Shown: in pieces, positions 1-64,000 of the stretch
Numbering within the stretch: position 1 is the first letter of the stretch
How the letters are laid out: each line of letters begins with the position of its first letter
Origin: Candidatus Dormiibacterota bacterium
GTDB taxonomy: Bacteria; Chloroflexota; Dormibacteria; Aeolococcales; Aeolococcaceae
Direction of reading: 5' to 3'
NCBI GenBank assembly: GCA_003162415.1
Contig: PMOL01000005.1
Coordinates: 124,001 to 188,000 of the forward strand
DNA length: 64,000 bases
Notes under the pieces: generated by a model
The model's database searches: none
The model's input: the letters and a program-made list of their open reading frames with translations, nothing else
Told to the model about the DNA's origin: nothing
Program-made: the position numbers and the translations under genes

Positions 1-1
1 T

Positions 2-1243
2 CGTTTTGCTTCTCCTGCAGGCCTCCAAGAGTTCCTGACGAGGCACCCGGGCGCTGGTGATCACGTTCTCACGGGGTGTTTTCGATGCGCAACTGCAATC
101 GTAAACGCAGCCAATGCGCTCATCACTGACTATGGCGGATATGGGCGCATTCCAAAAATCCTTTCGTCTCTCTGGACGACCGCAATCCCGCCTGTCGAAG
201 GAGTGGTGCATCGTTGGTACTTCACTACCCACACCGCGGAAGCTGCGGCCATCGCTGCCTCCTGTGCCAGTTTGTTAGAAGCAGGACTTCTGCCCTCTGA
301 CATCCTCGTTCTACTGTCCAGCCGTCAACTATTTCCCGCCATAAAGAAAGAGTTCGAGAGCAATGGACTCCCGTTTCAGCCGCCGAAAGAGGAATCCTGG
401 ACTGACTCAGATGCAGGACGCTTCTTGCTTGGCGTACTCAGAGTTGTTTGTTCTCAAGCGGACTATGTTGCGCATCGCCTTATCCTCGGGTGCCGGCGAG
501 GGGTGGGGGTCAAGACGTGCAGGGATATCGTTGAGCGGGTGGTTGCTAACAACCTCAACTATGCCGATGTCTTCCGCCAGATCCCGCCACCTGGAGGCTT
601 CACGGGACGGCTGAGAACCGCCATCGATAGCACGCGGCAGGTTATCGAGACCGTTGCGGAGTGGACGGGAAATGACGCGCTAGGCGAAAGGCGCGAATCA
701 CTGGCCACCCTACTCCTAGACGCCAGATCGGCCGCCGAAAGTGCGGAGTGGGAGGAGTTGGCCGCAACCCTTCCTGATGGCATGACTCTCGCAGAGCTGA
801 GGGACTATATCTGGACGGATACTGAGGATCAGCGGCAAACACAACTTGCTGGAGTGCTTGAGCGCCTTGATATGGATCCGCCGAGTACTCCGTCGGATTC
901 CGGCATACGTGTCATGACAATGCATGGAGCTAAGGGTCTGCAAGGCAAGGTGGTATTCATACCCGGCCTTGAGGAGCAGGTTCTCCCCAGCGCTCGCAAT
1001 GCAGAGAGGGCCGGGTTGGTTCTTGAGGGGGCTCGCCTCCTCTATGTGTCGATCACCCGCGCTCAAGCAGCCGTCGTCCTCTCATGGGCTTCACGCAGAT
1101 TCATTGCGGGGGCATCGGTTGTACATCACGCTTCCCGCTATGCAGCCCATCTCGGCGGCGCGTTCGAAAGGCGAACCCAAAGCCTCACCTCCGCGGAGGT
1201 AGCAACGATCATGCAGGCAATCCAGGAGATGTCCGAGGTATAG
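2..1243 (+). CDS. UvrD/Rep-type superfamily 1 DNA helicase, C-terminal part (5' end outside window)
   Basis: Helicases of this family unwind DNA 3' to 5' using ATP, in repair, replication restart or phage defence. The reading frame is open from base 2 with no convincing start, so the gene enters from the left; the in-frame GTG at 203 lies inside the conserved body. Two C-terminal motifs are visible: VMTMHGAKGLQ (from base 911, motif V region) and LLYVSITRAQ (from base 1037, motif VI with its ATP-contacting arginine). The Walker A half is outside the window, so ATPase competence cannot be judged. It lies on the same strand as the small-gene cassette that starts at 2011, which makes a defence-island helicase as likely as housekeeping UvrD/PcrA. 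The superfamily is certain; the subfamily is not. Confidence 0.85.
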   Translation, partial: RFASPAGLQEFLTRHPGAGDHVLTGCFRCATAIVNAANALITDYGGYGRIPKILSSLWTTAIPPVEGVVHRWYFTTHTAEAAAIAASCASLLEAGLLPSDILVLLSSRQLFPAIKKEFESNGLPFQPPKEESWTDSDAGRFLLGVLRVVCSQADYVAHRLILGCRRGVGVKTCRDIVERVVANNLNYADVFRQIPPPGGFTGRLRTAIDSTRQVIETVAEWTGNDALGERRESLATLLLDARSAAESAEWEELAATLPDGMTLAELRDYIWTDTEDQRQTQLAGVLERLDMDPPSTPSDSGIRVMTMHGAKGLQGKVVFIPGLEEQVLPSARNAERAGLVLEGARLLYVSITRAQAAVVLSWASRRFIAGASVVHHASRYAAHLGGAFERRTQSLTSAEVATIMQAIQEMSEV

Positions 1244-1671
1244 AACGCTGGAGGTGACCGACAGGTGTACCCGGCTAGGCTAGGTCGCAGCCTAGCTCTG
1301 TGGATTCCCGCCCGCCGGTGATAGAGCCCAGCGGCCGAACAGCACCGCAAGGGTGATGGCTCGTTTCTCTACACCCACGAGGCGCCCATCAGGATGTGGG
1401 GACTTCAGTCGTCTATGCCATCGTCTAAATTCAGAAAACCTTTGTGGAGCGCCACTTATTTCGAGGGCAAGTAGCGGTTAGCGTCGGGGATTATCGCGTC
1501 TGACTTTCGCGGCTGACGACACGGCTCGTAGGTCAAATACACCCACCTGGCGAGGAGCGAGCGTCGATGAGACATTTGGGGATGCGAATAATGTCGGTGA
1601 AAGAGCAAACCCGCTCATGTGGCCAGCGCTGGCCGTCGCGACCCAGATTCCGCCAGCTGGCGCCCGAAACC
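1244..1671. other. Gene-free stretch after the helicase
   Basis: No reading frame here has a plausible start, ribosome binding site and protein-like composition. I see no tRNA, repeat or clear terminator. It separates the helicase from the decayed minus-strand frame at 1672-2003. Confidence 0.5.
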
Positions 1672-2003
1672 TTAGTCCACGACCTCCGCAGCCCAGCCGC
1701 TCTCGAGGGCGATAGTAGCTATGAGCTTGGGCAAGCCAAGGGAATTGGGAGCTTCTTCGAACACTTCCACTACGCGCGCCTGCCTGCTCCCCAGGTTCAC
1801 CAAGGTCGCTTTGTCGTAGCGACGCACGAGGCGTAGACCGCTTCCCTCAGCCTGTCCCAAGTCCACAATCTCCACGGCCACGATCTCATGGTGCCATATT
1901 CGAACATCGGTACGGCTCGCACCATGGTCCGCCGCAGCACGATGCTCCCATGTGGTGATGGGCCCTGTTTGAGAGGGCGAACGTCTGTGTGATAAGGTTT
2001 TCT
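1672..2003 (-). pseudogene. 3' remnant of an unrecognised protein-coding gene
   Basis: On the minus strand a frame stays open from a stop near 2004 down to a stop at 1672, about 110 codons. It reads like real protein: TTWEHRAAADHGASRTDVRI, then EIVAVEIVDLGQAEGSGLRL and LVRRYDKATLVNLGSRQARV. There is no ATG or GTG near its 5' side; the first GTG (1881) lies inside the conserved-looking text and has no ribosome binding site. This suggests the 3' end of a gene whose front was lost when the cassette starting at 2011 arrived. I do not recognise the family; a recombinase or transposase tail is possible but unproven. Confidence 0.4.
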
Positions 2004-2010
2004 GTCACAA

Positions 2011-2373
2011 ATGGCCTTGGACGATCTCGCTCTTGCAGAACTGCGAGAGCAGACAAAATGGCTTCGGCTCCTCGGCCTGCAAGCCCTTCGCCCACTCTTG
2101 CAGGCGACGCTGAAGAACGAGAAACAGCGCATTGCCTATGAGGTCACCGATGGAAAGAACACCGTACGCGACGTGGCGAAAACTGCAGGTCTAGGGGCAG
2201 GGACTGTGAGCGTGCTCTGGCAGGACTGGCTCGCGCTCGGTATCTGTACGGAAGTCCCGGGAAAGTCGGGCCGAGCACAACACCTCGCCCCACTCTCGCG
2301 CCTTGGAATTGACGTGCCCAAAGTTCCCAGTGCCGGATCGGTCGGTGGGCAAGAGGGCACAGCCGATGCCTGA
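2011..2373 (+). CDS. Small winged-helix-like protein 1 of a four-paralogue cassette
   Basis: A 120-residue protein. Residues 1-50 are predicted helical (QTKWLRLLGLQALRPLLQ). Residues 51-78 form a helix-turn-helix-like block (TVRDVAKTAGLGAGTVSVLW), followed by a wing-like segment and a short loose tail. The HTH resembles small MarR/TrmB-like winged helices, so DNA or partner binding is the natural guess; no catalytic motif is seen. Upstream there is only a weak ribosome binding site (AAGG about 15 bases off). Its last 8 bases (ATGCCTGA) are also the start of the next gene, so the two are translationally coupled. Its layout matches the next three genes, suggesting duplication. Function unknown. 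Confidence 0.75.
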   Translation: MALDDLALAELREQTKWLRLLGLQALRPLLQATLKNEKQRIAYEVTDGKNTVRDVAKTAGLGAGTVSVLWQDWLALGICTEVPGKSGRAQHLAPLSRLGIDVPKVPSAGSVGGQEGTADA

Positions 2374-2728
2374 AGCAAGCGACAGGACCATCGTGCTTCT
2401 GGAGGAGCTTGTTGCCTGGACTCGGTTTGCCAATCGGAATGCGCTTATCGAACTCCTGAACACCGAGCTTAAAGACCCAAAGCATCTACTCGCCTTTGAA
2501 CTTTCCGACGGTAGTCGAACGCAGAAACAGGTCGGAGATGCTGCTGGTCTCAGTCAACCCGCCGTTTCGATTCTCTGGAAGAAGTGGCGCCGACTTGGAA
2601 TCGCTCGAGATGCTGACGGACGCCTGACACACATCGCTCGCCCCACGGATATCGGTATGGAAAGGGCTGAAAAGCTGGTCGCTGCATCTCCGAGCGCCAA
2701 AAAGGCCACGGAGGAGACCGATGGCTGA
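2366..2728 (+). CDS. Small winged-helix-like protein 2 of the cassette
   Basis: Also 120 residues when started at the ATG at 2366, which is preceded by GAGGG with 8-base spacing and overlaps the previous stop by 8 bases. A frame opening further upstream (2303) would run well into the previous gene and is less likely. Residues 40-79 give the clearest HTH of the set: HLLAFELSDGSRTQKQVGDA followed by AGLSQPAVSILWKKW, then RRLGI and a wing. Compared with protein 1, the same motif order recurs (helical front, xLLAxELSDG-type strand, HTH, trailing LGI). It overlaps the next gene by 8 bases (ATGGCTGA). Probably a DNA-binding or oligomerising subunit; the exact role is unknown. Confidence 0.8.
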   Translation: MPEASDRTIVLLEELVAWTRFANRNALIELLNTELKDPKHLLAFELSDGSRTQKQVGDAAGLSQPAVSILWKKWRRLGIARDADGRLTHIARPTDIGMERAEKLVAASPSAKKATEETDG

Positions 2729-3068
2729 CCAAGAGGTTCTCGACCGGCTCGATGACATCATCGCCCTGCTGAACCTGGCCTTCGCAGATCCAATTGGGAA
2801 AGCCCGTGAAGCAATCCTCAAGGACAAGATCAACGCCGCAATCCTCGAGGCTCTTGCCACCGGCCCCCTGGGCTCTGGTGAGTTGATTGAGAAAGTCAAG
2901 CAGGCATCCGGTCAAGCAGAGCGCACCGTTCAAACGCGCCTATTGAGTCTCACCGCCCAACACGCGATCGAGAAGCTGGGAACGACGGGAAAGACGGTCT
3001 CATATCGTGCCACCGGGCTATTTGGCGGAAGAAACCGACGCTCAACCAGCCGCGCCGATAGTGGCTGA
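2721..3068 (+). CDS. Small winged-helix-like protein 3 of the cassette
   Basis: A 115-residue protein starting at ATG 2721 with a GGAGG site 6 bases upstream. It begins MADQEVLDRLDDIIALLNLA, a helix that could form a coiled coil, followed by residues 33-80 with an HTH-like pattern (ILEALATGPLGSGELIEKVK and ERTVQTRLLSLTAQH) and a short wing (TGKTVSYRATGLF). The HTH is more divergent than in proteins 1 and 2. The first 13 residues closely resemble those of protein 4, supporting common ancestry. The stop codon is shared with the GTG of the next gene in an 8-base overlap. No enzymatic motif is visible. Confidence 0.75.
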   Translation: MADQEVLDRLDDIIALLNLAFADPIGKAREAILKDKINAAILEALATGPLGSGELIEKVKQASGQAERTVQTRLLSLTAQHAIEKLGTTGKTVSYRATGLFGGRNRRSTSRADSG

Positions 3069-3459
3069 TCAGGAAGGTCTGGAGGAACTCCGAGAGATAC
3101 GGATGCGACTTGATGCAATCGAGCACGCCACGGAGGTCCTAGTCCGAGCACAAGAGAGTCAGATCTGGCCCCCGCTGGAGAAACTCTTCAAGGACGACCG
3201 ACTGTTGGCTGAAATCTATCTGCTGATTGATGGTGAAGTGTCGCAGCGAGAGATCGTGGCAAGCCTGCGCGCTAAAGGAATCACTGTGGATGAGCCGAGG
3301 GTGTCTCGCGGAATTCGATCCCTGCGGGACGCCAGCTTAGTTCAGCTCGTGGAACGGAACTCAAAGGGAAACATCTACACAACCGTGCGACTTGAAAAGA
3401 TTCTCCACCTCAAGAAGCGTGTCGCGCGGCTGATCGAGCCTTCTAAAACCAAGGAATGA
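3061..3459 (+). CDS. Small winged-helix-like protein 4 of the cassette
   Basis: GTG at 3061 is chosen because it recreates the 8-base overlap (GTGGCTGA) seen at the two earlier junctions, and because the resulting N-terminus (MADQEGLEELREI) mirrors protein 3 (MADQEVLDRLDDI). An upstream ATG at 3007 is in frame but would run far into the previous gene. Length is 132 residues: an N-terminal coiled-coil-like helix to about residue 45, then a winged helix (residues 47-105) containing IDGEVSQREIVASLRAKGIT and PRVSRGIRSLRDASLVQLVE, with a wing YTTVRLEKI. The last helix is basic. Likely a nucleic-acid or partner-binding subunit. Confidence 0.78.
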   Translation: MADQEGLEELREIRMRLDAIEHATEVLVRAQESQIWPPLEKLFKDDRLLAEIYLLIDGEVSQREIVASLRAKGITVDEPRVSRGIRSLRDASLVQLVERNSKGNIYTTVRLEKILHLKKRVARLIEPSKTKE

Positions 3460-3461
3460 CG

Positions 3462-4022
3462 ATGCCTGGCAACACCGAACTAACCAGCTACCAGACGTTG
3501 GATCGCCTACTCACACGTTTCACAAAGCTCGGATGGCACGACGATGGAGAGACGCGACGGGCGTTGTCCACCACGTATGGAAATGGTGGCGTCATCGACG
3601 CCTCCACTCTTGCCGACAAGTTCGCTCCAACCTTTTTGGTGAACAACGACATTTCACGTGAGCAGCTTGTCGCTGCGATTCGCGCGGTGGTCACCAGCGT
3701 CATCATTGTGGATCCGGTTCTCGATGCTCCGGTCGTTTCGAACCAGACGGTGACGATCAATAATCAGGGCACGTGGACCGGAGATGTGGCCGGCGGCGAC
3801 CTCACAAAGAAGCAAACGATCAAAGTGATGGGAGACGAAGCCGCGCGGCTCATGGCTGGGGACTACCAGAACGATCCTGCGGTCCGAGAGATCGTGGATT
3901 CAACAGTGATAACCCCAGACGAAAAACGCAGCAAGCTACAAGCGCTTCTCGTTGGCGCGCGTGGATACACCATCGACCTGGCAGCCACCGTGATCACGAA
4001 CCTAATCACATCATCGCACTAG
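3462..4022 (+). CDS. Unknown protein closing the winged-helix cassette, possible effector or sensor
   Basis: The ATG at 3462 has AAGGA six bases upstream; an ATG at 3456 overlapping the previous stop (ATGA) is also possible. The 186-residue product is unrelated to the four HTH proteins. It has a helical N-terminal half (LDRLLTRFTKLGW), a hydrophobic strand IRAVVTSVIIVDPV, then a Gly/Asn/Thr-rich stretch NNQGTWTGDVAGGDLTKK near residue 105, and a mainly helical C-terminus. Comparable short Asn/Gly beta stretches occur in several conflict-system proteins next to sensor or effector domains, but this is only a resemblance. There is no nuclease, NTPase or membrane signature. It ends 32 bases from the convergent gene at 4055. 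Confidence 0.75.
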   Translation: MPGNTELTSYQTLDRLLTRFTKLGWHDDGETRRALSTTYGNGGVIDASTLADKFAPTFLVNNDISREQLVAAIRAVVTSVIIVDPVLDAPVVSNQTVTINNQGTWTGDVAGGDLTKKQTIKVMGDEAARLMAGDYQNDPAVREIVDSTVITPDEKRSKLQALLVGARGYTIDLAATVITNLITSSH

Positions 4023-4054
4023 TCTTTTTGACGCAATCGACCGTACCCCCAAGG

Positions 4055-4636
4055 TCAGCTCGATAGATCTCGGCAGGAACATTCGGAGGGGTCCATGAGG
4101 CTCTCGAGGCCGAGACGAAGCCCGGCGAAGTCAGGACAACCGCCTGGCCAAAGACGAACGATCGTGCCGAGCGGCGTATATGGTTCGTCCGCGGAATACA
4201 TGGTCCCCATGAGGATTGCGCGATCGGTTCCATCCAGCCAGTTGGACACATGTGGGTCGACGATGACGGTGTCTCGTGCATCCCACACGACTGTGGCCTC
4301 TGACATCCATTGAGACAACAGTCCAGGACCATCAGCATATGGTCCTAGCATGTGCAGGTCTCGATCGAGCAGCGTTCCGCGTGTCTCGAAAATGAGGATG
4401 TTCCGATCGGCTGGGTGGGCATCGAACTTCTCGAGCGCACTGTCGAGATGGCGGTGGAATTCGCTGCTCAGCATTTGGAAAGCATCCGTCTCACGGGAAC
4501 TCCCAGGTTCGAGCGTGTAATCCCAGAGCCATGGCTCAACGTGCGACCAGTCGTCACCGATACGTGAGATACGATAGCCGGGAAGTGGCTCGAAGTGCTC
4601 AGGCAAGGTTCCGTCCCGCACCCCGCTACGAATCAC
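4055..4636 (-). CDS. Unknown protein, last gene of the restriction-modification operon
   Basis: The GTG at 4636 overlaps the upstream stop by 4 bases (GTGA), giving 193 residues and tight coupling to the nuclease-like gene before it. The frame is open a little further upstream (to 4708), but only inside the preceding gene. Visible text includes FEPLPGYRISRIGDDWSHVE, ILIFETRGTLLDRDLHML and LWPGGCPDFAGLRLGLESL; there is no recognised catalytic motif, signal peptide or membrane segment. Because two short genes abut, they might descend from one split protein. Its role in the RM-type locus is unknown. Confidence 0.65.
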   Translation of the reverse strand: MIRSGVRDGTLPEHFEPLPGYRISRIGDDWSHVEPWLWDYTLEPGSSRETDAFQMLSSEFHRHLDSALEKFDAHPADRNILIFETRGTLLDRDLHMLGPYADGPGLLSQWMSEATVVWDARDTVIVDPHVSNWLDGTDRAILMGTMYSADEPYTPLGTIVRLWPGGCPDFAGLRLGLESLMDPSECSCRDLSS

Positions 4637-4995
4637 ACAATCACGGCCTCGAGCTCGGGAAGCGAGAGTTGAGTGGTCGGGTCGAGCGAATCCAGGCGCA
4701 TCTCGCATGTGTATAGACCCGGAACGACCTCATCCAACTCTTTCGAGAGTAGGCGGCTGGCGAAGGCATACTGCCGGCGGATGTGAGGTGACACGAGGCG
4801 CTTCACTTCAACGTTCCAGCGCTCACCGGACTTCTTGTCAATGAACACGAAATCCGGTGCCACGACTGTTCGGTCAGCATCATCCGGGGCGCTTAGAAAC
4901 TCGAGGGTATGCCGAGGGAAGGCATCGCAGGCGGCCATAGCGAGAGGCCACTCCTGTTCTTTCAGCGGGTCCTTGAAGTCGGGCATCTCCTGCAT
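4633..4995 (-). CDS. Small PD-(D/E)xK nuclease-like protein
   Basis: A 120-residue protein. Residues 47-48 (PD), E63 and K65 in APDFVFIDKKSGERWNVEVK fit the PD-(D/E)xK nuclease core: Asp, then a beta hairpin with E-x-K. Such cores cut DNA in restriction, repair and transposition enzymes. The protein is short for a full nuclease fold and may be a subunit with the next gene (4-base overlap) or one half of a split enzyme. It lies 66 bases downstream of the Res subunit on the same strand, so it belongs to that operon. The motif is visible; activity is inferred. Confidence 0.65.
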   Translation of the reverse strand: MQEMPDFKDPLKEQEWPLAMAACDAFPRHTLEFLSAPDDADRTVVAPDFVFIDKKSGERWNVEVKRLVSPHIRRQYAFASRLLSKELDEVVPGLYTCEMRLDSLDPTTQLSLPELEAVIV

Positions 4996-5061
4996 GTCAA
5001 AAGGCTACTTTCGGGCTGGCCTCGTCTGCTCCAAATGACCATGTGTTGACGGCCCGAGCTT

Positions 5062-7635
5062 CTAGAACGCCAAGGCAGGTCCCTCGGTGAAAGCAAGGAC
5101 CACGTCGGCTAGCTCTGCCGGTTGCAGCTTGGTATAGGCGACCTGCGGAATCTTCATGTACGCCCATGGGACGCCGGTGAGCAGCGTGGCGTTCTCGCAC
5201 CAGATTCCTGCAGCTCGATCCTTGTGAATGACGTCGATGTCCTCTCGCCCCTTCGTCTCGATGAGGTAGTGATCCCCCGTGGATGAGACCGCCACAAAGT
5301 CCGGTTCGTAGAACCGTAGGTTGGTGGCGTTGTCCGTGTACTCGATCGCAAAGCCAAAACGACCGGGGAGCTTCGCGAATGAGACGACATCGGCGGCATC
5401 TTGCAGGAAGTGAGCGAAGTCCCGCTCAAAGTCGTTGTCGGCTGCCACGAGATTGAACACCGTCTTTACGGCCGAGAATGTCGGCCGTGCAAATGGGAAT
5501 GGTGGCGTCTCCGAGAGTTTGCGTCCGGCGCCCTCAAGGGTTGGGACGAGCTCTTCGATGACAAGGCCCCGGAGAGCCGTGGCGAAGGTCTTGATGGTGA
5601 TGAAGCTGGCCACGCCAGTAGAGATGGCCTTGATCATGGCCGGCGTGCTGATATCGACCGGACCACCGAACGCCTTCGTCTCCAAAAACTCACGCACCTT
5701 GGGCACTAAGGCGGCGAACTGTGAAGGCAGCTTCACGTCCTGCGCAATCCGCTTCGCGTAGTAAGAGATGACCTCTTCAGCGGTCCTCGGCTCCGGGATG
5801 GTGTACTCGCGCTCGACCTCCTTCTTGAGTGTGATGATGTCGAAACCCTCGTACGTGAAGTTCTGGGCAGCGGCATCACCCTCTTTCTTGGGGAGAACCG
5901 GGCAGCTGAACTTGCTCACATCAAGGGCGGCAATCTCTTCGGCGAGAGTCTTCTTCCGAGCAAGGATGGGGCTGAGAACTGGTACCTCGATGTCTCGCGC
6001 CAACTTCTCTGGATCTGGTGCGATCGTGTTGATAACCAGCGGCTCTTTGAGGTCGAAGTCCTCAAGAGTGATGTCCTCATCGCGCTCCAACTGCTCCACA
6101 AACTTGAGGAAGGCTGTGTTGCCGATGATGTCGACACGCTCGACGTACTGAGAGCCAAGCCCACCGAACATGAGGCGCAAACCTCGTCCAATGGTCTGTT
6201 CAGGGAGGATGTTGGCCTTAGACGTGTAGGGGCGTATACCAACGATGACGGTCACGTTCTGCACATCCCAGCCTTCACGAAGCATCAGGACGCTGACGAT
6301 GGCGTTGACCGGGCTAGTTCCGTCATCGACTTGCCGGGCGACACCACGAGCTTCGTCTAGCTGCTTCTTGGACACATCGCCGCTGCGGTCCGTGTGGATA
6401 ACGAGGAGGCGGTTCTCGCCAAAGTCTTCAGGGTAGTGCTTCTGCAGGTAGTCGCCAACGTCATCCGCTTCCTGAGTACTGTTGAGCATCACAAAAAGGA
6501 TCGGTTTCTTCCCGAGTGGCTTCAGCAAGTCACGGTACTCACGCCAACGTTCAACGCCGGCGGTCAAGTAGGCCTGGTACTTCACACTCGCCAGATCTGA
6601 CGGTTGCTCCTTGATCCCCGCCGTGATGCCCTTCATCGGCCGCTTGACGACGTTGTCGATGATCGCTTGCTTGAGGGGGTAGTCAAAGATCGTCCACGTG
6701 AAGAGGCCACCCTTCGCGTAGCGTGGCGTGGCAGTGATGTCCAGCTGAGCCGCTAAGCCACCTGGCACTTGTTCGTTGAGCCGGCGAATGACGACGTTCC
6801 ACTCACTCTCTTCGTCGTGTGTGTGGTGACCCTCGTCGTTGAGGACCAGGCATGGCGTCCCCCGTGCCACGATGCGTGTGTCGAACCGAATCCCCTGGGG
6901 GAGCTCGGCGCTCGGTTTTGGGCCAAGCACGTCAGTCATGACATCGGGCTCGTTATCGGCGACCTCACTCCGGGTGTAGAGCTGCTGGATGTTGGTGAGG
7001 TAGATGGCGCCCTGTGACGACGCCCTCTCGCTATCGTCCCGTATGTAGCACTCGACGTCCCAGAAGACAGAGAGTTCGGGCGGGATCACCGGGTCGAACT
7101 TGAAGATCCGCCCGCCGGCGAAGTCGCTGCGGAGGCGCTCAAACACGATGACGTTCGGCGCCAGCAGCAGGAAGCTCGAGGCGTAGTCTTCACGCCCTTC
7201 TACTACTGCGTTGAAGTACTGCCAAGCAATGGCCAAAGCCATGACTTTGGTCTTCCCTGAGCCGGTGGCCATCTTGATGGCGTACCGAGCGAAGTCATCC
7301 GTCTGGAGAAGGTGGATGCCAGGGATGTTTGGGGCGAACGTCTCCAGTAGATGTTTGTGCCGGCGTGTCTTGGCCACCTCATACGTGTAGATCAGGGTCT
7401 CCATGGCTTCGCGCTGAGCGTCGTGATACCGGAAGGTCACGGCGCCTGGGAGCCGATGGTCTGTCGAGAACCAGTAGTTAAGAAGTGTCTTGGTCGTTTC
7501 AGTCGCGCCGGTGTACTTCTTCTCTCGCCACTCCTTCACAGCAATCCGCAACGCCGGAACGCACGCCGCGGTCGTGACCCGGGCTTCGAGAAGATCCTGC
7601 TGACCCGGAGCTGCTTTGCGCCTGGCCCGTGTCAT
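5062..7635 (-). CDS. res: Type III restriction enzyme Res-like subunit (SF2 helicase plus PD-(D/E)xK nuclease)
   Basis: Restriction subunits of type III systems hydrolyse ATP, move or signal along DNA and cut near unmethylated sites together with Mod. At 857 residues the length is typical. Residues 123-130 hold the Walker A ATGSGKTK, residues 267-270 the DEGH (DEAD-like) Walker B, and the RecA-like second half carries the arginine-rich QTIGRGLRL motif. Near the C-terminus PDF (D779), then E793 and K795 in LIETKG, form a PD-(D/E)xK nuclease. The ATG directly follows the Mod stop (TAGATG), so Mod and Res are co-translated. All key residues appear intact, so an active enzyme is likely. Confidence 0.9.
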   Translation of the reverse strand: MTRARRKAAPGQQDLLEARVTTAACVPALRIAVKEWREKKYTGATETTKTLLNYWFSTDHRLPGAVTFRYHDAQREAMETLIYTYEVAKTRRHKHLLETFAPNIPGIHLLQTDDFARYAIKMATGSGKTKVMALAIAWQYFNAVVEGREDYASSFLLLAPNVIVFERLRSDFAGGRIFKFDPVIPPELSVFWDVECYIRDDSERASSQGAIYLTNIQQLYTRSEVADNEPDVMTDVLGPKPSAELPQGIRFDTRIVARGTPCLVLNDEGHHTHDEESEWNVVIRRLNEQVPGGLAAQLDITATPRYAKGGLFTWTIFDYPLKQAIIDNVVKRPMKGITAGIKEQPSDLASVKYQAYLTAGVERWREYRDLLKPLGKKPILFVMLNSTQEADDVGDYLQKHYPEDFGENRLLVIHTDRSGDVSKKQLDEARGVARQVDDGTSPVNAIVSVLMLREGWDVQNVTVIVGIRPYTSKANILPEQTIGRGLRLMFGGLGSQYVERVDIIGNTAFLKFVEQLERDEDITLEDFDLKEPLVINTIAPDPEKLARDIEVPVLSPILARKKTLAEEIAALDVSKFSCPVLPKKEGDAAAQNFTYEGFDIITLKKEVEREYTIPEPRTAEEVISYYAKRIAQDVKLPSQFAALVPKVREFLETKAFGGPVDISTPAMIKAISTGVASFITIKTFATALRGLVIEELVPTLEGAGRKLSETPPFPFARPTFSAVKTVFNLVAADNDFERDFAHFLQDAADVVSFAKLPGRFGFAIEYTDNATNLRFYEPDFVAVSSTGDHYLIETKGREDIDVIHKDRAAGIWCENATLLTGVPWAYMKIPQVAYTKLQPAELADVVLAFTEGPALAF

Positions 7636-9654
7636 CTAGGGGACGTCCACCACGATGGTCTTGGTTGTGTCGTTCCCCAGGATGTCGATGACCTTGACGA
7701 CGACTCGGTGCTGGCCCGCTTGGTCGTAGGTATGGCTGGCGGAGATCTCAAGTTCATCGCTGTTCTTTGCCCGGAAGGCCTGCCATTCGTTGTGAAAGGT
7801 GTCGGCTTTGTTGTCCCAGTCGACGGCCCAATAGTCGATCCACTGTCGCCAGTTGGAGATGGCCTTTTGCACATCTGCAGGGACGTCATCCAATGGGATT
7901 ACAAAATCGGTAAGTCGAATGCTTATCGAGCGCTTCTTGTTGGTCACATCTACCGAAAGAGCGGCCAACTCGAAGAAACGAATGTCGCCCTGATCTACAG
8001 CCCGCTTGTCGAGCACCTCACGCGGGATTCGTACGAACCGCATCTCAATGCCCGCTTTGGCCGCTTCCTGCTTTGCCACCTCATTGAGCTCGAAGGCGAA
8101 GTCCCAACCAAGAACGTCTACGCTCCGCGCACTCGGTGCGTCTTTGCCCGTTCCCATCGACCTCCTAAACTCGGAAGCGATTTGAGTGACATCGCCCGTG
8201 GTCACGGGCGAGTCGACGGTTCCGACATACACCATCCGACCACCTTTGACGCCATGGATCCAGGTGTATCCCTGAACGGGCTCGGCGTGATACAGACCAA
8301 GGATGAATTCGCGGTAGGCACTCACGCGCTCCTGGGCATTGACGCCGAACTCCGATGCTTGCCACAGTTGACGTTCGTATTTGCCAAGGTTCTGGACAAC
8401 AAATGGGGTTAGATCTGGGAGCGACAGCATCCGCTTTCTCGTCGTATGGATTGCGAAACGGCTGAGGTCAGCGACGACCCATCGCCGATGTAACTCCTCG
8501 GCGGCCACGGCTGTCGTCCCCGCGCCCGCAAAGCAATCCAGCACAGTGTCGCCCTCGTTGCTTGAGACTTCGATGAGTCTGCGAAGTAGGGCGAGCGGCT
8601 TCTGTGTGGGGTAGCCTGTCCGTTCCGCGTTGGAGCTGATGCCGCGAAGCATTGAAATGTCCGTCCAAAGGTCCTGAAGAGGGACGCCCCGACTCTCATC
8701 GAGATATCTCTTCATGTACGGCATTCCGCTCGCCGAGTACACGAGTCGCTCCTGAACCTCAAACTCTTCCATCTTCTTGCGCGAGTAGGCCCAATAGCGG
8801 CCAGGCGGTGGTCGCTTGCCTTTCCACTCATACAGAGTGTCACCGCCCGGCTTTCGCGCTGTGAGATCCGCTTTGTTGTATCTGCGGCCAGTTTCCTCTT
8901 CAACGTTGCGGTACCAGCTGTCCGCGGTGGAGTCAGACAGTGAACTGTACTGAACGTTGAATACCGCGCGATCGGACTTGGTATAGCGAAATATCACGTC
9001 ATGGATGCGCCCAAAATCCTGTGCACCTTGCGTAACGTCGCTGTGAGCATCGGATCTCTTCCAGATAATCTCGTTCCTGAACCCCTGTGGTCCAAAGATC
9101 GCGTCAAGCAAAACTTTGACCGCATGCGATACGTGCCAGTCGAGATGCACGTAGAGAGTGCCGACCGGACTTAGCAGCTCATACAGAAGGGTAGCCGTCT
9201 CGGAAAACCACTGAAGGTAACGATCAAGATTTGTGACCCCACGTCGTCTAGCTTCGCTGGTGACGCCCCATGTGTCCCTATAGGCCTTTTGTTCAATCAG
9301 GCTGGGCTCTTTAATGAACACTCCGGTTTCAGAGCGCTCAGATTTGCCATAGGTCGGGACTTGGACGCTCAGGGTGAAGTCGTCACCAGTGGCAAAGGGA
9401 GGGTCAATGTAGATGAGATTGACAGACCCGCCAAGTTCATCTGCGAGCGTGGGTAGGACATATTTCTTGTCGCCCCAGATCAAACGGTTGCGCCAACCTG
9501 AAGCCTGGCCACGCCCGAACAGGTCGAAGGTGCGCTGTCGCTCCTGAACTGATTCGTTGACGGTCTCGATCGTTTGAAACGGCAACGGTACCCGCAAGAG
9601 CGGGACTTGCTTCCCGTCTTTGCCGTACTTTCCGTCCCAGATGAGTTCAGGCAT
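7636..9654 (-). CDS. mod: Type III-like DNA adenine methyltransferase (Mod)
   Basis: Adds a methyl group to adenine in the recognition site, protecting host DNA and providing specificity for the Res subunit. The 672-residue protein has DPPF at residues 84-87 (catalytic motif IV) well before FAGAGTTAVA near residue 372 (SAM-binding motif I), the permuted order of beta-class N6-adenine or N4-cytosine enzymes typical of type III Mod. The region between holds the target-recognition part. The C-terminal 40 residues look like a small beta domain (AGQHRVVVKVIDILGNDTTK). Res begins immediately after the stop. The recognition sequence cannot be read from this. Confidence 0.9.
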   Translation of the reverse strand: MPELIWDGKYGKDGKQVPLLRVPLPFQTIETVNESVQERQRTFDLFGRGQASGWRNRLIWGDKKYVLPTLADELGGSVNLIYIDPPFATGDDFTLSVQVPTYGKSERSETGVFIKEPSLIEQKAYRDTWGVTSEARRRGVTNLDRYLQWFSETATLLYELLSPVGTLYVHLDWHVSHAVKVLLDAIFGPQGFRNEIIWKRSDAHSDVTQGAQDFGRIHDVIFRYTKSDRAVFNVQYSSLSDSTADSWYRNVEEETGRRYNKADLTARKPGGDTLYEWKGKRPPPGRYWAYSRKKMEEFEVQERLVYSASGMPYMKRYLDESRGVPLQDLWTDISMLRGISSNAERTGYPTQKPLALLRRLIEVSSNEGDTVLDCFAGAGTTAVAAEELHRRWVVADLSRFAIHTTRKRMLSLPDLTPFVVQNLGKYERQLWQASEFGVNAQERVSAYREFILGLYHAEPVQGYTWIHGVKGGRMVYVGTVDSPVTTGDVTQIASEFRRSMGTGKDAPSARSVDVLGWDFAFELNEVAKQEAAKAGIEMRFVRIPREVLDKRAVDQGDIRFFELAALSVDVTNKKRSISIRLTDFVIPLDDVPADVQKAISNWRQWIDYWAVDWDNKADTFHNEWQAFRAKNSDELEISASHTYDQAGQHRVVVKVIDILGNDTTKTIVVDVP

Positions 9655-9817
9655 TGGATACCGTCACGATTCTGATTACTTCCCGATCCAAGTGGGGGGG
9701 GAGTTGCGACTCATCCGAGAGGGGCAACTCCGCTCCGAATACGACGACGGCATAGTACCAAGCCTCCAGGGCGCCGATATGACGTCGCCAGACTGGACGA
9801 TGAACACGGGTTGTCAC

Positions 9818-10747
9818 TCAGGCACGGCCCTTCATCTCCCATGTCGTCGGCGGGCCACTAAGCGGTCCATCTTCCGCTACCACATTGGGCTCGGCGCCCG
9901 AAGCTCGGATCGCACAACCACGATGTTGGCCATTACTCCAGTCATCGTCCACCCACCCCATGAGATCGCCGAAGATCGACCGCAGCCATCGCAGATCGTT
10001 CTTAGTGAGGTTCGCGCTGTCGATAGCCGCATCGAGGGCGTCCATCGGAGGCAGGTCACCGAGTGCCTCGACGATCCGCACCGCTTCAGAGCACACTGCC
10101 CTCCAGTCTCCGCTGTGATAGCGCTTGCACTTCATATAGTCGCCGGCAGTAAGCGTGGCGTAGAACGCATCTCTTGCCTCGCGTCCATAACGATCGTCAA
10201 GCCTCGGTGGATAGGCCTTGACGAATGCCTGAAAGCGCTTGTGGTGTACGCACCGAAATGGGTTCTTGGGCGGCGGCATATCAGCAACATCGACGACGAC
10301 ATAACGTGGAAGGTTTGGTTGTGCGGTCAGCGACCCGCCGGCGGCGATGACGCGCATCAGCACTTCATCGTGGTCAGGCAGTAGTGTCAAGGGCTGACCG
10401 ATGAGTTCTTCGATTCGCTTCCGAGGGATTCGATGGTTTCGCCAAATAGGCGCGAGGTCGGGCTCGGCAAAAGTCAGCTCTGCGTATCGGACCTTGGGCT
10501 CGATGTCGTACATGCCAGCCGGATAACAGTGAAACCAACGGACGTCGGACACACCGTCCAGAACGTTGTCGAGAATCCACCTTGCGATGCGTGATGCACT
10601 GTTTGAGATCGAGGAGCCTGGGTTCCCAGGGACCTCGGTGACCAAAACGACCGCTGCGTTCTCGTCCCGATAGATTCGCAACCAGTACACGCCGCGGCCG
10701 CGGCGCTCGGGCGGAATGGCTACTGGGTCGTTGAAGACCAATCGCAC
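9818..10747 (-). CDS. Unknown protein in the restriction-modification operon
   Basis: GTG at 10747, 8 bases after the upstream stop, gives 309 residues; the frame is open to 10822, but that part overlaps the preceding gene. Recognisable text includes RGVYWLRIYRDENAAVVLVT, a middle segment LPRYVVVDVADMPPPKNPFR and a helical C-terminal region ending in an acidic/Trp patch (GWVDDDWSNG). No membrane segment, ATPase or nuclease motif is seen. It lies between a UDG-like gene and Mod, 163 bases before Mod, so it may act with the restriction system or be a cargo gene of the island. I do not recognise the family. Confidence 0.6.
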   Translation of the reverse strand: MRLVFNDPVAIPPERRGRGVYWLRIYRDENAAVVLVTEVPGNPGSSISNSASRIARWILDNVLDGVSDVRWFHCYPAGMYDIEPKVRYAELTFAEPDLAPIWRNHRIPRKRIEELIGQPLTLLPDHDEVLMRVIAAGGSLTAQPNLPRYVVVDVADMPPPKNPFRCVHHKRFQAFVKAYPPRLDDRYGREARDAFYATLTAGDYMKCKRYHSGDWRAVCSEAVRIVEALGDLPPMDALDAAIDSANLTKNDLRWLRSIFGDLMGWVDDDWSNGQHRGCAIRASGAEPNVVAEDGPLSGPPTTWEMKGRA

Positions 10748-10754
10748 TTTGGGC

Positions 10755-11429
10755 TTACTGAGCGACAGCCTGCCGAATACCGTCGAAATCGCCCTCTGGC
10801 ATGTTGCCGGGGGATAGCCCAACCCACCGCTGGCTGTTCAGCCGTATCACCCGTTCGTAGGTGTATAGCTCTGGAACATTCCAAACCCACTGACCCAGAC
10901 CACGAGTGACGACGATGAGGCAGCCTCTGTCCATCGTCTCTCTGACAAGTTGAAACGTGAACGCTTGAGATGGTAGGGGGAGCGGGAGCGAGCGCCAGGT
11001 GTGCGAGTGGTAGCCGAAGAACTCGAGGACCATAAGCCGCTCACCAACTTGCTCCCATGAGGTGGCCTCGGCCAATCGCCGTAGTCGCTTCGACCACCAT
11101 CGGCCACCGCCAGTCGTCGCTCGGAAACGGGGATCGATGTGCACGAAGGGAGTAGTCGCCTTGAAGGACAGATTGCGACGAAGCTCGTCGTTCCAGTCGT
11201 CGACCCCACCGCCCTGCTCGAGCGGTTCCGTGTTTCCCCACCCCGGGTTGAGGGATAACAAAACCACGCCTGCTCGCTGAGGATCGCCGGCGTAGGGTTC
11301 CGGTAAAACCTCGAAGTGCAATTCGGAGCGGCCCTCCGGATCTGCCGCTAGAACGAGGTCGATGGTTTGCCGATCACAAGGTGCGATGAAGGGCGCCTCG
11401 GTCGGTGCGTCGGGCCAGGGATTCTCCAC
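10755..11429 (-). CDS. Uracil-DNA-glycosylase-fold-like protein (tentative)
   Basis: A 224-residue protein with a GTG start at 11429. The segment VVLLSLNPGWGNTEP resembles the substrate-loop region of uracil-DNA-glycosylase-fold proteins, and LMVLEFFGYHSHTW with SPGNMPEG near the C-terminus could be the later loop. UDG-fold enzymes remove uracil or other altered bases, and some members occur in defence islands acting on modified phage DNA. The match is by pattern only; the catalytic residues of classical UDG families are not evident. It heads the minus-strand operon, with a 134-base divergent promoter region shared with the plus-strand gene at 11564. Confidence 0.5.
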   Translation of the reverse strand: MENPWPDAPTEAPFIAPCDRQTIDLVLAADPEGRSELHFEVLPEPYAGDPQRAGVVLLSLNPGWGNTEPLEQGGGVDDWNDELRRNLSFKATTPFVHIDPRFRATTGGGRWWSKRLRRLAEATSWEQVGERLMVLEFFGYHSHTWRSLPLPLPSQAFTFQLVRETMDRGCLIVVTRGLGQWVWNVPELYTYERVIRLNSQRWVGLSPGNMPEGDFDGIRQAVAQ

Positions 11430-11563
11430 GGCAACGAGTCTGCCATCTCCGGATTCACGTCAATGCCCCCGTGCTTGTTAGCCCAATCTCTGCGCGGGCA
11501 GCCGGCACGCAGGACAAGGGATGCCGATCGTACGCTGCCTGCCATGCAGATTAAGCCGCTCGT

Positions 11564-12340
11564 ATGACCGGCGATTGGTACGACCGAATCCTGCTCGAGA
11601 CGGATCAGCGTGAGCTGCTCGACCTCATGATCCAGGCCGACAACACTATCTCAAAGGAAAAGCGCACTCCCTTTGTCCTCGTCCAGACCAACAGCGATGA
11701 CTTCCTGCTCCGGGAGGGCTTCCCGCGGAACCCTGTTGCGGTCTCCGATCTGTCGATTCTCGTCGACCGGCGGATGCTCAGTACACATCGCGTGGGAGGA
11801 AGTAACCAGCTGTACGACGTCACACCTGAGGGGCGCCAGTACTGGGCCGAGATGAAGCGTCGTATCGGGAGCGAAATGAAAATGGTTGAAGCAGAGATCC
11901 AGACCTTTCTCGATTCGCCGACCTTCAGGGAGGCTTTCCCCCAAGCCCACGATCGCTGGGTCGAGGCGGCTAATGAACTTTGGGGTGCTGACGCCGCCAA
12001 GCGCTTCACTGATATAGGCCATCGCTGCCGAGAAGCGATGCAGCTCTTCATCACAGCACTCATCCAGCATGCGGGGATCGTTGTGGACGACACACTTTCG
12101 GACCCCGCCAAGAGTGTCGCTCGACTTCGAGCTGTGATTGCCCAGAAGGACGACCTCGGTGACGCTCATCGCGCTTTCCTTGAGGCGCTCGTTCAGTACT
12201 GGGGAACGGTGAGCGATCTCGTCCAGCGGCAAGAGCATGGTGCCCAAAAGGAAGGTGATGACCTGACCTGGGAGGATGCTCGACGAGTCGTATTCCAAAC
12301 GGCGATCGTCATGCACGAGGTATCAAGCGCGGTCGCTTGA
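11564..12340 (+). CDS. Unknown soluble protein with N-terminal winged-helix-like region
   Basis: A 258-residue protein. Residues 60-95 (VSDLSILVDRRMLSTHRVGG, NQLYDVTPEGRQYW) look like the last helices and wing of a winged-helix domain. The C-terminal half is helical, with a repeated Arg/His/Glu pattern (RCREAMQLFITALIQHAG) and the ending MHEVSSAVA. Such small HTH-plus-helical-bundle proteins occur in abortive-infection loci, sometimes with HEPN-like bundles, but no RxxxxH RNase motif is clear here. It diverges from the UDG-like gene and lies just inside the putative attachment scar at 12446, so it may be the last gene of the mobile island. Confidence 0.65.
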   Translation: MTGDWYDRILLETDQRELLDLMIQADNTISKEKRTPFVLVQTNSDDFLLREGFPRNPVAVSDLSILVDRRMLSTHRVGGSNQLYDVTPEGRQYWAEMKRRIGSEMKMVEAEIQTFLDSPTFREAFPQAHDRWVEAANELWGADAAKRFTDIGHRCREAMQLFITALIQHAGIVVDDTLSDPAKSVARLRAVIAQKDDLGDAHRAFLEALVQYWGTVSDLVQRQEHGAQKEGDDLTWEDARRVVFQTAIVMHEVSSAVA

Positions 12341-12928
12341 GGCGCATCACCTTGGCCGGGAGTCCTTGAGAGAGCCGCTAAGATCCATCTAGAGTCACAG
12401 CGTTGCCACTCCTCGAATTGGTGCACAGCGTTGAGCGACCGGATAAGAGGTTCGAACCCTCTGTCCCCACGTTATGTCTCAGCACTTTTTGGGCTAGGGG
12501 CCGCGCTCAGTCGATGGTGACGATTGGCTTCAGCGAGTCAGTCCACGCGAGAAGATCGCCTTTCACAAAATTCGATCGGGGCGCGTAGAGATGCTGATCC
12601 TGGATCAGCCGAGGGAGAGCCTTGTCTCGCCCAGGAGCGCCCGAGGTCTCGCCACTGCGGCGGGATGCTGGCCGATTGCCATGCGGATCGCCTGATGAGC
12701 ATCTCTTCGGGAATGCCTGCTGGGAGGTTTGCCGCTGGAGAAAGAGGGAGTCGAAACTTCACGAGGTTGCCCTCGGTGTTTTCTGAGCACGTGCGGGCCC
12801 TTCCAGATAGCACCCGGAGCGCCCGAAAGGATCTCAACCGTGCGATTGCGTTGATACCCTCGTTGCTGACTGATCCCGGCGCTTGTATTGTCCAGGCCAT
12901 CCTGTCAGCGGATGCCGGAGGTACCAGC
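12341..12928. other. Non-coding boundary region of the island
   Basis: Contains the orphan tRNA 3' half at 12446-12470. A long open frame running from 12524 into the next gene shows poor protein character before 12929 (Arg/Ser-rich, no ribosome binding site) and is not taken as coding. No terminator hairpin stands out. Confidence 0.5.
12446..12470 (+). other. Orphan tRNA T-arm and acceptor 3' strand, probable attachment-site scar
   Basis: The T stem AGAGG, loop TTCGAAC and closing CCTCT are perfectly paired and are followed by GTCCCCA, the length of an acceptor 3' strand. The complementary 5' strand (TGGGGAC) and a D-arm/anticodon region are not found in the preceding 90 bases, so this is not a full tRNA. 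Integrases often recombine into the 3' end of tRNA genes and leave such a copy at one end of the element. It lies where the defence genes end, consistent with an att site. No integrase gene is visible in the window. Confidence 0.55.
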
Positions 12929-13624
12929 GTGACCCTCATCAACACTAACGGGATGGCATTCTTCGGGCCAGGCTCGGAATGGTTCTGGGCCGCGCTCCAA
13001 TTCACTGCCCTCACCATTACCTTCATCGCGATCTATCGCCAATTACGGACGGCCCGTAGTTCACATGCGGTCGAGCAGGTCGCCGAATACACGCGACAGT
13101 TCGACCATGAGCGGATGGTTCGCCACCAACTCGCGATCCTGGTGGCAGCCCGCGACAAGGTCGACGTTCCCAATGGTTCCGGGGTTGCTATTGGCAACTA
13201 CTTCGAAGGGTTGGGGTCGCTCAGCCGGAGCGGGTACCTTGACGTCACATTGCTTTGGCGGGTGTTCGGCCTAGTTACCCTGCGCTGGTGGGCTGTTCTG
13301 GAGCCGTTTTTCCAACGCCAGCGAGTCGAACACGGCGATTCGGTCTTTGAGGATTTCGAGTGGCTCGTAGGGGCGCTTGCCAAGATGGAACGTCGAGCAG
13401 GCCGGACCCTCACTATCGACGCGACATATCTGGCTAGGTGGTTGGCGTCTGACGCGATCGAGGGCCTCCAAGACAACCTCAGGCTTGAGCAGTCGCTACG
13501 CACCGTCCTCACAGCGCCGCCGGACGCTATAGACACTGCCCATTCAGTGGCTGATGCACCGGCTTCCACTCCGTCTGCCGGCAGACGGCGCGCGACCGAG
13601 AGTAAAGATCGTGGTGCCATCTGA
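12929..13624 (+). CDS. Single-pass membrane protein with long cytoplasmic domain, unknown function
   Basis: The GTG at 12929 has a perfect GGAGG 7 bases upstream and is preferred over the much longer open frame. The 231-residue product has one N-terminal membrane helix at about residues 15-35 (WAALQFTALTITFIAIYRQL) followed by a helical cytoplasmic part (HAVEQVAEYTRQFDHERMVR, LEPFFQRQRVEHGDSVFEDF). This layout, a short periplasmic tip, one TM and a helical tail, is common in uncharacterised proteins of the DUF4760 kind; I cannot assign a role. The tail ends in a Pro/Ala/Arg-rich disordered segment. It lies just outside the putative att scar. Confidence 0.75.
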   Translation: MTLINTNGMAFFGPGSEWFWAALQFTALTITFIAIYRQLRTARSSHAVEQVAEYTRQFDHERMVRHQLAILVAARDKVDVPNGSGVAIGNYFEGLGSLSRSGYLDVTLLWRVFGLVTLRWWAVLEPFFQRQRVEHGDSVFEDFEWLVGALAKMERRAGRTLTIDATYLARWLASDAIEGLQDNLRLEQSLRTVLTAPPDAIDTAHSVADAPASTPSAGRRRATESKDRGAI

Positions 13625-14188
13625 GCGGCGCCGCGAATATCGGCCACAAGTCACACGTTCCTGAGGTGATTACCCTGTTCGGTTACTCACGCCATCCATT
13701 CGAGAGCCGTAGAGTTCGGTTCGTTGCATTTGATGTGGTTGGCTGAGGTTGACGGAACGACCGGAGCAGGGTGCCGCGACACCTGGCTGTCCATAGGGAC
13801 TCCGCTGGGATCACATCCGCTACCGCGGACGTTCATAAGGCGGCGGCCGACCCGGGTCGTCGTCACGCTGAATCAGTCGATGACGTTCAGCCTTTCCGCT
13901 GATCAGCCAACGCTCTTGGGATTCAAGCAGTGGACGGGCGACGCGAGCGAGTAGAGCGAATGATTTGGCATCAGCCGATCACCCGAGCGCTGGTCGCAGC
14001 GCCCCAAACGCTGCGATGACGACCAGCGATCTTCGGACAGGAGCCCGCGCGACCGGCAAATGGCTCGCGGTGCTCGAGGGGAGCGCCTCGCGCGGGCTCA
14101 GTCCCGGTAGTCAGATCACAGATGCGGGGACGGTGCCCGAACGCGTCTGCCCGGGGGTGCATCCGATCATCCCCGTGACCGCGTCACC
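13625..14188. other. Gene-free stretch
   Basis: Short frames here lack ribosome binding sites. One (13724-13954) ends in FSLSADQPTLLGFKQWTGDA, faintly like secreted bacterial repeats, but it is too short and isolated to call. It presumably contains the promoter of the signalling operon that follows. Confidence 0.4.
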
Positions 14189-16087
14189 ATGGGCACGGAG
14201 GGTCCGCTGCCCATAGTCATCGCTATGACCATCGACGGTGAAGGGAGATCTACGTCGCTCCGATACCCTGTCGCGCTGAGTGAAGGTCGCGACGAGGCCA
14301 TGAGCGCACCAGTTGCGTCCGCTCTCGGTTTGATTGGTGGGCTTCGAAACTCGAACACGACGCGCCTGCTCTTAGTCGAGGATAACCCAGCCGATGCGGC
14401 GCTTCACACTGCCATGCTTCGCTCGACCGCTCTGAGCGAACTCTTCGAGGTCGTCCTGGTCGGCCAGCTGAGTGAGTGTGTCGCGGCGCTGGCAGAGGAA
14501 ACGCCCGCGTGTGTCCTGCTCGACATGGGCCTGCCGGACGCCCAGGGAGTGGAGGGTATTGCCCGCATTCGAATCGTTGCGCCCGACGTGCCAATTGTCG
14601 TACTGACAGGGAACGACGACGACGCTGTTGGGCTCGAAGCCTTGCAGTGTGGTGCCCAGGACTATCTCGTCAAGGGTCACGTCGACGCCCGCGTGCTCGC
14701 GCGATCGATCCGCTACGCCGTTGAGCGGATGCGCGGAGATCAACGGATTAGCTTCCTTGCCTTCCATGACTCCCTCACCGAGCTCGCCAACCGTGCTTTG
14801 TTTGCCGACCGCCTTCAGGTAGCGCTGACGCGCTCCCGGCCGCGATCGCCTGCATCTGTCGACGCGACCGCACTGCCCGCGACGCCGGCCGTGTTGGTGA
14901 TCGACCTCGACTACTTCAAGTTGATCAACGACAGTCTTGGTCACGCCAGCGGCGACCTCGTCCTCCGGGCAGTGGCCCAGCGCCTCCGGGCGGTGGTGCG
15001 CCCGAGCGACACGGTCGCCCGTCTCGGCGGCGACGAGTTCGCGGTCTTGTGTGAAGGCGCCTCGGCAGACCAGGTCGCTCTCGTTGCCCAACGCGTGGTC
15101 GACGTCCTCGGTGCGCCCATCGCCTTCGAGGGCGTCGAAGCCTTCATTGGGGCGAGCATCGGTGTCGCAGTCGCACCGGTGGGTTCAACCGACGGTGACG
15201 GCCTGATCCGAGATGCGGATATCGCGATGTACCGTGCCAAGGCAAACGGTCGCGGGCGATTCGTCATCTTCGAGGAGGAGATGCGGGCGGTCGTCCAGGT
15301 GCATCACGCAACAAGCAATGCGCTGCATCGCGCGCTCGAGCGCAAGGAGTTTCGCCTCGTCTATCAACCCGCAGTCGATCTGCGCAGCGGTCACATCTGC
15401 GGTGTGGAAGCATTACTCCGTTGGGTGGAGCCCACTCGTGGCGTCTTGGCACCGGACGCCTTCCTGGCGTCGGCCGAGGAGAGTGGACTGATCGTGCCGA
15501 TCGGTTCGTGGGTGCTTGGGGCCGCGTTGGAGCAGGCGGGCATCTGGGCTCGCAGCTTCCCGGATCGTGAGCCGCTGACGATGTCTGTGAATGTCTCCGG
15601 GCGGCAGCTCGTCGAGCCCACCGTCGTCGATGTGGTCGCCCGAGCGGTCGCCAAGGCACGAGTCCAGCCGGGGAGCATTTGCCTGTGCCTGGAGGTCACC
15701 GAGACGGTGATCCTCGGGGATCTCGCTGTGATGGCGAGGCGGCTCACTGCATTGAAGGCTCTTGGCGTTCAGCTCGCCGTTGACGATTTCGGTACCGGGT
15801 ATTCGTCGCTCAACTACCTGCAGCAACTCCCGGTGGACATCCTCAAGATCGATCGGACGTTCGTTGCGGGACTTGATCGCGGCGAGAAGAACATGGCGAT
15901 CATCACGACACTGGTCGAAATGGGCAAGCGGATGCATCTCGTCGTGGTCGCTGAGGGCGTCGAGACGGCCGAACAGCTCGCCGTGCTGCGAAACCTGGAT
16001 TGCGATATTGCGCAGGGCTTCTACATGGCTCGTCCCGTGTCTGCGGACGAGATCACCGATCTATTGAATCGAGATCCGGTGTGGTGA
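14189..16087 (+). CDS. Response regulator with GGDEF and EAL domains (c-di-GMP turnover)
   Basis: Makes and/or breaks down cyclic-di-GMP in response to phosphorylation. A REC domain (about residues 58-180) has the acidic LLLVEDNPAD patch and phospho-acceptor D112 (VLLDMGLPD). The GGDEF domain has an intact GGDEF at 280-284 with an RxxD inhibitory site (RPSD) five residues before it. The EAL domain has EALLRW starting at E407 and DDFGTGYSSLNY, the loop 6 region of active phosphodiesterases. Both outputs look competent, so it may switch direction. The exact start is unclear; later ATGs near 14225 and 14300 are possible. It overlaps the next gene by GTGA, so the partner kinase is likely its phosphate source. 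Confidence 0.93.
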   Translation: MGTEGPLPIVIAMTIDGEGRSTSLRYPVALSEGRDEAMSAPVASALGLIGGLRNSNTTRLLLVEDNPADAALHTAMLRSTALSELFEVVLVGQLSECVAALAEETPACVLLDMGLPDAQGVEGIARIRIVAPDVPIVVLTGNDDDAVGLEALQCGAQDYLVKGHVDARVLARSIRYAVERMRGDQRISFLAFHDSLTELANRALFADRLQVALTRSRPRSPASVDATALPATPAVLVIDLDYFKLINDSLGHASGDLVLRAVAQRLRAVVRPSDTVARLGGDEFAVLCEGASADQVALVAQRVVDVLGAPIAFEGVEAFIGASIGVAVAPVGSTDGDGLIRDADIAMYRAKANGRGRFVIFEEEMRAVVQVHHATSNALHRALERKEFRLVYQPAVDLRSGHICGVEALLRWVEPTRGVLAPDAFLASAEESGLIVPIGSWVLGAALEQAGIWARSFPDREPLTMSVNVSGRQLVEPTVVDVVARAVAKARVQPGSICLCLEVTETVILGDLAVMARRLTALKALGVQLAVDDFGTGYSSLNYLQQLPVDILKIDRTFVAGLDRGEKNMAIITTLVEMGKRMHLVVVAEGVETAEQLAVLRNLDCDIAQGFYMARPVSADEITDLLNRDPVW

Positions 16088-18300
16088 GCGATGTGACGGC
16101 TCCCCAAATCACGACCCCTCGGAGCGCTGTCGTGTTGACAGGGACCGGCGAGCAGGGCGTGAACGCGGCGGATCCCCTCGCTATCTTCGCCAAGGTCGTT
16201 GCGCACGACTTCTCCGGTCCTCTGGTTGCCATCCGCGGGTTTGGCACGCTGCTCGCCGACACACTTGGCGATCGCATTGACGACCGCGAGCGAAGCTACC
16301 TCGGGGAGATGGTCATCGCTGCAGAAACTATGCAGACGCTTAACGACAGCCTGGTCACGTGGATTCGTGCCCGCAACGCGATCCTCGATGTGCAGGAACT
16401 GAGGCTCGACTCGTTGGTGAGTGAATGCGTTGATGAGTTCCGTTCTCGCGTCGTCGAGCAGGGAGCTCAGATCACTGTGTCACCGCTGCCCGTCGTCTGG
16501 GCAGACGCGGCCGCGATCCGGCGTGTGTTTCACCATCTGTTAGACAACGCCCTGCGATATACAGGCGCCGAACGCACTGCGGTGGTCCACATCGAAGCCG
16601 CGAACAGCGAGACGGGTGTCGGTGTTGTCGTGCGAGACAATGGCCCCGGCATCCCCGACGGCAGTCGGGAGCGGGCGTTCGGGTTGTTCCAGCGGCTTGA
16701 GTCCACTCGCGACGCGGCGTCAACGGGTGTTGGTCTGACTCTGAGCAGGACGATCGTTGAGCGACATGGCGGTCGACTCTGGCTCGAGGCCGCCCCCGAG
16801 GGAGGCCTCGAAGCGATCTTCACACTCCCGACGAGCCGCATCGCCGCGCTCGGGCATGTGATGGCCACGAATCCCGTCGCCATGGACGAGGCATCGGAGC
16901 GGCAGCATCGGCAGCATCAAGCCGCTCTGGCAACGATCGTGGAGTTCTCGGACGAAGCCATCTACTCGAAGGACCTCAACGGTCACATCATCACCTGGAA
17001 TCGCGCTGCGGAGACGCTGTACGGCTACTCGGCTGCTGAAGTGCTCGGACAGCACATCTCGCAGCTGATGGTCAGCGACCGCCTTCAGGAGCTGCCGGCG
17101 CTCATGAATCGCGTTCGGCTCGGGGAACGCATACACCTCGAAACCCGACGGATGCGCAAGGATGGGACGCAGTTCGATGTCGCGCTCACGATGTCGCCGA
17201 TCCGGGATGCGCAGGGAGAGCTTCTCGGCGCCTCGGTCATCGCTCGGGACGTCACCGAGCGGCATCAGACTGAGGAGGATCTGCGTGCCTTCCTCGAGGT
17301 CGCGCCAGACGCGATTGTGGTCATCAATCACGCGGGCGCAATCCATGCAGTCAACAGTCAGACCGAGGGAACGTTCGGATACAGGGCGGATGAGCTGATC
17401 GGACAGCCCGTCGAGATGCTCCTCCCGCATCGGTTTCGTGGCGGGCCAGTAGCGCAGCGAATCGCCTTCACAGTGGAGCCGGTGCTGCGCCCGATGGGAA
17501 CCGATCTCGATCTCTTTGGGCTGCGTCGCGACGGGAGTGAGTTTCCGGTCGACATTCAGCTCTCAACCCTACCGACCAAGGATGGAAAGCTGCCCGTCGC
17601 CGTGATTCGCGACGTGACGGAGCGCCGGCGACTCGAACACCTTCGAGACGATTTCGTGGCCAATGCCGCCCATGAATTGCGGACACCGCTCACAACGCTG
17701 GCGGGGCTGGGCGAGACGCTCGCTCGCAGCTTTGATGTCATGGACCGAGCCGACATCGACGAAGCGTTTGAGGCCATGGCCCGCCAAGGTGAGCGCGCGC
17801 GGGTACTGATCTCCAACCTTCTTGATCTGTCCAACATCGAGGGTGGCCGTGCCAACTTCTCCGTCGTCAATGTCGAGCTCAGTCCACTGATTGAGCGAGT
17901 CCTCGAGGCGGCCCCTCCAGCAGGCGACCGTGCGGTCACAGTATCTGTGCCGTCTGGCCTCGGAGTGCGAGCAGATCCGGATCGGCTCGCACAGGTCATC
18001 ACCAACCTTCTGGTCAACGCCTATCGATATGGCGGTGCGGATATCCGGATTCACGCGTTTGATGGCGGGACCCAGACACTCCTAGACGTCACTGACGACG
18101 GAACCGGCATTGAGCGAGATCTCGTACCAAAGCTGTTTGAGCCATTCACACGCGGTAAGGCAGCCAGCGTCGTCCGCGGCTCCGGGATAGGGTTGGCGCT
18201 GTGCCGGCGCATCCTCGATGGCATGGACGCGGAGATCCGGTATGAGCAGATGCTGCCGCGCGGCTCCCGATTCCGAGTCGGCTTGAGACGGGCGACATGA
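16084..18300 (+). CDS. Hybrid-length sensor protein with two complete histidine kinase cores and two PAS domains
   Basis: GTG 16084 overlaps the previous stop by 4 bases and gives 738 residues. The order is: HisKA 1 with H41 (VVAHDFSGPL), HATPase 1 (DNALRYTG, VRDNGPGIPDG, TGVGLTLSRTIVERHGG), PAS 1 (about 300-400), PAS 2 (about 415-520), HisKA 2 with H530 (AAHELRTPLTTL) and HATPase 2 (INLLVNAYRYGG-like N box, DDGTGIERD, GSGIGLALCRR). No membrane helix is seen, so it is cytoplasmic. PAS domains sense redox, light or ligands. Two kinase cores in one chain are unusual and could phosphorylate two targets: the upstream c-di-GMP regulator and the downstream single-domain receiver. Confidence 0.92.
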   Translation: MSDVTAPQITTPRSAVVLTGTGEQGVNAADPLAIFAKVVAHDFSGPLVAIRGFGTLLADTLGDRIDDRERSYLGEMVIAAETMQTLNDSLVTWIRARNAILDVQELRLDSLVSECVDEFRSRVVEQGAQITVSPLPVVWADAAAIRRVFHHLLDNALRYTGAERTAVVHIEAANSETGVGVVVRDNGPGIPDGSRERAFGLFQRLESTRDAASTGVGLTLSRTIVERHGGRLWLEAAPEGGLEAIFTLPTSRIAALGHVMATNPVAMDEASERQHRQHQAALATIVEFSDEAIYSKDLNGHIITWNRAAETLYGYSAAEVLGQHISQLMVSDRLQELPALMNRVRLGERIHLETRRMRKDGTQFDVALTMSPIRDAQGELLGASVIARDVTERHQTEEDLRAFLEVAPDAIVVINHAGAIHAVNSQTEGTFGYRADELIGQPVEMLLPHRFRGGPVAQRIAFTVEPVLRPMGTDLDLFGLRRDGSEFPVDIQLSTLPTKDGKLPVAVIRDVTERRRLEHLRDDFVANAAHELRTPLTTLAGLGETLARSFDVMDRADIDEAFEAMARQGERARVLISNLLDLSNIEGGRANFSVVNVELSPLIERVLEAAPPAGDRAVTVSVPSGLGVRADPDRLAQVITNLLVNAYRYGGADIRIHAFDGGTQTLLDVTDDGTGIERDLVPKLFEPFTRGKAASVVRGSGIGLALCRRILDGMDAEIRYEQMLPRGSRFRVGLRRAT

Positions 18301-18692
18301 GCGCGACCGTACTCATCGTCGAAGACGAGGGCGACATCATGCTCACGATTCGACTCACGCTGCAGGCAGAGGGCTATCAAGTCTTGTGCGTGAGTACCGG
18401 CGAAGCCGCCATAGAGATTTTTGGAGACAGCCCTCCGGATGTGACTGTTCTCGACGTCGCGCTGCCTGGAATTGATGGGCTGGAAGTCGTACAGCGCCTT
18501 CGGAACGACGCGAAGCATAAGGACGCCCGCATCGTCATCACGTCGGCGCATGCATCCGGTCACGTGCGCCTTCTCGCGGATGCACTTGGTTGCGAATATC
18601 TCACGAAACCGTTCAGCACGAAGGAGCTCGCCGCGACGGTTGCCGCCGTTCTTGCTCTTGACGACCACGAAGTGGAGACACGCCTCCAGTAG
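18297..18692 (+). CDS. Single-domain response regulator
   Basis: A 131-residue receiver domain alone, like CheY/Spo0F-type phosphorelay proteins. Acidic residues D10/E11 (VEDEGD), phospho-acceptor D53 (VLDVALPG), T82 (VITSAHAS) and K104 (YLTKPF) are all present, so it should be phosphorylatable. No output domain follows. It starts in an ATGA overlap with the double kinase, strongly implying that kinase as its partner. The 3' part (FSTKELAATVAAVLAL) has a truncated relative at 21984, on the far side of the glycosyltransferase gene. Confidence 0.92.
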   Translation: MSATVLIVEDEGDIMLTIRLTLQAEGYQVLCVSTGEAAIEIFGDSPPDVTVLDVALPGIDGLEVVQRLRNDAKHKDARIVITSAHASGHVRLLADALGCEYLTKPFSTKELAATVAAVLALDDHEVETRLQ

Positions 18693-19637
18693 GCGATGTC
18701 TGGTCCCGTGCATGCGTACAGTAGCGTACCGCCACGGCTTCGAGGGTGTGCGGCGCCCGACGACAATGCGTCGCTATCGGCCGACCGAGCAACGACTAAT
18801 TTCGTATTACTCGATGCGACGACTCGCACATCAGAGCAGGTCGCCGGGAATAATCGACCTGGCACGTAGTCGGTCGTAAACATCGGAGCCGCCGTGTTTG
18901 CCGCTACGTTTGAGTTCCGGAAGTCTGATAGCGGCGACGGAAGTTAGAGCGACTGACTTCTCATCAGGCAATGGCGGGTCTTGCGCGGGCCCAGTTAGAG
19001 AGCTGCTCCGCCAGTCCCGATCCGGTTGAACGACTAGCCCGTTGGCGAGATCACCCTTCCTGTCTTTGGTCAGGCCGAGCGCGATGCGCGTCAATACTGC
19101 TCGACGGGCGGCCGCCGATGACGATCGTAGCGACTGCGATCGTCGACCCTCGTCGGACGCCCGACGAGGGATCTCCCAGCCATCCACGACGACACACCCA
19201 GCTTCCCGAAGGGCACGGCGGATTCCACCCTTCCTAAGGGCACCCGCAAGGGTCGGACCTCAGACTCCGAGGGCAGCGCCGGCCGTGTCCCGCAAAACAG
19301 CCTCGATCGCACTCTCAGACTGATCATCAGATACCACTGGTCGTGCACGGGACGGGGCTTGTCGTCGGCAGGGGTGCCTACGATGCCCTCCTGGGGTGAT
19401 TGGTCCTAGAGTTGCTTGGCTTGCCGGACACGCGGTCGGCGGCCGGCCCACTACTACTGAAGCCCGCGAAGCCGGCCGGGCGTCAGGCGCGTCCCGGTCC
19501 CGGGCCGACTGTCAGGGCCGTAGGCGCCCTCCAGCAGCGCACCCGTCGATGCGCGAACGTTGCTCCGTTACGGATACTTCGTTGCCATGGTGAGTCTGCA
19601 CGATGTAGTGATCGCACAGTCCAAGGGAAGCTGACCG
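18693..19637. other. Long intergenic region with a repeat copy
   Basis: Holds one copy of the interspersed repeat at 18771-18813. The remaining frames have skewed, Arg/Ser-rich composition and no ribosome binding sites. I see no RNA gene. The promoter of the glycosyltransferase at 19638 should lie near the right end. Confidence 0.5.
18771..18813 (+). repeat. Interspersed intergenic repeat, copy A
   Basis: Shares the core GCTATCGGCC then GCAACGACTAATTTCGTATTA with copies at 30865-30905 and 57812-57850, and the second half with 22050-22072. It lies about 80 bases after the response-regulator stop. Confidence 0.7.
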
Positions 19638-21827
<2,190 letters not shown>

Positions 21828-21836
21828 GTGTAAATG

Positions 21837-21983
21837 CCCTGACACGTTGTTGAGGCGTGAGTCGGGAGGGAGCTTGCCGAGACTGATGTGGGCTCGGTGA
21901 TAGTTGTAGATATCCAGCCAAGTCGTCAAGGCCTTGGTCGGTATCGCGTTTGAGGTATAGGGCGAACGTAGCCCATCCCTCAA
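21837..21983 (-). pseudogene. IS481-family transposase, C-terminal remnant
   Basis: On the minus strand, PYTSNA, TWLDIYNYHRAHISLGKLPP and SRLNNVSGH match the end of IS481 DDE transposases, where a Y-N-x-x-R-x-H block and NN-x-x-G-x close the protein. Upstream of PYTSNA the expected W-A-Y-x-R is only recovered by assuming two one-base deletions. Nothing earlier is left: at 21984 the sequence switches to a response-regulator fragment. It is a dead remnant whose end lies next to the glycosyltransferase stop codon. Confidence 0.75.
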
Positions 21984-22040
21984 TTCAGCACGAAGGAATT
22001 CGCGGAGACGATTTGCGCTGTTCTCGCACTCCGCGACCGC
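21984..22040 (+). pseudogene. 3' fragment of a response-regulator receiver gene
   Basis: Reads FSTKEFAETICAVLALRDRK, closely matching the end of the intact regulator at 18297 (FSTKELAATVAAVLALDDHE), including the first 14 identical bases at the breakpoint. No receiver core precedes it; it starts exactly where the IS481 remnant stops. A repeat copy follows within about 10 bases, as one also follows the intact gene. Confidence 0.65.
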
Positions 22041-22049
22041 AAGTTTGAC

Positions 22050-22140
22050 GCAACGACGAATTCTGTATTATCCGTGCGGAATTTCGAGTGTTTCTTGAGG
22101 CGTTTTCGCGCCACCGAATTAGTCGATGATGATTATCGGG
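22050..22140 (+). repeat. Interspersed intergenic repeat, copy B with second block
   Basis: Bases 22050-22072 match the second half of copies A, D and E (GCAACGAC, AATT, TGTATTATC). A second block, GAATTAGTCGATGATGAT near 22116, recurs at 27626 and in weaker form at 57890. The remaining intergenic DNA to 22285 shows no gene. Confidence 0.6.
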
Positions 22141-22285
22141 AGTGCTGGATCAATCACTGCTCTTGAAGTCATCAGTGCGAACTTTGGAGGATGCGTATAA
22201 GGCGACAAATCCTGGATCGGCTCACGGGCCGTCATCTCTGTGGCTGTGAGTCTGTCGCCGGGGTAGTGGCGCGGTGCGATGCGCG

Positions 22286-22660
22286 CTATGCGACGTGGTT
22301 ATAGAACTCGAGCCGCCAGCGCCATTCACTACCGTCGTCGGCATTCCACCAACGTTTCAACTCGCCGGCCTCGCCGCCGGGCAGAATCACGAGCGCGCCG
22401 AGGTCTTCCTCCGCTGGCCAGCGATCGTCTCGACGAATCGACATCCCCGCGCGCTGAAGGCGAGCCATGGGGAAGTGCGGTCCTTCACGGCGCAGCGCAC
22501 TCGCTGTCGAAAGGATTCCGGCTTCACCGTCGCGAACCACAACAGAGAGGAGTTCGGGCGGTGAATGCACCCATACCGCGTCTGTCGGCTCGACGCGGGA
22601 ACGCGCAAAGAGCAATCCGTTGGCGGCAGCTGCCGGAAACCAGAGTTCCCACGTCTCCAT
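22286..22660 (-). CDS. Conserved hypothetical protein, beta-rich, Trp-rich ends
   Basis: ATG 22660 is preferred (GGAGG about 10 bases upstream); the longer frame to 22738 enters the preceding gene. The 124-residue product starts METWELWFPAAAANGLLFAR and ends with NADDGSEWRWRLEFYNH, with alternating strands between (DAVWVHSPPELLSVVVRDGE). It resembles a family of short uncharacterised proteins seen in high-GC soil bacteria; I have no function for it. No signal peptide is present. It follows the 79-residue gene at 22702 in one operon, 41 bases apart. Confidence 0.75.
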   Translation of the reverse strand: METWELWFPAAAANGLLFARSRVEPTDAVWVHSPPELLSVVVRDGEAGILSTASALRREGPHFPMARLQRAGMSIRRDDRWPAEEDLGALVILPGGEAGELKRWWNADDGSEWRWRLEFYNHVA

Positions 22661-22701
22661 AATCAGTGTTCCTCCGGCTTCGACCCCTCGAGCACTCATG
22701 T

Positions 22702-22941
22702 CTACGCCGGCGGCCACGGCGACGGGGTTACCCTGCACCCCATCCCTTCAAGGATCGTCCCAGCGATTTCTGCGTTGCCTTGCACTGTCACGCGGTACAT
22801 TCCCGCCTCGCCGATTCGCGGCTCGATCGTACTCACTCCGAGTCCGGCATCCTCAAGCGCCACCAGGATGCGTGCGACACCGCCATTCCAGTGGGGCATG
22901 GCCAGCACGAGGTCCGTGTCTCGAACGTCGATCGTGAGCAT
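22702..22941 (-). CDS. Small ACT-like protein
   Basis: A 79-residue protein with ATG 22941 and AGGGGA 8 bases upstream. The pattern LTIDVRDTDLVLAMPHWNGG, RILVALEDAGLGVSTIEPRI and YRVTVQGNAEIAGTILEGM fits a beta-alpha-beta-beta-alpha-beta ACT-type ligand-binding fold: a Gly between strand 1 and helix 1, then V-S-T-I-E. ACT domains bind amino acids to regulate enzymes; standalone ones occur. It is co-transcribed with the next gene. The fold assignment is by pattern only. Confidence 0.65.
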   Translation of the reverse strand: MLTIDVRDTDLVLAMPHWNGGVARILVALEDAGLGVSTIEPRIGEAGMYRVTVQGNAEIAGTILEGMGCRVTPSPWPPA

Positions 22942-23165
22942 TTATGGTCCCCTATTTAGACGTCCGAACCTGGCGCCGTTCAGCTGGTGCTCAGTTGAGG
23001 TCAGACTCCGGCCCGCGCAGTAACAATTGCAGCAACAGCGCCTTCACCTGTGCAACATGCCCATCCTGCACGTCGGCGCTCGCCCAGAAGGTTGTGCTCC
23101 AGTTGCAACACGAGAGGGATATAGGGAACCTCAGTCCCGATGGGCAAGCCACAGGGCCTTCCGTC

Positions 23166-23414
23166 TCACGCGATGGCGAACGACCCTCTGGCACTCACCA
23201 CGGCCACAAAGAGCTCACCGGACATGCGGCCGCGCTTGCCAACGCCGACGAGGCGCAGGATTGCGAGCAGGATCACCGCTCCTAGAAACGCGATGACGAT
23301 TTCCATAAAGATCGAGTGGCTCGTGGCCGTCGTTGTCACACCAAGATAGCGCGCAACGAATCCGCCGGCGATGGCGCCGACAACTCCGACCACAATGTCG
23401 GCGAGCAGGCCCAT
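23166..23414 (-). CDS. GlsB/YeaQ/YmgE-family membrane protein, apparently N-terminally shortened
   Basis: Small transglycosylase-associated (GlsB/YeaQ) proteins are envelope proteins linked to stress, with three membrane segments. Here MGLLADIVVGVVGAIAGGFV and MEIVIAFLGAVILLAILRL match segments 2 and 3, but the usual first segment before GLLxDIVxGxxGA is missing: upstream in frame the text is not hydrophobic. ATG 23414 gives 82 residues ending in an unusual tail (VAVVSARGSFAIA). It may be a truncated or frameshifted gene rather than a working one. Confidence 0.6.
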   Translation of the reverse strand: MGLLADIVVGVVGAIAGGFVARYLGVTTTATSHSIFMEIVIAFLGAVILLAILRLVGVGKRGRMSGELFVAVVSARGSFAIA

Positions 23415-23622
23415 GCCGTGGAGGTCGCGAATGGCATCCAACGGGTTGACCGCACTGAGCGCGACCTGAACCCTACCAGGTGCGCTACGAGGACCGTGAC
23501 GAATTTGCCTTCCGGAGGCCTCCGGGTCAGGTTCCTCGGCGCAATCTGGGTAGCGGTCGCGGGCGCACAGCGCGCCCGCGACCGCAAGCCTGGCGTGCGC
23601 CACTCAGGCGCTTACGTCTCCC

Positions 23623-25350
23623 TTAGGCCTTCACCTCGAAGATGCGTGTGCCCCAGTTGGCATTGGAGATCTGGCGACTCAGCGGCGGGGTGTACTCGGC
23701 GCCGAACCAGAGCTCGTCAGTCATCGGGTCGATGGTCGCCCACGAGTAGTCGCCCCAGCGACAGCCCGGAGGCGAAGACCCGTTGCAGGTGAATGTGTCG
23801 GTGTACGACCCGGTACCGGTGGCGGCCACGAAGATCGGCCCGAAGCCCGTGACGTCACTGGCGGTCCCGGTCACATAGGCCGCGCTCGGCGTCTGCGTCG
23901 TGCTGGACAGCGAGAAGCCCATCTCGACGATGCCGTTGTGGCCTTGCGCGATCGCTGGATAGAGAAGGTAGGTCCCGGCGGCTCCGACGTAGCCCTGGTG
24001 CGTGATGCTCGCTTTGACTGTGAGCGAACCCTTCAGCGACGGCTTGATCTGGAACCATGCGATGCCGGTGCGAGTCGCGTCGTTCTTGATCGCCACCGCT
24101 GACGACAGCGCCGCGTACAGCTTGCCGTTGACGTACTGGATCTGCTGCATGCGATCGTCGTCCGGATTGAGCATGACCCCGCTGGGCTGTGGCGCCAAGT
24201 TGGGCTGCACGTACGTCTCGCTACTGAAGATGGTCGGGTTGCTCAACGTTGGCGTGCCGCCTGCGGTCACTGCGCTCTGATTGGTCAGCGCGAAGATGCC
24301 CAGACGGTTGTCGAAGCTGCTGTTGTTCCCGAACGCGTCGACGGTGAAACTGTGCAGGAAATACTCAGCCGGTGCTGAGCCGCCGGTGATCGCGGGTTGC
24401 AGGGTCTCGATGAGGATGCCCCCGTCGCTGAGATGTGGAAACTCCACGTAGTTGGCGGTGGCGCTCGCTGCCATCTGCGACTTCGAGATGGCGAAGATCT
24501 CTGCGCCGTTGAAGTACGGACTCGGCTGGTTGATCGGGAACTCGTTGCCGCTGATGTACAGGTTCTGGCTGTCAATCCCGAGCAGGGGCTGGTCGGCGAA
24601 GCACGGGCAGCCGCGCCCAGTTGCATCTGTCGTGTCGATCCGGTAGGTAGCGAAAGATCCATTCTGGTGCAGGACAGTAACGTCAAGGTGCGATTCGCTT
24701 CCGTTGGGGTTGAACGCAAGTATGGTGAAGAAGAAATCGCCGGTGGCCTTGTCGAACTGGCACCGTGGGTCGCTGATAAACTCGGTGGGGAAATTCGGCT
24801 CCCCATAAAGGAAGCTGAGTGCCATCGGACCGATAAGTTCTGTCCCTGACGTGCTGTACAGCGCGAAGCTGATGTTGACCGGCTCGATGACCACCTCCTG
24901 ACCCAGGAACGCGGCCGGGCCGACGCACAGTCCCTGGTCGGGTGGCGCGAGGATGAACCCCGTCGTGTTCGCGTTGTCGAGGTCGCTAACGCCGTCGAAG
25001 TTCTGGAGCAACGTCCCATTGCCGGAGAGCGCCCCTCCATTGATCGACGGCAGCACTCCGGCGATGACCGGCTTGCGTGCGGGTTTGCCCCCGAGGTTCG
25101 CACGATGCGACATGTTCATGGGGGTAGCGCCGGAAGTGGCCGGCGGCGGGGCCGAGGTGATGTTTCCCGTTCCGGCAAGGACGGCCTGCCCTTGGATCGA
25201 AGAGCTCGACGTCGAGCTCTTCGAGCTGTTCGAGCTGGCGTCGCGACCGACTACGGTGGCGTGCGCGACGATGGGCAGGGTGCCAAGCGTGATAAAGCTG
25301 GCGGCGAGCAGGACTGTGCCCGCTCGCCATGGCGAGTGTCTCCCAAGCAT
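23623..25350 (-). CDS. Large secreted protein, probable beta-propeller
   Basis: 575 residues; ATG 25350 has AAGGAAG upstream. An N-terminal signal peptide (LLAASFITLGTLPIVAHA) is followed by a Ser-rich linker and a long extracellular domain with repeated strand/aromatic patterns (DPRCQFDKATGDFFFTILAF, SQNLYISGNEFPIN, GCRWGDYSWATIDPMTDELW). The end, W-G-D-Y-S-x-x-x-x-D-P, resembles secreted propeller or sialidase-like proteins of soil bacteria that carry no clear catalytic centre. Six or more Cys suggest disulfides. Function unknown; the cell surface or exterior is the likely location. Confidence 0.85.
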   Translation of the reverse strand: MLGRHSPWRAGTVLLAASFITLGTLPIVAHATVVGRDASSNSSKSSTSSSSIQGQAVLAGTGNITSAPPPATSGATPMNMSHRANLGGKPARKPVIAGVLPSINGGALSGNGTLLQNFDGVSDLDNANTTGFILAPPDQGLCVGPAAFLGQEVVIEPVNISFALYSTSGTELIGPMALSFLYGEPNFPTEFISDPRCQFDKATGDFFFTILAFNPNGSESHLDVTVLHQNGSFATYRIDTTDATGRGCPCFADQPLLGIDSQNLYISGNEFPINQPSPYFNGAEIFAISKSQMAASATANYVEFPHLSDGGILIETLQPAITGGSAPAEYFLHSFTVDAFGNNSSFDNRLGIFALTNQSAVTAGGTPTLSNPTIFSSETYVQPNLAPQPSGVMLNPDDDRMQQIQYVNGKLYAALSSAVAIKNDATRTGIAWFQIKPSLKGSLTVKASITHQGYVGAAGTYLLYPAIAQGHNGIVEMGFSLSSTTQTPSAAYVTGTASDVTGFGPIFVAATGTGSYTDTFTCNGSSPPGCRWGDYSWATIDPMTDELWFGAEYTPPLSRQISNANWGTRIFEVKA

Positions 25351-25791
25351 ATGTACTCTTCCTTATTCCTCTGAACCGTGCTCTCGGTGTGAGATCACGT
25401 CACAACGTCATCGTTGCAAGACCACTCCACGCGGCTGGGGGAGCGCGCCCGACAGCACCCGCGCGGAGTACACGATCCGGACATCGTCCGGCCTCGGTAC
25501 CTGACTGGCGGGCTCCGACCGGCGCGGCATCAGTGCGCCGCCTCGAACGCCCCGCACCACGCGCAACCGGCATCGGTCGCCCCCTCTCCAAACACTTCGT
25601 AAATATGGTTGGCGGCGAGAGTATGCGCCTTTACGGCTACGTTCGTCACTAATGATGCGTTGGCGTCGATCGTCCCGAGGTGCCTGGTCAGATGCCCTCA
25701 TTGCGCTGCTCGAAGCTTCGGGACCCCACCCCAGGCGCCCCAGCTAAGTCGCCCGGAGGCGACTAGCCGGGACGTCGTTGAGAGGGGGCGA
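25351..25791. other. Gene-free stretch
   Basis: Lies between the start of the secreted protein (25350) and the stop of the anti-sigma-like gene (25792). Frames are Arg-rich shadows. I see no repeat, RNA gene or strong hairpin. It must carry the promoter of the secreted protein. Confidence 0.4.
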
Positions 25792-26496
25792 TCAGGGGAC
25801 CACAGTGATGCTGACCCGCCAGAGGTATGCGGGGAGACCGCATGTGGGCGAGCAGTTCGGGGAGCGCGCAGCCTGGATCGTCGCCTGCCCGGATGCCGCA
25901 GCAACGAACGTCGCGATGACCTCGCCGCTGCCGGGACGAGATCCGCTGGAGAAGTGCACGATCTGGTTGGGAACGCTCGAGGGCATGGTCCACGTGTAGC
26001 CGGCGCTGCCCCCGGTGAGGTCCACCGTGATCGTCACACCGCGTCTGACAACAAACGTGCCACGGCTGCTTTGGGTGATCGTGAGCGTGCCACCAGGCGG
26101 CGGCGCGTGCACGCTGGGGCTCGGGGGCGACGAGATCAGCGGCGACGGCAACAGCCGGCCGGTAGCCGCCGGGCTCGCCTGAGCCGACGAGCCAATTGCC
26201 CCGACGGGTCCAGCGTTCCCTCCTGCCCCGACCGTGGCCGGACCAGGGGTCGGATTGGTGGCAGCTGGTGACGCGATGAGATGGTGCTGTAGCTGGAGGA
26301 TCGCGGCGACGGAGACACTTCCTATAAGCGCCATCGCTACGCCGGTACCGAGGAACGTTCCCAGGGGCCCTAGGAGGCGCCGCCGCATGCGAGGGCGCGA
26401 GACGTCGCCATCCGGGACAGCACGACGGCGAACCTGCTCCGGATCGGACCAGATCCGCTGGCCAAGGTCTTCCAGGTCGCGCTCGATGTCACTCAT
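25792..26496 (-). CDS. Membrane anti-sigma-like protein with extracellular chagasin-like domain
   Basis: ATG 26496 overlaps the sigma-factor stop by 8 bases (ATGAGTGA), so the two are co-translated. The 234 residues comprise a 40-residue acidic/basic cytoplasmic head (MSDIERDLEDLGQRIW), one membrane helix (TFLGTGVAMALIGSVSVAAI), a Pro/Ser/Ala linker, and an outer beta domain with VRRGVTITVDL, GSAGYTWTMPSS and GQATIQAARSPNC. That domain resembles the I42/chagasin protease-inhibitor fold (GYxW loop). By position it should hold the sigma factor and release it on a signal, though the short head lacks a classic ASD/zinc motif. Confidence 0.75.
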   Translation of the reverse strand: MSDIERDLEDLGQRIWSDPEQVRRRAVPDGDVSRPRMRRRLLGPLGTFLGTGVAMALIGSVSVAAILQLQHHLIASPAATNPTPGPATVGAGGNAGPVGAIGSSAQASPAATGRLLPSPLISSPPSPSVHAPPPGGTLTITQSSRGTFVVRRGVTITVDLTGGSAGYTWTMPSSVPNQIVHFSSGSRPGSGEVIATFVAAASGQATIQAARSPNCSPTCGLPAYLWRVSITVVP

Positions 26497-27007
26497 TGCT
26501 TTCCTCGTCGGCAAGGCGGGTCCGCAGGCGCTGACGCGCGCGCTTGAGGTGAGTGCGGACTGTCTCGGTTGAGGACCCAGCTGCGGCCGCGACGTCCGCA
26601 ACCGGGAGTCCATGAACGTGGTGGAGCACGACCGCCAGTCGCTGCTGCGGGCTGAGCCCTTCCAGGCCCCAGCGGGTCCAGATCCGGGCGATGCTGTCGG
26701 CGACTTCCGCCTCCAGCTCGCGGTTGAGCTGGGTCTCGTGTCGCCGTCGCCGCCAGCTCGAAACGGCGATCCTCGTGGCGACCCTGACGACCCAGAGGTC
26801 GGGACGCTCCAGGCCCGCCACACGTGACCATCGCTGGTGGGCTCGGAGGTACGCCTCCTGCACTGCGTCCTCAGCGGCGGCGACGTCTCCGGTCGTGACC
26901 GTGACCATGCCAACCACCAGCTGACACGAATCGAGGAAGAAGTGCTCGAACGCCGCCTCGTCGTCGCTGGCCCTGGTCGGCAGCACCATCGCTCGGGTCA
27001 TCTCCAT
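26489..27007 (-). CDS. ECF-type RNA polymerase sigma factor
   Basis: 172 residues from ATG 27007 (alternative ATGs at 27001 and 26989; none has a strong ribosome binding site). Region 2 is seen as DVAAAEDAVQEAYLRAHQRW, with the DAVQE core-binding helix, and region 4 as LSPQQRLAVVLHHVHGLPVA plus the HTH SSTETVRTHLKRARQRLR. Directs RNA polymerase to a small stress regulon. Longer frames upstream (to 27562) lose sigma character and are rejected. It is coupled by an 8-base overlap to the membrane protein that probably restrains it. Confidence 0.92.
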   Translation of the reverse strand: MEMTRAMVLPTRASDDEAAFEHFFLDSCQLVVGMVTVTTGDVAAAEDAVQEAYLRAHQRWSRVAGLERPDLWVVRVATRIAVSSWRRRRHETQLNRELEAEVADSIARIWTRWGLEGLSPQQRLAVVLHHVHGLPVADVAAAAGSSTETVRTHLKRARQRLRTRLADEESNE

Positions 27008-27820
27008 GAGAATGACACGCGCGGCGAGCGGCCCACGGGGGACGCGGCCTGCGGCGAAACCCAGGTGAGGAACCCTCCCTCGCTGATGAAGGCGGGCAGA
27101 GGTCATGCCGCGGATGTCGCGGTTGTTCGCTCCGTCTCTGAAGCTGGTCACGTGGCGCATCCGATCTGGTGTGGGCGGGCCCGGACCCCTGGACGCTCCG
27201 ATATCAAGCGCTGCCGCTTCATGGAGGAGCGCTCCGTGGTGGAGTTGCACGAGCTCAGGAAACGGAGATGCCACAACTCGCCGCTGCGATCCCAGATGGT
27301 CGGCCTCGAGGAGAAGCCCATACGCGCCAGCTGGTCCAAGCTCACGAACCACGTTATGCCCGAAAAGGCGAAATCGGGCGGCACGGTCGAAGCTCATGGC
27401 AGGGCGCCTTCGACGAAAGCGCAACCATCTAGGACCGGTGCCGACGCCAGTCCACGCTGCACTCGGGTGAGCGGGTGCGCGTTCTCCATTCGAGCGTGTT
27501 AATTGACCGCTGGGGTGCCGCTGGATCACTTCCTTCGGCTCACTCACTACCTGAGCGCGCAAGTATCACCGAGGCGAGCGACCCGTCGCTATGTGTTTGC
27601 GATGGACTATCCGCATGAAACGACGTGAATTAGTCGCTGATGATGATGGGCGTAGGCGAATCAGTCGAGTATTTTGAGTTTCGAGAACGGGTGAAATCAT
27701 CGGCGGAATGGAATCGACTAATTTCTCATCAGTCGATGTCGACTAGTCGCTCGACGCTCAGTAGATGGCCCTAGTCACGGTGGAGTTTAGGTAGCGCACC
27801 ACCTTCCCGGCGAGTTGGCT
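27008..27820. other. Long intergenic region upstream of the sigma factor
   Basis: No supported gene. It should contain the sigma-factor promoter near 27010-27100. Bases 27585-27740 hold AT-richer sequence related to the interspersed repeat. Confidence 0.5.
27585..27740. repeat. Interspersed repeat, divergent copy C
   Basis: Contains GAATTAGTCGCTGATGATGA (27626), matching the second block of copy B, and a separate CGACTAATTTCTCATCAGTC near 27714 that resembles the CGACTAATTTCGTATTA core. The pieces are rearranged relative to copies A, D and E. The AT-rich composition contrasts with flanking DNA. Confidence 0.45.
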
Positions 27821-28303
27821 TCAACCGCAGTACAGAGAGACGGTTCGGCTGCCGCCGTTGCTCAGGAAGAAAAACGCCCAGGCGATGGCGCCTGTATTGC
27901 AGTCCTTGGTCGTAATCTTGACTTTGATCGACTTGCCCGGATTCAGCGAGCCACTCGCGGGCGCGAATTTGGCGTCGTCGAGTGGATTATTGGAGGCGTC
28001 CCTCTCCCCGAGGACGTCCCAGCTCAGTGCGCCCGATGTCCCGGTGTTGGACACGGTCACGGTGCAGGTTTGTCCACTGCTCGTGCTCACGATGCAATGG
28101 CTGCCATCAAAGGCGAGGGCAAGCGGAGTTACGCCGAGTGTCGGACCGCTGGACGCCGTTGCATTCACCGCGCCGATTCCGGCAAGGACGATCGCAACTC
28201 CCGCGATGACCGGCAGCCAGAAGTGTCGTCGTGTACGTCTCACGCAATCCTCCGTCGGCGGTCCGTAATCAGCCCTCGCATCGCGACCGTACAACGTCAC
28301 CAT
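27821..28303 (-). CDS. Secreted or membrane-anchored protein with one Ig-like domain
   Basis: ATG 28303 has CAGGAGG 8 bases upstream; the frame upstream of it is not needed. 160 residues: a short Arg-rich head, a signal/anchor helix (FWLPVIAGVAIVLAGIGAV), then a beta domain with TCTVTVSNTGTSGALSWDVL and SGSLNPGKSIKVKITTKDCN, the pattern of abnormal-spindle-like/choice-of-anchor Ig domains. Two Cys pairs (CIV/CTV, DCN/LYC) could be disulfides. Probably extracellular adhesion or structure; no enzymatic motif. Confidence 0.78.
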   Translation of the reverse strand: MVTLYGRDARADYGPPTEDCVRRTRRHFWLPVIAGVAIVLAGIGAVNATASSGPTLGVTPLALAFDGSHCIVSTSSGQTCTVTVSNTGTSGALSWDVLGERDASNNPLDDAKFAPASGSLNPGKSIKVKITTKDCNTGAIAWAFFFLSNGGSRTVSLYCG

Positions 28304-28368
28304 GGCTCGCCCTCCTGAGTTGATCGGGGGGCGCAGCTTACTCGAGTGAGCGAGGCGCTGCGGGCCGG

Positions 28369-28641
28369 TCAAGGCTGTGGCCGGGAGCGCGCAATGCAGT
28401 GCCTAGGATAAGGGACGGTTACACCCGAGAGGTCGAGGCTCCCTGTGATGCGCGCGTTCTGCATCCAAAGCACGCGCTGCCTCTCGTCGCCGGTTCTAGG
28501 CGCGACTATCGCGGCTGCAAGCAAATGGGCCTCGAGATCCCCTCGACCCTCCATGCCGGCGTGGGGATTCACGTAGAACGGTGATCCCTCACTTATCGCG
28601 GATCGGAGATCAGAGAGAACCTGATCGCTTTCCAACGTCAT
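28369..28641 (-). pseudogene. 5' fragment of a pentapeptide/beta-helix-type protein gene
   Basis: From ATG 28641 the frame reads MTLESDQVLSDLRSAISEGS and later NARITGSLDLSGVTVPYP, the first rungs of proteins that continue with many R-I-x-G-x-L-D-L-S-G repeats. Here the frame ends after one rung with an unrelated tail (RHCIARSRPQP). This looks like a gene cut short by deletion. It occupies much of the gap between 28303 and the tyrosinase gene. Confidence 0.5.
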
Positions 28642-28823
28642 TGTGGGTACCGCCGCTATCCCTGCCTTATATGTGCGGGGAGATGCTACAAGGATCGCTG
28701 TCGGAAGAAAAGAGGACGATCCGCTCAAGCTACGACGCATCGCCGGCAGGTGGATGAATCGGCTGGCAGCTCCATCGACCCGGTGGCGGCGCCGACAGTA
28801 CCCCACTTGGCTAGACTCGCTCA

Positions 28824-29693
28824 GTGCCGCAGACCAACACTTCTCTCGGGTCGGGACCTTCCGGTGGTCAATTGCTCAGCAAGATGAGCACCGCCCTTCT
28901 TCGCTACCGCAAGAGCGTCACGTCGCTCAGCCCGAACGAAGTGTCCGCACTTCGTTTGGCGATCTCGAACATGTTGAGCCTGGACGACGACCGAGGATAC
29001 GCTTATTGGGCCGGTATTCATGGACTCCCTCTTCCCATCTCTTGCACCCATGGCACTCCACTGTTCCTGCCTTGGCACCGCGCATATCTTTACTACTTCG
29101 AGCAGTATCTCCTCGACGTGATGCCAGACGGTGTGGCTGTCAGCCTGCCGTGGTGGGATTGGTCCATCCAGGCGGGGGTCCCTGTGAGCTACGCCCTGAT
29201 CGACCTTCCTGACGGAACATCTAATCCGCTCGCGGCCGCGCCGGTCTCGGGAATTCCAGACGTTCAATTCAGGGATGAGAACGTGCCGAAGGTAGCGCAG
29301 ACTTCCCGCACGCCCGGACCAACTGGCCAGGGTCACGGTTCGGCGGGCCTTCCAAGCGTCGCGGAGGTCTCGGCGGTGCTCGCTCTCCAGGACTTTGCCG
29401 ACTTCACCATCCAGCTGGAGGATCTGCACAACCGGGTCCACGTATGGGTCGGCGGTACTATGAGCGAGATTCCCGTTGCAGCGTTCGACCCGATCTTCTG
29501 GGCTCATCACACAATGATCGATCGGGTCTGGGCGCTCTGGCAGCAGGCCCACCCGGGGGCGGGGGTGGGCTCGGTGCCCCTTGACTATCCCCTCGGCCCC
29601 TTCCCCACGCTGAACGTGGGTCAAACGCTGAGCATTACCGCGCTCGGGTATCAGTACGCGTCCGCAACCAGCTCGGCCGCTGCCGCGACCTAA
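28824..29693 (+). CDS. Tyrosinase / polyphenol-oxidase-type copper enzyme
   Basis: Oxidises phenols to quinones using a two-copper centre. The CuA site has H66 (GIHG), H76 (THG) and H85 (FLPWHRAYLYYFE); the CuB site has H202 and H206 (LHNRVHVWVGG) and H228/H229 (DPIFWAHHTMIDRVW). All six ligands are available. Length 289 suits bacterial tyrosinases without the plant C-terminal shield. No signal peptide is visible, so export may need a partner or it may act in the cytoplasm. GTG 28824 is used; ATG 28884 is an alternative. The next gene is 10 bases away and probably a partner protein. Confidence 0.93.
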   Translation: MPQTNTSLGSGPSGGQLLSKMSTALLRYRKSVTSLSPNEVSALRLAISNMLSLDDDRGYAYWAGIHGLPLPISCTHGTPLFLPWHRAYLYYFEQYLLDVMPDGVAVSLPWWDWSIQAGVPVSYALIDLPDGTSNPLAAAPVSGIPDVQFRDENVPKVAQTSRTPGPTGQGHGSAGLPSVAEVSAVLALQDFADFTIQLEDLHNRVHVWVGGTMSEIPVAAFDPIFWAHHTMIDRVWALWQQAHPGAGVGSVPLDYPLGPFPTLNVGQTLSITALGYQYASATSSAAAAT

Positions 29694-29703
29694 AGGAGGG
29701 GGA

Positions 29704-30168
29704 ATGGCGCCGTTTGTGTCGAACCCGAGCACCGTCATGCTGACAGCTCCCAGCGAGCCCTATGTGCGGGCTGACTTGGAACTCCACGGCGTCGACCACT
29801 CAAAGGCAAGCTTTGAAGGCCGGCTCTTCCTCAACAACCCGGAAGCCGGCCCCGATACGCCAACTACCGACGAAAGCTACGCCGGCTCCTTCTGGATCTT
29901 CGGCCATGGAGGATGTGCCGGTGGCGAAGGACATTGTGAACCGTCCCGGGAGCTGCGCCCCTTCGACTTCCGGGCGGAGCATCAGCTGACGCCTATCAGC
30001 AAGCTTGTCGTGGTTACGGCGAAGCTCCGGCAGCTCGTTCCGCCGGCGCGTGACTTCTCGGTGCGAATCGTGCCCTACGTGCGGCCCGAGAGCGCCGAGC
30101 GGCTTCCCTCGAACCTGGTCACCGACCTCCTCCATTTCGAGAGAGTGGATCTGCTCGCTTACCAATAG
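29704..30168 (+). CDS. Tyrosinase-associated beta-sandwich protein (polyphenol oxidase C-terminal-like)
   Basis: 154 residues; the start is preceded by AAGGAGGGGG. Text such as PYVRADLELHGVDHSKASFE, GRLFLNNPEA, GSFWIFGHGGCAGGEGHC and RIVPYVRPES is similar in style to the C-terminal beta domain of plant-type polyphenol oxidases, here as a separate gene. The GHGGCAGGEGHC segment, with its His and Cys residues, could bind or deliver copper, as small caddie proteins do for other tyrosinases. It is co-transcribed with the tyrosinase. Partner role inferred from position. Confidence 0.78.
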   Translation: MAPFVSNPSTVMLTAPSEPYVRADLELHGVDHSKASFEGRLFLNNPEAGPDTPTTDESYAGSFWIFGHGGCAGGEGHCEPSRELRPFDFRAEHQLTPISKLVVVTAKLRQLVPPARDFSVRIVPYVRPESAERLPSNLVTDLLHFERVDLLAYQ

Positions 30169-30349
30169 CCTCGGACCATTCCATCGTCTGGGCGGCGAAG
30201 CCGATCTGCGGGCCACCCTGGACGGCGGTTCTGTCTCCGGCCTTCGTGCGTGGCAGTACCGCGGCTACTTGTCCAAGGCCAGCGCAGAAGTCGCAGGCCC
30301 AGCTGTCTCGTCAATGCCCGACGACTCGACCAGCTCTCACCTGGTACGA

Positions 30350-30802
30350 CTAATCCGGCACTAAGTGCGAGGCCGCCGACGCCACAAGGCCAAGCGCTTT
30401 ACGAGGCCCTCCTAATGCCCATACGAGCAGAGGCGCCAAAAGGCAAATGAGACCTGTGATTGAAATAGACCACGCCAACGGCTCGTCACCCCCGCTCGCG
30501 GCAAGGATGACTGTGACATCGAGGAATGCGAAAAGCGCGACCCAGTCGGCGAGAAAAGCAATCTTGACTATCTTGGATTCGGAGCGACCTTGCTCATGCT
30601 GGTGCATGAGTGACTCGCGCATCACCACGCGAATTTCGTTGGACGCGGCTAGGACGCTTATCCTGCGAGCAACGCTGGCGCTCGGTGTCCGCTGAGCGCC
30701 GAGACCCGCAAGCACCGAGAGAGTCCAAGCTCCGAACATCTGTAGTAACCCGACCATGATGATCAGTTGAAGATGAACCTTCTCAATTGACCGGGCAGCC
30801 AT
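30350..30802 (-). CDS. Small multi-pass membrane protein, unknown
   Basis: ATG 30802 gives 150 residues with an N-terminal helix (LQLIIMVGLLQMFGAWTLSV), a central polar/helical part (ESLMHQHEQGRSESKIVK) and two further membrane helices (FLADWVALFAFLDVTVILAA, ISITGLICLLAPLLVWALGG). No family recognised. It sits alone, convergent with the tyrosinase pair. The longer frame to 30880 adds a Cys/Pro-rich stretch without hydrophobic or SD support. Confidence 0.6.
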   Translation of the reverse strand: MAARSIEKVHLQLIIMVGLLQMFGAWTLSVLAGLGAQRTPSASVARRISVLAASNEIRVVMRESLMHQHEQGRSESKIVKIAFLADWVALFAFLDVTVILAASGGDEPLAWSISITGLICLLAPLLVWALGGPRKALGLVASAASHLVPD

Positions 30803-30864
30803 TGCAGCGCAGGCTGTGTGGTCGTGAAACGAGGAGGGACGAGGGCAAATTGGTTGTTCGGTAC

Positions 30865-30905
30865 GCGCTATCGGCCCCACGTCGCAACGAGCTATTTCGT
30901 ATTAG
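30865..30905 (+). repeat. Interspersed intergenic repeat, copy D
   Basis: Very close to copy A over the whole length: GCTATCGGCC, a short variable part, GCAACGA and TATTTCGTATTA. It lies in the gap upstream of the membrane protein at 30350-30802. Confidence 0.7.
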
Positions 30906-31617
30906 GTGAGGTGGCGCTGCGGAAGAGATGCCCGTCCGACCCGGTGGACGTCAGGTCGACGTTGCGCCTTGCCGCCAAGACGAAAGTGGCGAGCTCCGAC
31001 ATACACCGGCGTCTTATGTAGCCTTCATCAAGCGCTCGCTGGCGCAAGAAGCGCGACGCGAGAAGGCTGACGTTGCAGAAAGCAACGCCTGGGGGTTGCA
31101 CCGGGACCACGGTCCCTCATTGACCCCTCGCGCCATGGCGGAATGCTCGCGAGGCCCTCAGGTATCCAGCTCTAAAGTTCCCAAGTGGCGTCTTCGCACA
31201 CACCAGCGCGTAATCTCACTCGGTGCTGGTGCAAGGTTTCATCGATCGGCTTTGCAGGGATGGGGGTGCGGTGTGGGTGGTCGACTGCAAGACCAACGAT
31301 CGCTCGGCGCCGAATCGCTGACGGGGTACGGGCGGGCTCGCCATCTACCAGCGGGCCGCGAAGGAGGGGCTAGGTTTGAACGCCGCCGGCGTTTGGTGGA
31401 GATGCGGACCGGTGCGGTGCATCGCGGGGAGGCTCAGCACCGGCGGTGCCACCGCGCTCGGGATGTGCGTCTTGGCGATCCTGGCCGTCGTTCGACGCGG
31501 ACAGGATCGAGCCGAAGGAACTGCCCCACCGAGCGGCAGCCAGCTCGCTGCCGATTGCGACACCCTGAAGTCAGGGCGACCGAGGATCCAGCTCATCGAA
31601 AGGTGACGCTCGGAGGT
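30906..31617. other. Gene-poor region with a nuclease remnant
   Basis: Apart from the decayed RecB-type fragment at 31223-31402 no gene is supported. Long frames on the plus strand here are Arg-rich and have no start signals. Confidence 0.5.
31223..31402 (+). pseudogene. RecB/PD-(D/E)xK exonuclease remnant with in-frame stop
   Basis: Plus-strand reading from 31223: VLVQGFIDRLCRDGGAVWVV then DCKTNDRSAPNR, stop, then GGLAIYQRAAKEGLGLNAAG. This is the core of AddA/RecB-type nuclease domains: G-x-I-D, a strand ending D-x-K-T, then a helix with Q/L-x-x-Y-x-R-A. The catalytic D and K are still readable, but the stop after NR and missing flanks show decay. It is probably a leftover of a helicase-nuclease or Cas4-like gene. 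Confidence 0.6.
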
Positions 31618-31712
31618 GCGAGGCGCTGCCTCGCAGCGCTAGGGGACTCCTGTCGCCATGTAATTGTGGGTCGACTGACCTGAGATGGTCGGGCTCACGT
31701 GGAGGTCCTCAA
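31618..31712 (+). promoter_or_regulatory. Conserved leader, copy 1, upstream of a small secreted protein
   Basis: About 95 bases nearly identical to 32233-32328: GCCTCGCAGCGCTAGGGGAC, then GTCGACTGACC and GGTCGGGCTC, ending at GGAGG 7 bases before an ATG. A small hairpin GACC/GGTC (31677-31690) is kept in both copies. It could be a shared promoter with operator or a structured 5' leader. Confidence 0.6.
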
Positions 31713-31928
31713 ATGGACGCGATCTGCATGGGTTGGAACCAAACGACGCGACGTGTTGTTGCCGGCATCGTCTCCGTCATAGCGGTGGCGCTCCTCGCGG
31801 GCGGAACCGCGACAGCGGCGCCTCGCGCGACATTGGAGAACTCTGCGCAGCAGGCTTCGAACCTGGTGGCGAGCAGCAGCTACTTTGGACAAGCTCGTAC
31901 CACTGCTGGTTATATTCCGGGACTCTGA
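31713..31928 (+). CDS. Small secreted peptide 1 (71 residues)
   Basis: ATG 31713 with GGAGG 7 bases upstream. A basic N-terminus and hydrophobic segment (VVAGIVSVIAVALLAGGTAT) form a signal peptide with probable cleavage after TATAA, leaving about 35 residues (ENSAQQASNLVASSSYFGQA). No family recognised. It is followed within 15 bases by a 13-bp-stem terminator hairpin and preceded by the duplicated leader, so it is an independent mini transcription unit. Confidence 0.65.
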   Translation: MDAICMGWNQTTRRVVAGIVSVIAVALLAGGTATAAPRATLENSAQQASNLVASSSYFGQARTTAGYIPGL

Positions 31929-31941
31929 CCGACTCTGTTCG

Positions 31942-31973
31942 CGGGCGGCGGATCCGGTTAGATCCGCCGCCCG
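31942..31973 (+). terminator. Strong hairpin after small secreted peptide 1
   Basis: A perfect 13-bp stem CGGGCGGCGGATC / GATCCGCCGCCCG with loop CGGTTA, 13 bases after the stop codon. There is no T-run, but the stability suits a high-GC terminator. Confidence 0.75.
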
Positions 31974-32232
31974 TTGGCGCGATCCGCAGGTACGCGACAG
32001 CGTCGCGAACCGCGACCCGGGCCAGGTGCACGCAGCGTCCGGCGGCGCCCGAGGTGTGTGCGACCCGATGGGTCGAGGTCCGAATATGTGGGCTGCCGGC
32101 AGGCGACACCCTGAGAGGCAACCGCGCACGCAGCATCGTCGCTGCCGTACCCGCAGCGGTCCTCGAAGCGCAACGGCGACGAGCCCTCCGACCGGTGGCC
32201 ATACCCTGGCGTGCCGTGCATCCTGCAGATTC

Positions 32233-32328
32233 GCGCGGCGCCGCCTCGCAGCGCTAGGGGACTTCTGGCGCCACAGGGTTGTGAGTCGACTGACCTTGAG
32301 AAGGTCGGGCTCCACGGAGGCACCAGAC
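32233..32328 (+). promoter_or_regulatory. Conserved leader, copy 2, upstream of a second small secreted protein
   Basis: Aligns with copy 1 almost base for base from GCCTCGCAGCGCTAGGGGAC to GGTCGGGCTC, with few substitutions and short gaps. The hairpin is better here (GACCTT-GAG-AAGGTC, 32292-32306). It ends at GGAGG 8 bases before ATG 32329. Confidence 0.6.
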
Positions 32329-32538
32329 ATGGAAGCAGGGCTCGCGGTCAACAGGTTCCCCGCACGGGCGGTCGCGGTTGTCGCCACACTCTTCGCCGGA
32401 CTGGCGATCGGTGGGTCGCTCGGTTACACGATCAAGCCTACGACGGACGTCGTGGTGACGCACAGCACTTCGCCGGTCGTGCAGCCAGCTCCGATCAGTG
32501 ACACCTGTATCTTCGTGGATCACCACAAGGGCTGCTGA
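32329..32538 (+). CDS. Small secreted or anchored peptide 2 (69 residues)
   Basis: ATG 32329 with GGAGG 8 bases upstream. A hydrophobic helix (AVAVVATLFAGLAIGGSLGY) is followed by a Thr/Val/Pro-rich stem and a short Cys loop at the end, CIFVDHHKGC, which could form a disulfide ring and bind metal through its two His. Despite the shared leader, the sequence is not clearly homologous to peptide 1 beyond the hydrophobic segment. A terminator hairpin follows. Confidence 0.65.
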   Translation: MEAGLAVNRFPARAVAVVATLFAGLAIGGSLGYTIKPTTDVVVTHSTSPVVQPAPISDTCIFVDHHKGC

Positions 32539-32550
32539 TCCGCTCGGATT

Positions 32551-32580
32551 GGGGAGACCGGGAGCCATCCTGGTCTCCCC
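32551..32580 (+). terminator. Hairpin after small secreted peptide 2
   Basis: A perfect 9-bp stem GGGGAGACC / GGTCTCCCC around a 12-base loop, 12 bases after the stop codon. No T-run. Confidence 0.7.
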
Positions 32581-32656
32581 ACGGGTGCGCTTGCGCGCAT
32601 CCGCTTAACACTTGGCCACCTGGACCCCGCTATCATCGACTTCAGGAGGAAGCGAT

Positions 32657-32971
32657 ATGCCCAACAGCCCCCAGGGTGCGGCTCAGGTCCCGCCACCGGC
32701 GTTGCGGTGCTCGCACATCCACAACACCGCCGAGGTCGCGCCAACCAGCATCAACCCGGATCCGGCGTGCGACGGCCAGTGCAGGTTGCTGAGCGGGCAC
32801 CCACACACGGGAGCGCGAAAACACGTTTTGGCCTTGCTGGGCGCGGAGGCCGGACCCTCCCTGGACCAGGAGGTCTCGGAATTTAAGGGTGTCTGGGAAT
32901 ACGACCCCGGCGCGTGTTGCAAATGCTCGAAGTGCAAAAAGTGGGTGAGGGATTGGTCACCTACCCACTGA
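32657..32971 (+). CDS. Small Cys/His-rich protein, possible metal-binding
   Basis: ATG 32657 with AGGAGGA 6 bases upstream gives 104 residues. Cys and His recur: ALRCSHIHN, DPACDGQCRLLSGHPHTG and CCKCSKCKKW near the C-terminus, suggesting zinc binding. There is no signal peptide. Its end overlaps by 11 bases the convergent end of the 1258-residue regulator. It could be a third member of the small-gene group, though it lacks the shared leader. No family recognised. Confidence 0.6.
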   Translation: MPNSPQGAAQVPPPALRCSHIHNTAEVAPTSINPDPACDGQCRLLSGHPHTGARKHVLALLGAEAGPSLDQEVSEFKGVWEYDPGACCKCSKCKKWVRDWSPTH

Positions 32972-35900
32972 CGAGAGTCCATCGCGTCGGCTCCGGCGGG
33001 TCATAGACGCAGAAGGTCCCCGTGCGCACCGATCGCCGCAGGTGACGTCCGAATGCCTCGTGTGCGGCCTCGGCGCGGGAGATGGCGTCGCGAATCCTCC
33101 ATGTCACCGCCTTGCGGGCCCGCTCCGCCGGGTCAATCGCCAGACGTGTGCGGCCATGGAGTCCCACGGCAGACCGCAACTCAGCAATGAGAAAAGCGCG
33201 CTCGTCGCGCGCTCGTTCCGCACGCAGCGGGTCGTTTGCCGCGTCCGCGTCGGTCACATCTTCCTCGAGCTCGAGCAGGCGTGACCGGTACTGCTCTCGT
33301 GCTTCGGGATCGAGCATGGCGCCTGCGTCGCGCTCGATCCCGAAACCCTGATCCGCAATCCCGCTGAGGCTGCCGCGGGTCGGAGTGCGCGCTGCCATGA
33401 GATCCACAGCGGCGATCTCGGTTCCCTCGATCGCCATCAACCGCGCTATGTCGTGGAGGCCCTTGGTGTCCTTCAGGCGCGACGTCGTCCCGCCGTAGCG
33501 CACCGACCAGAAGTCGCCTTCGAGGACGAATGCGTTGCCCGTCTCCGTTCGGGCGGGCTCGGAGACATTCGCCGGTGGCGCTGGCTCCCCTGGCCAGATG
33601 CTGACCCGCCGGCGCAGCCGCACTTCCCCTCCCCGCGCCGGATCGGTGTCCGCCAGCTGCCGGGCATCGAGCCATGTTCGTGCCTGGCCAGACATGGCCT
33701 CGCTCGCGAGAATCTCATTCGCATCAGCCGCCGCGAGCAACGAGGTCGCGTCAGCGACCGCCGCGGCAACGCCTGCGCTGACCTGCATATCGAGCAAGGT
33801 CCCCTTGTCACGTAGCCCGAGTGCAAAACGAAGCGCTCTGGTCCACGTGTCGTCGGTGCCTCCGAAATCGAATGCGGCGGTGAGTCCATCCGAGGCGCCG
33901 ATCGTTGCACCCTGCTGCCGCCGTGCCTCACGCTCGCCCCAGGCGCGCCAACGATCCGTGGGGACAGCGTTGAATGCGCGTGCGGCTACGGTTACCATCG
34001 CATCGCGCTGCTGTCGTGCAAGTGCGTGCGCAGGCGACGCGACGGGCGTCGGACTGGTGGCTGCAGGCGCGGCTCCCGGAAGATGCAGCTCCGCATGGGT
34101 TTCGCGGGCGATGCGCGCGATGAGCGCAAGGCCCGCCCGCCCGGCATCGGCGGATGCGGTTGCCAGCTCCTGCGCTGCCGCGTCCGTCTGTCCGGCGGCC
34201 GCACGAGCACGCGCGAGCAGGATGCGGGTCCACAGCTCCTCCCATCTGCACCTGGCGTGCGCGAACGTGGCTGTGGAGTGTTTGAGGACGCGGATCGCGT
34301 CCTTAGTCCGCCCCGACTGCAGCGCGACCACGCCCTCAGCACGCTCCCGATACGGCTCTCGGGCAGGGCCGGCGAAGTTGCGCCTGCTGGAGAGAAGTTG
34401 CTCGGCCTCGTCCGGTCGCATGGCGGCGACGAACGCGCGCACGCAGGCGTCAGAGACGACCGCACCCACGTCGGTGCCGCTGAGGATGGCGAGCGCCTCA
34501 TGGGCCTTGTCGGCGGCGGACGCGGCATTGCCCTCAACGATGTCGAGCGTGACGGCGAGCGGGAGGAGCAACTCCACCATCGCTGGGCTCGCCGACTGGA
34601 CTGGAGGGAATAACGAGTGAGCCGCGACGAGCTCATCGGTGGCCAGATGAGCGGCTGCGCGCAGCAGCGTCGCCTCCTCGGCGATCTGCTCTTGTCCGGC
34701 GCGACGAGCCAGCTTCTGCGCGCCCTCCAGGAGCGCCACACACCGTGCCACGTCGCCCTGATCGAACGCGACAGTCGCTTCAATGCACCCGGCCACCGCC
34801 TCATCGGCAGGAGACATCCCGGGCACCCTGCGAAGTCTGTTGAGCAAGGCTGATATCTCGCCCAAGCGCAGGGAGCGGATCAGGACATCCATCTCCAGGC
34901 GCAGCGCTGCCGCTGCGATCCAGTGCATCTGCCTCGCCTCGGCCTCGTCACAACTGCGCTGCAGCACCTCGAGACCTGCATTCGTGGCCGCGTCCTCATC
35001 CGCCGTTGCCGCGCCAAGGTATGCACCTGCCCATATCCTCACCGCATCAGCGTTGGCCGACTCGGCCGCGACGATCGCGTGGCGCGCCATGGACATGGTC
35101 CCAGCGTCGTCACAGCGGCTCCATCGAAGGCGCGAAAGCCTCAGGTACACCATGGCCAGGTCCTCGCTGGCGCCGAGTGGCGTGAGAATCGCGAGCGCGG
35201 CAAGATACTCCGCCTCTTCCTCGACGCCGCGACCCTGGTCGTGCAGGCATCCCCCGAGCAGGTGTCTGCATCGAGCCACCAGCGCCTCGTCATCGCTCTG
35301 CACGAGGACACTGATCGCCTCGTGCAGGCAGCGTTCCGCGGCAGCCGGTTGGCTACTTCGCCACAGAGACTCGCCGAGTCGACATAGCACACGCCCTCGA
35401 AGCGCCGGGTCACTGATGTGCGGGAGCACACGCCGGTAGACCTCGACAGCGGTCATTGCCGCGAAGTTCGTCATGGCTTCCTCTGCGGCCATCATCAGAA
35501 CCGGCACAGCGTCTTCGATCCGGCCTCCCCGCAAGAGGTGGCTTCCCACCTCCACGGCGGACGCCTGTGCGTCGCTTAGGACACCGGCCACGCGAAGGTG
35601 CAATTCGTCACGATTCGGCGAGAGGATCTGGTCGTACACGGCTTCCTGTATCAGCGCATGGCGGAAACGGAAGGTCCCATGTGCGTCCGCGTCGGGCTCG
35701 AGCATTTGATCCTTGACCAATTCCTCGAGCGCGGAGCGGACCGCGGCGTTGCCGAGATCGGTGATGGCTGCGAGCACCGTGTAGCTGAAGGATCGTCCGA
35801 GCACCGAGGCTGCATACAGCACCGAAGCTCTCTGCTCGTCGAGCCGGTCCAGACGCAGCAGCACAACCTCTGCGACTGCCCGTGGAATCCGGAGCTGAGT

Positions 35901-36737
35901 CAGCGGCTTACGGTCCCAGCCATCCTCAGAGCGAAAGATGTCGCCGCGGTCGATCGCCTCACGGAGCATTTCCTCGAGCGCGAGCGGGCTGCCCTCGGTG
36001 CGCTCGTAGATGTAGTCGCGAAACTCCTCGGACACCTCGTCGTCGAGAATCGCCCGTGACATTGCGCGCACATCGGTACGTTTCAGCGGAGCAATCTCCA
36101 CGAACTCAGCGAGGGCGCCTCGACGCCATCCGTGTACTGTCGAGCGCAACGGGTGACGGCGGTGCAGCTCGTCGCTGCGATACGTCGCGAGCACGAGAAG
36201 GGGGAGGCTCGGCGCGCGTCGCGCAAGATAGTCGACAAGCTCGCGCGTCGCGGGATCGGACCATTGCAGGTCTTCGATGATGAGCAGCAACGGACCGCCG
36301 TCACCGAGCGCGCACAAGAGCATGACGATGGACTCGAAGAGGCGGAGCGTGCCGTCGCCACCTGGGTTGTGTCCTACCGCAGGAGGATCGGCCTCCAACT
36401 GCGGAAAGAGACGACCCAGCTCGGTGGCCGCAGGTCCCAACGACTTGCGTACGCGTGCAAGGTCGGAGCGTGCGAGCTGATTGCCGGCTGCCTCGAGCAG
36501 CGGCAGGTACGGGATCGCGACGTCCGTCGGCGCACAGCCGCCGCGGAGTGTCGTGAAGCCGAGTTTGGCGGCGCGCCCCTGAGCTTCGCTGGTGAGGCGC
36601 GTCTTGCCCATCCCGGCATCTCCCGCGATGACCACACAGCGACCGTCCGCATGGGCGGCGTCGATCAGCGCGTCCTCGATGGTTGCCAGCTCGGATTCGC
36701 GGCCGACCACGATCGGACAGAGGGTTCGCTCTGTCAC
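32961..36737 (-). CDS. Large AAA/STAND-type ATPase with TPR-like repeats, probable regulator
   Basis: 1258 residues. An N-terminal ATPase has Walker A GDAGMGKT (39-46) and Walker B LLLIIEDLQWSD (150-161), typical of the ATPases fused to LuxR regulators or adenylate cyclases. A long alpha-helical TPR-like middle follows (about 400-950). Near the C-terminus FVLEGDFWSVRYGGTTSRLK with KGLHDIARLMA is a block seen in many soil-bacterial proteins of this kind, after which a helical tail replaces the usual HTH. It therefore probably senses a ligand and signals by protein contact rather than binding DNA itself. GTG 36737 is the first in-frame start after a stop. Confidence 0.88.
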   Translation of the reverse strand: MTERTLCPIVVGRESELATIEDALIDAAHADGRCVVIAGDAGMGKTRLTSEAQGRAAKLGFTTLRGGCAPTDVAIPYLPLLEAAGNQLARSDLARVRKSLGPAATELGRLFPQLEADPPAVGHNPGGDGTLRLFESIVMLLCALGDGGPLLLIIEDLQWSDPATRELVDYLARRAPSLPLLVLATYRSDELHRRHPLRSTVHGWRRGALAEFVEIAPLKRTDVRAMSRAILDDEVSEEFRDYIYERTEGSPLALEEMLREAIDRGDIFRSEDGWDRKPLTQLRIPRAVAEVVLLRLDRLDEQRASVLYAASVLGRSFSYTVLAAITDLGNAAVRSALEELVKDQMLEPDADAHGTFRFRHALIQEAVYDQILSPNRDELHLRVAGVLSDAQASAVEVGSHLLRGGRIEDAVPVLMMAAEEAMTNFAAMTAVEVYRRVLPHISDPALRGRVLCRLGESLWRSSQPAAAERCLHEAISVLVQSDDEALVARCRHLLGGCLHDQGRGVEEEAEYLAALAILTPLGASEDLAMVYLRLSRLRWSRCDDAGTMSMARHAIVAAESANADAVRIWAGAYLGAATADEDAATNAGLEVLQRSCDEAEARQMHWIAAAALRLEMDVLIRSLRLGEISALLNRLRRVPGMSPADEAVAGCIEATVAFDQGDVARCVALLEGAQKLARRAGQEQIAEEATLLRAAAHLATDELVAAHSLFPPVQSASPAMVELLLPLAVTLDIVEGNAASAADKAHEALAILSGTDVGAVVSDACVRAFVAAMRPDEAEQLLSSRRNFAGPAREPYRERAEGVVALQSGRTKDAIRVLKHSTATFAHARCRWEELWTRILLARARAAAGQTDAAAQELATASADAGRAGLALIARIARETHAELHLPGAAPAATSPTPVASPAHALARQQRDAMVTVAARAFNAVPTDRWRAWGEREARRQQGATIGASDGLTAAFDFGGTDDTWTRALRFALGLRDKGTLLDMQVSAGVAAAVADATSLLAAADANEILASEAMSGQARTWLDARQLADTDPARGGEVRLRRRVSIWPGEPAPPANVSEPARTETGNAFVLEGDFWSVRYGGTTSRLKDTKGLHDIARLMAIEGTEIAAVDLMAARTPTRGSLSGIADQGFGIERDAGAMLDPEAREQYRSRLLELEEDVTDADAANDPLRAERARDERAFLIAELRSAVGLHGRTRLAIDPAERARKAVTWRIRDAISRAEAAHEAFGRHLRRSVRTGTFCVYDPPEPTRWTLVSG

Positions 36738-36924
36738 CGCCGCCGCACCATGTCACCCTCCTGAGCGCTCGATGAGCCGAGGGTACTCGAACCCCGGTTC
36801 CCAGTCCACAACTCTGGAGGGACGGGGAAAACGGACCGGGTCAGGCGCAGGAGTGGAGGCTGCCGCCAGTCGGCATCCGTTGGTCGATCGGTCATCGTGC
36901 GAGTGATCGCTCGTGGCCGGCGTC

Positions 36925-37255
36925 CCGACGTCAGCGGCCTTCGCGATCCACGTCCAGAACTCGAGGATGCTGAAAACCACATGGTCCGTAAGGCTATCGA
37001 ACAGGGCTCGGGAAATACCCACCGAGCGCTCGGTGTCGCCATGGGGGGCAATAGGCCAGGTGTCGCCCCAGTCCACCACGACCGCCTTCGGCCACCGATG
37101 CTCCCTGTTCCAGGTATTGCAGCGCTCGAGCGCCGCTGCTCGCTCCCCGGCACCGGCCGGTGCGGCGCGGTCCCCGAGATCCGGTAGATCGAATCGCCGC
37201 TGCCCTCAGCGCCGACCCAGAGGACTCTCCAACCGAACTGAAAGATAACGGACTC
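36925..37255 (-). pseudogene. Frameshifted YbjN-like (type III secretion chaperone-fold) gene remnant
   Basis: Two minus-strand frames join into one domain: SVIFQFGWRVLWVGAEGSGD in one frame, then RCNTWNREHRWPKAVVVDWG and GISRALFDSLTDHVVFSIL in the next. LNxWN-x-x-x-RWPKA-x-V and the later hydrophobic helix are hallmarks of YbjN-type proteins. The frame change lies near 37150, and the ends are not defined. It probably no longer makes a full protein; it occupies the gap upstream of the AAA regulator. Confidence 0.5.
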
Positions 37256-37324
37256 TCTCGATGAATCAGCTGCGGGGGCCAACCTCGACGGGTCGACCTC
37301 GTCCTCCTTGGTGGCCCAGTGGGA

Positions 37325-40300
37325 TCAGCTTGGGATGACCGAGCCCATGGTCACCGTGGAGAGGGCGGCGGCATCATGCGAGGTCACCGCCAGCCCTTCA
37401 AGCATGCTCCCGGTGACCGTTACCGTTACCGTCGATCCCGGGACCAGCTTCCACGTTGTCCCATTCGTCGAGGTGTACGCCGAGAACGTGTTCCCATTCC
37501 GTTGCACCTCGAGGTACACCGGCAACCCGCCATACGCAACGGTAGAACCAATTCGGTTGTTGTTGCCCCCCGTGGTCGTCCGGCCCTCGACCACAATGCC
37601 GTTACCAGGACTCACCAACAGCGCGTAGTCGATCGCGCCCGGCGCGGTGCTTGTGCGCAGCATCACTCCGGCTTTCGCCCAAGCGTTGGTGTCTCCCTGG
37701 GTCTCGACCTCGGCACTGATCGTGCCATTGCCTGCGAGCGCCTCATCGTCGAACTGAAACTGGTCGGCGGTGCCGTGAATATCATCGCCCGCGCCCTGTA
37801 TCGTCCAGATGCCGCCACTCACCGACGCATTGCCCGCCAGCACCGGGGTGCCGATGTCCTGGCACGTCCATCCGCTGGGGCACACCGGCGGCGGTGGGCC
37901 GTTGGAAGGGATGACCCGGACATTGTCGAAAACGGCGGTGGTGAGCTGATGATTCTGATGCCCGTCCTCGAAGACGCCGATCAGCACGGGTCCGCTCATC
38001 GACACCGTCGTCGATCCGATCAACTGCCAGGCGCTGCCATTAGTCGAGAACCATGAAGTAAACGTGTCTCCCGCACGCTGCAGCTTCAACCACTTGTTGG
38101 GGTCGGTGAAGCCGGCAAGGGTCGCCGGCGAAGTGATCGCATCGTCAGCGCCATTGCTGGCCTGGAAGCGAATGCCGTGTCCGACCATTGGCGTGACCGG
38201 GTCCAGCGGCGCATCGCATCCGGCGCCCGGGTCGGTCAGTGTGCAGCCGATACCGTTGATGTTGGGCGTGTTCGGGCTCACATCCGGCGTGACCAATGAC
38301 GCCACCTCCGGCGAGCCGGCGGTTGTGGACTGCTTGATCATCAAACCCGCCTTCGCGTATGGGTCCGAATCGGTCTGGTACCTAACGCGGGCGATGATGG
38401 TGCCGTCGCCATTCAGCGCCTGATATGTGAAGTGGAACTGCTCGGCGGCGCCGATGTTGGCAATATCGATTCCTCCACCGTCCGAATAGAACGATGACAT
38501 TGCCGTCGAGTAGTCGGCTTCACCTGGCATCAAGGGAGCACCGACATCGGCGGAGGTCCATCCTGAGGGCAGCGCGCTCGACACCGGATCGAAGTCGGCC
38601 GTATAGGTGGCGGTGCCCGACGTGCTCGTGAACTCGTCGTTGAGCGCGCTGCCGTCCGCCCAGCCCGTGAAGCGGTATCGCTGCCCGCCAACGAGTTGCG
38701 CCGAGCCCAAACCCGTGAGCACGTGCTGCACGCCAACGACATCGGTGACGGGGTCCGGGCCTGTCTGCCACGTGCCATCGACAAAGAAACCGGCTCCTGC
38801 AACGCTCGAGGTGGCCGTCCAGGTGGTGAGGTTCGGATGGATGTCCCGCGTCACCACCGTGGGGATGCCCGCCGAGTTCACCACGGTGAGCGTGATGCGG
38901 TAGAACGAGCCTGGTACCTGAGATACGTCATCTGGGATGACAAAGGAGCCACTCGTCTCGCCGCTCATCAGTCCGAGGAAGGGATGAGGCACCTCGGCGT
39001 TGTAGAAGGGCTGGGCAACGCCGTTCTTGTAAAAGTCCACCTGCCATGTGTAGTCGCTCGCCGGCAGAGTCCCATCAACCGGATCCGTTGCCGTGCCGCT
39101 GAACGCGACGGTGCTCCCCGCGTTGTACGTCGAGCCTGTTCCGGGCGTCGCAATGTTCGCAGACGGTGGCATCCGGCCGACAACGACGTTGGTCGTGGCG
39201 ACGCCGATGGAGGCTCCGTTGCTGACCGTCAGCGTTGCCGTAAACGTGCCGTTGCCGGTATATGTGTGCGTGGGGTTGGCTACGGTTACGACCGGCGATC
39301 CATCACCGAAGTTCCAGGAATAGCTGAGCGCCGCACCGTACGGATCGGCCGAGCCCGCCGATGAGAACTGCACGGAGATGGGTGCCAAGCCGCCGTTGGG
39401 ACTCGCCTCGGCCGAAGCCGTGGGCGCGAAAGGACCCGAGGCGCTGATCTTCCAGACGTCGCCTTCGTAGATGGCGGGGTAGTACAGGCTGCCGTCGGGA
39501 CCCTCGATGAGGTCCGAGATTGTGCCGGCGTTGGTATCGAAGACGGTATCGGACGTCTCGGTCTGGTAGGTGGGGTCGAACGTCACGGCTTCGATGTCCT
39601 GGCGGTTGTAGTCGCCGAAGAAGACCGTATGGTCGTAGCTGTTCGGAAGTGGATGACTGGTTCCGGCGCCGTGATACGCGAGGATCGCGGACTCAGCACC
39701 ATCGTTGGGCAGGTGCCCATACGCGTATACGGGGTTCACGTATCCGCAGCTGCCGCAACTCCCTTCGACCACCGGCCACCCATAGTCAGCGCCCGGCTGG
39801 ATCGCGTCCATCTCCTCCCAGAAGCTCGACCCCGTGTCCGCGGTCATCATCCGGCCGTCGGGCAGGAAGGTGAAGCGGAAGGGATTTCGAAGCCCCCACG
39901 CGTAGATACCTGGGACCGCGCCGGCGACATCCAGGAATGGGTTATCCGCCGGGACCGTGCCGTCCAAGTTGAGGCGAATGATCTTGCCGTAGATGTTGGT
40001 GAGTGTCTGCGCGTTCCCCCACGGGTACGGGTTACCGCCCACCGACCACCAGAGCTTTCCGTCCGGTCCAACCATCACGTCGTTACCGGGGCCGAAATTG
40101 GTCTGTTGTTGGGATCCCTGGACGTACACCTTCTCGCTCGATGCGCTGGCGATCCCGGAGACGGCTGTGAATCGAGACAGTCTGGTGAACTTGTTCGCCG
40201 CCGTGTACGAGACATAGAAATAGCCGTTGGCGGCGAAGTTCGGATCGAACGCGAGGCCGAGCAGACCGAGCTCCGAGGTGGAATCCACGTTCAGGGTGAT

Positions 40301-40621
40301 CACCGGCGTCGGCTCGAGCACACCGTTGTGCAGGACGCGAATCGACCCACCCTGGCACCCGATCCACAGATCGCCGGTGGGTGCGAAGGCAAGCACGACC
40401 GGGTTTGGCAAGCCGCTTGCGAGCAAGGTCTGGGTAAACCCAGACAGAGGTTGGGGCGGTGGGCTCGCGGCTCGTGCGATGGGAGCGGCGGAGATGAAGC
40501 CGGACAGGCCGGCCGCCAGCGTTAGTGCGGCAAGGATGGCTGCGGAGGTCCTGACTCTCAGGGCTGACCGCGAGCGTGACCGAATGACGCGCGGCTGCCC
40601 GCCAGTGTTGGCGTCCCCCAT
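37325..40621 (-). CDS. Secreted PQQ-type sugar dehydrogenase-like propeller with PKD and carbohydrate-recognition-like modules
   Basis: 1098 residues. Signal peptide (AAILAALTLAAGLSGFISAA), then a glucose/sorbosone-dehydrogenase-type propeller (about 60-400: LGLLGLAFDPNF, GPDGKLWWSVGGNPYPWGNA, YAWGLRNPFRFTFLPDGRM, DYGWPVVEG), a PKD domain (GGLAPISVQFSSAGS, YSWNFGDGSP) and two laminin-G/DUF1349-like modules. The final one (GWTCQDIGTPVLAG, DTNAWAKAGVMLRTS) is nearly the same as the last module of the divergent gene at 40743. Enzymes of this kind oxidise aldoses outside the cell with PQQ; the attached modules should bind polysaccharide. The pair share a 121-base divergent promoter region. Confidence 0.87.
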   Translation of the reverse strand: MGDANTGGQPRVIRSRSRSALRVRTSAAILAALTLAAGLSGFISAAPIARAASPPPQPLSGFTQTLLASGLPNPVVLAFAPTGDLWIGCQGGSIRVLHNGVLEPTPVITLNVDSTSELGLLGLAFDPNFAANGYFYVSYTAANKFTRLSRFTAVSGIASASSEKVYVQGSQQQTNFGPGNDVMVGPDGKLWWSVGGNPYPWGNAQTLTNIYGKIIRLNLDGTVPADNPFLDVAGAVPGIYAWGLRNPFRFTFLPDGRMMTADTGSSFWEEMDAIQPGADYGWPVVEGSCGSCGYVNPVYAYGHLPNDGAESAILAYHGAGTSHPLPNSYDHTVFFGDYNRQDIEAVTFDPTYQTETSDTVFDTNAGTISDLIEGPDGSLYYPAIYEGDVWKISASGPFAPTASAEASPNGGLAPISVQFSSAGSADPYGAALSYSWNFGDGSPVVTVANPTHTYTGNGTFTATLTVSNGASIGVATTNVVVGRMPPSANIATPGTGSTYNAGSTVAFSGTATDPVDGTLPASDYTWQVDFYKNGVAQPFYNAEVPHPFLGLMSGETSGSFVIPDDVSQVPGSFYRITLTVVNSAGIPTVVTRDIHPNLTTWTATSSVAGAGFFVDGTWQTGPDPVTDVVGVQHVLTGLGSAQLVGGQRYRFTGWADGSALNDEFTSTSGTATYTADFDPVSSALPSGWTSADVGAPLMPGEADYSTAMSSFYSDGGGIDIANIGAAEQFHFTYQALNGDGTIIARVRYQTDSDPYAKAGLMIKQSTTAGSPEVASLVTPDVSPNTPNINGIGCTLTDPGAGCDAPLDPVTPMVGHGIRFQASNGADDAITSPATLAGFTDPNKWLKLQRAGDTFTSWFSTNGSAWQLIGSTTVSMSGPVLIGVFEDGHQNHQLTTAVFDNVRVIPSNGPPPPVCPSGWTCQDIGTPVLAGNASVSGGIWTIQGAGDDIHGTADQFQFDDEALAGNGTISAEVETQGDTNAWAKAGVMLRTSTAPGAIDYALLVSPGNGIVVEGRTTTGGNNNRIGSTVAYGGLPVYLEVQRNGNTFSAYTSTNGTTWKLVPGSTVTVTVTGSMLEGLAVTSHDAAALSTVTMGSVIPS

Positions 40622-40742
40622 GATCCCCTCCGGTCGCCCGCCCCTGTATCCCTCAGAAGCCGAGAGTGTATGACATCAAGCAAAGATGCCACACTGACGG
40701 GCGGCCCGCCATCTGATGGAGAGCGGTGCAGGGGGGACTGAC

Positions 40743-43430
40743 ATGCAGCGAAGGGGCTGGAAACGATCTCTTGCGACCCTTGGGACTGGCTTTGCCGTCC
40801 TCGCTACCGTCGGGGTCGGGATCGCATCTCCGCTTCGAGCCACCGCGGCCCGAAGCGAGTCGACCGTGGATGGCCTGACCGTGTCCGTCGGGTATGCCGA
40901 GAATGTCGGAGATAGCCCGACACCATCGGCGGCGTTTCCCGTTCCGTGGAACGGGTCGCCAAACACGATCTTTCTCGGAAACACGAGTCCCCAGTCCGCC
41001 GAGTGCGGCTCCGTCACGCAGTGCTACGACACGGGAGCTGTGCGCCTCGACAACCCCGGACCCACCGCTGCCGTCGTGAGCAACGTCAGCGTCGCTGTGC
41101 GACCCGGTGAAACGGGCGGCCAGACCTACAACCTCTGGGGATCGTTCACCGTCCCGGCCGGAAAGAGCGTCATCTTGGCCGAGAATCCATCCACCGACGA
41201 TCCCAAATACGACAATTTCGACAGCAGCGACACACCGCATGGCAACTGCACGCCGCTGCCGGGTGCGCCCACTGTGGCGTTCACGATCGCCGGTGTGGTA
41301 ACGACTCTGGCCGATGCCACACACGTGATCGACACCGGCGGAATCGACTCCGGTGCGTGCCCTGCGGGTCGGAACGAGTCGATCCAGTGGCGGCGAATCG
41401 GCGCCACCGCCACCGACAATGCTGTCGTAACCCTGAGCCCAAACACGGCAACGCTGTTCGGCGGGCAGCAGGTCACCGAGACCGCCACCCTGCTTGACGG
41501 CAGCGGCTTTGCCTTACCCGACGCTGCGGTTACGTTCAGGGTGGTCAGCGGCCCCGATGCGGGACAGAGCGGCATCGGAACAACGGATACAAACGGACAG
41601 GCATCATTCTCCTACGTGGGCACGGGGCAGGGCGAGGATGTCGTCGTCGCCACCGTCGCGACCGACGCGAACCCATTCGTGTCGAACCAGAGCCGGGTGA
41701 TGTGGACCGACGACTCCGCGAGCGGATGGAGTGGTGCCGACATTGGGAGCCCGTCGCCGGCTGGGAGCCAATCTTTCTCAACCAGCACAGGAACATGGAC
41801 CATCAATGGTGGCGGGACCGGCCTCGGCGGCACCAGCGATTCATTCGACTTTCTGTCGCAGACCCTGCCAGCGGGGACCGGCGTCACCGCGCGCCTCGCA
41901 TCGCAGACCAACGCCAGCACTGGCGCACAGGCCAGCCTCATCATCCGCGCGGCGACGGACCCGCGCTCGCCGTTCTATGCGGCGGTGACGACGCCGAGTG
42001 GTGGACTCGAGGTGCTCGACCGTGCATCGCTGGGCGGTGGGACGACAACGCTGACCACCACCAGCGGGTCGCCACCCGAATACCTCTGGATCTCGAGTTC
42101 CGGGGGGACGTTCACAACCTACACGTCACCGGATGGTTCCTTCTGGCAGCCGCTTGCCGGATCGTCGGCGAGTCCAGCGCTCGGCTCGGCGCCTCTGGTC
42201 GGCTTCGCCGTCGCATCCGACACTAGCGCGTCGACCAGCACCGCGACGTTCGACTCGACAGCGCTGACACCGAGCCAACCGCCGGCGCCGCTACCGATCT
42301 CGTGCCCGTCGCCCTGGACGTGTGGCGATATTGGGGCTGTGTCAGCACCTGGCAGCGCCCTTGTGAGCAGCGGCGGCGCCTGGACGCTCGAGGGCGACGG
42401 CAACGACATCAATGGCACCGGCGACCAGTTCTTCTTCGCGGCGCAAACGTTGACCGGTAACGGCAACATCAGCGCCCACGTCACGTCGCAGACCGACACC
42501 AACCCATGGGCGAAGACGGGCGTGATGCTGCGCGCGAGCACCGACCCAGGGTCGATAGAGTATTCGGCTCTGCTCACACCAGGCAATGGCATCCTCGTCG
42601 CCTATCGGACCGCGACCGGAGGTACCACGACCACGGTCAAGGTTGGTGGGGTAGCACCCACGTATCTCAAGGTCGCCCGCGCTGGGAGCACCTACACGGC
42701 ATACACGTCCACAGAGGGGATGACGTGGACATTGATCCCGGGATCTACCAAGACGCTGACCATGCCTTCCAACGCCTTCGAAGGTCTTGCTGTGACAGCA
42801 CACACGAATGCCGTGCTGAGCAGCGTTGACATGGACACTGTCGTCGTCAATGGCACGTCGGGTCCTCCGCCGCCCACGTGCCCCAGCGGATGGACGTGCC
42901 AGGACATCGGCAGCCCTGCACTTGCGGGCAGCGCAACGTCCAGCGGCGGCACATGGACCATTGCGGGCGCGGGGAGCGATATCCACGGCACGGCCGACCA
43001 GTTCCAGTTCGATTACCAGTCGCTCGCGGGCAGCGGCACGATGAGCGCGCACGTGATCTCGCAGGCCGACACCAACGCCTGGGCCAAGGCAGGAGTGATG
43101 ATCCGCGCGAGCACGGATCCCGGCGCGATTGCCTACACGCTGCTCGTGACTCCGGGTGAGGGCATCGTCGTCCAGGACCGCACGGCGCAGGGAGAACAGG
43201 ACAACCGGATCGAAACAGTATCCGGCACCGTCCCGGCGTACCTCAGGGTGGAGCGAAGTGGGACGACGTTCACGGCGTACACGTCGGCCGATGGCGCGAC
43301 GTGGACGCTCGTCCCAGGTTCGACTGTGACTCTCAGTGTTTCCGGACCCATGCTCCAAGGGCTCGCAGTCAGCTCGCACAACAGCACCGCACTCTGCACG
43401 GTGACGATGGACGCCGTGCAGCCGAGTTGA
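40743..43430 (+). CDS. Large secreted protein with Ig-like and three laminin-G/DUF1349-like modules
   Basis: ATG 40743 with AGGGGGG 6 bases upstream gives 895 residues. Signal peptide (SLATLGTGFAVLATVGVGIA), a unique N-terminal domain with Cys pairs (about 40-230), an invasin/Ig-like domain (TLFGGQQVTETATLLDGSG) and three tandem modules of about 190 residues, each opening with W-T-C/S-A-D-I-G and containing DTN-x-W-A-K-x-G-V-M-x-R-A-S-T-D-P. Such modules resemble sugar-binding lectin-like folds. No catalytic motif was found. Probably a surface polysaccharide-binding protein working with the divergent dehydrogenase, with which it shares the last module. Confidence 0.83.
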   Translation: MQRRGWKRSLATLGTGFAVLATVGVGIASPLRATAARSESTVDGLTVSVGYAENVGDSPTPSAAFPVPWNGSPNTIFLGNTSPQSAECGSVTQCYDTGAVRLDNPGPTAAVVSNVSVAVRPGETGGQTYNLWGSFTVPAGKSVILAENPSTDDPKYDNFDSSDTPHGNCTPLPGAPTVAFTIAGVVTTLADATHVIDTGGIDSGACPAGRNESIQWRRIGATATDNAVVTLSPNTATLFGGQQVTETATLLDGSGFALPDAAVTFRVVSGPDAGQSGIGTTDTNGQASFSYVGTGQGEDVVVATVATDANPFVSNQSRVMWTDDSASGWSGADIGSPSPAGSQSFSTSTGTWTINGGGTGLGGTSDSFDFLSQTLPAGTGVTARLASQTNASTGAQASLIIRAATDPRSPFYAAVTTPSGGLEVLDRASLGGGTTTLTTTSGSPPEYLWISSSGGTFTTYTSPDGSFWQPLAGSSASPALGSAPLVGFAVASDTSASTSTATFDSTALTPSQPPAPLPISCPSPWTCGDIGAVSAPGSALVSSGGAWTLEGDGNDINGTGDQFFFAAQTLTGNGNISAHVTSQTDTNPWAKTGVMLRASTDPGSIEYSALLTPGNGILVAYRTATGGTTTTVKVGGVAPTYLKVARAGSTYTAYTSTEGMTWTLIPGSTKTLTMPSNAFEGLAVTAHTNAVLSSVDMDTVVVNGTSGPPPPTCPSGWTCQDIGSPALAGSATSSGGTWTIAGAGSDIHGTADQFQFDYQSLAGSGTMSAHVISQADTNAWAKAGVMIRASTDPGAIAYTLLVTPGEGIVVQDRTAQGEQDNRIETVSGTVPAYLRVERSGTTFTAYTSADGATWTLVPGSTVTLSVSGPMLQGLAVSSHNSTALCTVTMDAVQPS

Positions 43431-43690
43431 GGTGCCTTGTTATCGAGGCATGCATCGAGGGCTGCCCCTGCCGTCTGGATGACCGCATTACATTGTGTTC
43501 GGTGCCGGAGTCGGTGAGTTAGTCAGTGCGAGTGAACGCAAGACTGCCCACCATCTGCCGGGCGCGTAGAACGGGTGATTTGCCATTAGCTCTGGTTGTG
43601 CTCCTGTGCACAACCCCGGACGCTGGGAGGCTGGTCCTCGGGAGATTGCCCCGTTTCTGAGCGTGCAGGCCAACGAATCAGTGCCAGGAC

Positions 43691-44539
43691 CTAATGCATC
43701 GTCCCCATACTGCTCGCTCCCGCACCGCCAGGCACCACCAGCCCAGGCACCGAGTGTGGGGCGACAGCCACCGTTACCGCCAGCGCCAGCAGGAGCGCAG
43801 TCGTTCCCCACACCACCGGCCGCCGCCACGGAATGGTTTTCTCCGCCGTGATGAGGGCCGCGACCACTGCCATCCAGACAAGGCTCATTACACCCAGGGC
43901 GAACAGCGCCGCCATCAACGCCCAGCAGCACCCGACGCACCAGGCCGCGTGCTTCGCTCCCATCTCAGCGGCGCCAGTCTCGCCGTCACGCCAGTTGCCG
44001 AGCAGGAAGCCGAGAGGGCTGCGGCACTTCCCCAGGCACACATTCTTCAGCGGTGTCAGTTCGTAGACCGCTGCCACCGCAAGCACCGCTGCCGCGACCC
44101 ATCGCCCGCCGGCGGTCCACGCCAGTTGCGACCCGAACCACGTCTTGCCCATCTCGAAGAGTCCGTACGAGACCAGCCCCACCGCAGCCCAGACGACCAG
44201 ATAGGCGGCGGCGAAGAGGAGCGGGCGCATCGGGCTGCGCAGGCGCGTCATCCGCGCATACAACGCAACCGTCGGCGCGACCGAGGGAAACATCATCGCA
44301 GCCATCATCACAACCCACACGCCGATGAACCATCCGAGAGCGCCCAGGTCGGTGCCTGGACCTGCGTCCATGCCGGCCATCTGATTGACGGTGGCCCACC
44401 AGGCGAGACCGGCAAGCACGAGCAGCAGTACGACGAGGCCGAGCCGCGATCGCACGGCGGCGAAGAGTTCGCCAAGACCCTCCGAGCCGCGCTGCGTCGG
44501 CGCGGCAGACGCGGCCTCGACGGTCTCTAGGCCGACCAC
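43691..44539 (-). CDS. DUF2182 membrane protein (metal-binding type)
   Basis: 282 residues with about seven membrane helices. Family marks are the early WxxMxxAMMxPS block (IGVWVVMMAAMMFPSVAPTV), the loop NVCLGKCRSPLGFLLGNW and HAAWCVGCCWALMAALFALG. DUF2182 proteins are proposed to bind metal; the CLGKC and CVGCC cysteines would be the ligands. Start at 44539 overlaps the DUF1326 stop by 13 bases. DUF1326/DUF2182 gene pairs are common, so a joint role is likely; the biochemical function is unknown. Confidence 0.9.
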   Translation of the reverse strand: MVGLETVEAASAAPTQRGSEGLGELFAAVRSRLGLVVLLLVLAGLAWWATVNQMAGMDAGPGTDLGALGWFIGVWVVMMAAMMFPSVAPTVALYARMTRLRSPMRPLLFAAAYLVVWAAVGLVSYGLFEMGKTWFGSQLAWTAGGRWVAAAVLAVAAVYELTPLKNVCLGKCRSPLGFLLGNWRDGETGAAEMGAKHAAWCVGCCWALMAALFALGVMSLVWMAVVAALITAEKTIPWRRPVVWGTTALLLALAVTVAVAPHSVPGLVVPGGAGASSMGTMH

Positions 44540-45129
44540 GAGAAGTTCGCGGTCGAAAAACCAGCTTTGCCCTCGTACGCGATCCCGAAACCGTCGATCT
44601 TCGACCGCGTGGCACGAGCCACATTCAACTCCGAACCGGCCGGATGGAAGATGCCCGTGAGCCTCGCCGGCTGGCCGTTCTCCACCCCGAATGGCACGAC
44701 ATCTTCGATCTCGAAGTCCACGGCATCACCGATCCGGATCGAGTGGCGTAGACCGTCTTCACGAACCTCGATCGGCGCGCGCTGCACGCCGAGATTCTCC
44801 GAGATCAGCGGCCCGAGCGCAGCCATGGGTCCGCCGAGCGCACCGGAGAACACGCCACCAAGTTTCTCCGCTTGTTGGTCGGATGCGGCCGCGTCGATGA
44901 ACACGCCCACGCGCCAGTTACCGTCGGTCATGACCTTTGGCGTGTCAACAATGGCCGCCACCGTCAGTCCCCCGACATCAGTCCCCTCGACGTCCCCGCT
45001 GTGGACATTGAAGACCAAGGTGACTTTGCAACGATCGAGTGTGGCGCCAAGCGCGAGCGACGCGGTGCACGGGCAGACCACGTTGCACGAGCAGGTCTCG
45101 AAGTACGACCCACTGACGTTCCAGGACAT
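44527..45129 (-). CDS. DUF1326 protein
   Basis: ATG 45129 (GGAGG 9 bases upstream) gives 200 residues starting MSWNVSGSYFETCSCNVVCP. The CSCNxxCPC cluster and the following DRCKVTLVFNVHSGDVEGTD are typical of DUF1326, a beta-rich family often paired with DUF2182. The Cys cluster suggests metal or Fe-S binding. No signal peptide. The upstream in-frame extension (to 45171) lacks support. Confidence 0.9.
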   Translation of the reverse strand: MSWNVSGSYFETCSCNVVCPCTASLALGATLDRCKVTLVFNVHSGDVEGTDVGGLTVAAIVDTPKVMTDGNWRVGVFIDAAASDQQAEKLGGVFSGALGGPMAALGPLISENLGVQRAPIEVREDGLRHSIRIGDAVDFEIEDVVPFGVENGQPARLTGIFHPAGSELNVARATRSKIDGFGIAYEGKAGFSTANFSWSA

Positions 45130-45171
45130 CTTCCAACCCTCCGAGCCCGTTTCGACACGCTTCAAGCGCAA

Positions 45172-45907
45172 GCCCCAGGATTCTAGCGCGGCGGTGTGCG
45201 GAAATCCAGCGCGCTGAGCCTCGCCATGGAGTTCGACACTTACGTATGTTCCCTCAGGTCCTGCATCATCGGTAGGACCTCGCTGCGATATGAGCTGCCC
45301 GTACCCACCGAGGCGGCTGTTCTCCGAATTGCCGACCCGTGGCGGCCGTATCGAAGCTTGGCGACGGCTTACTAATTCCAGGCAGGTTCCGATAAGTCGT
45401 CGAGCGAGCCAGTATAAGCCCCATCCCGACGCGCTGTTGGTCGTTCCAAAGCGCTGGCCCGGAAGGGCACGCCGGCCCGGTCACTTCGTGAACGTCGCAT
45501 TAGGTTCACCCACGCGGTTCGGACGTTCCGCATTGAGAAGCCACCATCGAAGATCGTGCGCCCTCAATGATCCCGTGTTCTTGGAGAGCGCTCCCGGCTT
45601 TGGCGCGGAGCCGATCGCGTCGCCACCGTCGTGTCGGGAAAGCTAGGCGGCTTGCGTTCGACCTCCGTCAGTGGTTCGGGTCGTAGCACAGTTCAAAAGT
45701 CGTGGCATGAGCACTGGATGCGTGCTCGGTGTAGCAAACGTGTGCGTCAAACCGGGGCAGGCCCAAACACAACAACACTGCCCTGACCTCGGTTGCGGTT
45801 TCTGATCACCGAGGACGAGGCGCCTAGAATGCCGATGGAGTGGACGCGTCCAAGCCCGTCGGGTCAAGGACGCGTCCGCCTTCTAGAGAAGTCGAGCGGA
45901 GGAAAGC
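45172..45907. other. Gene-free stretch
   Basis: Frames are short and Arg/Ser-rich with no ribosome binding site until the DUF899 gene. No hairpin, tRNA or repeat was recognised. Confidence 0.4.
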
Positions 45908-46690
45908 ATGACTGATCACAAGGTGGCGAGCCGGGACGAGTGGCTGGCTGCTCGCGAGGCACTGCTCGCGCGCGAGAAGGAGCACACACGGATGGCCGAC
46001 GACCTGGCGCGGCAACGTCGCGAGCTGCCTTGGGTCCGAGTCGAGAAGGAGTATCGCTTCGACACCGACGAAGGCACCCGGACCCTCGCCGAGCTGTTCG
46101 ACGGCAGGTCACAGCTTCTCGTCTACCACTTCATGTTCGGCCCGAGCTATGAGGCGGGCTGCCCGACCTGCTCCTCGAGCGCCGATGCCGTGAATGGTGT
46201 TGTTCCTCATCTGAACGCCCGGGACGTGACGATCGTTTACGTGTCGCGCGCGCCACTGGAGAAACTCCGGGCCTATAAGCGCCGGATGGGCTGGAGCTTC
46301 CTCTGGGTCTCATCGGCCGACAGTGACTTCAACTTCGACTTCGGCATGTCGCGGACCGAAGAACAGACTGGTGAAGGGATCAAGCCGATGATAGAGGCGG
46401 GGATGCCGCCGGTCGTGGACCACCTCGCGAGCGCCTCCGGAACCGACGTTGTCGGCTACCTATCCGAGGCCCCGGGCTTCAGCGCTTTCGTCCTCGACGA
46501 GGCTGCCGTTTATCACGTCTACTCCACCACGTCCCGTGGGCTGGAATTTCTTATGGGGTATTACCCAATCCTCGATCGTGCCCCCAAGGGTCGCAACGAA
46601 TCGGACTCGCCCCAACTCTGGCTTCGCCGGCACGACGAGTACGCGCAGAGGTCGACCGCCGCCGAAGCAGAATTGGGAGTCGGCAAGTAG
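45908..46690 (+). CDS. DUF899 thioredoxin-fold protein
   Basis: 260 residues with GGAGGAAAG just upstream. Family marks: VASRDEWLAAREALLAREKE at the start, LPWVRVEKEYRFDTDEGTRT, then LLVYHFMFGPSYEAGCPTCS, where the C-P-T-C pair sits in the position of a thioredoxin-like active site, and VYHVYSTTSRGLEFLMGYYP near the end. DUF899 proteins are cytoplasmic and probably redox-active; the substrate is unknown. Single gene, no obvious operon partner. Confidence 0.92.
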   Translation: MTDHKVASRDEWLAAREALLAREKEHTRMADDLARQRRELPWVRVEKEYRFDTDEGTRTLAELFDGRSQLLVYHFMFGPSYEAGCPTCSSSADAVNGVVPHLNARDVTIVYVSRAPLEKLRAYKRRMGWSFLWVSSADSDFNFDFGMSRTEEQTGEGIKPMIEAGMPPVVDHLASASGTDVVGYLSEAPGFSAFVLDEAAVYHVYSTTSRGLEFLMGYYPILDRAPKGRNESDSPQLWLRRHDEYAQRSTAAEAELGVGK

Positions 46691-46892
46691 TGGCGTCGCT
46701 TCGTAGTGGTACGGCCGCGGATCTAGTGCAGCACCGGCGCCGTCACGATGTGCTTTGCCGTCTACATCCAAATTGGAGGGCGGGCGCGAGATCGTCTGAC
46801 TTGGCATTTGCTGATCCGGATGCGCGTTCACTGAGAACTGCGATCCGCATGCACGGGAACGGGCGTCAATCGCGTTCGAGGTCGAAGACGTC

Positions 46893-47807
46893 CTAACCGA
46901 ATGCGGGAGTCAGATCTCCATTGGCAGTTGTCACCGAGGCCCCGAGGAGTCCGATCCCGTATGCCTCCTCAATCGCGCGCAGCGTGCCGTAGTGATTGCC
47001 ACCGAGGCTGAAAGTCCCCGAGGACTTCGCGGAAATGACGATGGTCGGGATGTGGCCGCCAGTCCCCGTGTTCCAACCGGATTGGTCAGCCTTGGTCGCA
47101 GAGTCCCAGGTGATGATGATGGTCCCGCCGGCCGCATACCATAGCGACTTCAGTACAGTGGGTATGGTCGCCTGCAGCCACTGATTCCCTTGCTTGATGT
47201 CATTGTTCAAGGGGGAGCACTTCGAGTTCATGTCGTCGCACTCGTTCGGTGACACCCACATGAAATCGGGCGCGGCGTTGCTGGACAGATCGCTCCCAAA
47301 AGCCGGCGAGAAGGGCACCACCTGATTGCAGAGCGCCGTGTTCCGGATGCTCTTGAAATAGACGAACGGGTTGTGCAGCTTGGAGTAGTTGCCGATGCCC
47401 AGCCCCGTGTAGCAGACCGAGGGCATGTCTTCCATATACGCTTTCCAGCTGATCGACGCGCTGGCAAGCTCCCCGATCAGGGTCGGCGCGCTGTGCGTCC
47501 CTGTGGTGCCGGAGACCAAGGCTATGTAGTCAGCGAGACTGCTGTCCTGCAACCCGTACCACTTGGTTGCGGAGGCGTACGTGCTCGCAAGGGAGTTGAT
47601 GTATGGAGCCTGGGTATTACCGATGATCTGCGCGAACCCTTCGTTCTCCATCACGATGAGCATGATATGAGGCGGTGAGGTTGCCGCCAGGGACGGCGTG
47701 GCGCCGGCAAACGCAGAGGTCGCGGCCGCGAGGGCGATCCCAAGTGCAGCGCCGATGAACCGACGTGCCCGCGCGCTTAGCAGCGCCCCAAGCCGCATGG
47801 TAAGCAT
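46893..47807 (-). CDS. Secreted phosphoesterase (acid phosphatase / phospholipase C-like family) 1
   Basis: ATG 47807 (AGGAGGG upstream) gives 304 residues with a signal peptide (RFIGAALGIALAAATSAFAG). The mature part opens HIMLIVMENEGFAQIIGNTQ with APYINSLA, the metal/nucleophile segment of the phosphoesterase family that includes acid phosphatases and phospholipase C. GTIIITWDSATKADQSGW, GGHIPTIVIS and NHYGTLRAIEEAYGIGLL complete the metal site and C-terminus. It likely releases phosphate from organic esters outside the cell. A paralogue lies at 52449-53480. Confidence 0.85.
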   Translation of the reverse strand: MLTMRLGALLSARARRFIGAALGIALAAATSAFAGATPSLAATSPPHIMLIVMENEGFAQIIGNTQAPYINSLASTYASATKWYGLQDSSLADYIALVSGTTGTHSAPTLIGELASASISWKAYMEDMPSVCYTGLGIGNYSKLHNPFVYFKSIRNTALCNQVVPFSPAFGSDLSSNAAPDFMWVSPNECDDMNSKCSPLNNDIKQGNQWLQATIPTVLKSLWYAAGGTIIITWDSATKADQSGWNTGTGGHIPTIVISAKSSGTFSLGGNHYGTLRAIEEAYGIGLLGASVTTANGDLTPAFG

Positions 47808-47885
47808 CGCTTCCCCTCCTGACATTTCGCGATAGCTGATCTTACCACGGTTGACGCGAACGCAGCGATAACGACCCACCATCCG

Positions 47886-49076
47886 TCAAAGTGAAAACGC
47901 CGCGACGTCGTAGGCGATCGAGAAGACCTGAGAGGCATTGATGCCGACCGAGACGGGAGAACTTTGGTTCGCCGTGCTCCCGATCCCGAGCTGGCCCTCA
48001 TTGTTCTGACCCCAGGCCCAGACGTTGCCGGTGCTGTCGATCGCGTACTCCGAGGCGCCGCCCGAGTTCACTGAGACAAAGGTAGTCCCCGCGGGGACTC
48101 GAACCGCGACCGGGAGAGTGTCGTGGTGCCCACTGGAGCCGATACCCAGCTGGCCGTCCGCATCGTCGCCCCACGCGTACACCGAGCTGTTCGAGAGGAT
48201 CGCCACTGTCTGTCCGTTGTTTGACAGGCTCCCACCCTGCGACACGGCGTCGACAGCTGCCGGCAAGCTCACCTGCACAGGCACGTCGCTCACCGAGGTT
48301 GAACCGTCGCCGAGCTCGCCAGCTTTGTTGTAGCCCCAGTCCCAGTACGTGCCATCTGCCATGAGGGCCCCGGAGTCCTCCCAGGACGTCTGAACTGAGG
48401 TGACCTTCTCAGCGGGAAGCCCTATGACTTGGACAGGGCTTATTGAACTGGTGAAGGTGCCGTTACCGAGCTGGCCTGCGTTGTTGTCCCCGCACGCGTA
48501 CAGCTGTCCGGTCGACGTGTAGTAGATGGCATGGTTGTTCTGCCCGCTGGCGAGTGTCACGACGCCCTTCAGCTGGGGCGCGGTGATCATCTGCGGAACC
48601 TTCTTGTTCACCGCTGTGCTGCATAGGTCACCGCTCCCGGCGGCACCCCACCCCCAGGCATTGCCGTTTGTGTCGATGGCCATGCCTGTCTTCTGCGGCA
48701 TGGGACTTGGGAGCGAAGCGATCGAAACGCCAGCAGGGAACTGCACCTGCACCGGCGTGGTCTCGTAGCCGCTGCCCGAGGTGCCATTTCCGAGAGCGCC
48801 CTGGGCCTCACCACCCCAAGCCCAGACCGTGCCCGTCGACGTCAGCGCGTACATATCGCGGTCCGACCCCGATATTTGCACGATAGTACCGGGCACCCCG
48901 GTGACGATCTGGGGCGTTTCACTGACGGTCGCCTTCAGGGAGAAGGTGCCCCATGAGTAGAGATTTCCGGTCAGCGGCCCCGCCGCCGATGCAGCGACCG
49001 TCGGGCCTCCGAGACCGACCATCAGAGTGCCCAACGAGGCCGTACCAACCAGTCCGGTGATCCATCGCCTACGCAT
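47886..49076 (-). CDS. Secreted RCC1-repeat beta-propeller
   Basis: 396 residues; GGGAGGGAG precedes the ATG. After a signal peptide (LVGTASLGTLMVGLGGPTVA) about seven RCC1 blades follow, each with x-V-W-A-W-G-x-N-x-x-G-Q-L-G-x-G (for example VYAWGDDADGQLGIGSSG and VWAWGQNNEGQLGIGSTA). RCC1 propellers mediate binding; secreted bacterial ones are of unknown ligand. It lies 78 bases upstream of the phosphoesterase in the same direction, so co-transcription is possible. Confidence 0.9.
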   Translation of the reverse strand: MRRRWITGLVGTASLGTLMVGLGGPTVAASAAGPLTGNLYSWGTFSLKATVSETPQIVTGVPGTIVQISGSDRDMYALTSTGTVWAWGGEAQGALGNGTSGSGYETTPVQVQFPAGVSIASLPSPMPQKTGMAIDTNGNAWGWGAAGSGDLCSTAVNKKVPQMITAPQLKGVVTLASGQNNHAIYYTSTGQLYACGDNNAGQLGNGTFTSSISPVQVIGLPAEKVTSVQTSWEDSGALMADGTYWDWGYNKAGELGDGSTSVSDVPVQVSLPAAVDAVSQGGSLSNNGQTVAILSNSSVYAWGDDADGQLGIGSSGHHDTLPVAVRVPAGTTFVSVNSGGASEYAIDSTGNVWAWGQNNEGQLGIGSTANQSSPVSVGINASQVFSIAYDVAAFSL

Positions 49077-49454
49077 AGCTCCCTCCCTCAGTGTTCTTCA
49101 CGGTCGGCCCACGATTCGGGTCGTGAGTTTGCATCTGCCCGACCACCCCCTCCTGCCCTGATCGATCCGACCACGCGACTACCCCCGCGCTCGGCCGACC
49201 GGATGTTTCACATGATTATGCGCCGTTGGCAGGCCTCGGTCAATAAAGATCATCTGTTCCGAGAACAAGAACTCCAGCGGTCCACGCTGAGGCGCTGGAT
49301 CGGCGCGAGCCGATTTTGCACTGAAACTTCTGGAGTCGAAGCTCATCATGCTCGACGTCACGGCTACCCCTGGGGAACAGCAGGCACAAGATTACTATGC
49401 CGTCGTGGCTTCATTAGTGGCTTCAGTCGCGCGCACGAACTAGTCGTTTGAAAT
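49077..49454. other. Gene-free stretch upstream of the RCC1 gene
   Basis: Promoter region of the RCC1 gene and AT-richer sequence. No supported frame. Confidence 0.4.
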
Positions 49455-49499
49455 TTGGTACGCGGTTCCAGTCGACACTATTGGCCACGTTCAACCAGA

Positions 49500-49891
49500 A
49501 CGGAAAGACGGCCGAGCTCCAGGCGGATCATCCATCTGCAATTCGAGGACTGGCGGTTCGGGACCCCGGTCGGAGAGCCCGACGCCGCGCATAACCGCGA
49601 GCTCGCACCGGGACTCAAGGCCGGCGCCTATGGCTCGAGCTTTCGCTTCCAGGTCACCTTGGGGGACTTCGCGCGCAAGGCGAGCAAGTCGCGTACAACC
49701 CCGCCGGACTGCCCGAGCGCACCGTGCGCGCGGTGCAGATGCAGGAGTTCGGTCCGGTCACGTTCCCGCAGTTTCCAGGTGCGATCGCGGAGATGCGCTC
49801 AATGACCGACCGGTTCTACCCGTTCCTGCCAGGCGCCAAGGCCGTTACAACGGCGCGAGTCGAGGAGTTTCTAGCACTGATCGGAGGCTGA
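49500..49891 (+). pseudogene. HK97-type phage prohead protease remnant, frameshifted
   Basis: Two plus-strand frames combine: AHNRELAPGLKAGAYGSSFR and FRFQVTLGDF, then after a shift near 49680 YNPAGLPERTVRAVQMQEFG and PVTFPQFPGA, ending at the stop at 49889. These match the C-terminal half of HK97-family prohead proteases: R-x-L-x-x-G-L-x-A-G-x-Y-G-x-S-F-R-F and L-P-E-R-T-x-x-E-V-x-x-x-E-F-G-P-V-T-F-P-x-x-P. The catalytic N-terminal half is not recognisable. It is a trace of a former prophage or phage-derived element. Confidence 0.75.
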
Positions 49892-49958
49892 GGCGTCGGG
49901 ATGGCGGCTGCGCTCCTCATGAGCCGCACCGCGTTTCCCGCCACTCGGCTGCGCGGCG

Positions 49959-50282
49959 CTACTGAACGGACGTGCCTATCAGCTCGCGTGTTTCGGCCGC
50001 TGTGAGGTTGTAGAGCTTGTAGCCGCCGTCCTCCTGCGTCTGCCTAACCTCAACTGTGTCCTCATCGATCATCTCCGACACGATGCGCAGCCAGGTTGGG
50101 CGGCCGTCCAGGCTTCCGCCGCGCTTCTCGATTAGTTCCCAAAGACGACGACGGTTTTCCCCAAACGGTTCGCGCGGGTGGTCCTTGCGAACGATCGCTA
50201 TGAGGTCACGGAAGAACGCGTTTCGGCCCCCGATGTCGTGGGCGTCATACCAGCGTTCGGACACGCTCTGTTCGTCGGTCAT
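49959..50282 (-). CDS. Small hypothetical protein
   Basis: 107 residues, AAGAGGA 5 bases before the ATG. Charged, predicted helical, with text SERWYDAHDIGGRNAFFRDL, NRRRLWELIEKRGGSLDGRP and a final AAETRELIGTSV. No membrane segment or known motif. It lies next to the prohead protease remnant and could be phage-derived cargo. Confidence 0.6.
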   Translation of the reverse strand: MTDEQSVSERWYDAHDIGGRNAFFRDLIAIVRKDHPREPFGENRRRLWELIEKRGGSLDGRPTWLRIVSEMIDEDTVEVRQTQEDGGYKLYNLTAAETRELIGTSVQ

Positions 50283-50385
50283 GGAGTCCTCTTGACCCTA
50301 CTGAATTCTTTCACCAGGATCGCGCAGCTTACTCGGGCGAGTGACGGCTCACTTCTGAGGCTCAACTAGCGCGGCTCGGGACGCG

Positions 50386-50580
50386 CTACCGCCTCGGAAT
50401 CCGCACGATGACCGCCTCGTCGCCGTCCCGGACCCGCGGCGCACAGTCCGCACGGAACAGCGCCGACCCGAACGCGCCATCCCTGCGAGCGGAGACAGTC
50501 ACCGGCGCCCGGTCGCAGGAGTCGCACCGAGGCCATTCCTGACCGGCGCCCGGGTACGGGGAGACGTGCAGCCCGTTCAC
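50386..50580 (-). CDS. Small Cys-containing protein
   Basis: 64 residues from GTG 50580; no clear ribosome binding site. Contains CDSC plus a further Cys (FRADCAPRV) and alternates strand-like text. The frame is open upstream to about 50663 without ATG, so it may be a fragment. Weak support. Confidence 0.4.
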   Translation of the reverse strand: MNGLHVSPYPGAGQEWPRCDSCDRAPVTVSARRDGAFGSALFRADCAPRVRDGDEAVIVRIPRR

Positions 50581-50734
50581 TTCGATGGCTGGGTCACGAG
50601 GCGCCCCCGAGTTGAGACTCCCTGAGTCGGCTCGTGGGGCGCCTCCAACCTTCCCTAGGCGTTAGGGCAGTTCGGATCCCGCATCGATTCACAAGACCCT
50701 GGCGGCCATGTTGGGGGTGAGAGCCTGGTGCTCA

Positions 50735-51418
50735 CTACCCCACCTGGCACGGCAGAATCGAGAACGTCCCACCCGTGATGTCATTCGCGGCGGCATCGCG
50801 AAACTCGTAGTTGTATGGACCTGCGTCGAGCGGACTGTAGACTTCGGGGTCCGCGGAGATGGGGGTGATATCAATGCCGCCCGGTTCGATAATCCAGGAC
50901 CAGCCGTCGAGCGCGCCCGTCTCACTGACTGCACCAACAACAGTCCCGGCAACGTTGATGCACTCAGGAGTGACGACCGGCGTCGGCAGCAACGGCGTGA
51001 TGGTGACCGGCTCCTTGCCGCACTCGCTCCGCGCCTCGGTGTTCTGCTTGTCGCCGCTGTAGTTCGCGACCCACTCGTAATTACCAGCCGCAGTCGTGAC
51101 GTACCCATTCGCCACACTGGCCGAGCCGTTGACCAGCGGGATTAGACCAGAGGCGAACAGCCAACCCTTATTCGCAAACGTGCAGGTCGGATTGCCGGGC
51201 CCAAATAGATAGAAGCGCAGCTTGCCGGTCGGGTTGTACCCCAACACGGTTCCGGCGTCAGTCAAGGTGGTGCCGACCACACCGCCCGCACTCGGCGTGG
51301 TGGCGATGGTCGTCCTGTGCATCCGGGACTGAGCGGCGGCGCTGCCGGCAAACCCGACGGTTGCGCTCCCAATGGCTAACGCAGCAACGGCGATAGCGGC
51401 GAAACGAGTGTTCCTCAT
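50735..51418 (-). CDS. Secreted protein with C-terminal Trp-IEPG domain shared with 58240-58632
   Basis: 227 residues with a clear signal peptide (FAAIAVAALAIGSATVGFAG) and ribosome binding site GAAGGGGGG. An N-terminal Ig-like domain (about 45-140) has C-x-F and SECGK cysteines. The C-terminal 80 residues (C...GALDGWSWIIEPGGIDI, YSPLDAGPYNYEFRDAAAND, ITGGTFSILPC) are repeated in the lipoprotein at 58240, with both outer Cys conserved, defining a small disulfide-closed beta domain I do not recognise. Extracellular; function unknown. Confidence 0.82.
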   Translation of the reverse strand: MRNTRFAAIAVAALAIGSATVGFAGSAAAQSRMHRTTIATTPSAGGVVGTTLTDAGTVLGYNPTGKLRFYLFGPGNPTCTFANKGWLFASGLIPLVNGSASVANGYVTTAAGNYEWVANYSGDKQNTEARSECGKEPVTITPLLPTPVVTPECINVAGTVVGAVSETGALDGWSWIIEPGGIDITPISADPEVYSPLDAGPYNYEFRDAAANDITGGTFSILPCQVG

Positions 51419-51524
51419 GGCCCCCCCTTCAGTTGTCCAGCTTCAGCCAATAGCGGCTGGCCTGATTCTGCACCACTCAAGGGATGACTTTGGGCGTGTT
51501 GGCTCGGGCCATTCCTCGGTGGGC
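51419..51524. other. Promoter region of the secreted protein at 50735
   Basis: Short non-coding stretch; nothing else seen. Confidence 0.4.
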
Positions 51525-51719
51525 TCACTGTCGTACAGGATCAGCCTCGAGAATGACGCGAGCCGGTTGAGGTAGCGCGACCATGCGGGCCACTCCCACA
51601 TGATCTCGAGGTTCGATCGGATCCCCGGGGGTGTACACGAGGTCGATCGGTCCGTCGCCGACGACCTGATACGCGATGTGCACGCCCTCGTGGACGGCAT
51701 AGCGGATCGGCTTGTCCAT
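51525..51719 (-). pseudogene. N-terminal alpha/beta-hydrolase-like fragment of a cyclase or regulator gene, frameshifted
   Basis: From ATG 51719 the frame reads MDKPIRYAVHEGVHIAYQVV and GDGPIDLVYTPG, then a shift near 51620 and NLEIMWEWPAWSRYLNRLAS plus FSRLILYD in the other frame. This is the standard opening of proteins in which an alpha/beta hydrolase domain is fused to adenylate/guanylate cyclase or LuxR domains; nothing beyond LILYD remains. A dead fragment. Confidence 0.7.
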
Positions 51720-52220
51720 CGCCGAAGGGTACCGGCCGCGAAGGTGCTGGAGCCTGGATGTCGCAAGACATCGTGACGATCTCGACGTCTTCACGGATCC
51801 GGACATCGCTCGGACCACCGTGGTCACCTCGAACTGGGTTTCGGCGGGTGGCGAGGGCGAGGACCCGGCGGCCGCTGCCCATCGGTAGCGCCACGGAGCC
51901 ACGGCGTGGCCATCCTGGAGCGCTCGCGGCGGCGTCGCGTGGATCAGTCGATGGCACAGTAGCGGGGTCGTCGGGTCAGCCCACCTTCCGGAACCCAGCA
52001 CGGCCGTGACGCGGGCCCTTGGTGGTAGAGGGGAGAACGCTGGCTCAGGCCAATCAGAGCTTCGAATCCTCGCTCCCCCAGCGAACCCGCCCGCGTCGGC
52101 GGCCAACGGAGTGAAGGGTACTTCCATAGAGATGTGCCTCCATTCGTTTGGCCCGCTGCCGGTGCGCGCCCCGCAGACCCCTGACAGTTCAGCATATCGA
52201 CCTGCCACTGCGGCGTGAGC
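51720..52220. other. Gene-free stretch
   Basis: Reading frames here are continuations of the two neighbouring remnants and lack protein character. No RNA gene seen. Confidence 0.4.
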
Positions 52221-52330
52221 GCATCGTCGTACACGGACAGCATCAACGTTGGTGACGTAGAACCGGACAGCGCTGCATCGCCGCTGGAGACGGCCGTGAT
52301 GGGGTGCTCGCCGATGCCAGTGAACACGAT
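52221..52330 (-). pseudogene. Fragment of the last Ig-like module of the giant repeat protein
   Basis: The minus-strand reading FTGIGEHPITAVSSGDAALS then GSTSPTLMLSVYDD matches the final module of the protein at 59612 (VFTRIGTDPITAVYGGSAAL, GSTSPTLMLSVYDD), and the DNA at 52221-52330 is closely similar to about 59740-59855. It has no signal peptide, neighbouring modules or C-terminal anchor, so it is a stray copy. Confidence 0.75.
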
Positions 52331-52448
52331 GTCGAGTTTGGGGGAGTGGTCGCGACCAATGACTGGCTGATCCAGAGTTCATACAGTTGCGAGCCACGCT
52401 CCTGCAGCTCAAGCGCGGCTCGCGATGAGCCGCGTCGTCGCAACAAGG

Positions 52449-53480
52449 TCAGCCGAAGTACCTGACGATGTCCCCGTTGCTCAGGCTTTGCGCGCCCCCG
52501 AGCAGGGGCAAGCCGAACACCTCCTCAATTGAGCGCAGCGTTCCAAAGAGATTGCCGTACGTGGTCACCGCGCCCGCGCCTTTGGCCCTGCTCGAGATGA
52601 CCACGAACGGGACCTGCCCACCCGCCGGCGCCGACTGCTTGTCATTCTCGTCCATCGTGACGATGACCGTAGCAGTGCCGCCAGTGAACCATGATGAGGC
52701 GAGCACCGGAGCAAGATTGGCCTTCAGCCAGGCGTCACCTTGCTGGACCGAGCCGTCGTGCATGTCGTTGTCGAGGTTTGGGCTGATCCAGACGAAATCG
52801 GGTGGGGTCGAGCCCTCGAGGGCAGAGATCAGGCCGCCGCTTCCAGGGTAAGGGACGTCGTGACAACGGCTCGCGTCGTCCGTGTAGTACACGAAAGGGT
52901 TGTGCACGCGCGTGTACACTCCGCTCGCAGCGATGTTGTCGCAGGCTGACGGCAGTGACTCCATGTATGCGTCCCAGGGGATCCCTGCAGCGGTCAACTG
53001 GCCACCGAGATCCGGGGCGCCTATGCCGACGGGACAGCCGTCGCTCGAGCACCCCTGAGTCGATCCACTCGTGACTGCGAGGTAGTTGGGCAGGCTGGGA
53101 TGGCTGACGGCGTACCAGGCTGTTGCGCTCAGGTATTGGGAGGCGAGCGAGCAGAGGTACGGGTCGGCTGCACAGGACCCGAGCGTGGCGCCATAGCCCT
53201 TGTTCTCCAGCATGATCAGCAACACGTGAGGGCGGGCGGGCGGTGAGGTGTTGTGGTGGGGCGGCCTGCCTGTCGGCCGAGGGGTTGGTTTTGGCGCAGG
53301 CGACGCCGGTTGTGGGGTCGGCGACAGCGTCGGCGCAACGGTGGAGTTTGACGTCACGCTCGGCGCGGGCGTGGGAGCGAGAGTGGGAGTCGAACTCCGC
53401 GCTGGATGATTGCCACTGCCGCAGGCGGCAAGCAACGAACCGATGGCAAGTACCGGCAACACCTTGCTCACCCTCGTCAT
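52449..53480 (-). CDS. Lipoprotein phosphoesterase (acid phosphatase / phospholipase C-like) 2
   Basis: ATG 53480 (GGAGG upstream) gives 343 residues with lipobox GSLLAACGSG, so membrane-anchored by lipid. After a Pro/Thr/Ser linker of about 70 residues comes the family body: HVLLIMLENKGYGATLGSCA, VSHPSLPNYLAVTSGSTQGC and the metal-site end ATVIVTMDENDKQS with NLFGTLRSIEEVFGLPLL. Extra Cys (CSSDGC, SLCS) may form disulfides. It resembles the protein at 46893; the two probably arose by duplication and have distinct anchors (secreted versus lipidated). Confidence 0.85.
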   Translation of the reverse strand: MTRVSKVLPVLAIGSLLAACGSGNHPARSSTPTLAPTPAPSVTSNSTVAPTLSPTPQPASPAPKPTPRPTGRPPHHNTSPPARPHVLLIMLENKGYGATLGSCAADPYLCSLASQYLSATAWYAVSHPSLPNYLAVTSGSTQGCSSDGCPVGIGAPDLGGQLTAAGIPWDAYMESLPSACDNIAASGVYTRVHNPFVYYTDDASRCHDVPYPGSGGLISALEGSTPPDFVWISPNLDNDMHDGSVQQGDAWLKANLAPVLASSWFTGGTATVIVTMDENDKQSAPAGGQVPFVVISSRAKGAGAVTTYGNLFGTLRSIEEVFGLPLLGGAQSLSNGDIVRYFG

Positions 53481-54019
53481 GGGCCGCCGCCACCTCCAGC
53501 CCGGGCAAGCATTGGGTCGATTCACGAGTCTCCCTCTGCGCACCAGCGACGCAGTACTCTGCCGAGAGAGATCCGCGACCTCCACGAGCGAATCCCAAGG
53601 GCTGTCTCTAACCGGTCTGGTGCGGGCATGTGCAACATGGCTGATCCCGCGAATACCGAGTGGATCAAGTCATGAACTCCCTGGCCCCGCACGCGCGGTC
53701 GCCTCCAGCCGTCACGCGGATAGTAGCCCTCACTCCGACCTCTCTGTACCCCATCACGTGACTGAGATCCCTCTGGCAGCCGAGATCGGAGGGGTCGACT
53801 CACGATCGACCCCTCTCACTGACGCGTTGGTTACCCGATGAGGTGGGTGACGACGGACAGACCTGAAGGTGGTCTCGGGAGCCGCGTCCACGCGAGCAGA
53901 ACCCGGAGCTGACAATGTGAATTGGTTCGTAGAACCTGGCACCGCGATCCTGCCCGCCGCGAAAGTCGCCGCACCAACAAGAATCGAGAATGCGCTAAGC
54001 AAGGCGAAGAGGACAGCAG
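53481..54019. other. Gene-free stretch with a signal-peptide-like frame
   Basis: On the minus strand a frame through 54002-53754 reads LLSAFSILVGAATFAAGRIA and then loses any protein pattern, so it may be the start of a destroyed secreted-protein gene. No ribosome binding site in register. Otherwise empty. Confidence 0.4.
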
Positions 54020-54047
54020 GAAGGAGGCCCGCAAGTGGGCCTCCTTC
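54020..54047 (-). terminator. Strong hairpin downstream of the secreted protein at 54073
   Basis: A perfect 11-bp stem (GAAGGAGGCCC / GGGCCTCCTTC) with a 6-base loop, 26 bases after the minus-strand stop at 54073. No long T-run on the minus strand. Confidence 0.75.
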
Positions 54048-54072
54048 GATTGCGAACTCGACGCTTCGATGC

Positions 54073-54879
54073 CTAGTGGATGCTGAGTGGCTTGCACTCC
54101 CCTCGGATGGCGCCGATCACGACGTTCGGCGGTTGAACCGAGTCGCCGAATTGCGCGTCAGGCACATTGTTGAAACAACCAAGACTGCCGAACACCTGGT
54201 TGTTGGCGATCTCGGTGGCATCCGGGTCAGCGAACCGGTTCCCGGTCACGGTGTCATTACCCATGATGATGTTGCGGAACTCGCCGAACCAGCACGAGCG
54301 CAGGCCGCTGACCGACAGGTTGCCGCCGATCACGTCATCCTCGGCGTCAGAGTAGACGCCGAAGCTGAACGGCCCGAAACCGGGCGTGCAGTTGACGCCG
54401 CCACCGCCACCGTCGTAGTTGACATTGCCCCCGATGATGCTGCTGTGGAGGATGACCCCTAAGGCCCCATCCGCATCGACATTTCCCTTTACGGTGTCAA
54501 AGGTGGTGTTGACGCAGCCGACTGCGGGCTCGCAGCCGAACAGGAGCGTGCCACCCTTGCTCACGACGACGTCCCCCTTGACGAGCCAATTCGCATCGCC
54601 CTCCGGGCTCGTTGTCGTGAAAGCCGGATAGTTTGCCGCCAGCGCCGCACCCTTAGTGACGGTCACGTCACCTCTGACGATCACGTTGCCTGTTGGGGGC
54701 CCGAGACAGAACCCGGTCACCGTGATTGACGAGTAGGTGCCCGGGGCGATGGAGCCCGGCGCAGCGAGCGTTCCGGAGCAGGTCAGCGCTGAGGTCGACG
54801 CCGCGCTCACCGTGCCCGTCCCCAAGAGCATCAGTGACAGCGTCGCCGCTCCGGCAAAGACAGGTCGAAATCCCTTCAT
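54073..54879 (-). CDS. Secreted beta-rich protein, probable beta-helix
   Basis: 268 residues, AGGGGGTCTGAC before ATG, signal peptide (AGAATLSLMLLGTGTVSAAS). The body has spaced V-x-V-x-G-x strands (NVIVRGDVTVTKGAALAANY, GGTLLFGCEPAVGC, NVDADGALGVILHSSIIGGN, NRFADPDATEIANNQVFGS), the look of right-handed beta-helix or bactofilin-like coils. Seven or more Cys. No catalytic residues identified. Followed by a strong terminator. Confidence 0.8.
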   Translation of the reverse strand: MKGFRPVFAGAATLSLMLLGTGTVSAASTSALTCSGTLAAPGSIAPGTYSSITVTGFCLGPPTGNVIVRGDVTVTKGAALAANYPAFTTTSPEGDANWLVKGDVVVSKGGTLLFGCEPAVGCVNTTFDTVKGNVDADGALGVILHSSIIGGNVNYDGGGGGVNCTPGFGPFSFGVYSDAEDDVIGGNLSVSGLRSCWFGEFRNIIMGNDTVTGNRFADPDATEIANNQVFGSLGCFNNVPDAQFGDSVQPPNVVIGAIRGECKPLSIH

Positions 54880-55200
54880 GTCAGACCCCCTGTATGCGCC
54901 ACCCCCAAATGGCGGTGATCGAGAGGGAGTTTACGCCCTGCTTAGGGGAGCGTGCGGATTGGCACGAACCAGACGTGGCTGCGTCGGGACGACGGATCGC
55001 CGTCACTCAACGCGTCGGCACTAGGTAGTCAATGGTAAGCATCGTAGTCGCCGGATCAGCCAATACGTCTGAGTTCCTGGGTCGTAATCACGATGACAGG
55101 AATCAGAGCGACTGATGTGGCATTGACTGGTCTTGGTCGACCGCCGCCGACGCCGCAGCCCGTTCGACGCGCGAAGCCATGGCGGCCTGGCGCCCTTAAA
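54880..55200. other. Gene-free stretch
   Basis: Promoter region for 54073 on the right and downstream region of the gene at 55201. No hairpin, gene or repeat recognised. Confidence 0.4.
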
Positions 55201-56508
55201 CTAGCCGCCGCAAGAAACGCCAACCAGACCCGTGATCGACGCGCCGGGTCGCGGTTTACAAGTCACTGATCCAACGGATGAGTTGGTGACGGTCAATCCG
55301 TTCGTCGATACCACCGGCGCAATGAGAAGGCCGGCGATCGAGCTGTTGGCAATGGTTACTGCTGCGGCGTCGCCCACCGTCAGGTACTCGTTCGGATTGG
55401 TCATCTGCTCGCGGTTGATCGTTATGTGACTACTCACATCGGTCGGGTTCTTGATGATCCCGCCAAGACCTGAGGTGACAAAGTTATTCAAGGTGATGTA
55501 GTCCGAGTCGGTCACGTACCAGCCTGGAGCCGATTTCTCGTAGGTTCCCGGTGTGAAGGCGTAATTGTTCACCGTCACGTTCTGATCGATGTAGAGGGCC
55601 ATACCCCACCCCGTGTCAGTGATGTTGGAGACGCGGCCGTTCCACTGACACGAGAAATCAAGATCGGCGTTGCCCCCGATCCCTTCACCGCTCAGGATGA
55701 TGTCGTGGACAAGGTTGCCACTGCGATGAACTCCGTACTGGGGACTTCCGGGCTGGTCGTTGCAAACTGCGGTGACTCTCAGAGCGAAGGCGTTCGGGTT
55801 ATGGGCGCCAAGGAACGTCGCATGCTCGATCGTTGTGTTGTTGCCGTAGTCGTGGAGAGGGTCCCCCGCATTGTAGGTTTGGGTGTCGATGGTTAGCCCC
55901 GAGAAGACGTTTCCGGTTGTCTGTTCAAACACGAACACCGTCTTTGGGTTGCTGATCCCCGGATAGGCAACTGTCCCCACCTCCTCGACGATCTTCGCAC
56001 GCAGACGACCAGCTCCCAACACATCAACCGTGTTCGGTCCGGTGATCTTGAAGTCGACCGCCGCTCCGTCGTTGTCGTTCAGTAGGTAGGTCCCAGCCGG
56101 GAAGTAGACGGTAGAGATCCCGGGCGTTGCCTCGGCTGCCGCAATGGCACTACGAATGCCCACCGTGGAGTCCAGTACCCCGCTGCCATCCGCACCGTAT
56201 GTGACGACGTTGAAAACCAGGCCAACCGGAGACGGAAGTGCCTCGGTTTCAGCTTGACGTGGCAACACTCCCGAAGCGACGCCGGACGGCGCCACGTTGC
56301 TTTCAGGCCTAACCGGACTCGCTACGGAGCCGCCGGCCGCAGTTTCGGGCTCACTTGCTGCCGGGGAAGATGAAGCCTCGACTTGGCTTGCAACGGCCGC
56401 GTTCTGCACCGACGAGGCCGCTGGACTGAAGGTTGCCTGGCTGTCGGTGGCCAGCACCACGAGCCCCAGCATGGCGATCGCTGCCCCCAAATAGCGGCGA
56501 GGGTTCAT
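55201..56508 (-). CDS. Secreted pectate-lyase-type (right-handed beta-helix) protein
   Basis: ATG 56508 with GGAGG 8 bases upstream gives 435 residues. Signal peptide (LGAAIAMLGLVVLATDSQAT), an 80-residue Ser/Ala/Pro linker, then VFNVVTYGADGSGVLDSTVG and TVYFPAGTYLLND, the opening of pectate-lyase-3/GH28-like beta-helices. Repeated coils follow (HDIILSGEGIGGNADLDFSC, GWYVTDSDYITLNNFVTSG). Family members bind or cleave polysaccharides; no catalytic Asp/His arrangement could be confirmed by eye, so a binding or phage-tail-like role is also possible. Confidence 0.82.
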   Translation of the reverse strand: MNPRRYLGAAIAMLGLVVLATDSQATFSPAASSVQNAAVASQVEASSSPAASEPETAAGGSVASPVRPESNVAPSGVASGVLPRQAETEALPSPVGLVFNVVTYGADGSGVLDSTVGIRSAIAAAEATPGISTVYFPAGTYLLNDNDGAAVDFKITGPNTVDVLGAGRLRAKIVEEVGTVAYPGISNPKTVFVFEQTTGNVFSGLTIDTQTYNAGDPLHDYGNNTTIEHATFLGAHNPNAFALRVTAVCNDQPGSPQYGVHRSGNLVHDIILSGEGIGGNADLDFSCQWNGRVSNITDTGWGMALYIDQNVTVNNYAFTPGTYEKSAPGWYVTDSDYITLNNFVTSGLGGIIKNPTDVSSHITINREQMTNPNEYLTVGDAAAVTIANSSIAGLLIAPVVSTNGLTVTNSSVGSVTCKPRPGASITGLVGVSCGG

Positions 56509-56916
56509 TGAGGCCACCTCCCTGAGACTTACGAATCACCGGTAGCCCGGCTGGCTGATTCAGCCCCGTGGCTTTGCGTCCCCGCCTCGCGGCGGGTTTG
56601 CTCTATCGACGTGAATCGACTGTACGTCTCGCTAGCACCCCGAGTCTACCAAGTTTGTGCTGTGGGGCATCGGCTCCGATCCCGTGTACCAGCGCCGACG
56701 CTCTGACCCCTCTATGCCTTCCATCTGAGCGGCGGTGTGCCGACCGCAGCGACGCGTCCCGAATCCATTGGCGCTCCACCCAGCGGCGGGTCCTCAAGCG
56801 ATTCCGCCCAGTGCATAGAGTGGTGAAGCGCAAGACCATGCTGATGGTCGCACGCGTCGAGGACTCGCGCGGCTCTTGTATGAGTTGACCAAGCTCTAGG
56901 CGGACGATTCAGCGAG
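56509..56916. other. Gene-free stretch
   Basis: Upstream region of the beta-helix gene. No supported frame, repeat or hairpin. Confidence 0.4.
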
Positions 56917-57057
56917 CTATTCGACAGATGTACGGTCGGGGTGAAACCCGGAGGCGGATGCACCGCCAACGGTCAGGCCGAGGGTCAGAACAGGCATTCC
57001 AACCAGTACTGCGGCCAATCCAGCGAGACGTCGGACTAATGGGCGTTGGCTTACCAC
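56917..57057 (-). pseudogene. Orphan signal peptide, front of a destroyed secreted-protein gene
   Basis: GTG 57057 opens a 46-residue frame with a textbook signal peptide: VVSQRPLVRRLAGLAAVLVG, MPVLTLGLTVGGASA, then only ten more residues before a stop. It begins within a few bases of the opposite-strand propeller fragment at 57061, so it could be the inverted 5' end of that gene. Confidence 0.5.
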
Positions 57058-57060
57058 TGA

Positions 57061-57594
57061 ATCAAAAAACCTCCCCTCAACTCGATCGGACGGATCACCA
57101 CCGCAGGGAAGGTGACGAACTATGTCGGAACCGGCATCAACTCCCCGTTCGAGATCGCGGTTGGTCCCGATAACGCCCTGTGGTTCACCAATGCAAACAA
57201 GTCGATCGGGCGGATCACGACCACGGGGGTAGTCGCGCATTACAGTAGGAGTGACATCCTCAGCACAATCAGGGTGGTTGCAGGGTCAGACGGTGCCATG
57301 TGGTTTACGTGCAACTGCTACAACGGTCAGCTAGGGCGGATCACCACTTTCGTCACTCCAACGATCACCCACATCACCCCGCCGTCGGGGGAGGTCGGGA
57401 CACAGGTGACCATCACCGGCCAAAACCTCCCGGGCGCAAGCAAAGTCGCCTTCAACGGTACCGTAGCGACTGTGGTTTCTGACACCGCCACCACGATCGT
57501 GGCCATAGTGCCGGCCGGCGCCACCACCGGCAGCATCTCGGTTACCACCCTCGCAGGCACGGCGACCAGCACCAACATTTTCAAAGTGAAGTAG
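57061..57594 (+). pseudogene. 3' part of a Vgb-like propeller gene with IPT/TIG domain, 5' end lost
   Basis: The frame is open only from 57061, directly after a stop, and already begins in mid-blade (SIGRITTAGKVTNYVGTGIN). Streptogramin-lyase (Vgb)-like blades follow: PFEIAVGPDNALWFTNANKS, SIGRITTTGVVAHY and AGSDGAMWFT. The C-terminal 80 residues form an IPT/TIG domain (ITHITPPSGEVGTQVTITGQ, NLPGASKVAFNGT). A full gene would have a signal peptide and about seven blades. The GTG at 57112 has no valid context, so it is taken as truncated. Confidence 0.72.
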
Positions 57595-57811
57595 CAGTCG
57601 CTCCGCTCACGCACAAGGTTGCGCCGTCAGGCGCAGGTCATCGTCGAGACCAAGAACAGGGGCGATACCGAGCGTTCGCACCTTGTGATTGCATTTCCTT
57701 CAACGGTCGTGCGCGCCTGCTCGCGAGACATGGTGGAAGCGCAGGTGGCTGATGGCGTTGGAACGCGTGAAACGGCGGGATAGCAGGCCAAGATTCCTGT
57801 GTCCAGCCTCG
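57595..57811. other. Gene-free stretch
   Basis: No supported frame or RNA gene. Confidence 0.4.
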
Positions 57812-57915
57812 AGTATCGGCCCACGTAGCAACGACTAAATTTGTATTATCACATCCTAAATTGCGAGCGATTTTGGGACGTTTTGATGCACGTGATTAGT
57901 CGATCCAAATCGACC
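57812..57915 (+). repeat. Interspersed intergenic repeat, copy E
   Basis: 57812-57850 matches copies A and D (GTATCGGCC, CACGTAGCAACGACTAAA, TTTGTATTATC). It is followed by AT-rich DNA and GTGATTAGTCGAT near 57890, the second block seen in copy B with a similar spacing. This is the best example of the two-block arrangement besides B. Confidence 0.7.
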
Positions 57916-58239
57916 CCCCGCACCCGCATAGTCAATGCAGAGCAGTGGGTAAATGGCGTTAGATGATGTTGTTGCAAGCCACGAAACGACTTCAGGAGGT
58001 GCAGCCAGGAACGAGTAATTCTGGATTAGCTAGTACGGACTGGCGATGCGTGCGTGGGCCGTCGCTTGTGCGACCTCTCCTCTGCGCTTGCCGCACCTCG
58101 CGTTGGAGATGTTCCAGCCAATCACCTCCGGCGGTGAACATCAGCGGCAGCACGTCCGTGCAAGAAGTGCCCTCTGTCTCGGGGCCGATGCTTCAGACGC
58201 AGCCCCGTGGCCGTCTTCGAAGACCCTCATGGCCGACGG
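57916..58239. other. Gene-free stretch
   Basis: Contains no supported gene; downstream flank of the lipoprotein at 58240. Confidence 0.4.
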
Positions 58240-58632
58240 TCACGTGGGACACGGTCCGACCGTAAAGTGCCCGTGCGTGATCTCATTCCCGTCGGCACCC
58301 CGGAACTGATAGGTGTAGGTGCCTGCAATGAGGGGACCGTACTCACCGCTCGTGCGCGTGGGGTTCATCAAGATGTTCCCAGGCTCGATGAGAAGCTCCC
58401 AAGTTGCGAAAGTGCCCGTCCAGGACACGCTGCCACCCTGTGCCGTTCCAACCACATCGCATGTCGTGGTGAGGATTGGGGTGGGAGAGGAAGTGGTCGT
58501 GGTCGGTGTCGGAGACGGTGACGAAGTTGGAACTGGCGTAGCGGTCGTCGGAGTGGGTGTTGGAATGGGTGTAACGATAGGGCTTGTCGAAGGCGTCGTG
58601 TCACACGCCGTCAACGTGCCTCCAAGGAGCAC
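58240..58632 (-). CDS. Small lipoprotein with C-terminal Trp-IEPG domain
   Basis: The frame gives 130 residues with a lipobox LGGTLTACD and a Pro/Thr linker, then CDVVGTAQGGSVSWTGTF, TWELLIEPGNILMNPT, YGPLIAGTYTYQFRGADGNE and ITHGHFTVGPC. The last 75 residues match the end of the protein at 50735. GTG 58632 leaves too short a signal peptide; the frame is open upstream (VVLALVLLGG), so a non-standard start overlapping the ice-binding gene's stop is likely. Lipid-anchored outer-face protein. Confidence 0.75.
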   Translation of the reverse strand: MLLGGTLTACDTTPSTSPIVTPIPTPTPTTATPVPTSSPSPTPTTTTSSPTPILTTTCDVVGTAQGGSVSWTGTFATWELLIEPGNILMNPTRTSGEYGPLIAGTYTYQFRGADGNEITHGHFTVGPCPT

Positions 58633-58643
58633 GAGCGCCAGTA

Positions 58644-59369
58644 CTACGGGGTGTGGCGACAGATCGAAGCATCCCAGTTCGACGGAAGGCGGAGATTGGT
58701 GCCGGTCAACGTTACTGCTGTTTTCGCCAACGCACGGCCCACCAAACTTGAACCTGTCCCGGTGAACGCGACTCCCGAACCCGCGAGAAGATTTCCCTGG
58801 AACTTCGAGCCCGTCCCAATCGTCCCGGTAGTGCCGAGCGCCCAGTACACGTTACAGGCCTGTCCACCGCTGGCCATCACGACTTGGGAGGCGGCGGTGG
58901 TGAGGCCGGTCCCGACCTGGAATACCCACACGCCAGAAGACGGCCCTGCCAGCGTCAGGATGCCACTGGTGAGGCCCGCCGTCTTATTGAAGCAGTACAC
59001 GCCTGGTGCCAGTGTCTTTCCGCCGAGCGCCTGCCCGGTCAGGTTGTTAGCGGGGGAGCACGTCTTGGCTTTGAGGGCCGTATACGCGGTGCTGAAGGCA
59101 TTGAACGCGGCAACGGCGGTCGCGTCCCCAGCATGCATGGCCCCCGCGATGCTGCACGTTGCAGTCTTGGTGATAGTGAGCTTGGAGCCCACGGCGCCGA
59201 GGCCGACGGTGGACTTGGTGCAGGTGACCCCCGCCCCACCCAGGACAACGAATTTCGCCGCCCCACCGAGAAAGGGCGCGGAGGTTGACGCGTAGGCCGA
59301 TAGGGACGCTGCAGAGAGGACCGCCACTGTCGCCAGGATTCCTGCGGCGCTTCGAGTGATGTGGTTCAT
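58644..59369 (-). CDS. Ice-binding-like protein (DUF3494)
   Basis: 241 residues; AAGGGGG 7 bases before the ATG. Signal peptide (AAGILATVAVLSAASLSAYA), then the DUF3494 body: FLGGAAKFVVLGGAGVTC, TTLAPGVYCFNKTAGLTSGI-type text, GVWVFQVGTGLTTAASQVVM, GQACNVYWALGTTGTIGTGS, NLLAGSGVAFTG and GRALAKTAVTLTG. These proteins fold as beta-solenoids; members inhibit ice recrystallisation or act as adhesins. Ice binding is likely but not certain, as many homologues occur in non-cold species. It precedes the small lipoprotein in the same direction. Confidence 0.88.
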   Translation of the reverse strand: MNHITRSAAGILATVAVLSAASLSAYASTSAPFLGGAAKFVVLGGAGVTCTKSTVGLGAVGSKLTITKTATCSIAGAMHAGDATAVAAFNAFSTAYTALKAKTCSPANNLTGQALGGKTLAPGVYCFNKTAGLTSGILTLAGPSSGVWVFQVGTGLTTAASQVVMASGGQACNVYWALGTTGTIGTGSKFQGNLLAGSGVAFTGTGSSLVGRALAKTAVTLTGTNLRLPSNWDASICRHTP

Positions 59370-59611
59370 CGCGGACCCCCTTGCTTACCTGTGCTTGAGG
59401 TGGTATCAGCAACCACAGGACCTTTTCCCGACGGTACCGTCGTGGGGGGAGCATTCGCTTCGAGACATAACAAATCCAGCAACACCATGGACATGCTGGC
59501 CGCGCCTCGTGTGACAGCGCCTCGCCGACCATAGACTCTGGTGGTCCGCGACGCCGAGCTGCGAGGTCTGGCCACATGGCTCAGCGTGCTCGAGGAGAGC
59601 GCCGCGCGGGC
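59370..59611. other. Short intergenic region
   Basis: Separates the ice-binding gene's start from the end of the giant repeat gene; probably holds the ice-binding gene's promoter. Confidence 0.4.
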
Positions 59612-62600
59612 TCAGTCCCGGTCGCTGTCCGTGCGCCGGAGGCGCACACACCCCACGAGGAACATCAGGAAGACGCCGCCGAGGATGGCGACATACCCCC
59701 AGGACGTCGACGTCGTGGAATTGGCTCCGGCGTCCGGCGTGGGCGGATCGTCGTACACGGACAGCATCAACGTCGGCGACGTGGAGCCGGTCAGGGCCGC
59801 GCTACCGCCGTAGACGGCCGTGATGGGGTCTGTGCCGATGCGCGTAAACACGACGCTGCACGAGGCGTTGCCCGACACCACCGGCTGCGCGGCGCAACCG
59901 GGGATGGGGGCACCGGCGTCCATGAACGCAGCGGTCCCGGTCGGGGTGACATGTGCCGGCCCGACGGGAACGACCGTCGCCTCGAAGATCCCGGGTTGAC
60001 CGGCCGCCCAGATGCTGGCCGGCGACGTCACCGTCGTCGCGGAGTCAGCCAGCACGGCGTGCTGGTTCAGCGGCGCCGAGGTCGAGGCCGCGAAGTTGGG
60101 GTCACCGCTGTAGACGGCGGTGATTGCGTGGCTGCCGGCGACGGCATAGGTCACGGAGCATGACGCTATTCCAGCGACCAGCGCTTGCGTCGCGCACCCG
60201 GGGATGGTCGATGCGCCGTCCAGGAACGCGACTGTCCCGGTGGGGGTCCCGCTGGCGGGTGCGACGGCGGACACGGTGGTGGTGTAGGAAACGCCCTGGC
60301 CGGCCACCGACGGATTCGCGGACGAGGCGACCGCCGCCGCCGTCACACCCTGGTTGATTGTCTGTGTGAAGACGGAAGACGTCGAACCGGTGAAGTTGGC
60401 GTCACCGCTGTAGTCGGCGGCGATGGCGCTCGCGCCGGCTGTGTCGAATGATGTGGCGCACGTTGCTGTTCCACCCGCCGCAGCCTCGGCGGCACACCCG
60501 GCGATCGGCACGCCGCCGTCAAGGAAGGCGACGGTGCCGGTGGGGGTGCCGGAACCCGGTGCAGTCACGTTCACCGTCGCCGTGACGGTGAACGGCTGCC
60601 CCGTAACCGCTGGGTTCAGTGACGACGCGAGCGACGTCGCTGTCGTGGCTGGGTTGATGGTCTGCGTCAGGAGTTGCGACGTCGAGGCTGTGAAGTTGGG
60701 GTCACCGCTGTAGACGGTGGTGATCGCATGGGAGCCGACGCCGGCGTAGGTCACGTTGCACGACGCGGTCCCGGCGACCAGCGGTTGCGCGCCGCAACCG
60801 GCGATGGCGGCGGCGCCGTCGAAGAATGCCACGGTCCCTGTGGGAGTGCCGGCGGCGGGGGCGACGGCGGTCACGGCTGCCGTGTAGGAGACCGACTCAC
60901 CGGACACCGACGGGTTCACCGACGACGTGGCCACTGTCGAGGTCGCACCCGGATTGATCGTCTGAGTCAGTGCCGCACTAGTCGAGCTGCTGAAGTCGGC
61001 ATCACCGCTGTAGACGGCGGTGATGGTCTCCGCACCCGCCGCAACGAATGCGTCGTCGCACGTTGCGACACCCGCACCGGTCACAGCCTGGGAGGCGCAA
61101 CCGGCAATGGTCGTGCCGCCGTCCACGAACGCGACGGTGCCGGTCGGTGCTCCGGATCCAGGCGCCACCGCGCTCACCGTCGCGGTGATGGAGACTGGCT
61201 GCCCGGTGACCGACGGATTCACCGACGACGCGAGTGATGTCACCGTCGCAGCGGGGCTGACGGTCTGGGTGAGGATTGGCGAAGTCGACCCCGTGAAATT
61301 GAGGTCACCGCTGTAGGCGGCGGTGATCGCGTGACCACCGACTCCGGGGTAGGCGACGCTGCAGGTCGCGACCCCACCGATCAGCGGCTGCGCGATGCAG
61401 CCGCCGATGGTGGCGGCTCGGTCCATGAAGGTGGCCGTGCCCGAGGGTGTCCCGCTCGCGGGGGCGAGAGCGGTGACGGTCGCCGTGTAGGTGACGTCCT
61501 GACCCGATACCGAGGGGCCCGCTGACGAGGTCACCAGGGTTGCGGTCGCACCCTGGTTGACGGTCTGCGTCAGGATGGGAGACGTCGAGCTCGTGAAGTT
61601 GGCATCACCGTTGTAGACGGCGGTGATCGCGTGCCCCCCCACGCCGGCGTACAGGCTGCTGCAAGGCGCGACGCCGCCGACCATCGCCTGCGCGATGCAC
61701 CCGCTGATGGTGGTGGCACCGTCCATGAACGTCACCGTTCCGGTCGGGGTGCCAGCAGCCGGCGCGGTTGCCGTGACAATCGCTGTGTAGATCACGGGCT
61801 GACCGGGCACCGACGGATCCACCGACGAGGTCACCGCCGTTGCGGTCGCACCCTGGTTGACCGTCTCGGTGAGGATCGGCGACGTCGAGCCGCTGAAGTT
61901 GGAGTCGCCGCTGTACACAGCCGTGATCGGGTGCGCACCGGCTGCGGCGAACGCGGCCGCACACACGGCGGTGCCCGCGGCCGACACCGCCTGCGCGGCG
62001 CAGCCCGTGATCGTGACACCGCCGTCCTCGAACATCACGGTCCCCGTCCGCATCCCGCTCCCTGGGGCGATCACACTCACCGACGCGGTCATGGTCACCG
62101 GCTGGCCGGCAACCGACGGGTTCACGGAGGATGCGAGAGCAGTCGACGTCGACGCCTGGTTGACGGTCTGCGTCAACGCCGGCGACGTCGAGCCTGCGAA
62201 ATCGACGCCACCCGAATAGATCGCCGTGATCGAGTGCGTCGCGGCTCCGGGATTGGTGAATGAGCAGGTGGCGGTACCGGCGGCAGTCAATACCTTCGCT
62301 CCGCATCCAGCGATGGTCACGCCACCGTCCTCGAAGTTGACGGTGCCGGTGGGTACGCCCGCTGCGGGGGCGACCACTGTGATCGTCGCCGTGTAGGTCA
62401 CCGACTGACCGGACACCGACGGGTTCAGCGACGATCCGACGACCGTTGTGGTCGAACCCTGGTTCACCGTTTCCGTCAGGACGGGTGATGTGCTGGTCAC
62501 GTCGTTGGCACTGCCGTTGTAGTGGCCACTGATCGAGTGCGCACCCACCGTCAGCGCGTTGGTGGTGCAGGTGGCGACACCGGCGACCAAGGTGACCCCA

Positions 62601-64000
62601 CCGCACCCCACAATGGCGACCGCGCCGTTGTCGAATGCCACCTTGCCGGTCGGTGTGCCCGATCCGGGAGCGTTGGCGGTCACGGTGGCGGTGAAGGTCA
62701 CCGACTGGCCGAACACCGTCGGGTTCACCGTCGCCGTCACCACCGTGGTGGTCGGGTCAGCGGTCACGACCTGGGTCATGACGGCGGAGGTGCTCGCAGC
62801 GTTGCTCGCGTCCCCGCTGTAGACCGCGGTGATGTTGTGCGAGGCTACCGTCGGCGACACGGTGCACGACGCGGAGCCGGCGGCCATCACCACCGCGACG
62901 CAACCGGCGATGTTGCCGCCGCCGTCGCGGAACGTGATCGTGCCGGTCACGGTCGGGCCGCCGGCGACGGTCGCCGTGTACTGGATGCTCTGCCCGAACA
63001 CTGACGGGTTCGCGCTGGAGGTGACCGTCGTCGTCGTCGTGCTGAGCACTGTCTGTGTAAGCGGCGGTGACGTGCTCGTGGTGAAGTTGCCGTCGCCGCT
63101 GTAGACCGCGGTGAAGGTGTGCACGCCGGCCGCGAGCGCGTTGGTCGCGCAGGTCGTGGTCCCTGCGGCTCCGAGGAACTGAGCGGCGCAGCCGGCGATG
63201 GCGATACCGCCGTCCTCGAATGCGACGGTGCCAGTGCGCGTCCCTGACGCGGGAGCGACCGCGGTGACGGTCGCGGTGAATGTGACGTTGACACCGGTGG
63301 TCGAGGGATTCAGCGACGACACCACTTTGGTGATGGTCGCGCCCTGGTTGACCGTCTGCGTGAAGGGCGCCGATGTGCTCGCCGCGAAGTTGGCATCACC
63401 GCTGTAGATGGCGGTGATCGTGTTCGCGCCGACGGTGAGCGTGTTCGCAACGCATGTGGCCTTCCCCGAGGCCGGCACGACCTGCGCCGCGCAGCCCGCG
63501 ATGTTGACGCCGCCAACCTGAAAGTCGAGAGTCCCGGTCCGCGTCCCGGAGGCGAGCGCTGTGGCCGTGACATTGGCGGTGAGCGTCACGTTCGCGCCGG
63601 TGCTGGATGGATTGGCCGACGAACTCAGCGCGACCGCGGTCGCACCGGGGTTGACGGTCTGGGTGAGGACGGCCGTTGTCGAACCTGTGAAGTTGGCGTC
63701 ACCGCTGTAGATCGCGGTGATGGTATGCGGTCCCGGTCCTGCGTACGCGATTGCGCACGTCGCAGTGCCGGCGACCGCGACAGCCTTGGCGCCGCAGCTG
63801 GCGATGACGACGCCGCCATCCTCAAAGGCCACGGTCCCCGTACGCGTCCCGAAGGCGGGCGCGACCGCGCTCACCGCGGCGGTGTACGTCACGGTCTGAC
63901 CGCTCACCGACGGGTTGACGGATGCGCCCACGACTGTCGTGGTGGATCCCATGGCGACCACCTGGGTCACCGGGACTGATGTGCTGGTCGCATAGGTCGC
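59612..64000 (-). CDS. Giant surface protein of tandem Ig-like domains (5' end outside window)
   Basis: At least 1460 codons, running off the right edge: the frame continues through base 64000 (ATSTSVPVTQVVA), so the GTG at 63970 is not the start. Fourteen Ig-like (Big_3-type) modules of about 98 residues are visible, each with x-SS-x-NPS-x-x-GQ, T-P-T-G-T-V-x-F-x-D-G, a G-C...T-C pair, and I-T-A-V-Y-S-G-D-x-N-F-x-x-S-T-S. The last part, WGYVAILGGVFLMFLVGCVR followed by RRTDSDRD, is a membrane anchor with a charged tail. This is a cell-surface stalk or adhesin. A stray copy of the last module lies at 52221. Confidence 0.93.
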   Translation of the reverse strand, partial: ATYATSTSVPVTQVVAMGSTTTVVGASVNPSVSGQTVTYTAAVSAVAPAFGTRTGTVAFEDGGVVIASCGAKAVAVAGTATCAIAYAGPGPHTITAIYSGDANFTGSTTAVLTQTVNPGATAVALSSSANPSSTGANVTLTANVTATALASGTRTGTLDFQVGGVNIAGCAAQVVPASGKATCVANTLTVGANTITAIYSGDANFAASTSAPFTQTVNQGATITKVVSSLNPSTTGVNVTFTATVTAVAPASGTRTGTVAFEDGGIAIAGCAAQFLGAAGTTTCATNALAAGVHTFTAVYSGDGNFTTSTSPPLTQTVLSTTTTTVTSSANPSVFGQSIQYTATVAGGPTVTGTITFRDGGGNIAGCVAVVMAAGSASCTVSPTVASHNITAVYSGDASNAASTSAVMTQVVTADPTTTVVTATVNPTVFGQSVTFTATVTANAPGSGTPTGKVAFDNGAVAIVGCGGVTLVAGVATCTTNALTVGAHSISGHYNGSANDVTSTSPVLTETVNQGSTTTVVGSSLNPSVSGQSVTYTATITVVAPAAGVPTGTVNFEDGGVTIAGCGAKVLTAAGTATCSFTNPGAATHSITAIYSGGVDFAGSTSPALTQTVNQASTSTALASSVNPSVAGQPVTMTASVSVIAPGSGMRTGTVMFEDGGVTITGCAAQAVSAAGTAVCAAAFAAAGAHPITAVYSGDSNFSGSTSPILTETVNQGATATAVTSSVDPSVPGQPVIYTAIVTATAPAAGTPTGTVTFMDGATTISGCIAQAMVGGVAPCSSLYAGVGGHAITAVYNGDANFTSSTSPILTQTVNQGATATLVTSSAGPSVSGQDVTYTATVTALAPASGTPSGTATFMDRAATIGGCIAQPLIGGVATCSVAYPGVGGHAITAAYSGDLNFTGSTSPILTQTVSPAATVTSLASSVNPSVTGQPVSITATVSAVAPGSGAPTGTVAFVDGGTTIAGCASQAVTGAGVATCDDAFVAAGAETITAVYSGDADFSSSTSAALTQTINPGATSTVATSSVNPSVSGESVSYTAAVTAVAPAAGTPTGTVAFFDGAAAIAGCGAQPLVAGTASCNVTYAGVGSHAITTVYSGDPNFTASTSQLLTQTINPATTATSLASSLNPAVTGQPFTVTATVNVTAPGSGTPTGTVAFLDGGVPIAGCAAEAAAGGTATCATSFDTAGASAIAADYSGDANFTGSTSSVFTQTINQGVTAAAVASSANPSVAGQGVSYTTTVSAVAPASGTPTGTVAFLDGASTIPGCATQALVAGIASCSVTYAVAGSHAITAVYSGDPNFAASTSAPLNQHAVLADSATTVTSPASIWAAGQPGIFEATVVPVGPAHVTPTGTAAFMDAGAPIPGCAAQPVVSGNASCSVVFTRIGTDPITAVYGGSAALTGSTSPTLMLSVYDDPPTPDAGANSTTSTSWGYVAILGGVFLMFLVGCVRLRRTDSDRD

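Follow-up and report, generated by a model that had tools for sequence, protein, structure and literature searches.

In a Candidatus Dormiibacterota contig, within a stretch of 64,000 nucleotides that we call the window, two short genes lie one behind the other on the forward strand, each preceded by a copy of the same leader. The leader copies, at 31618-31705 and 32233-32320, are about 80% alike overall, with 84% identity across their first 64 nucleotides and 94% across the next 16 after a 1-nucleotide shift. The initial annotation had located this duplication correctly, and only its wording, "almost identical," was somewhat strong. Local alignment of the pair gave a score of 55, against a maximum of 16 among 1,000 random window pairs. 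The likeness runs to a GGAGG motif (31701-31705 and 32316-32320) and ends at the start codon. As annotated, each leader leads through GGAGG and an ATG into a short reading frame, which we call ORF1 (31713-31928, 71 amino acids) and ORF2 (32329-32538, 69 amino acids). The two coding sequences do differ, as had been pointed out, their DNA alignment score of 10 falling among those of random pairs, and the 300 bp 5' of each leader show mutual similarity no better than chance. A genome-wide search for further leader copies, which the initial annotation had proposed, found two in total and no third; all genomes compared in this work are draft assemblies. A larger, transposon-like duplication was considered and set aside, there being only two genomic copies with unrelated flanks.

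The part of each leader that follows the operator described below spans 31658-31712 in copy 1, presumably as promoter start region and 5' untranslated region (UTR), and 32273-32328 in copy 2. No sigma-70-like promoter and no clear -10 element were found there. A strong GC hairpin follows each reading frame, with a perfect 13-bp stem after ORF1 (31942-31973, forward strand) and a 14-bp stem after ORF2 (32550-32581, forward strand). These had been called strong terminators; the hairpins are present, but they lack a T-run and a consensus scan scored neither, which leaves them as possible terminators. Upstream of the first leader, a short, stop-interrupted frame at 31220-31400 reads LVQGFIDRLCRDGGAVWVVDCKTNDRSAPNR and is perhaps the remnant of a nuclease-like gene.

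Downstream, ORF3 (32657-32971, forward strand, 104 amino acids, with a Cys-containing C terminus and without a Pfam match) sits between ORF2 and a convergent gene on the reverse strand (32961-36737) encoding a STAND-type regulator of 1,258 amino acids. ORF3 is kept beside the STAND gene in the sister species. The large protein has an AAA_16 match (E value of 9.6e-26) and a weak TPR_12 match, at 23.1 bits against a gathering score of 30.1; TPR_12 exceeds the gathering score in the corresponding neighbors in genomes G022 and G028. Its C-terminal domain is shared with genes beside the operators of relatives. No recognizable DNA-binding domain, SARP included, was found in the window's STAND protein, and Pfam gave no match to an OmpR-type or BTA domain in it (to an E value of 1) or in the relatives' neighbors (E value of 0.001). 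A single-sequence structure model of the C-terminal domain, of low confidence (pLDDT of 55), hints at strands, helices, and a final strand pair, and a profile of the domain found only two weak matches among solved structures (E values of 0.08 and 0.11). The initial annotation had compared the payloads with bacteriocin, pheromone, or toxin families; none of the eight window genes scanned was a maturation, processing, transport, export, or immunity gene of the kind that accompanies a bacteriocin or RiPP precursor. Farther along the window, at 56537-56611 on the reverse strand, there is a c-di-GMP-I-GGC riboswitch aptamer that scores above the Rfam gathering score.

ORF2 belongs to a class-wide family of small proteins with a single membrane segment, which Pfam and NCBIfam searches did not recognize. 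A single-sequence search found full-length matches in other genera, with E values down to 1.2e-4, and a profile that includes ORF2 itself matched in 29 of 110 genomes, although its weaker hits have only the N-terminal anchor in common. Members mostly start with M[EQ]A and have a single hydrophobic segment and a variable tail; a subset ends in C...K[GA]C, and ORF2 itself ends in CIFVDHHKGC. Both products had been described as secreted by a signal peptide. ORF1 does have a signal-peptide-like N terminus, but ORF2, judged by eye and by the family alignment, appears to be membrane anchored and not cleaved or secreted. No homologue of ORF1 was found, and its similarity to the anchor profile of the ORF2 family is no more than faint. 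Because its leader and first codons match those of ORF2, ORF1 is possibly a diverged or replaced duplicate of it.

Within the same bacterial family, ORF2 homologues lie directly 3' of STAND-type ATPase/TPR genes in G007 (three loci), G022, and G028, and some of the STAND-type neighbors of ORF2 homologues carry a LuxR-type helix-turn-helix (HTH). By inspection, strong AAA_16 matches in large proteins number roughly ten per genome, and from these match counts we judge it unlikely that the repeated adjacency arose by chance.

Comparison of leader copies in same-family relatives yielded a 40-bp core, (GCNAG-N7-CTNGC)-N3-(GCNAG-N7-CTNGC)-GCC, that is, two 17-bp inverted repeats with centers 20 bp apart (about two helical turns), followed by GCC. 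Both window copies, on the forward strand, have one mismatch to the pattern. Copy 1 (31618-31657) consists of the palindromes GCGAGGCGCTGCCTCGC (31618-31634), followed by AGC, and GCTAGGGGACTCCTGTC (31638-31654), followed by GCC; copy 2 (32233-32272) consists of GCGCGGCGCCGCCTCGC (32233-32249), again followed by AGC, and GCTAGGGGACTTCTGGC (32253-32269), again followed by GCC. We aligned eight elements, a ninth (G028:C101) sharing its core with G022:C184. Conservation falls on the four half-sites, A18, and the GCC, and the spacers vary. Among the 32 half-sites, GCCAG (15) and GCGAG (8) dominate, and the positions are nearly invariant. The palindromes of single sequences are of modest significance (P values of 0.02 to 0.05, and 0.56 for G007). 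The operator is well supported, and we infer its binder. The conserved leader can also be read by eye as a minus-strand coding remnant (frame WR[QE][EK]SPSAAR); we rejected this, as the operator pattern accounts better for the conservation.

Nine core copies were found, at eight loci. Seven of these loci, the window included, adjoin a STAND-type (AAA_16) gene with the distinctive C-terminal domain, a domain present in only 11 of the 32 genomes of the family at a stringent cutoff. A small gene adjoins the regulator gene, in adjacency and not demonstrated control, in the window, G007, G022, G028:C101, G009, and G002:C148. The core recurs 5' of ORF2 homologues in G007:C59, G022, and G028:C101, the last two loci being near-duplicates, and the payloads behind it range from membrane proteins ending in KGC or RGC to a charged protein of 73 residues and a Gly/Trp-rich, Cys-ending peptide of 32 residues. 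The sister species G002 shares with the window a syntenic STAND gene (83%) and ORF3, up to a break of synteny just upstream of ORF3, at window position 32622. The element at that syntenic locus has diverged in sequence with its architecture exact, and it precedes the different, small charged protein of 73 residues. G002 also has an orphan core copy at another place. In a direct DNA search of relatives, G002:C15 was the only real leader match; most hits, on reading the sequences, looked like chance matches within coding genes. Two core copies have no clear payload, G002:C15 and G028:C32, the latter a one-mismatch copy after a disrupted reading frame that ends in the shared C-terminal domain. 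At the other fetched loci of the C-terminal domain family there was no good core copy, with three mismatches allowed.

We scanned the class for the pattern with at most one mismatch and found matches in 16 genomes; at this setting, the pattern was not commoner across genomes than a reversed-pattern control. The pattern alone is thus not rare, and the argument for an operator relies on location and on exact matches. Exact matches are found at G009:C319, in G022, at G028:C101, at both G002 loci, and at one place in G102. The perfect copy at G009:C319 is independent of the derivation of the pattern. A STAND gene 40% identical to the window's is about 340 bp downstream of this copy, which directly precedes a 32-codon reading frame, MTGFSQVECSGQGFVGGWGFVGGWGYTTGWGC. 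In our extract of this locus (L182), this Gly/Trp-rich, Cys-ending frame is on the reverse strand at about 4364-4462, between the operator and the STAND gene. A sequence-only model built from six copies (R1) rose clearly above noise, among the 110 genomes, only for its own source leaders.

The initial annotation had taken the leader for a selected, shared element with variable payloads, regulatory in itself or as RNA. Selection on a shared element with variable payloads is supported and proves to be general, in that the same 40-bp core recurs before different tiny genes in relatives. The version in which the leader acts as RNA, as a 5' UTR whose two hairpins control translation or termination of the small gene, fared worse, and we consider it rather unlikely. 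In its favor, a hairpin can form at each palindrome, the fold of copy 1 is somewhat better than those of shuffled sequences (z score of -1.9), and one pair, columns 3 and 15, exchanges G-C for C-G. Conserved leaders with small hairpins before the start codon are likewise seen in the cis-regulatory RNA families of Rfam 15. However, shuffled versions of copy 2 fold just as well as copy 2 itself (z score of 0.1), Rfam 15 gave no gathering-level match in the region, and its weak matches miss the leaders. The covariance analysis that had been suggested showed covariation barely above shuffles (31 of 500 reach it) and none for the palindrome 2 hairpin alone. Pairs are broken where the half-sites remain valid, such as GCCAG facing CTCGC in G002:C148, and the loops are unconserved. 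Unlike the Rfam families, the element follows a half-site logic. Because half-sites mix freely, spacers are unconserved, covariation is weak, folding is unremarkable, and Rfam is empty here, we favor the view that the element works as a tandem palindromic DNA operator rather than as an RNA leader.

The explanation that we lean toward, if by a modest degree, joins the duplication, the conserved operator architecture, its association with one regulator subfamily, the variable payloads, and the ORF2 family into a STAND-linked promoter module with a tandem operator and swappable tiny payloads, in a layout like that of AfsR-AfsS; the binder, activation, action as DNA, and membrane topology are presumed parts of it. 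The leader would be a promoter region carrying the tandem operator and would drive tiny genes beside the gene for a STAND-family AAA_16 regulator. Most likely, the regulator or a DNA-binding partner would bind the four half-sites cooperatively, and binding would activate the small gene in the way that AfsR activates afsS. Duplication of the operator and start region has given the window two units, presumably under common control, one with the putatively membrane-anchored ORF2 and its Cys-ending tail and the other with the diverged or replaced ORF1. The products would be held in the membrane, their tails facing outward.

In Streptomyces, AfsR is a large SARP, an activator with NOD and TPR domains, which activates afsS from a repeat operator that overlaps a weak promoter (PMC10936776). 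The repeats of this operator are direct, are spaced at 11 or 22 bp, and stand 8 bp from the -10 element (PMC10936776). Here too, a gene for a STAND/NOD-type ATPase regulator lies beside a small gene with a repeat operator and, presumably, a weak promoter, control being presumed in our case. In contrast, we found no OmpR-type or BTA domain in the module, the half-sites are inverted with a 20-bp center spacing whereas AfsR uses 11-bp direct repeats, and the payload varies in sequence, being either a membrane-anchored protein or a tiny peptide. By analogy, the module resembles AfsR-AfsS in layout without being assigned as a member of that system. The operator heptamer of PimR-type SARP-LAL regulators is CGGCAAG (PMC5930380), and our half-site GCNAG resembles the GCAAG within it. 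The repeats of both are spaced at about whole helical turns, and in both a single target gene, a presumed one in our case, adjoins the regulator. The PimR-type operator has direct repeats, whereas here there are tandem palindromes, and the regulator is without a recognizable SARP domain.

Our literature searches found no description of this module. Dormibacterota, an uncultured phylum, are soil bacteria mostly known from metagenomes. For them, the module provides something concrete in an operator that is now defined, a candidate for its regulator, and a family of small membrane proteins carrying a C-terminal Cys motif; it also opens to testing the question of what large STAND-type regulators sense and control outside Streptomyces.

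Alternatively, an unrelated dimeric regulator, with its gene elsewhere, might bind the operator, and the STAND gene would then be a mere neighbor or itself a target; we regard this as a minor but real possibility. Many dimeric regulators suit palindromic sites, the window's STAND gene has no recognized DNA-binding domain, and in G009 both the STAND gene and the peptide lie downstream of the element; yet the tight link to one STAND subfamily, across genera and in several gene orders, argues against this reading. It is very improbable, in our judgment, that the core is a recombination or cassette site behind whose constant end small genes are swapped in. The differing payloads behind one core, the break of sister-species synteny just 5' of ORF3, and the orphan copy elsewhere in G002 would suit such a site, but the genome has only two copies, no recombinase came to notice in the inspected stretches, the similarity of the window copies continues beyond the palindromes as far as the start codon, and an ATG stands at promoter distance from most copies. 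The STAND-linked promoter module might also serve peptide signaling with interchangeable signals. The STAND regulator would then be the receptor for the neighboring Cys-terminated product, in an autoinducing operator loop, and the peptide would diversify between strains; we hold this to be quite doubtful.

Outside the window's bacterial family, ORF2 homologues have other neighbors. A GerE-NHL regulator lies near the homologue in G050, G062, and G098; in the extracted loci L120 (2209-3519), L122 (7112-8488), and L126 (3850-5394), genes near ORF2 homologues encode an N-terminal LuxR-type HTH fused to NHL beta-propeller repeats. The neighbor of the homologue in G015 is an MFS transporter with a cNMP-binding domain. 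At three loci from other families (L078, L079, and L096), we noticed by eye, 5' of the ORF2 homologues, AGGTA-type direct repeats about 12 bp apart, followed by GTAGTTC-CCCGATG.
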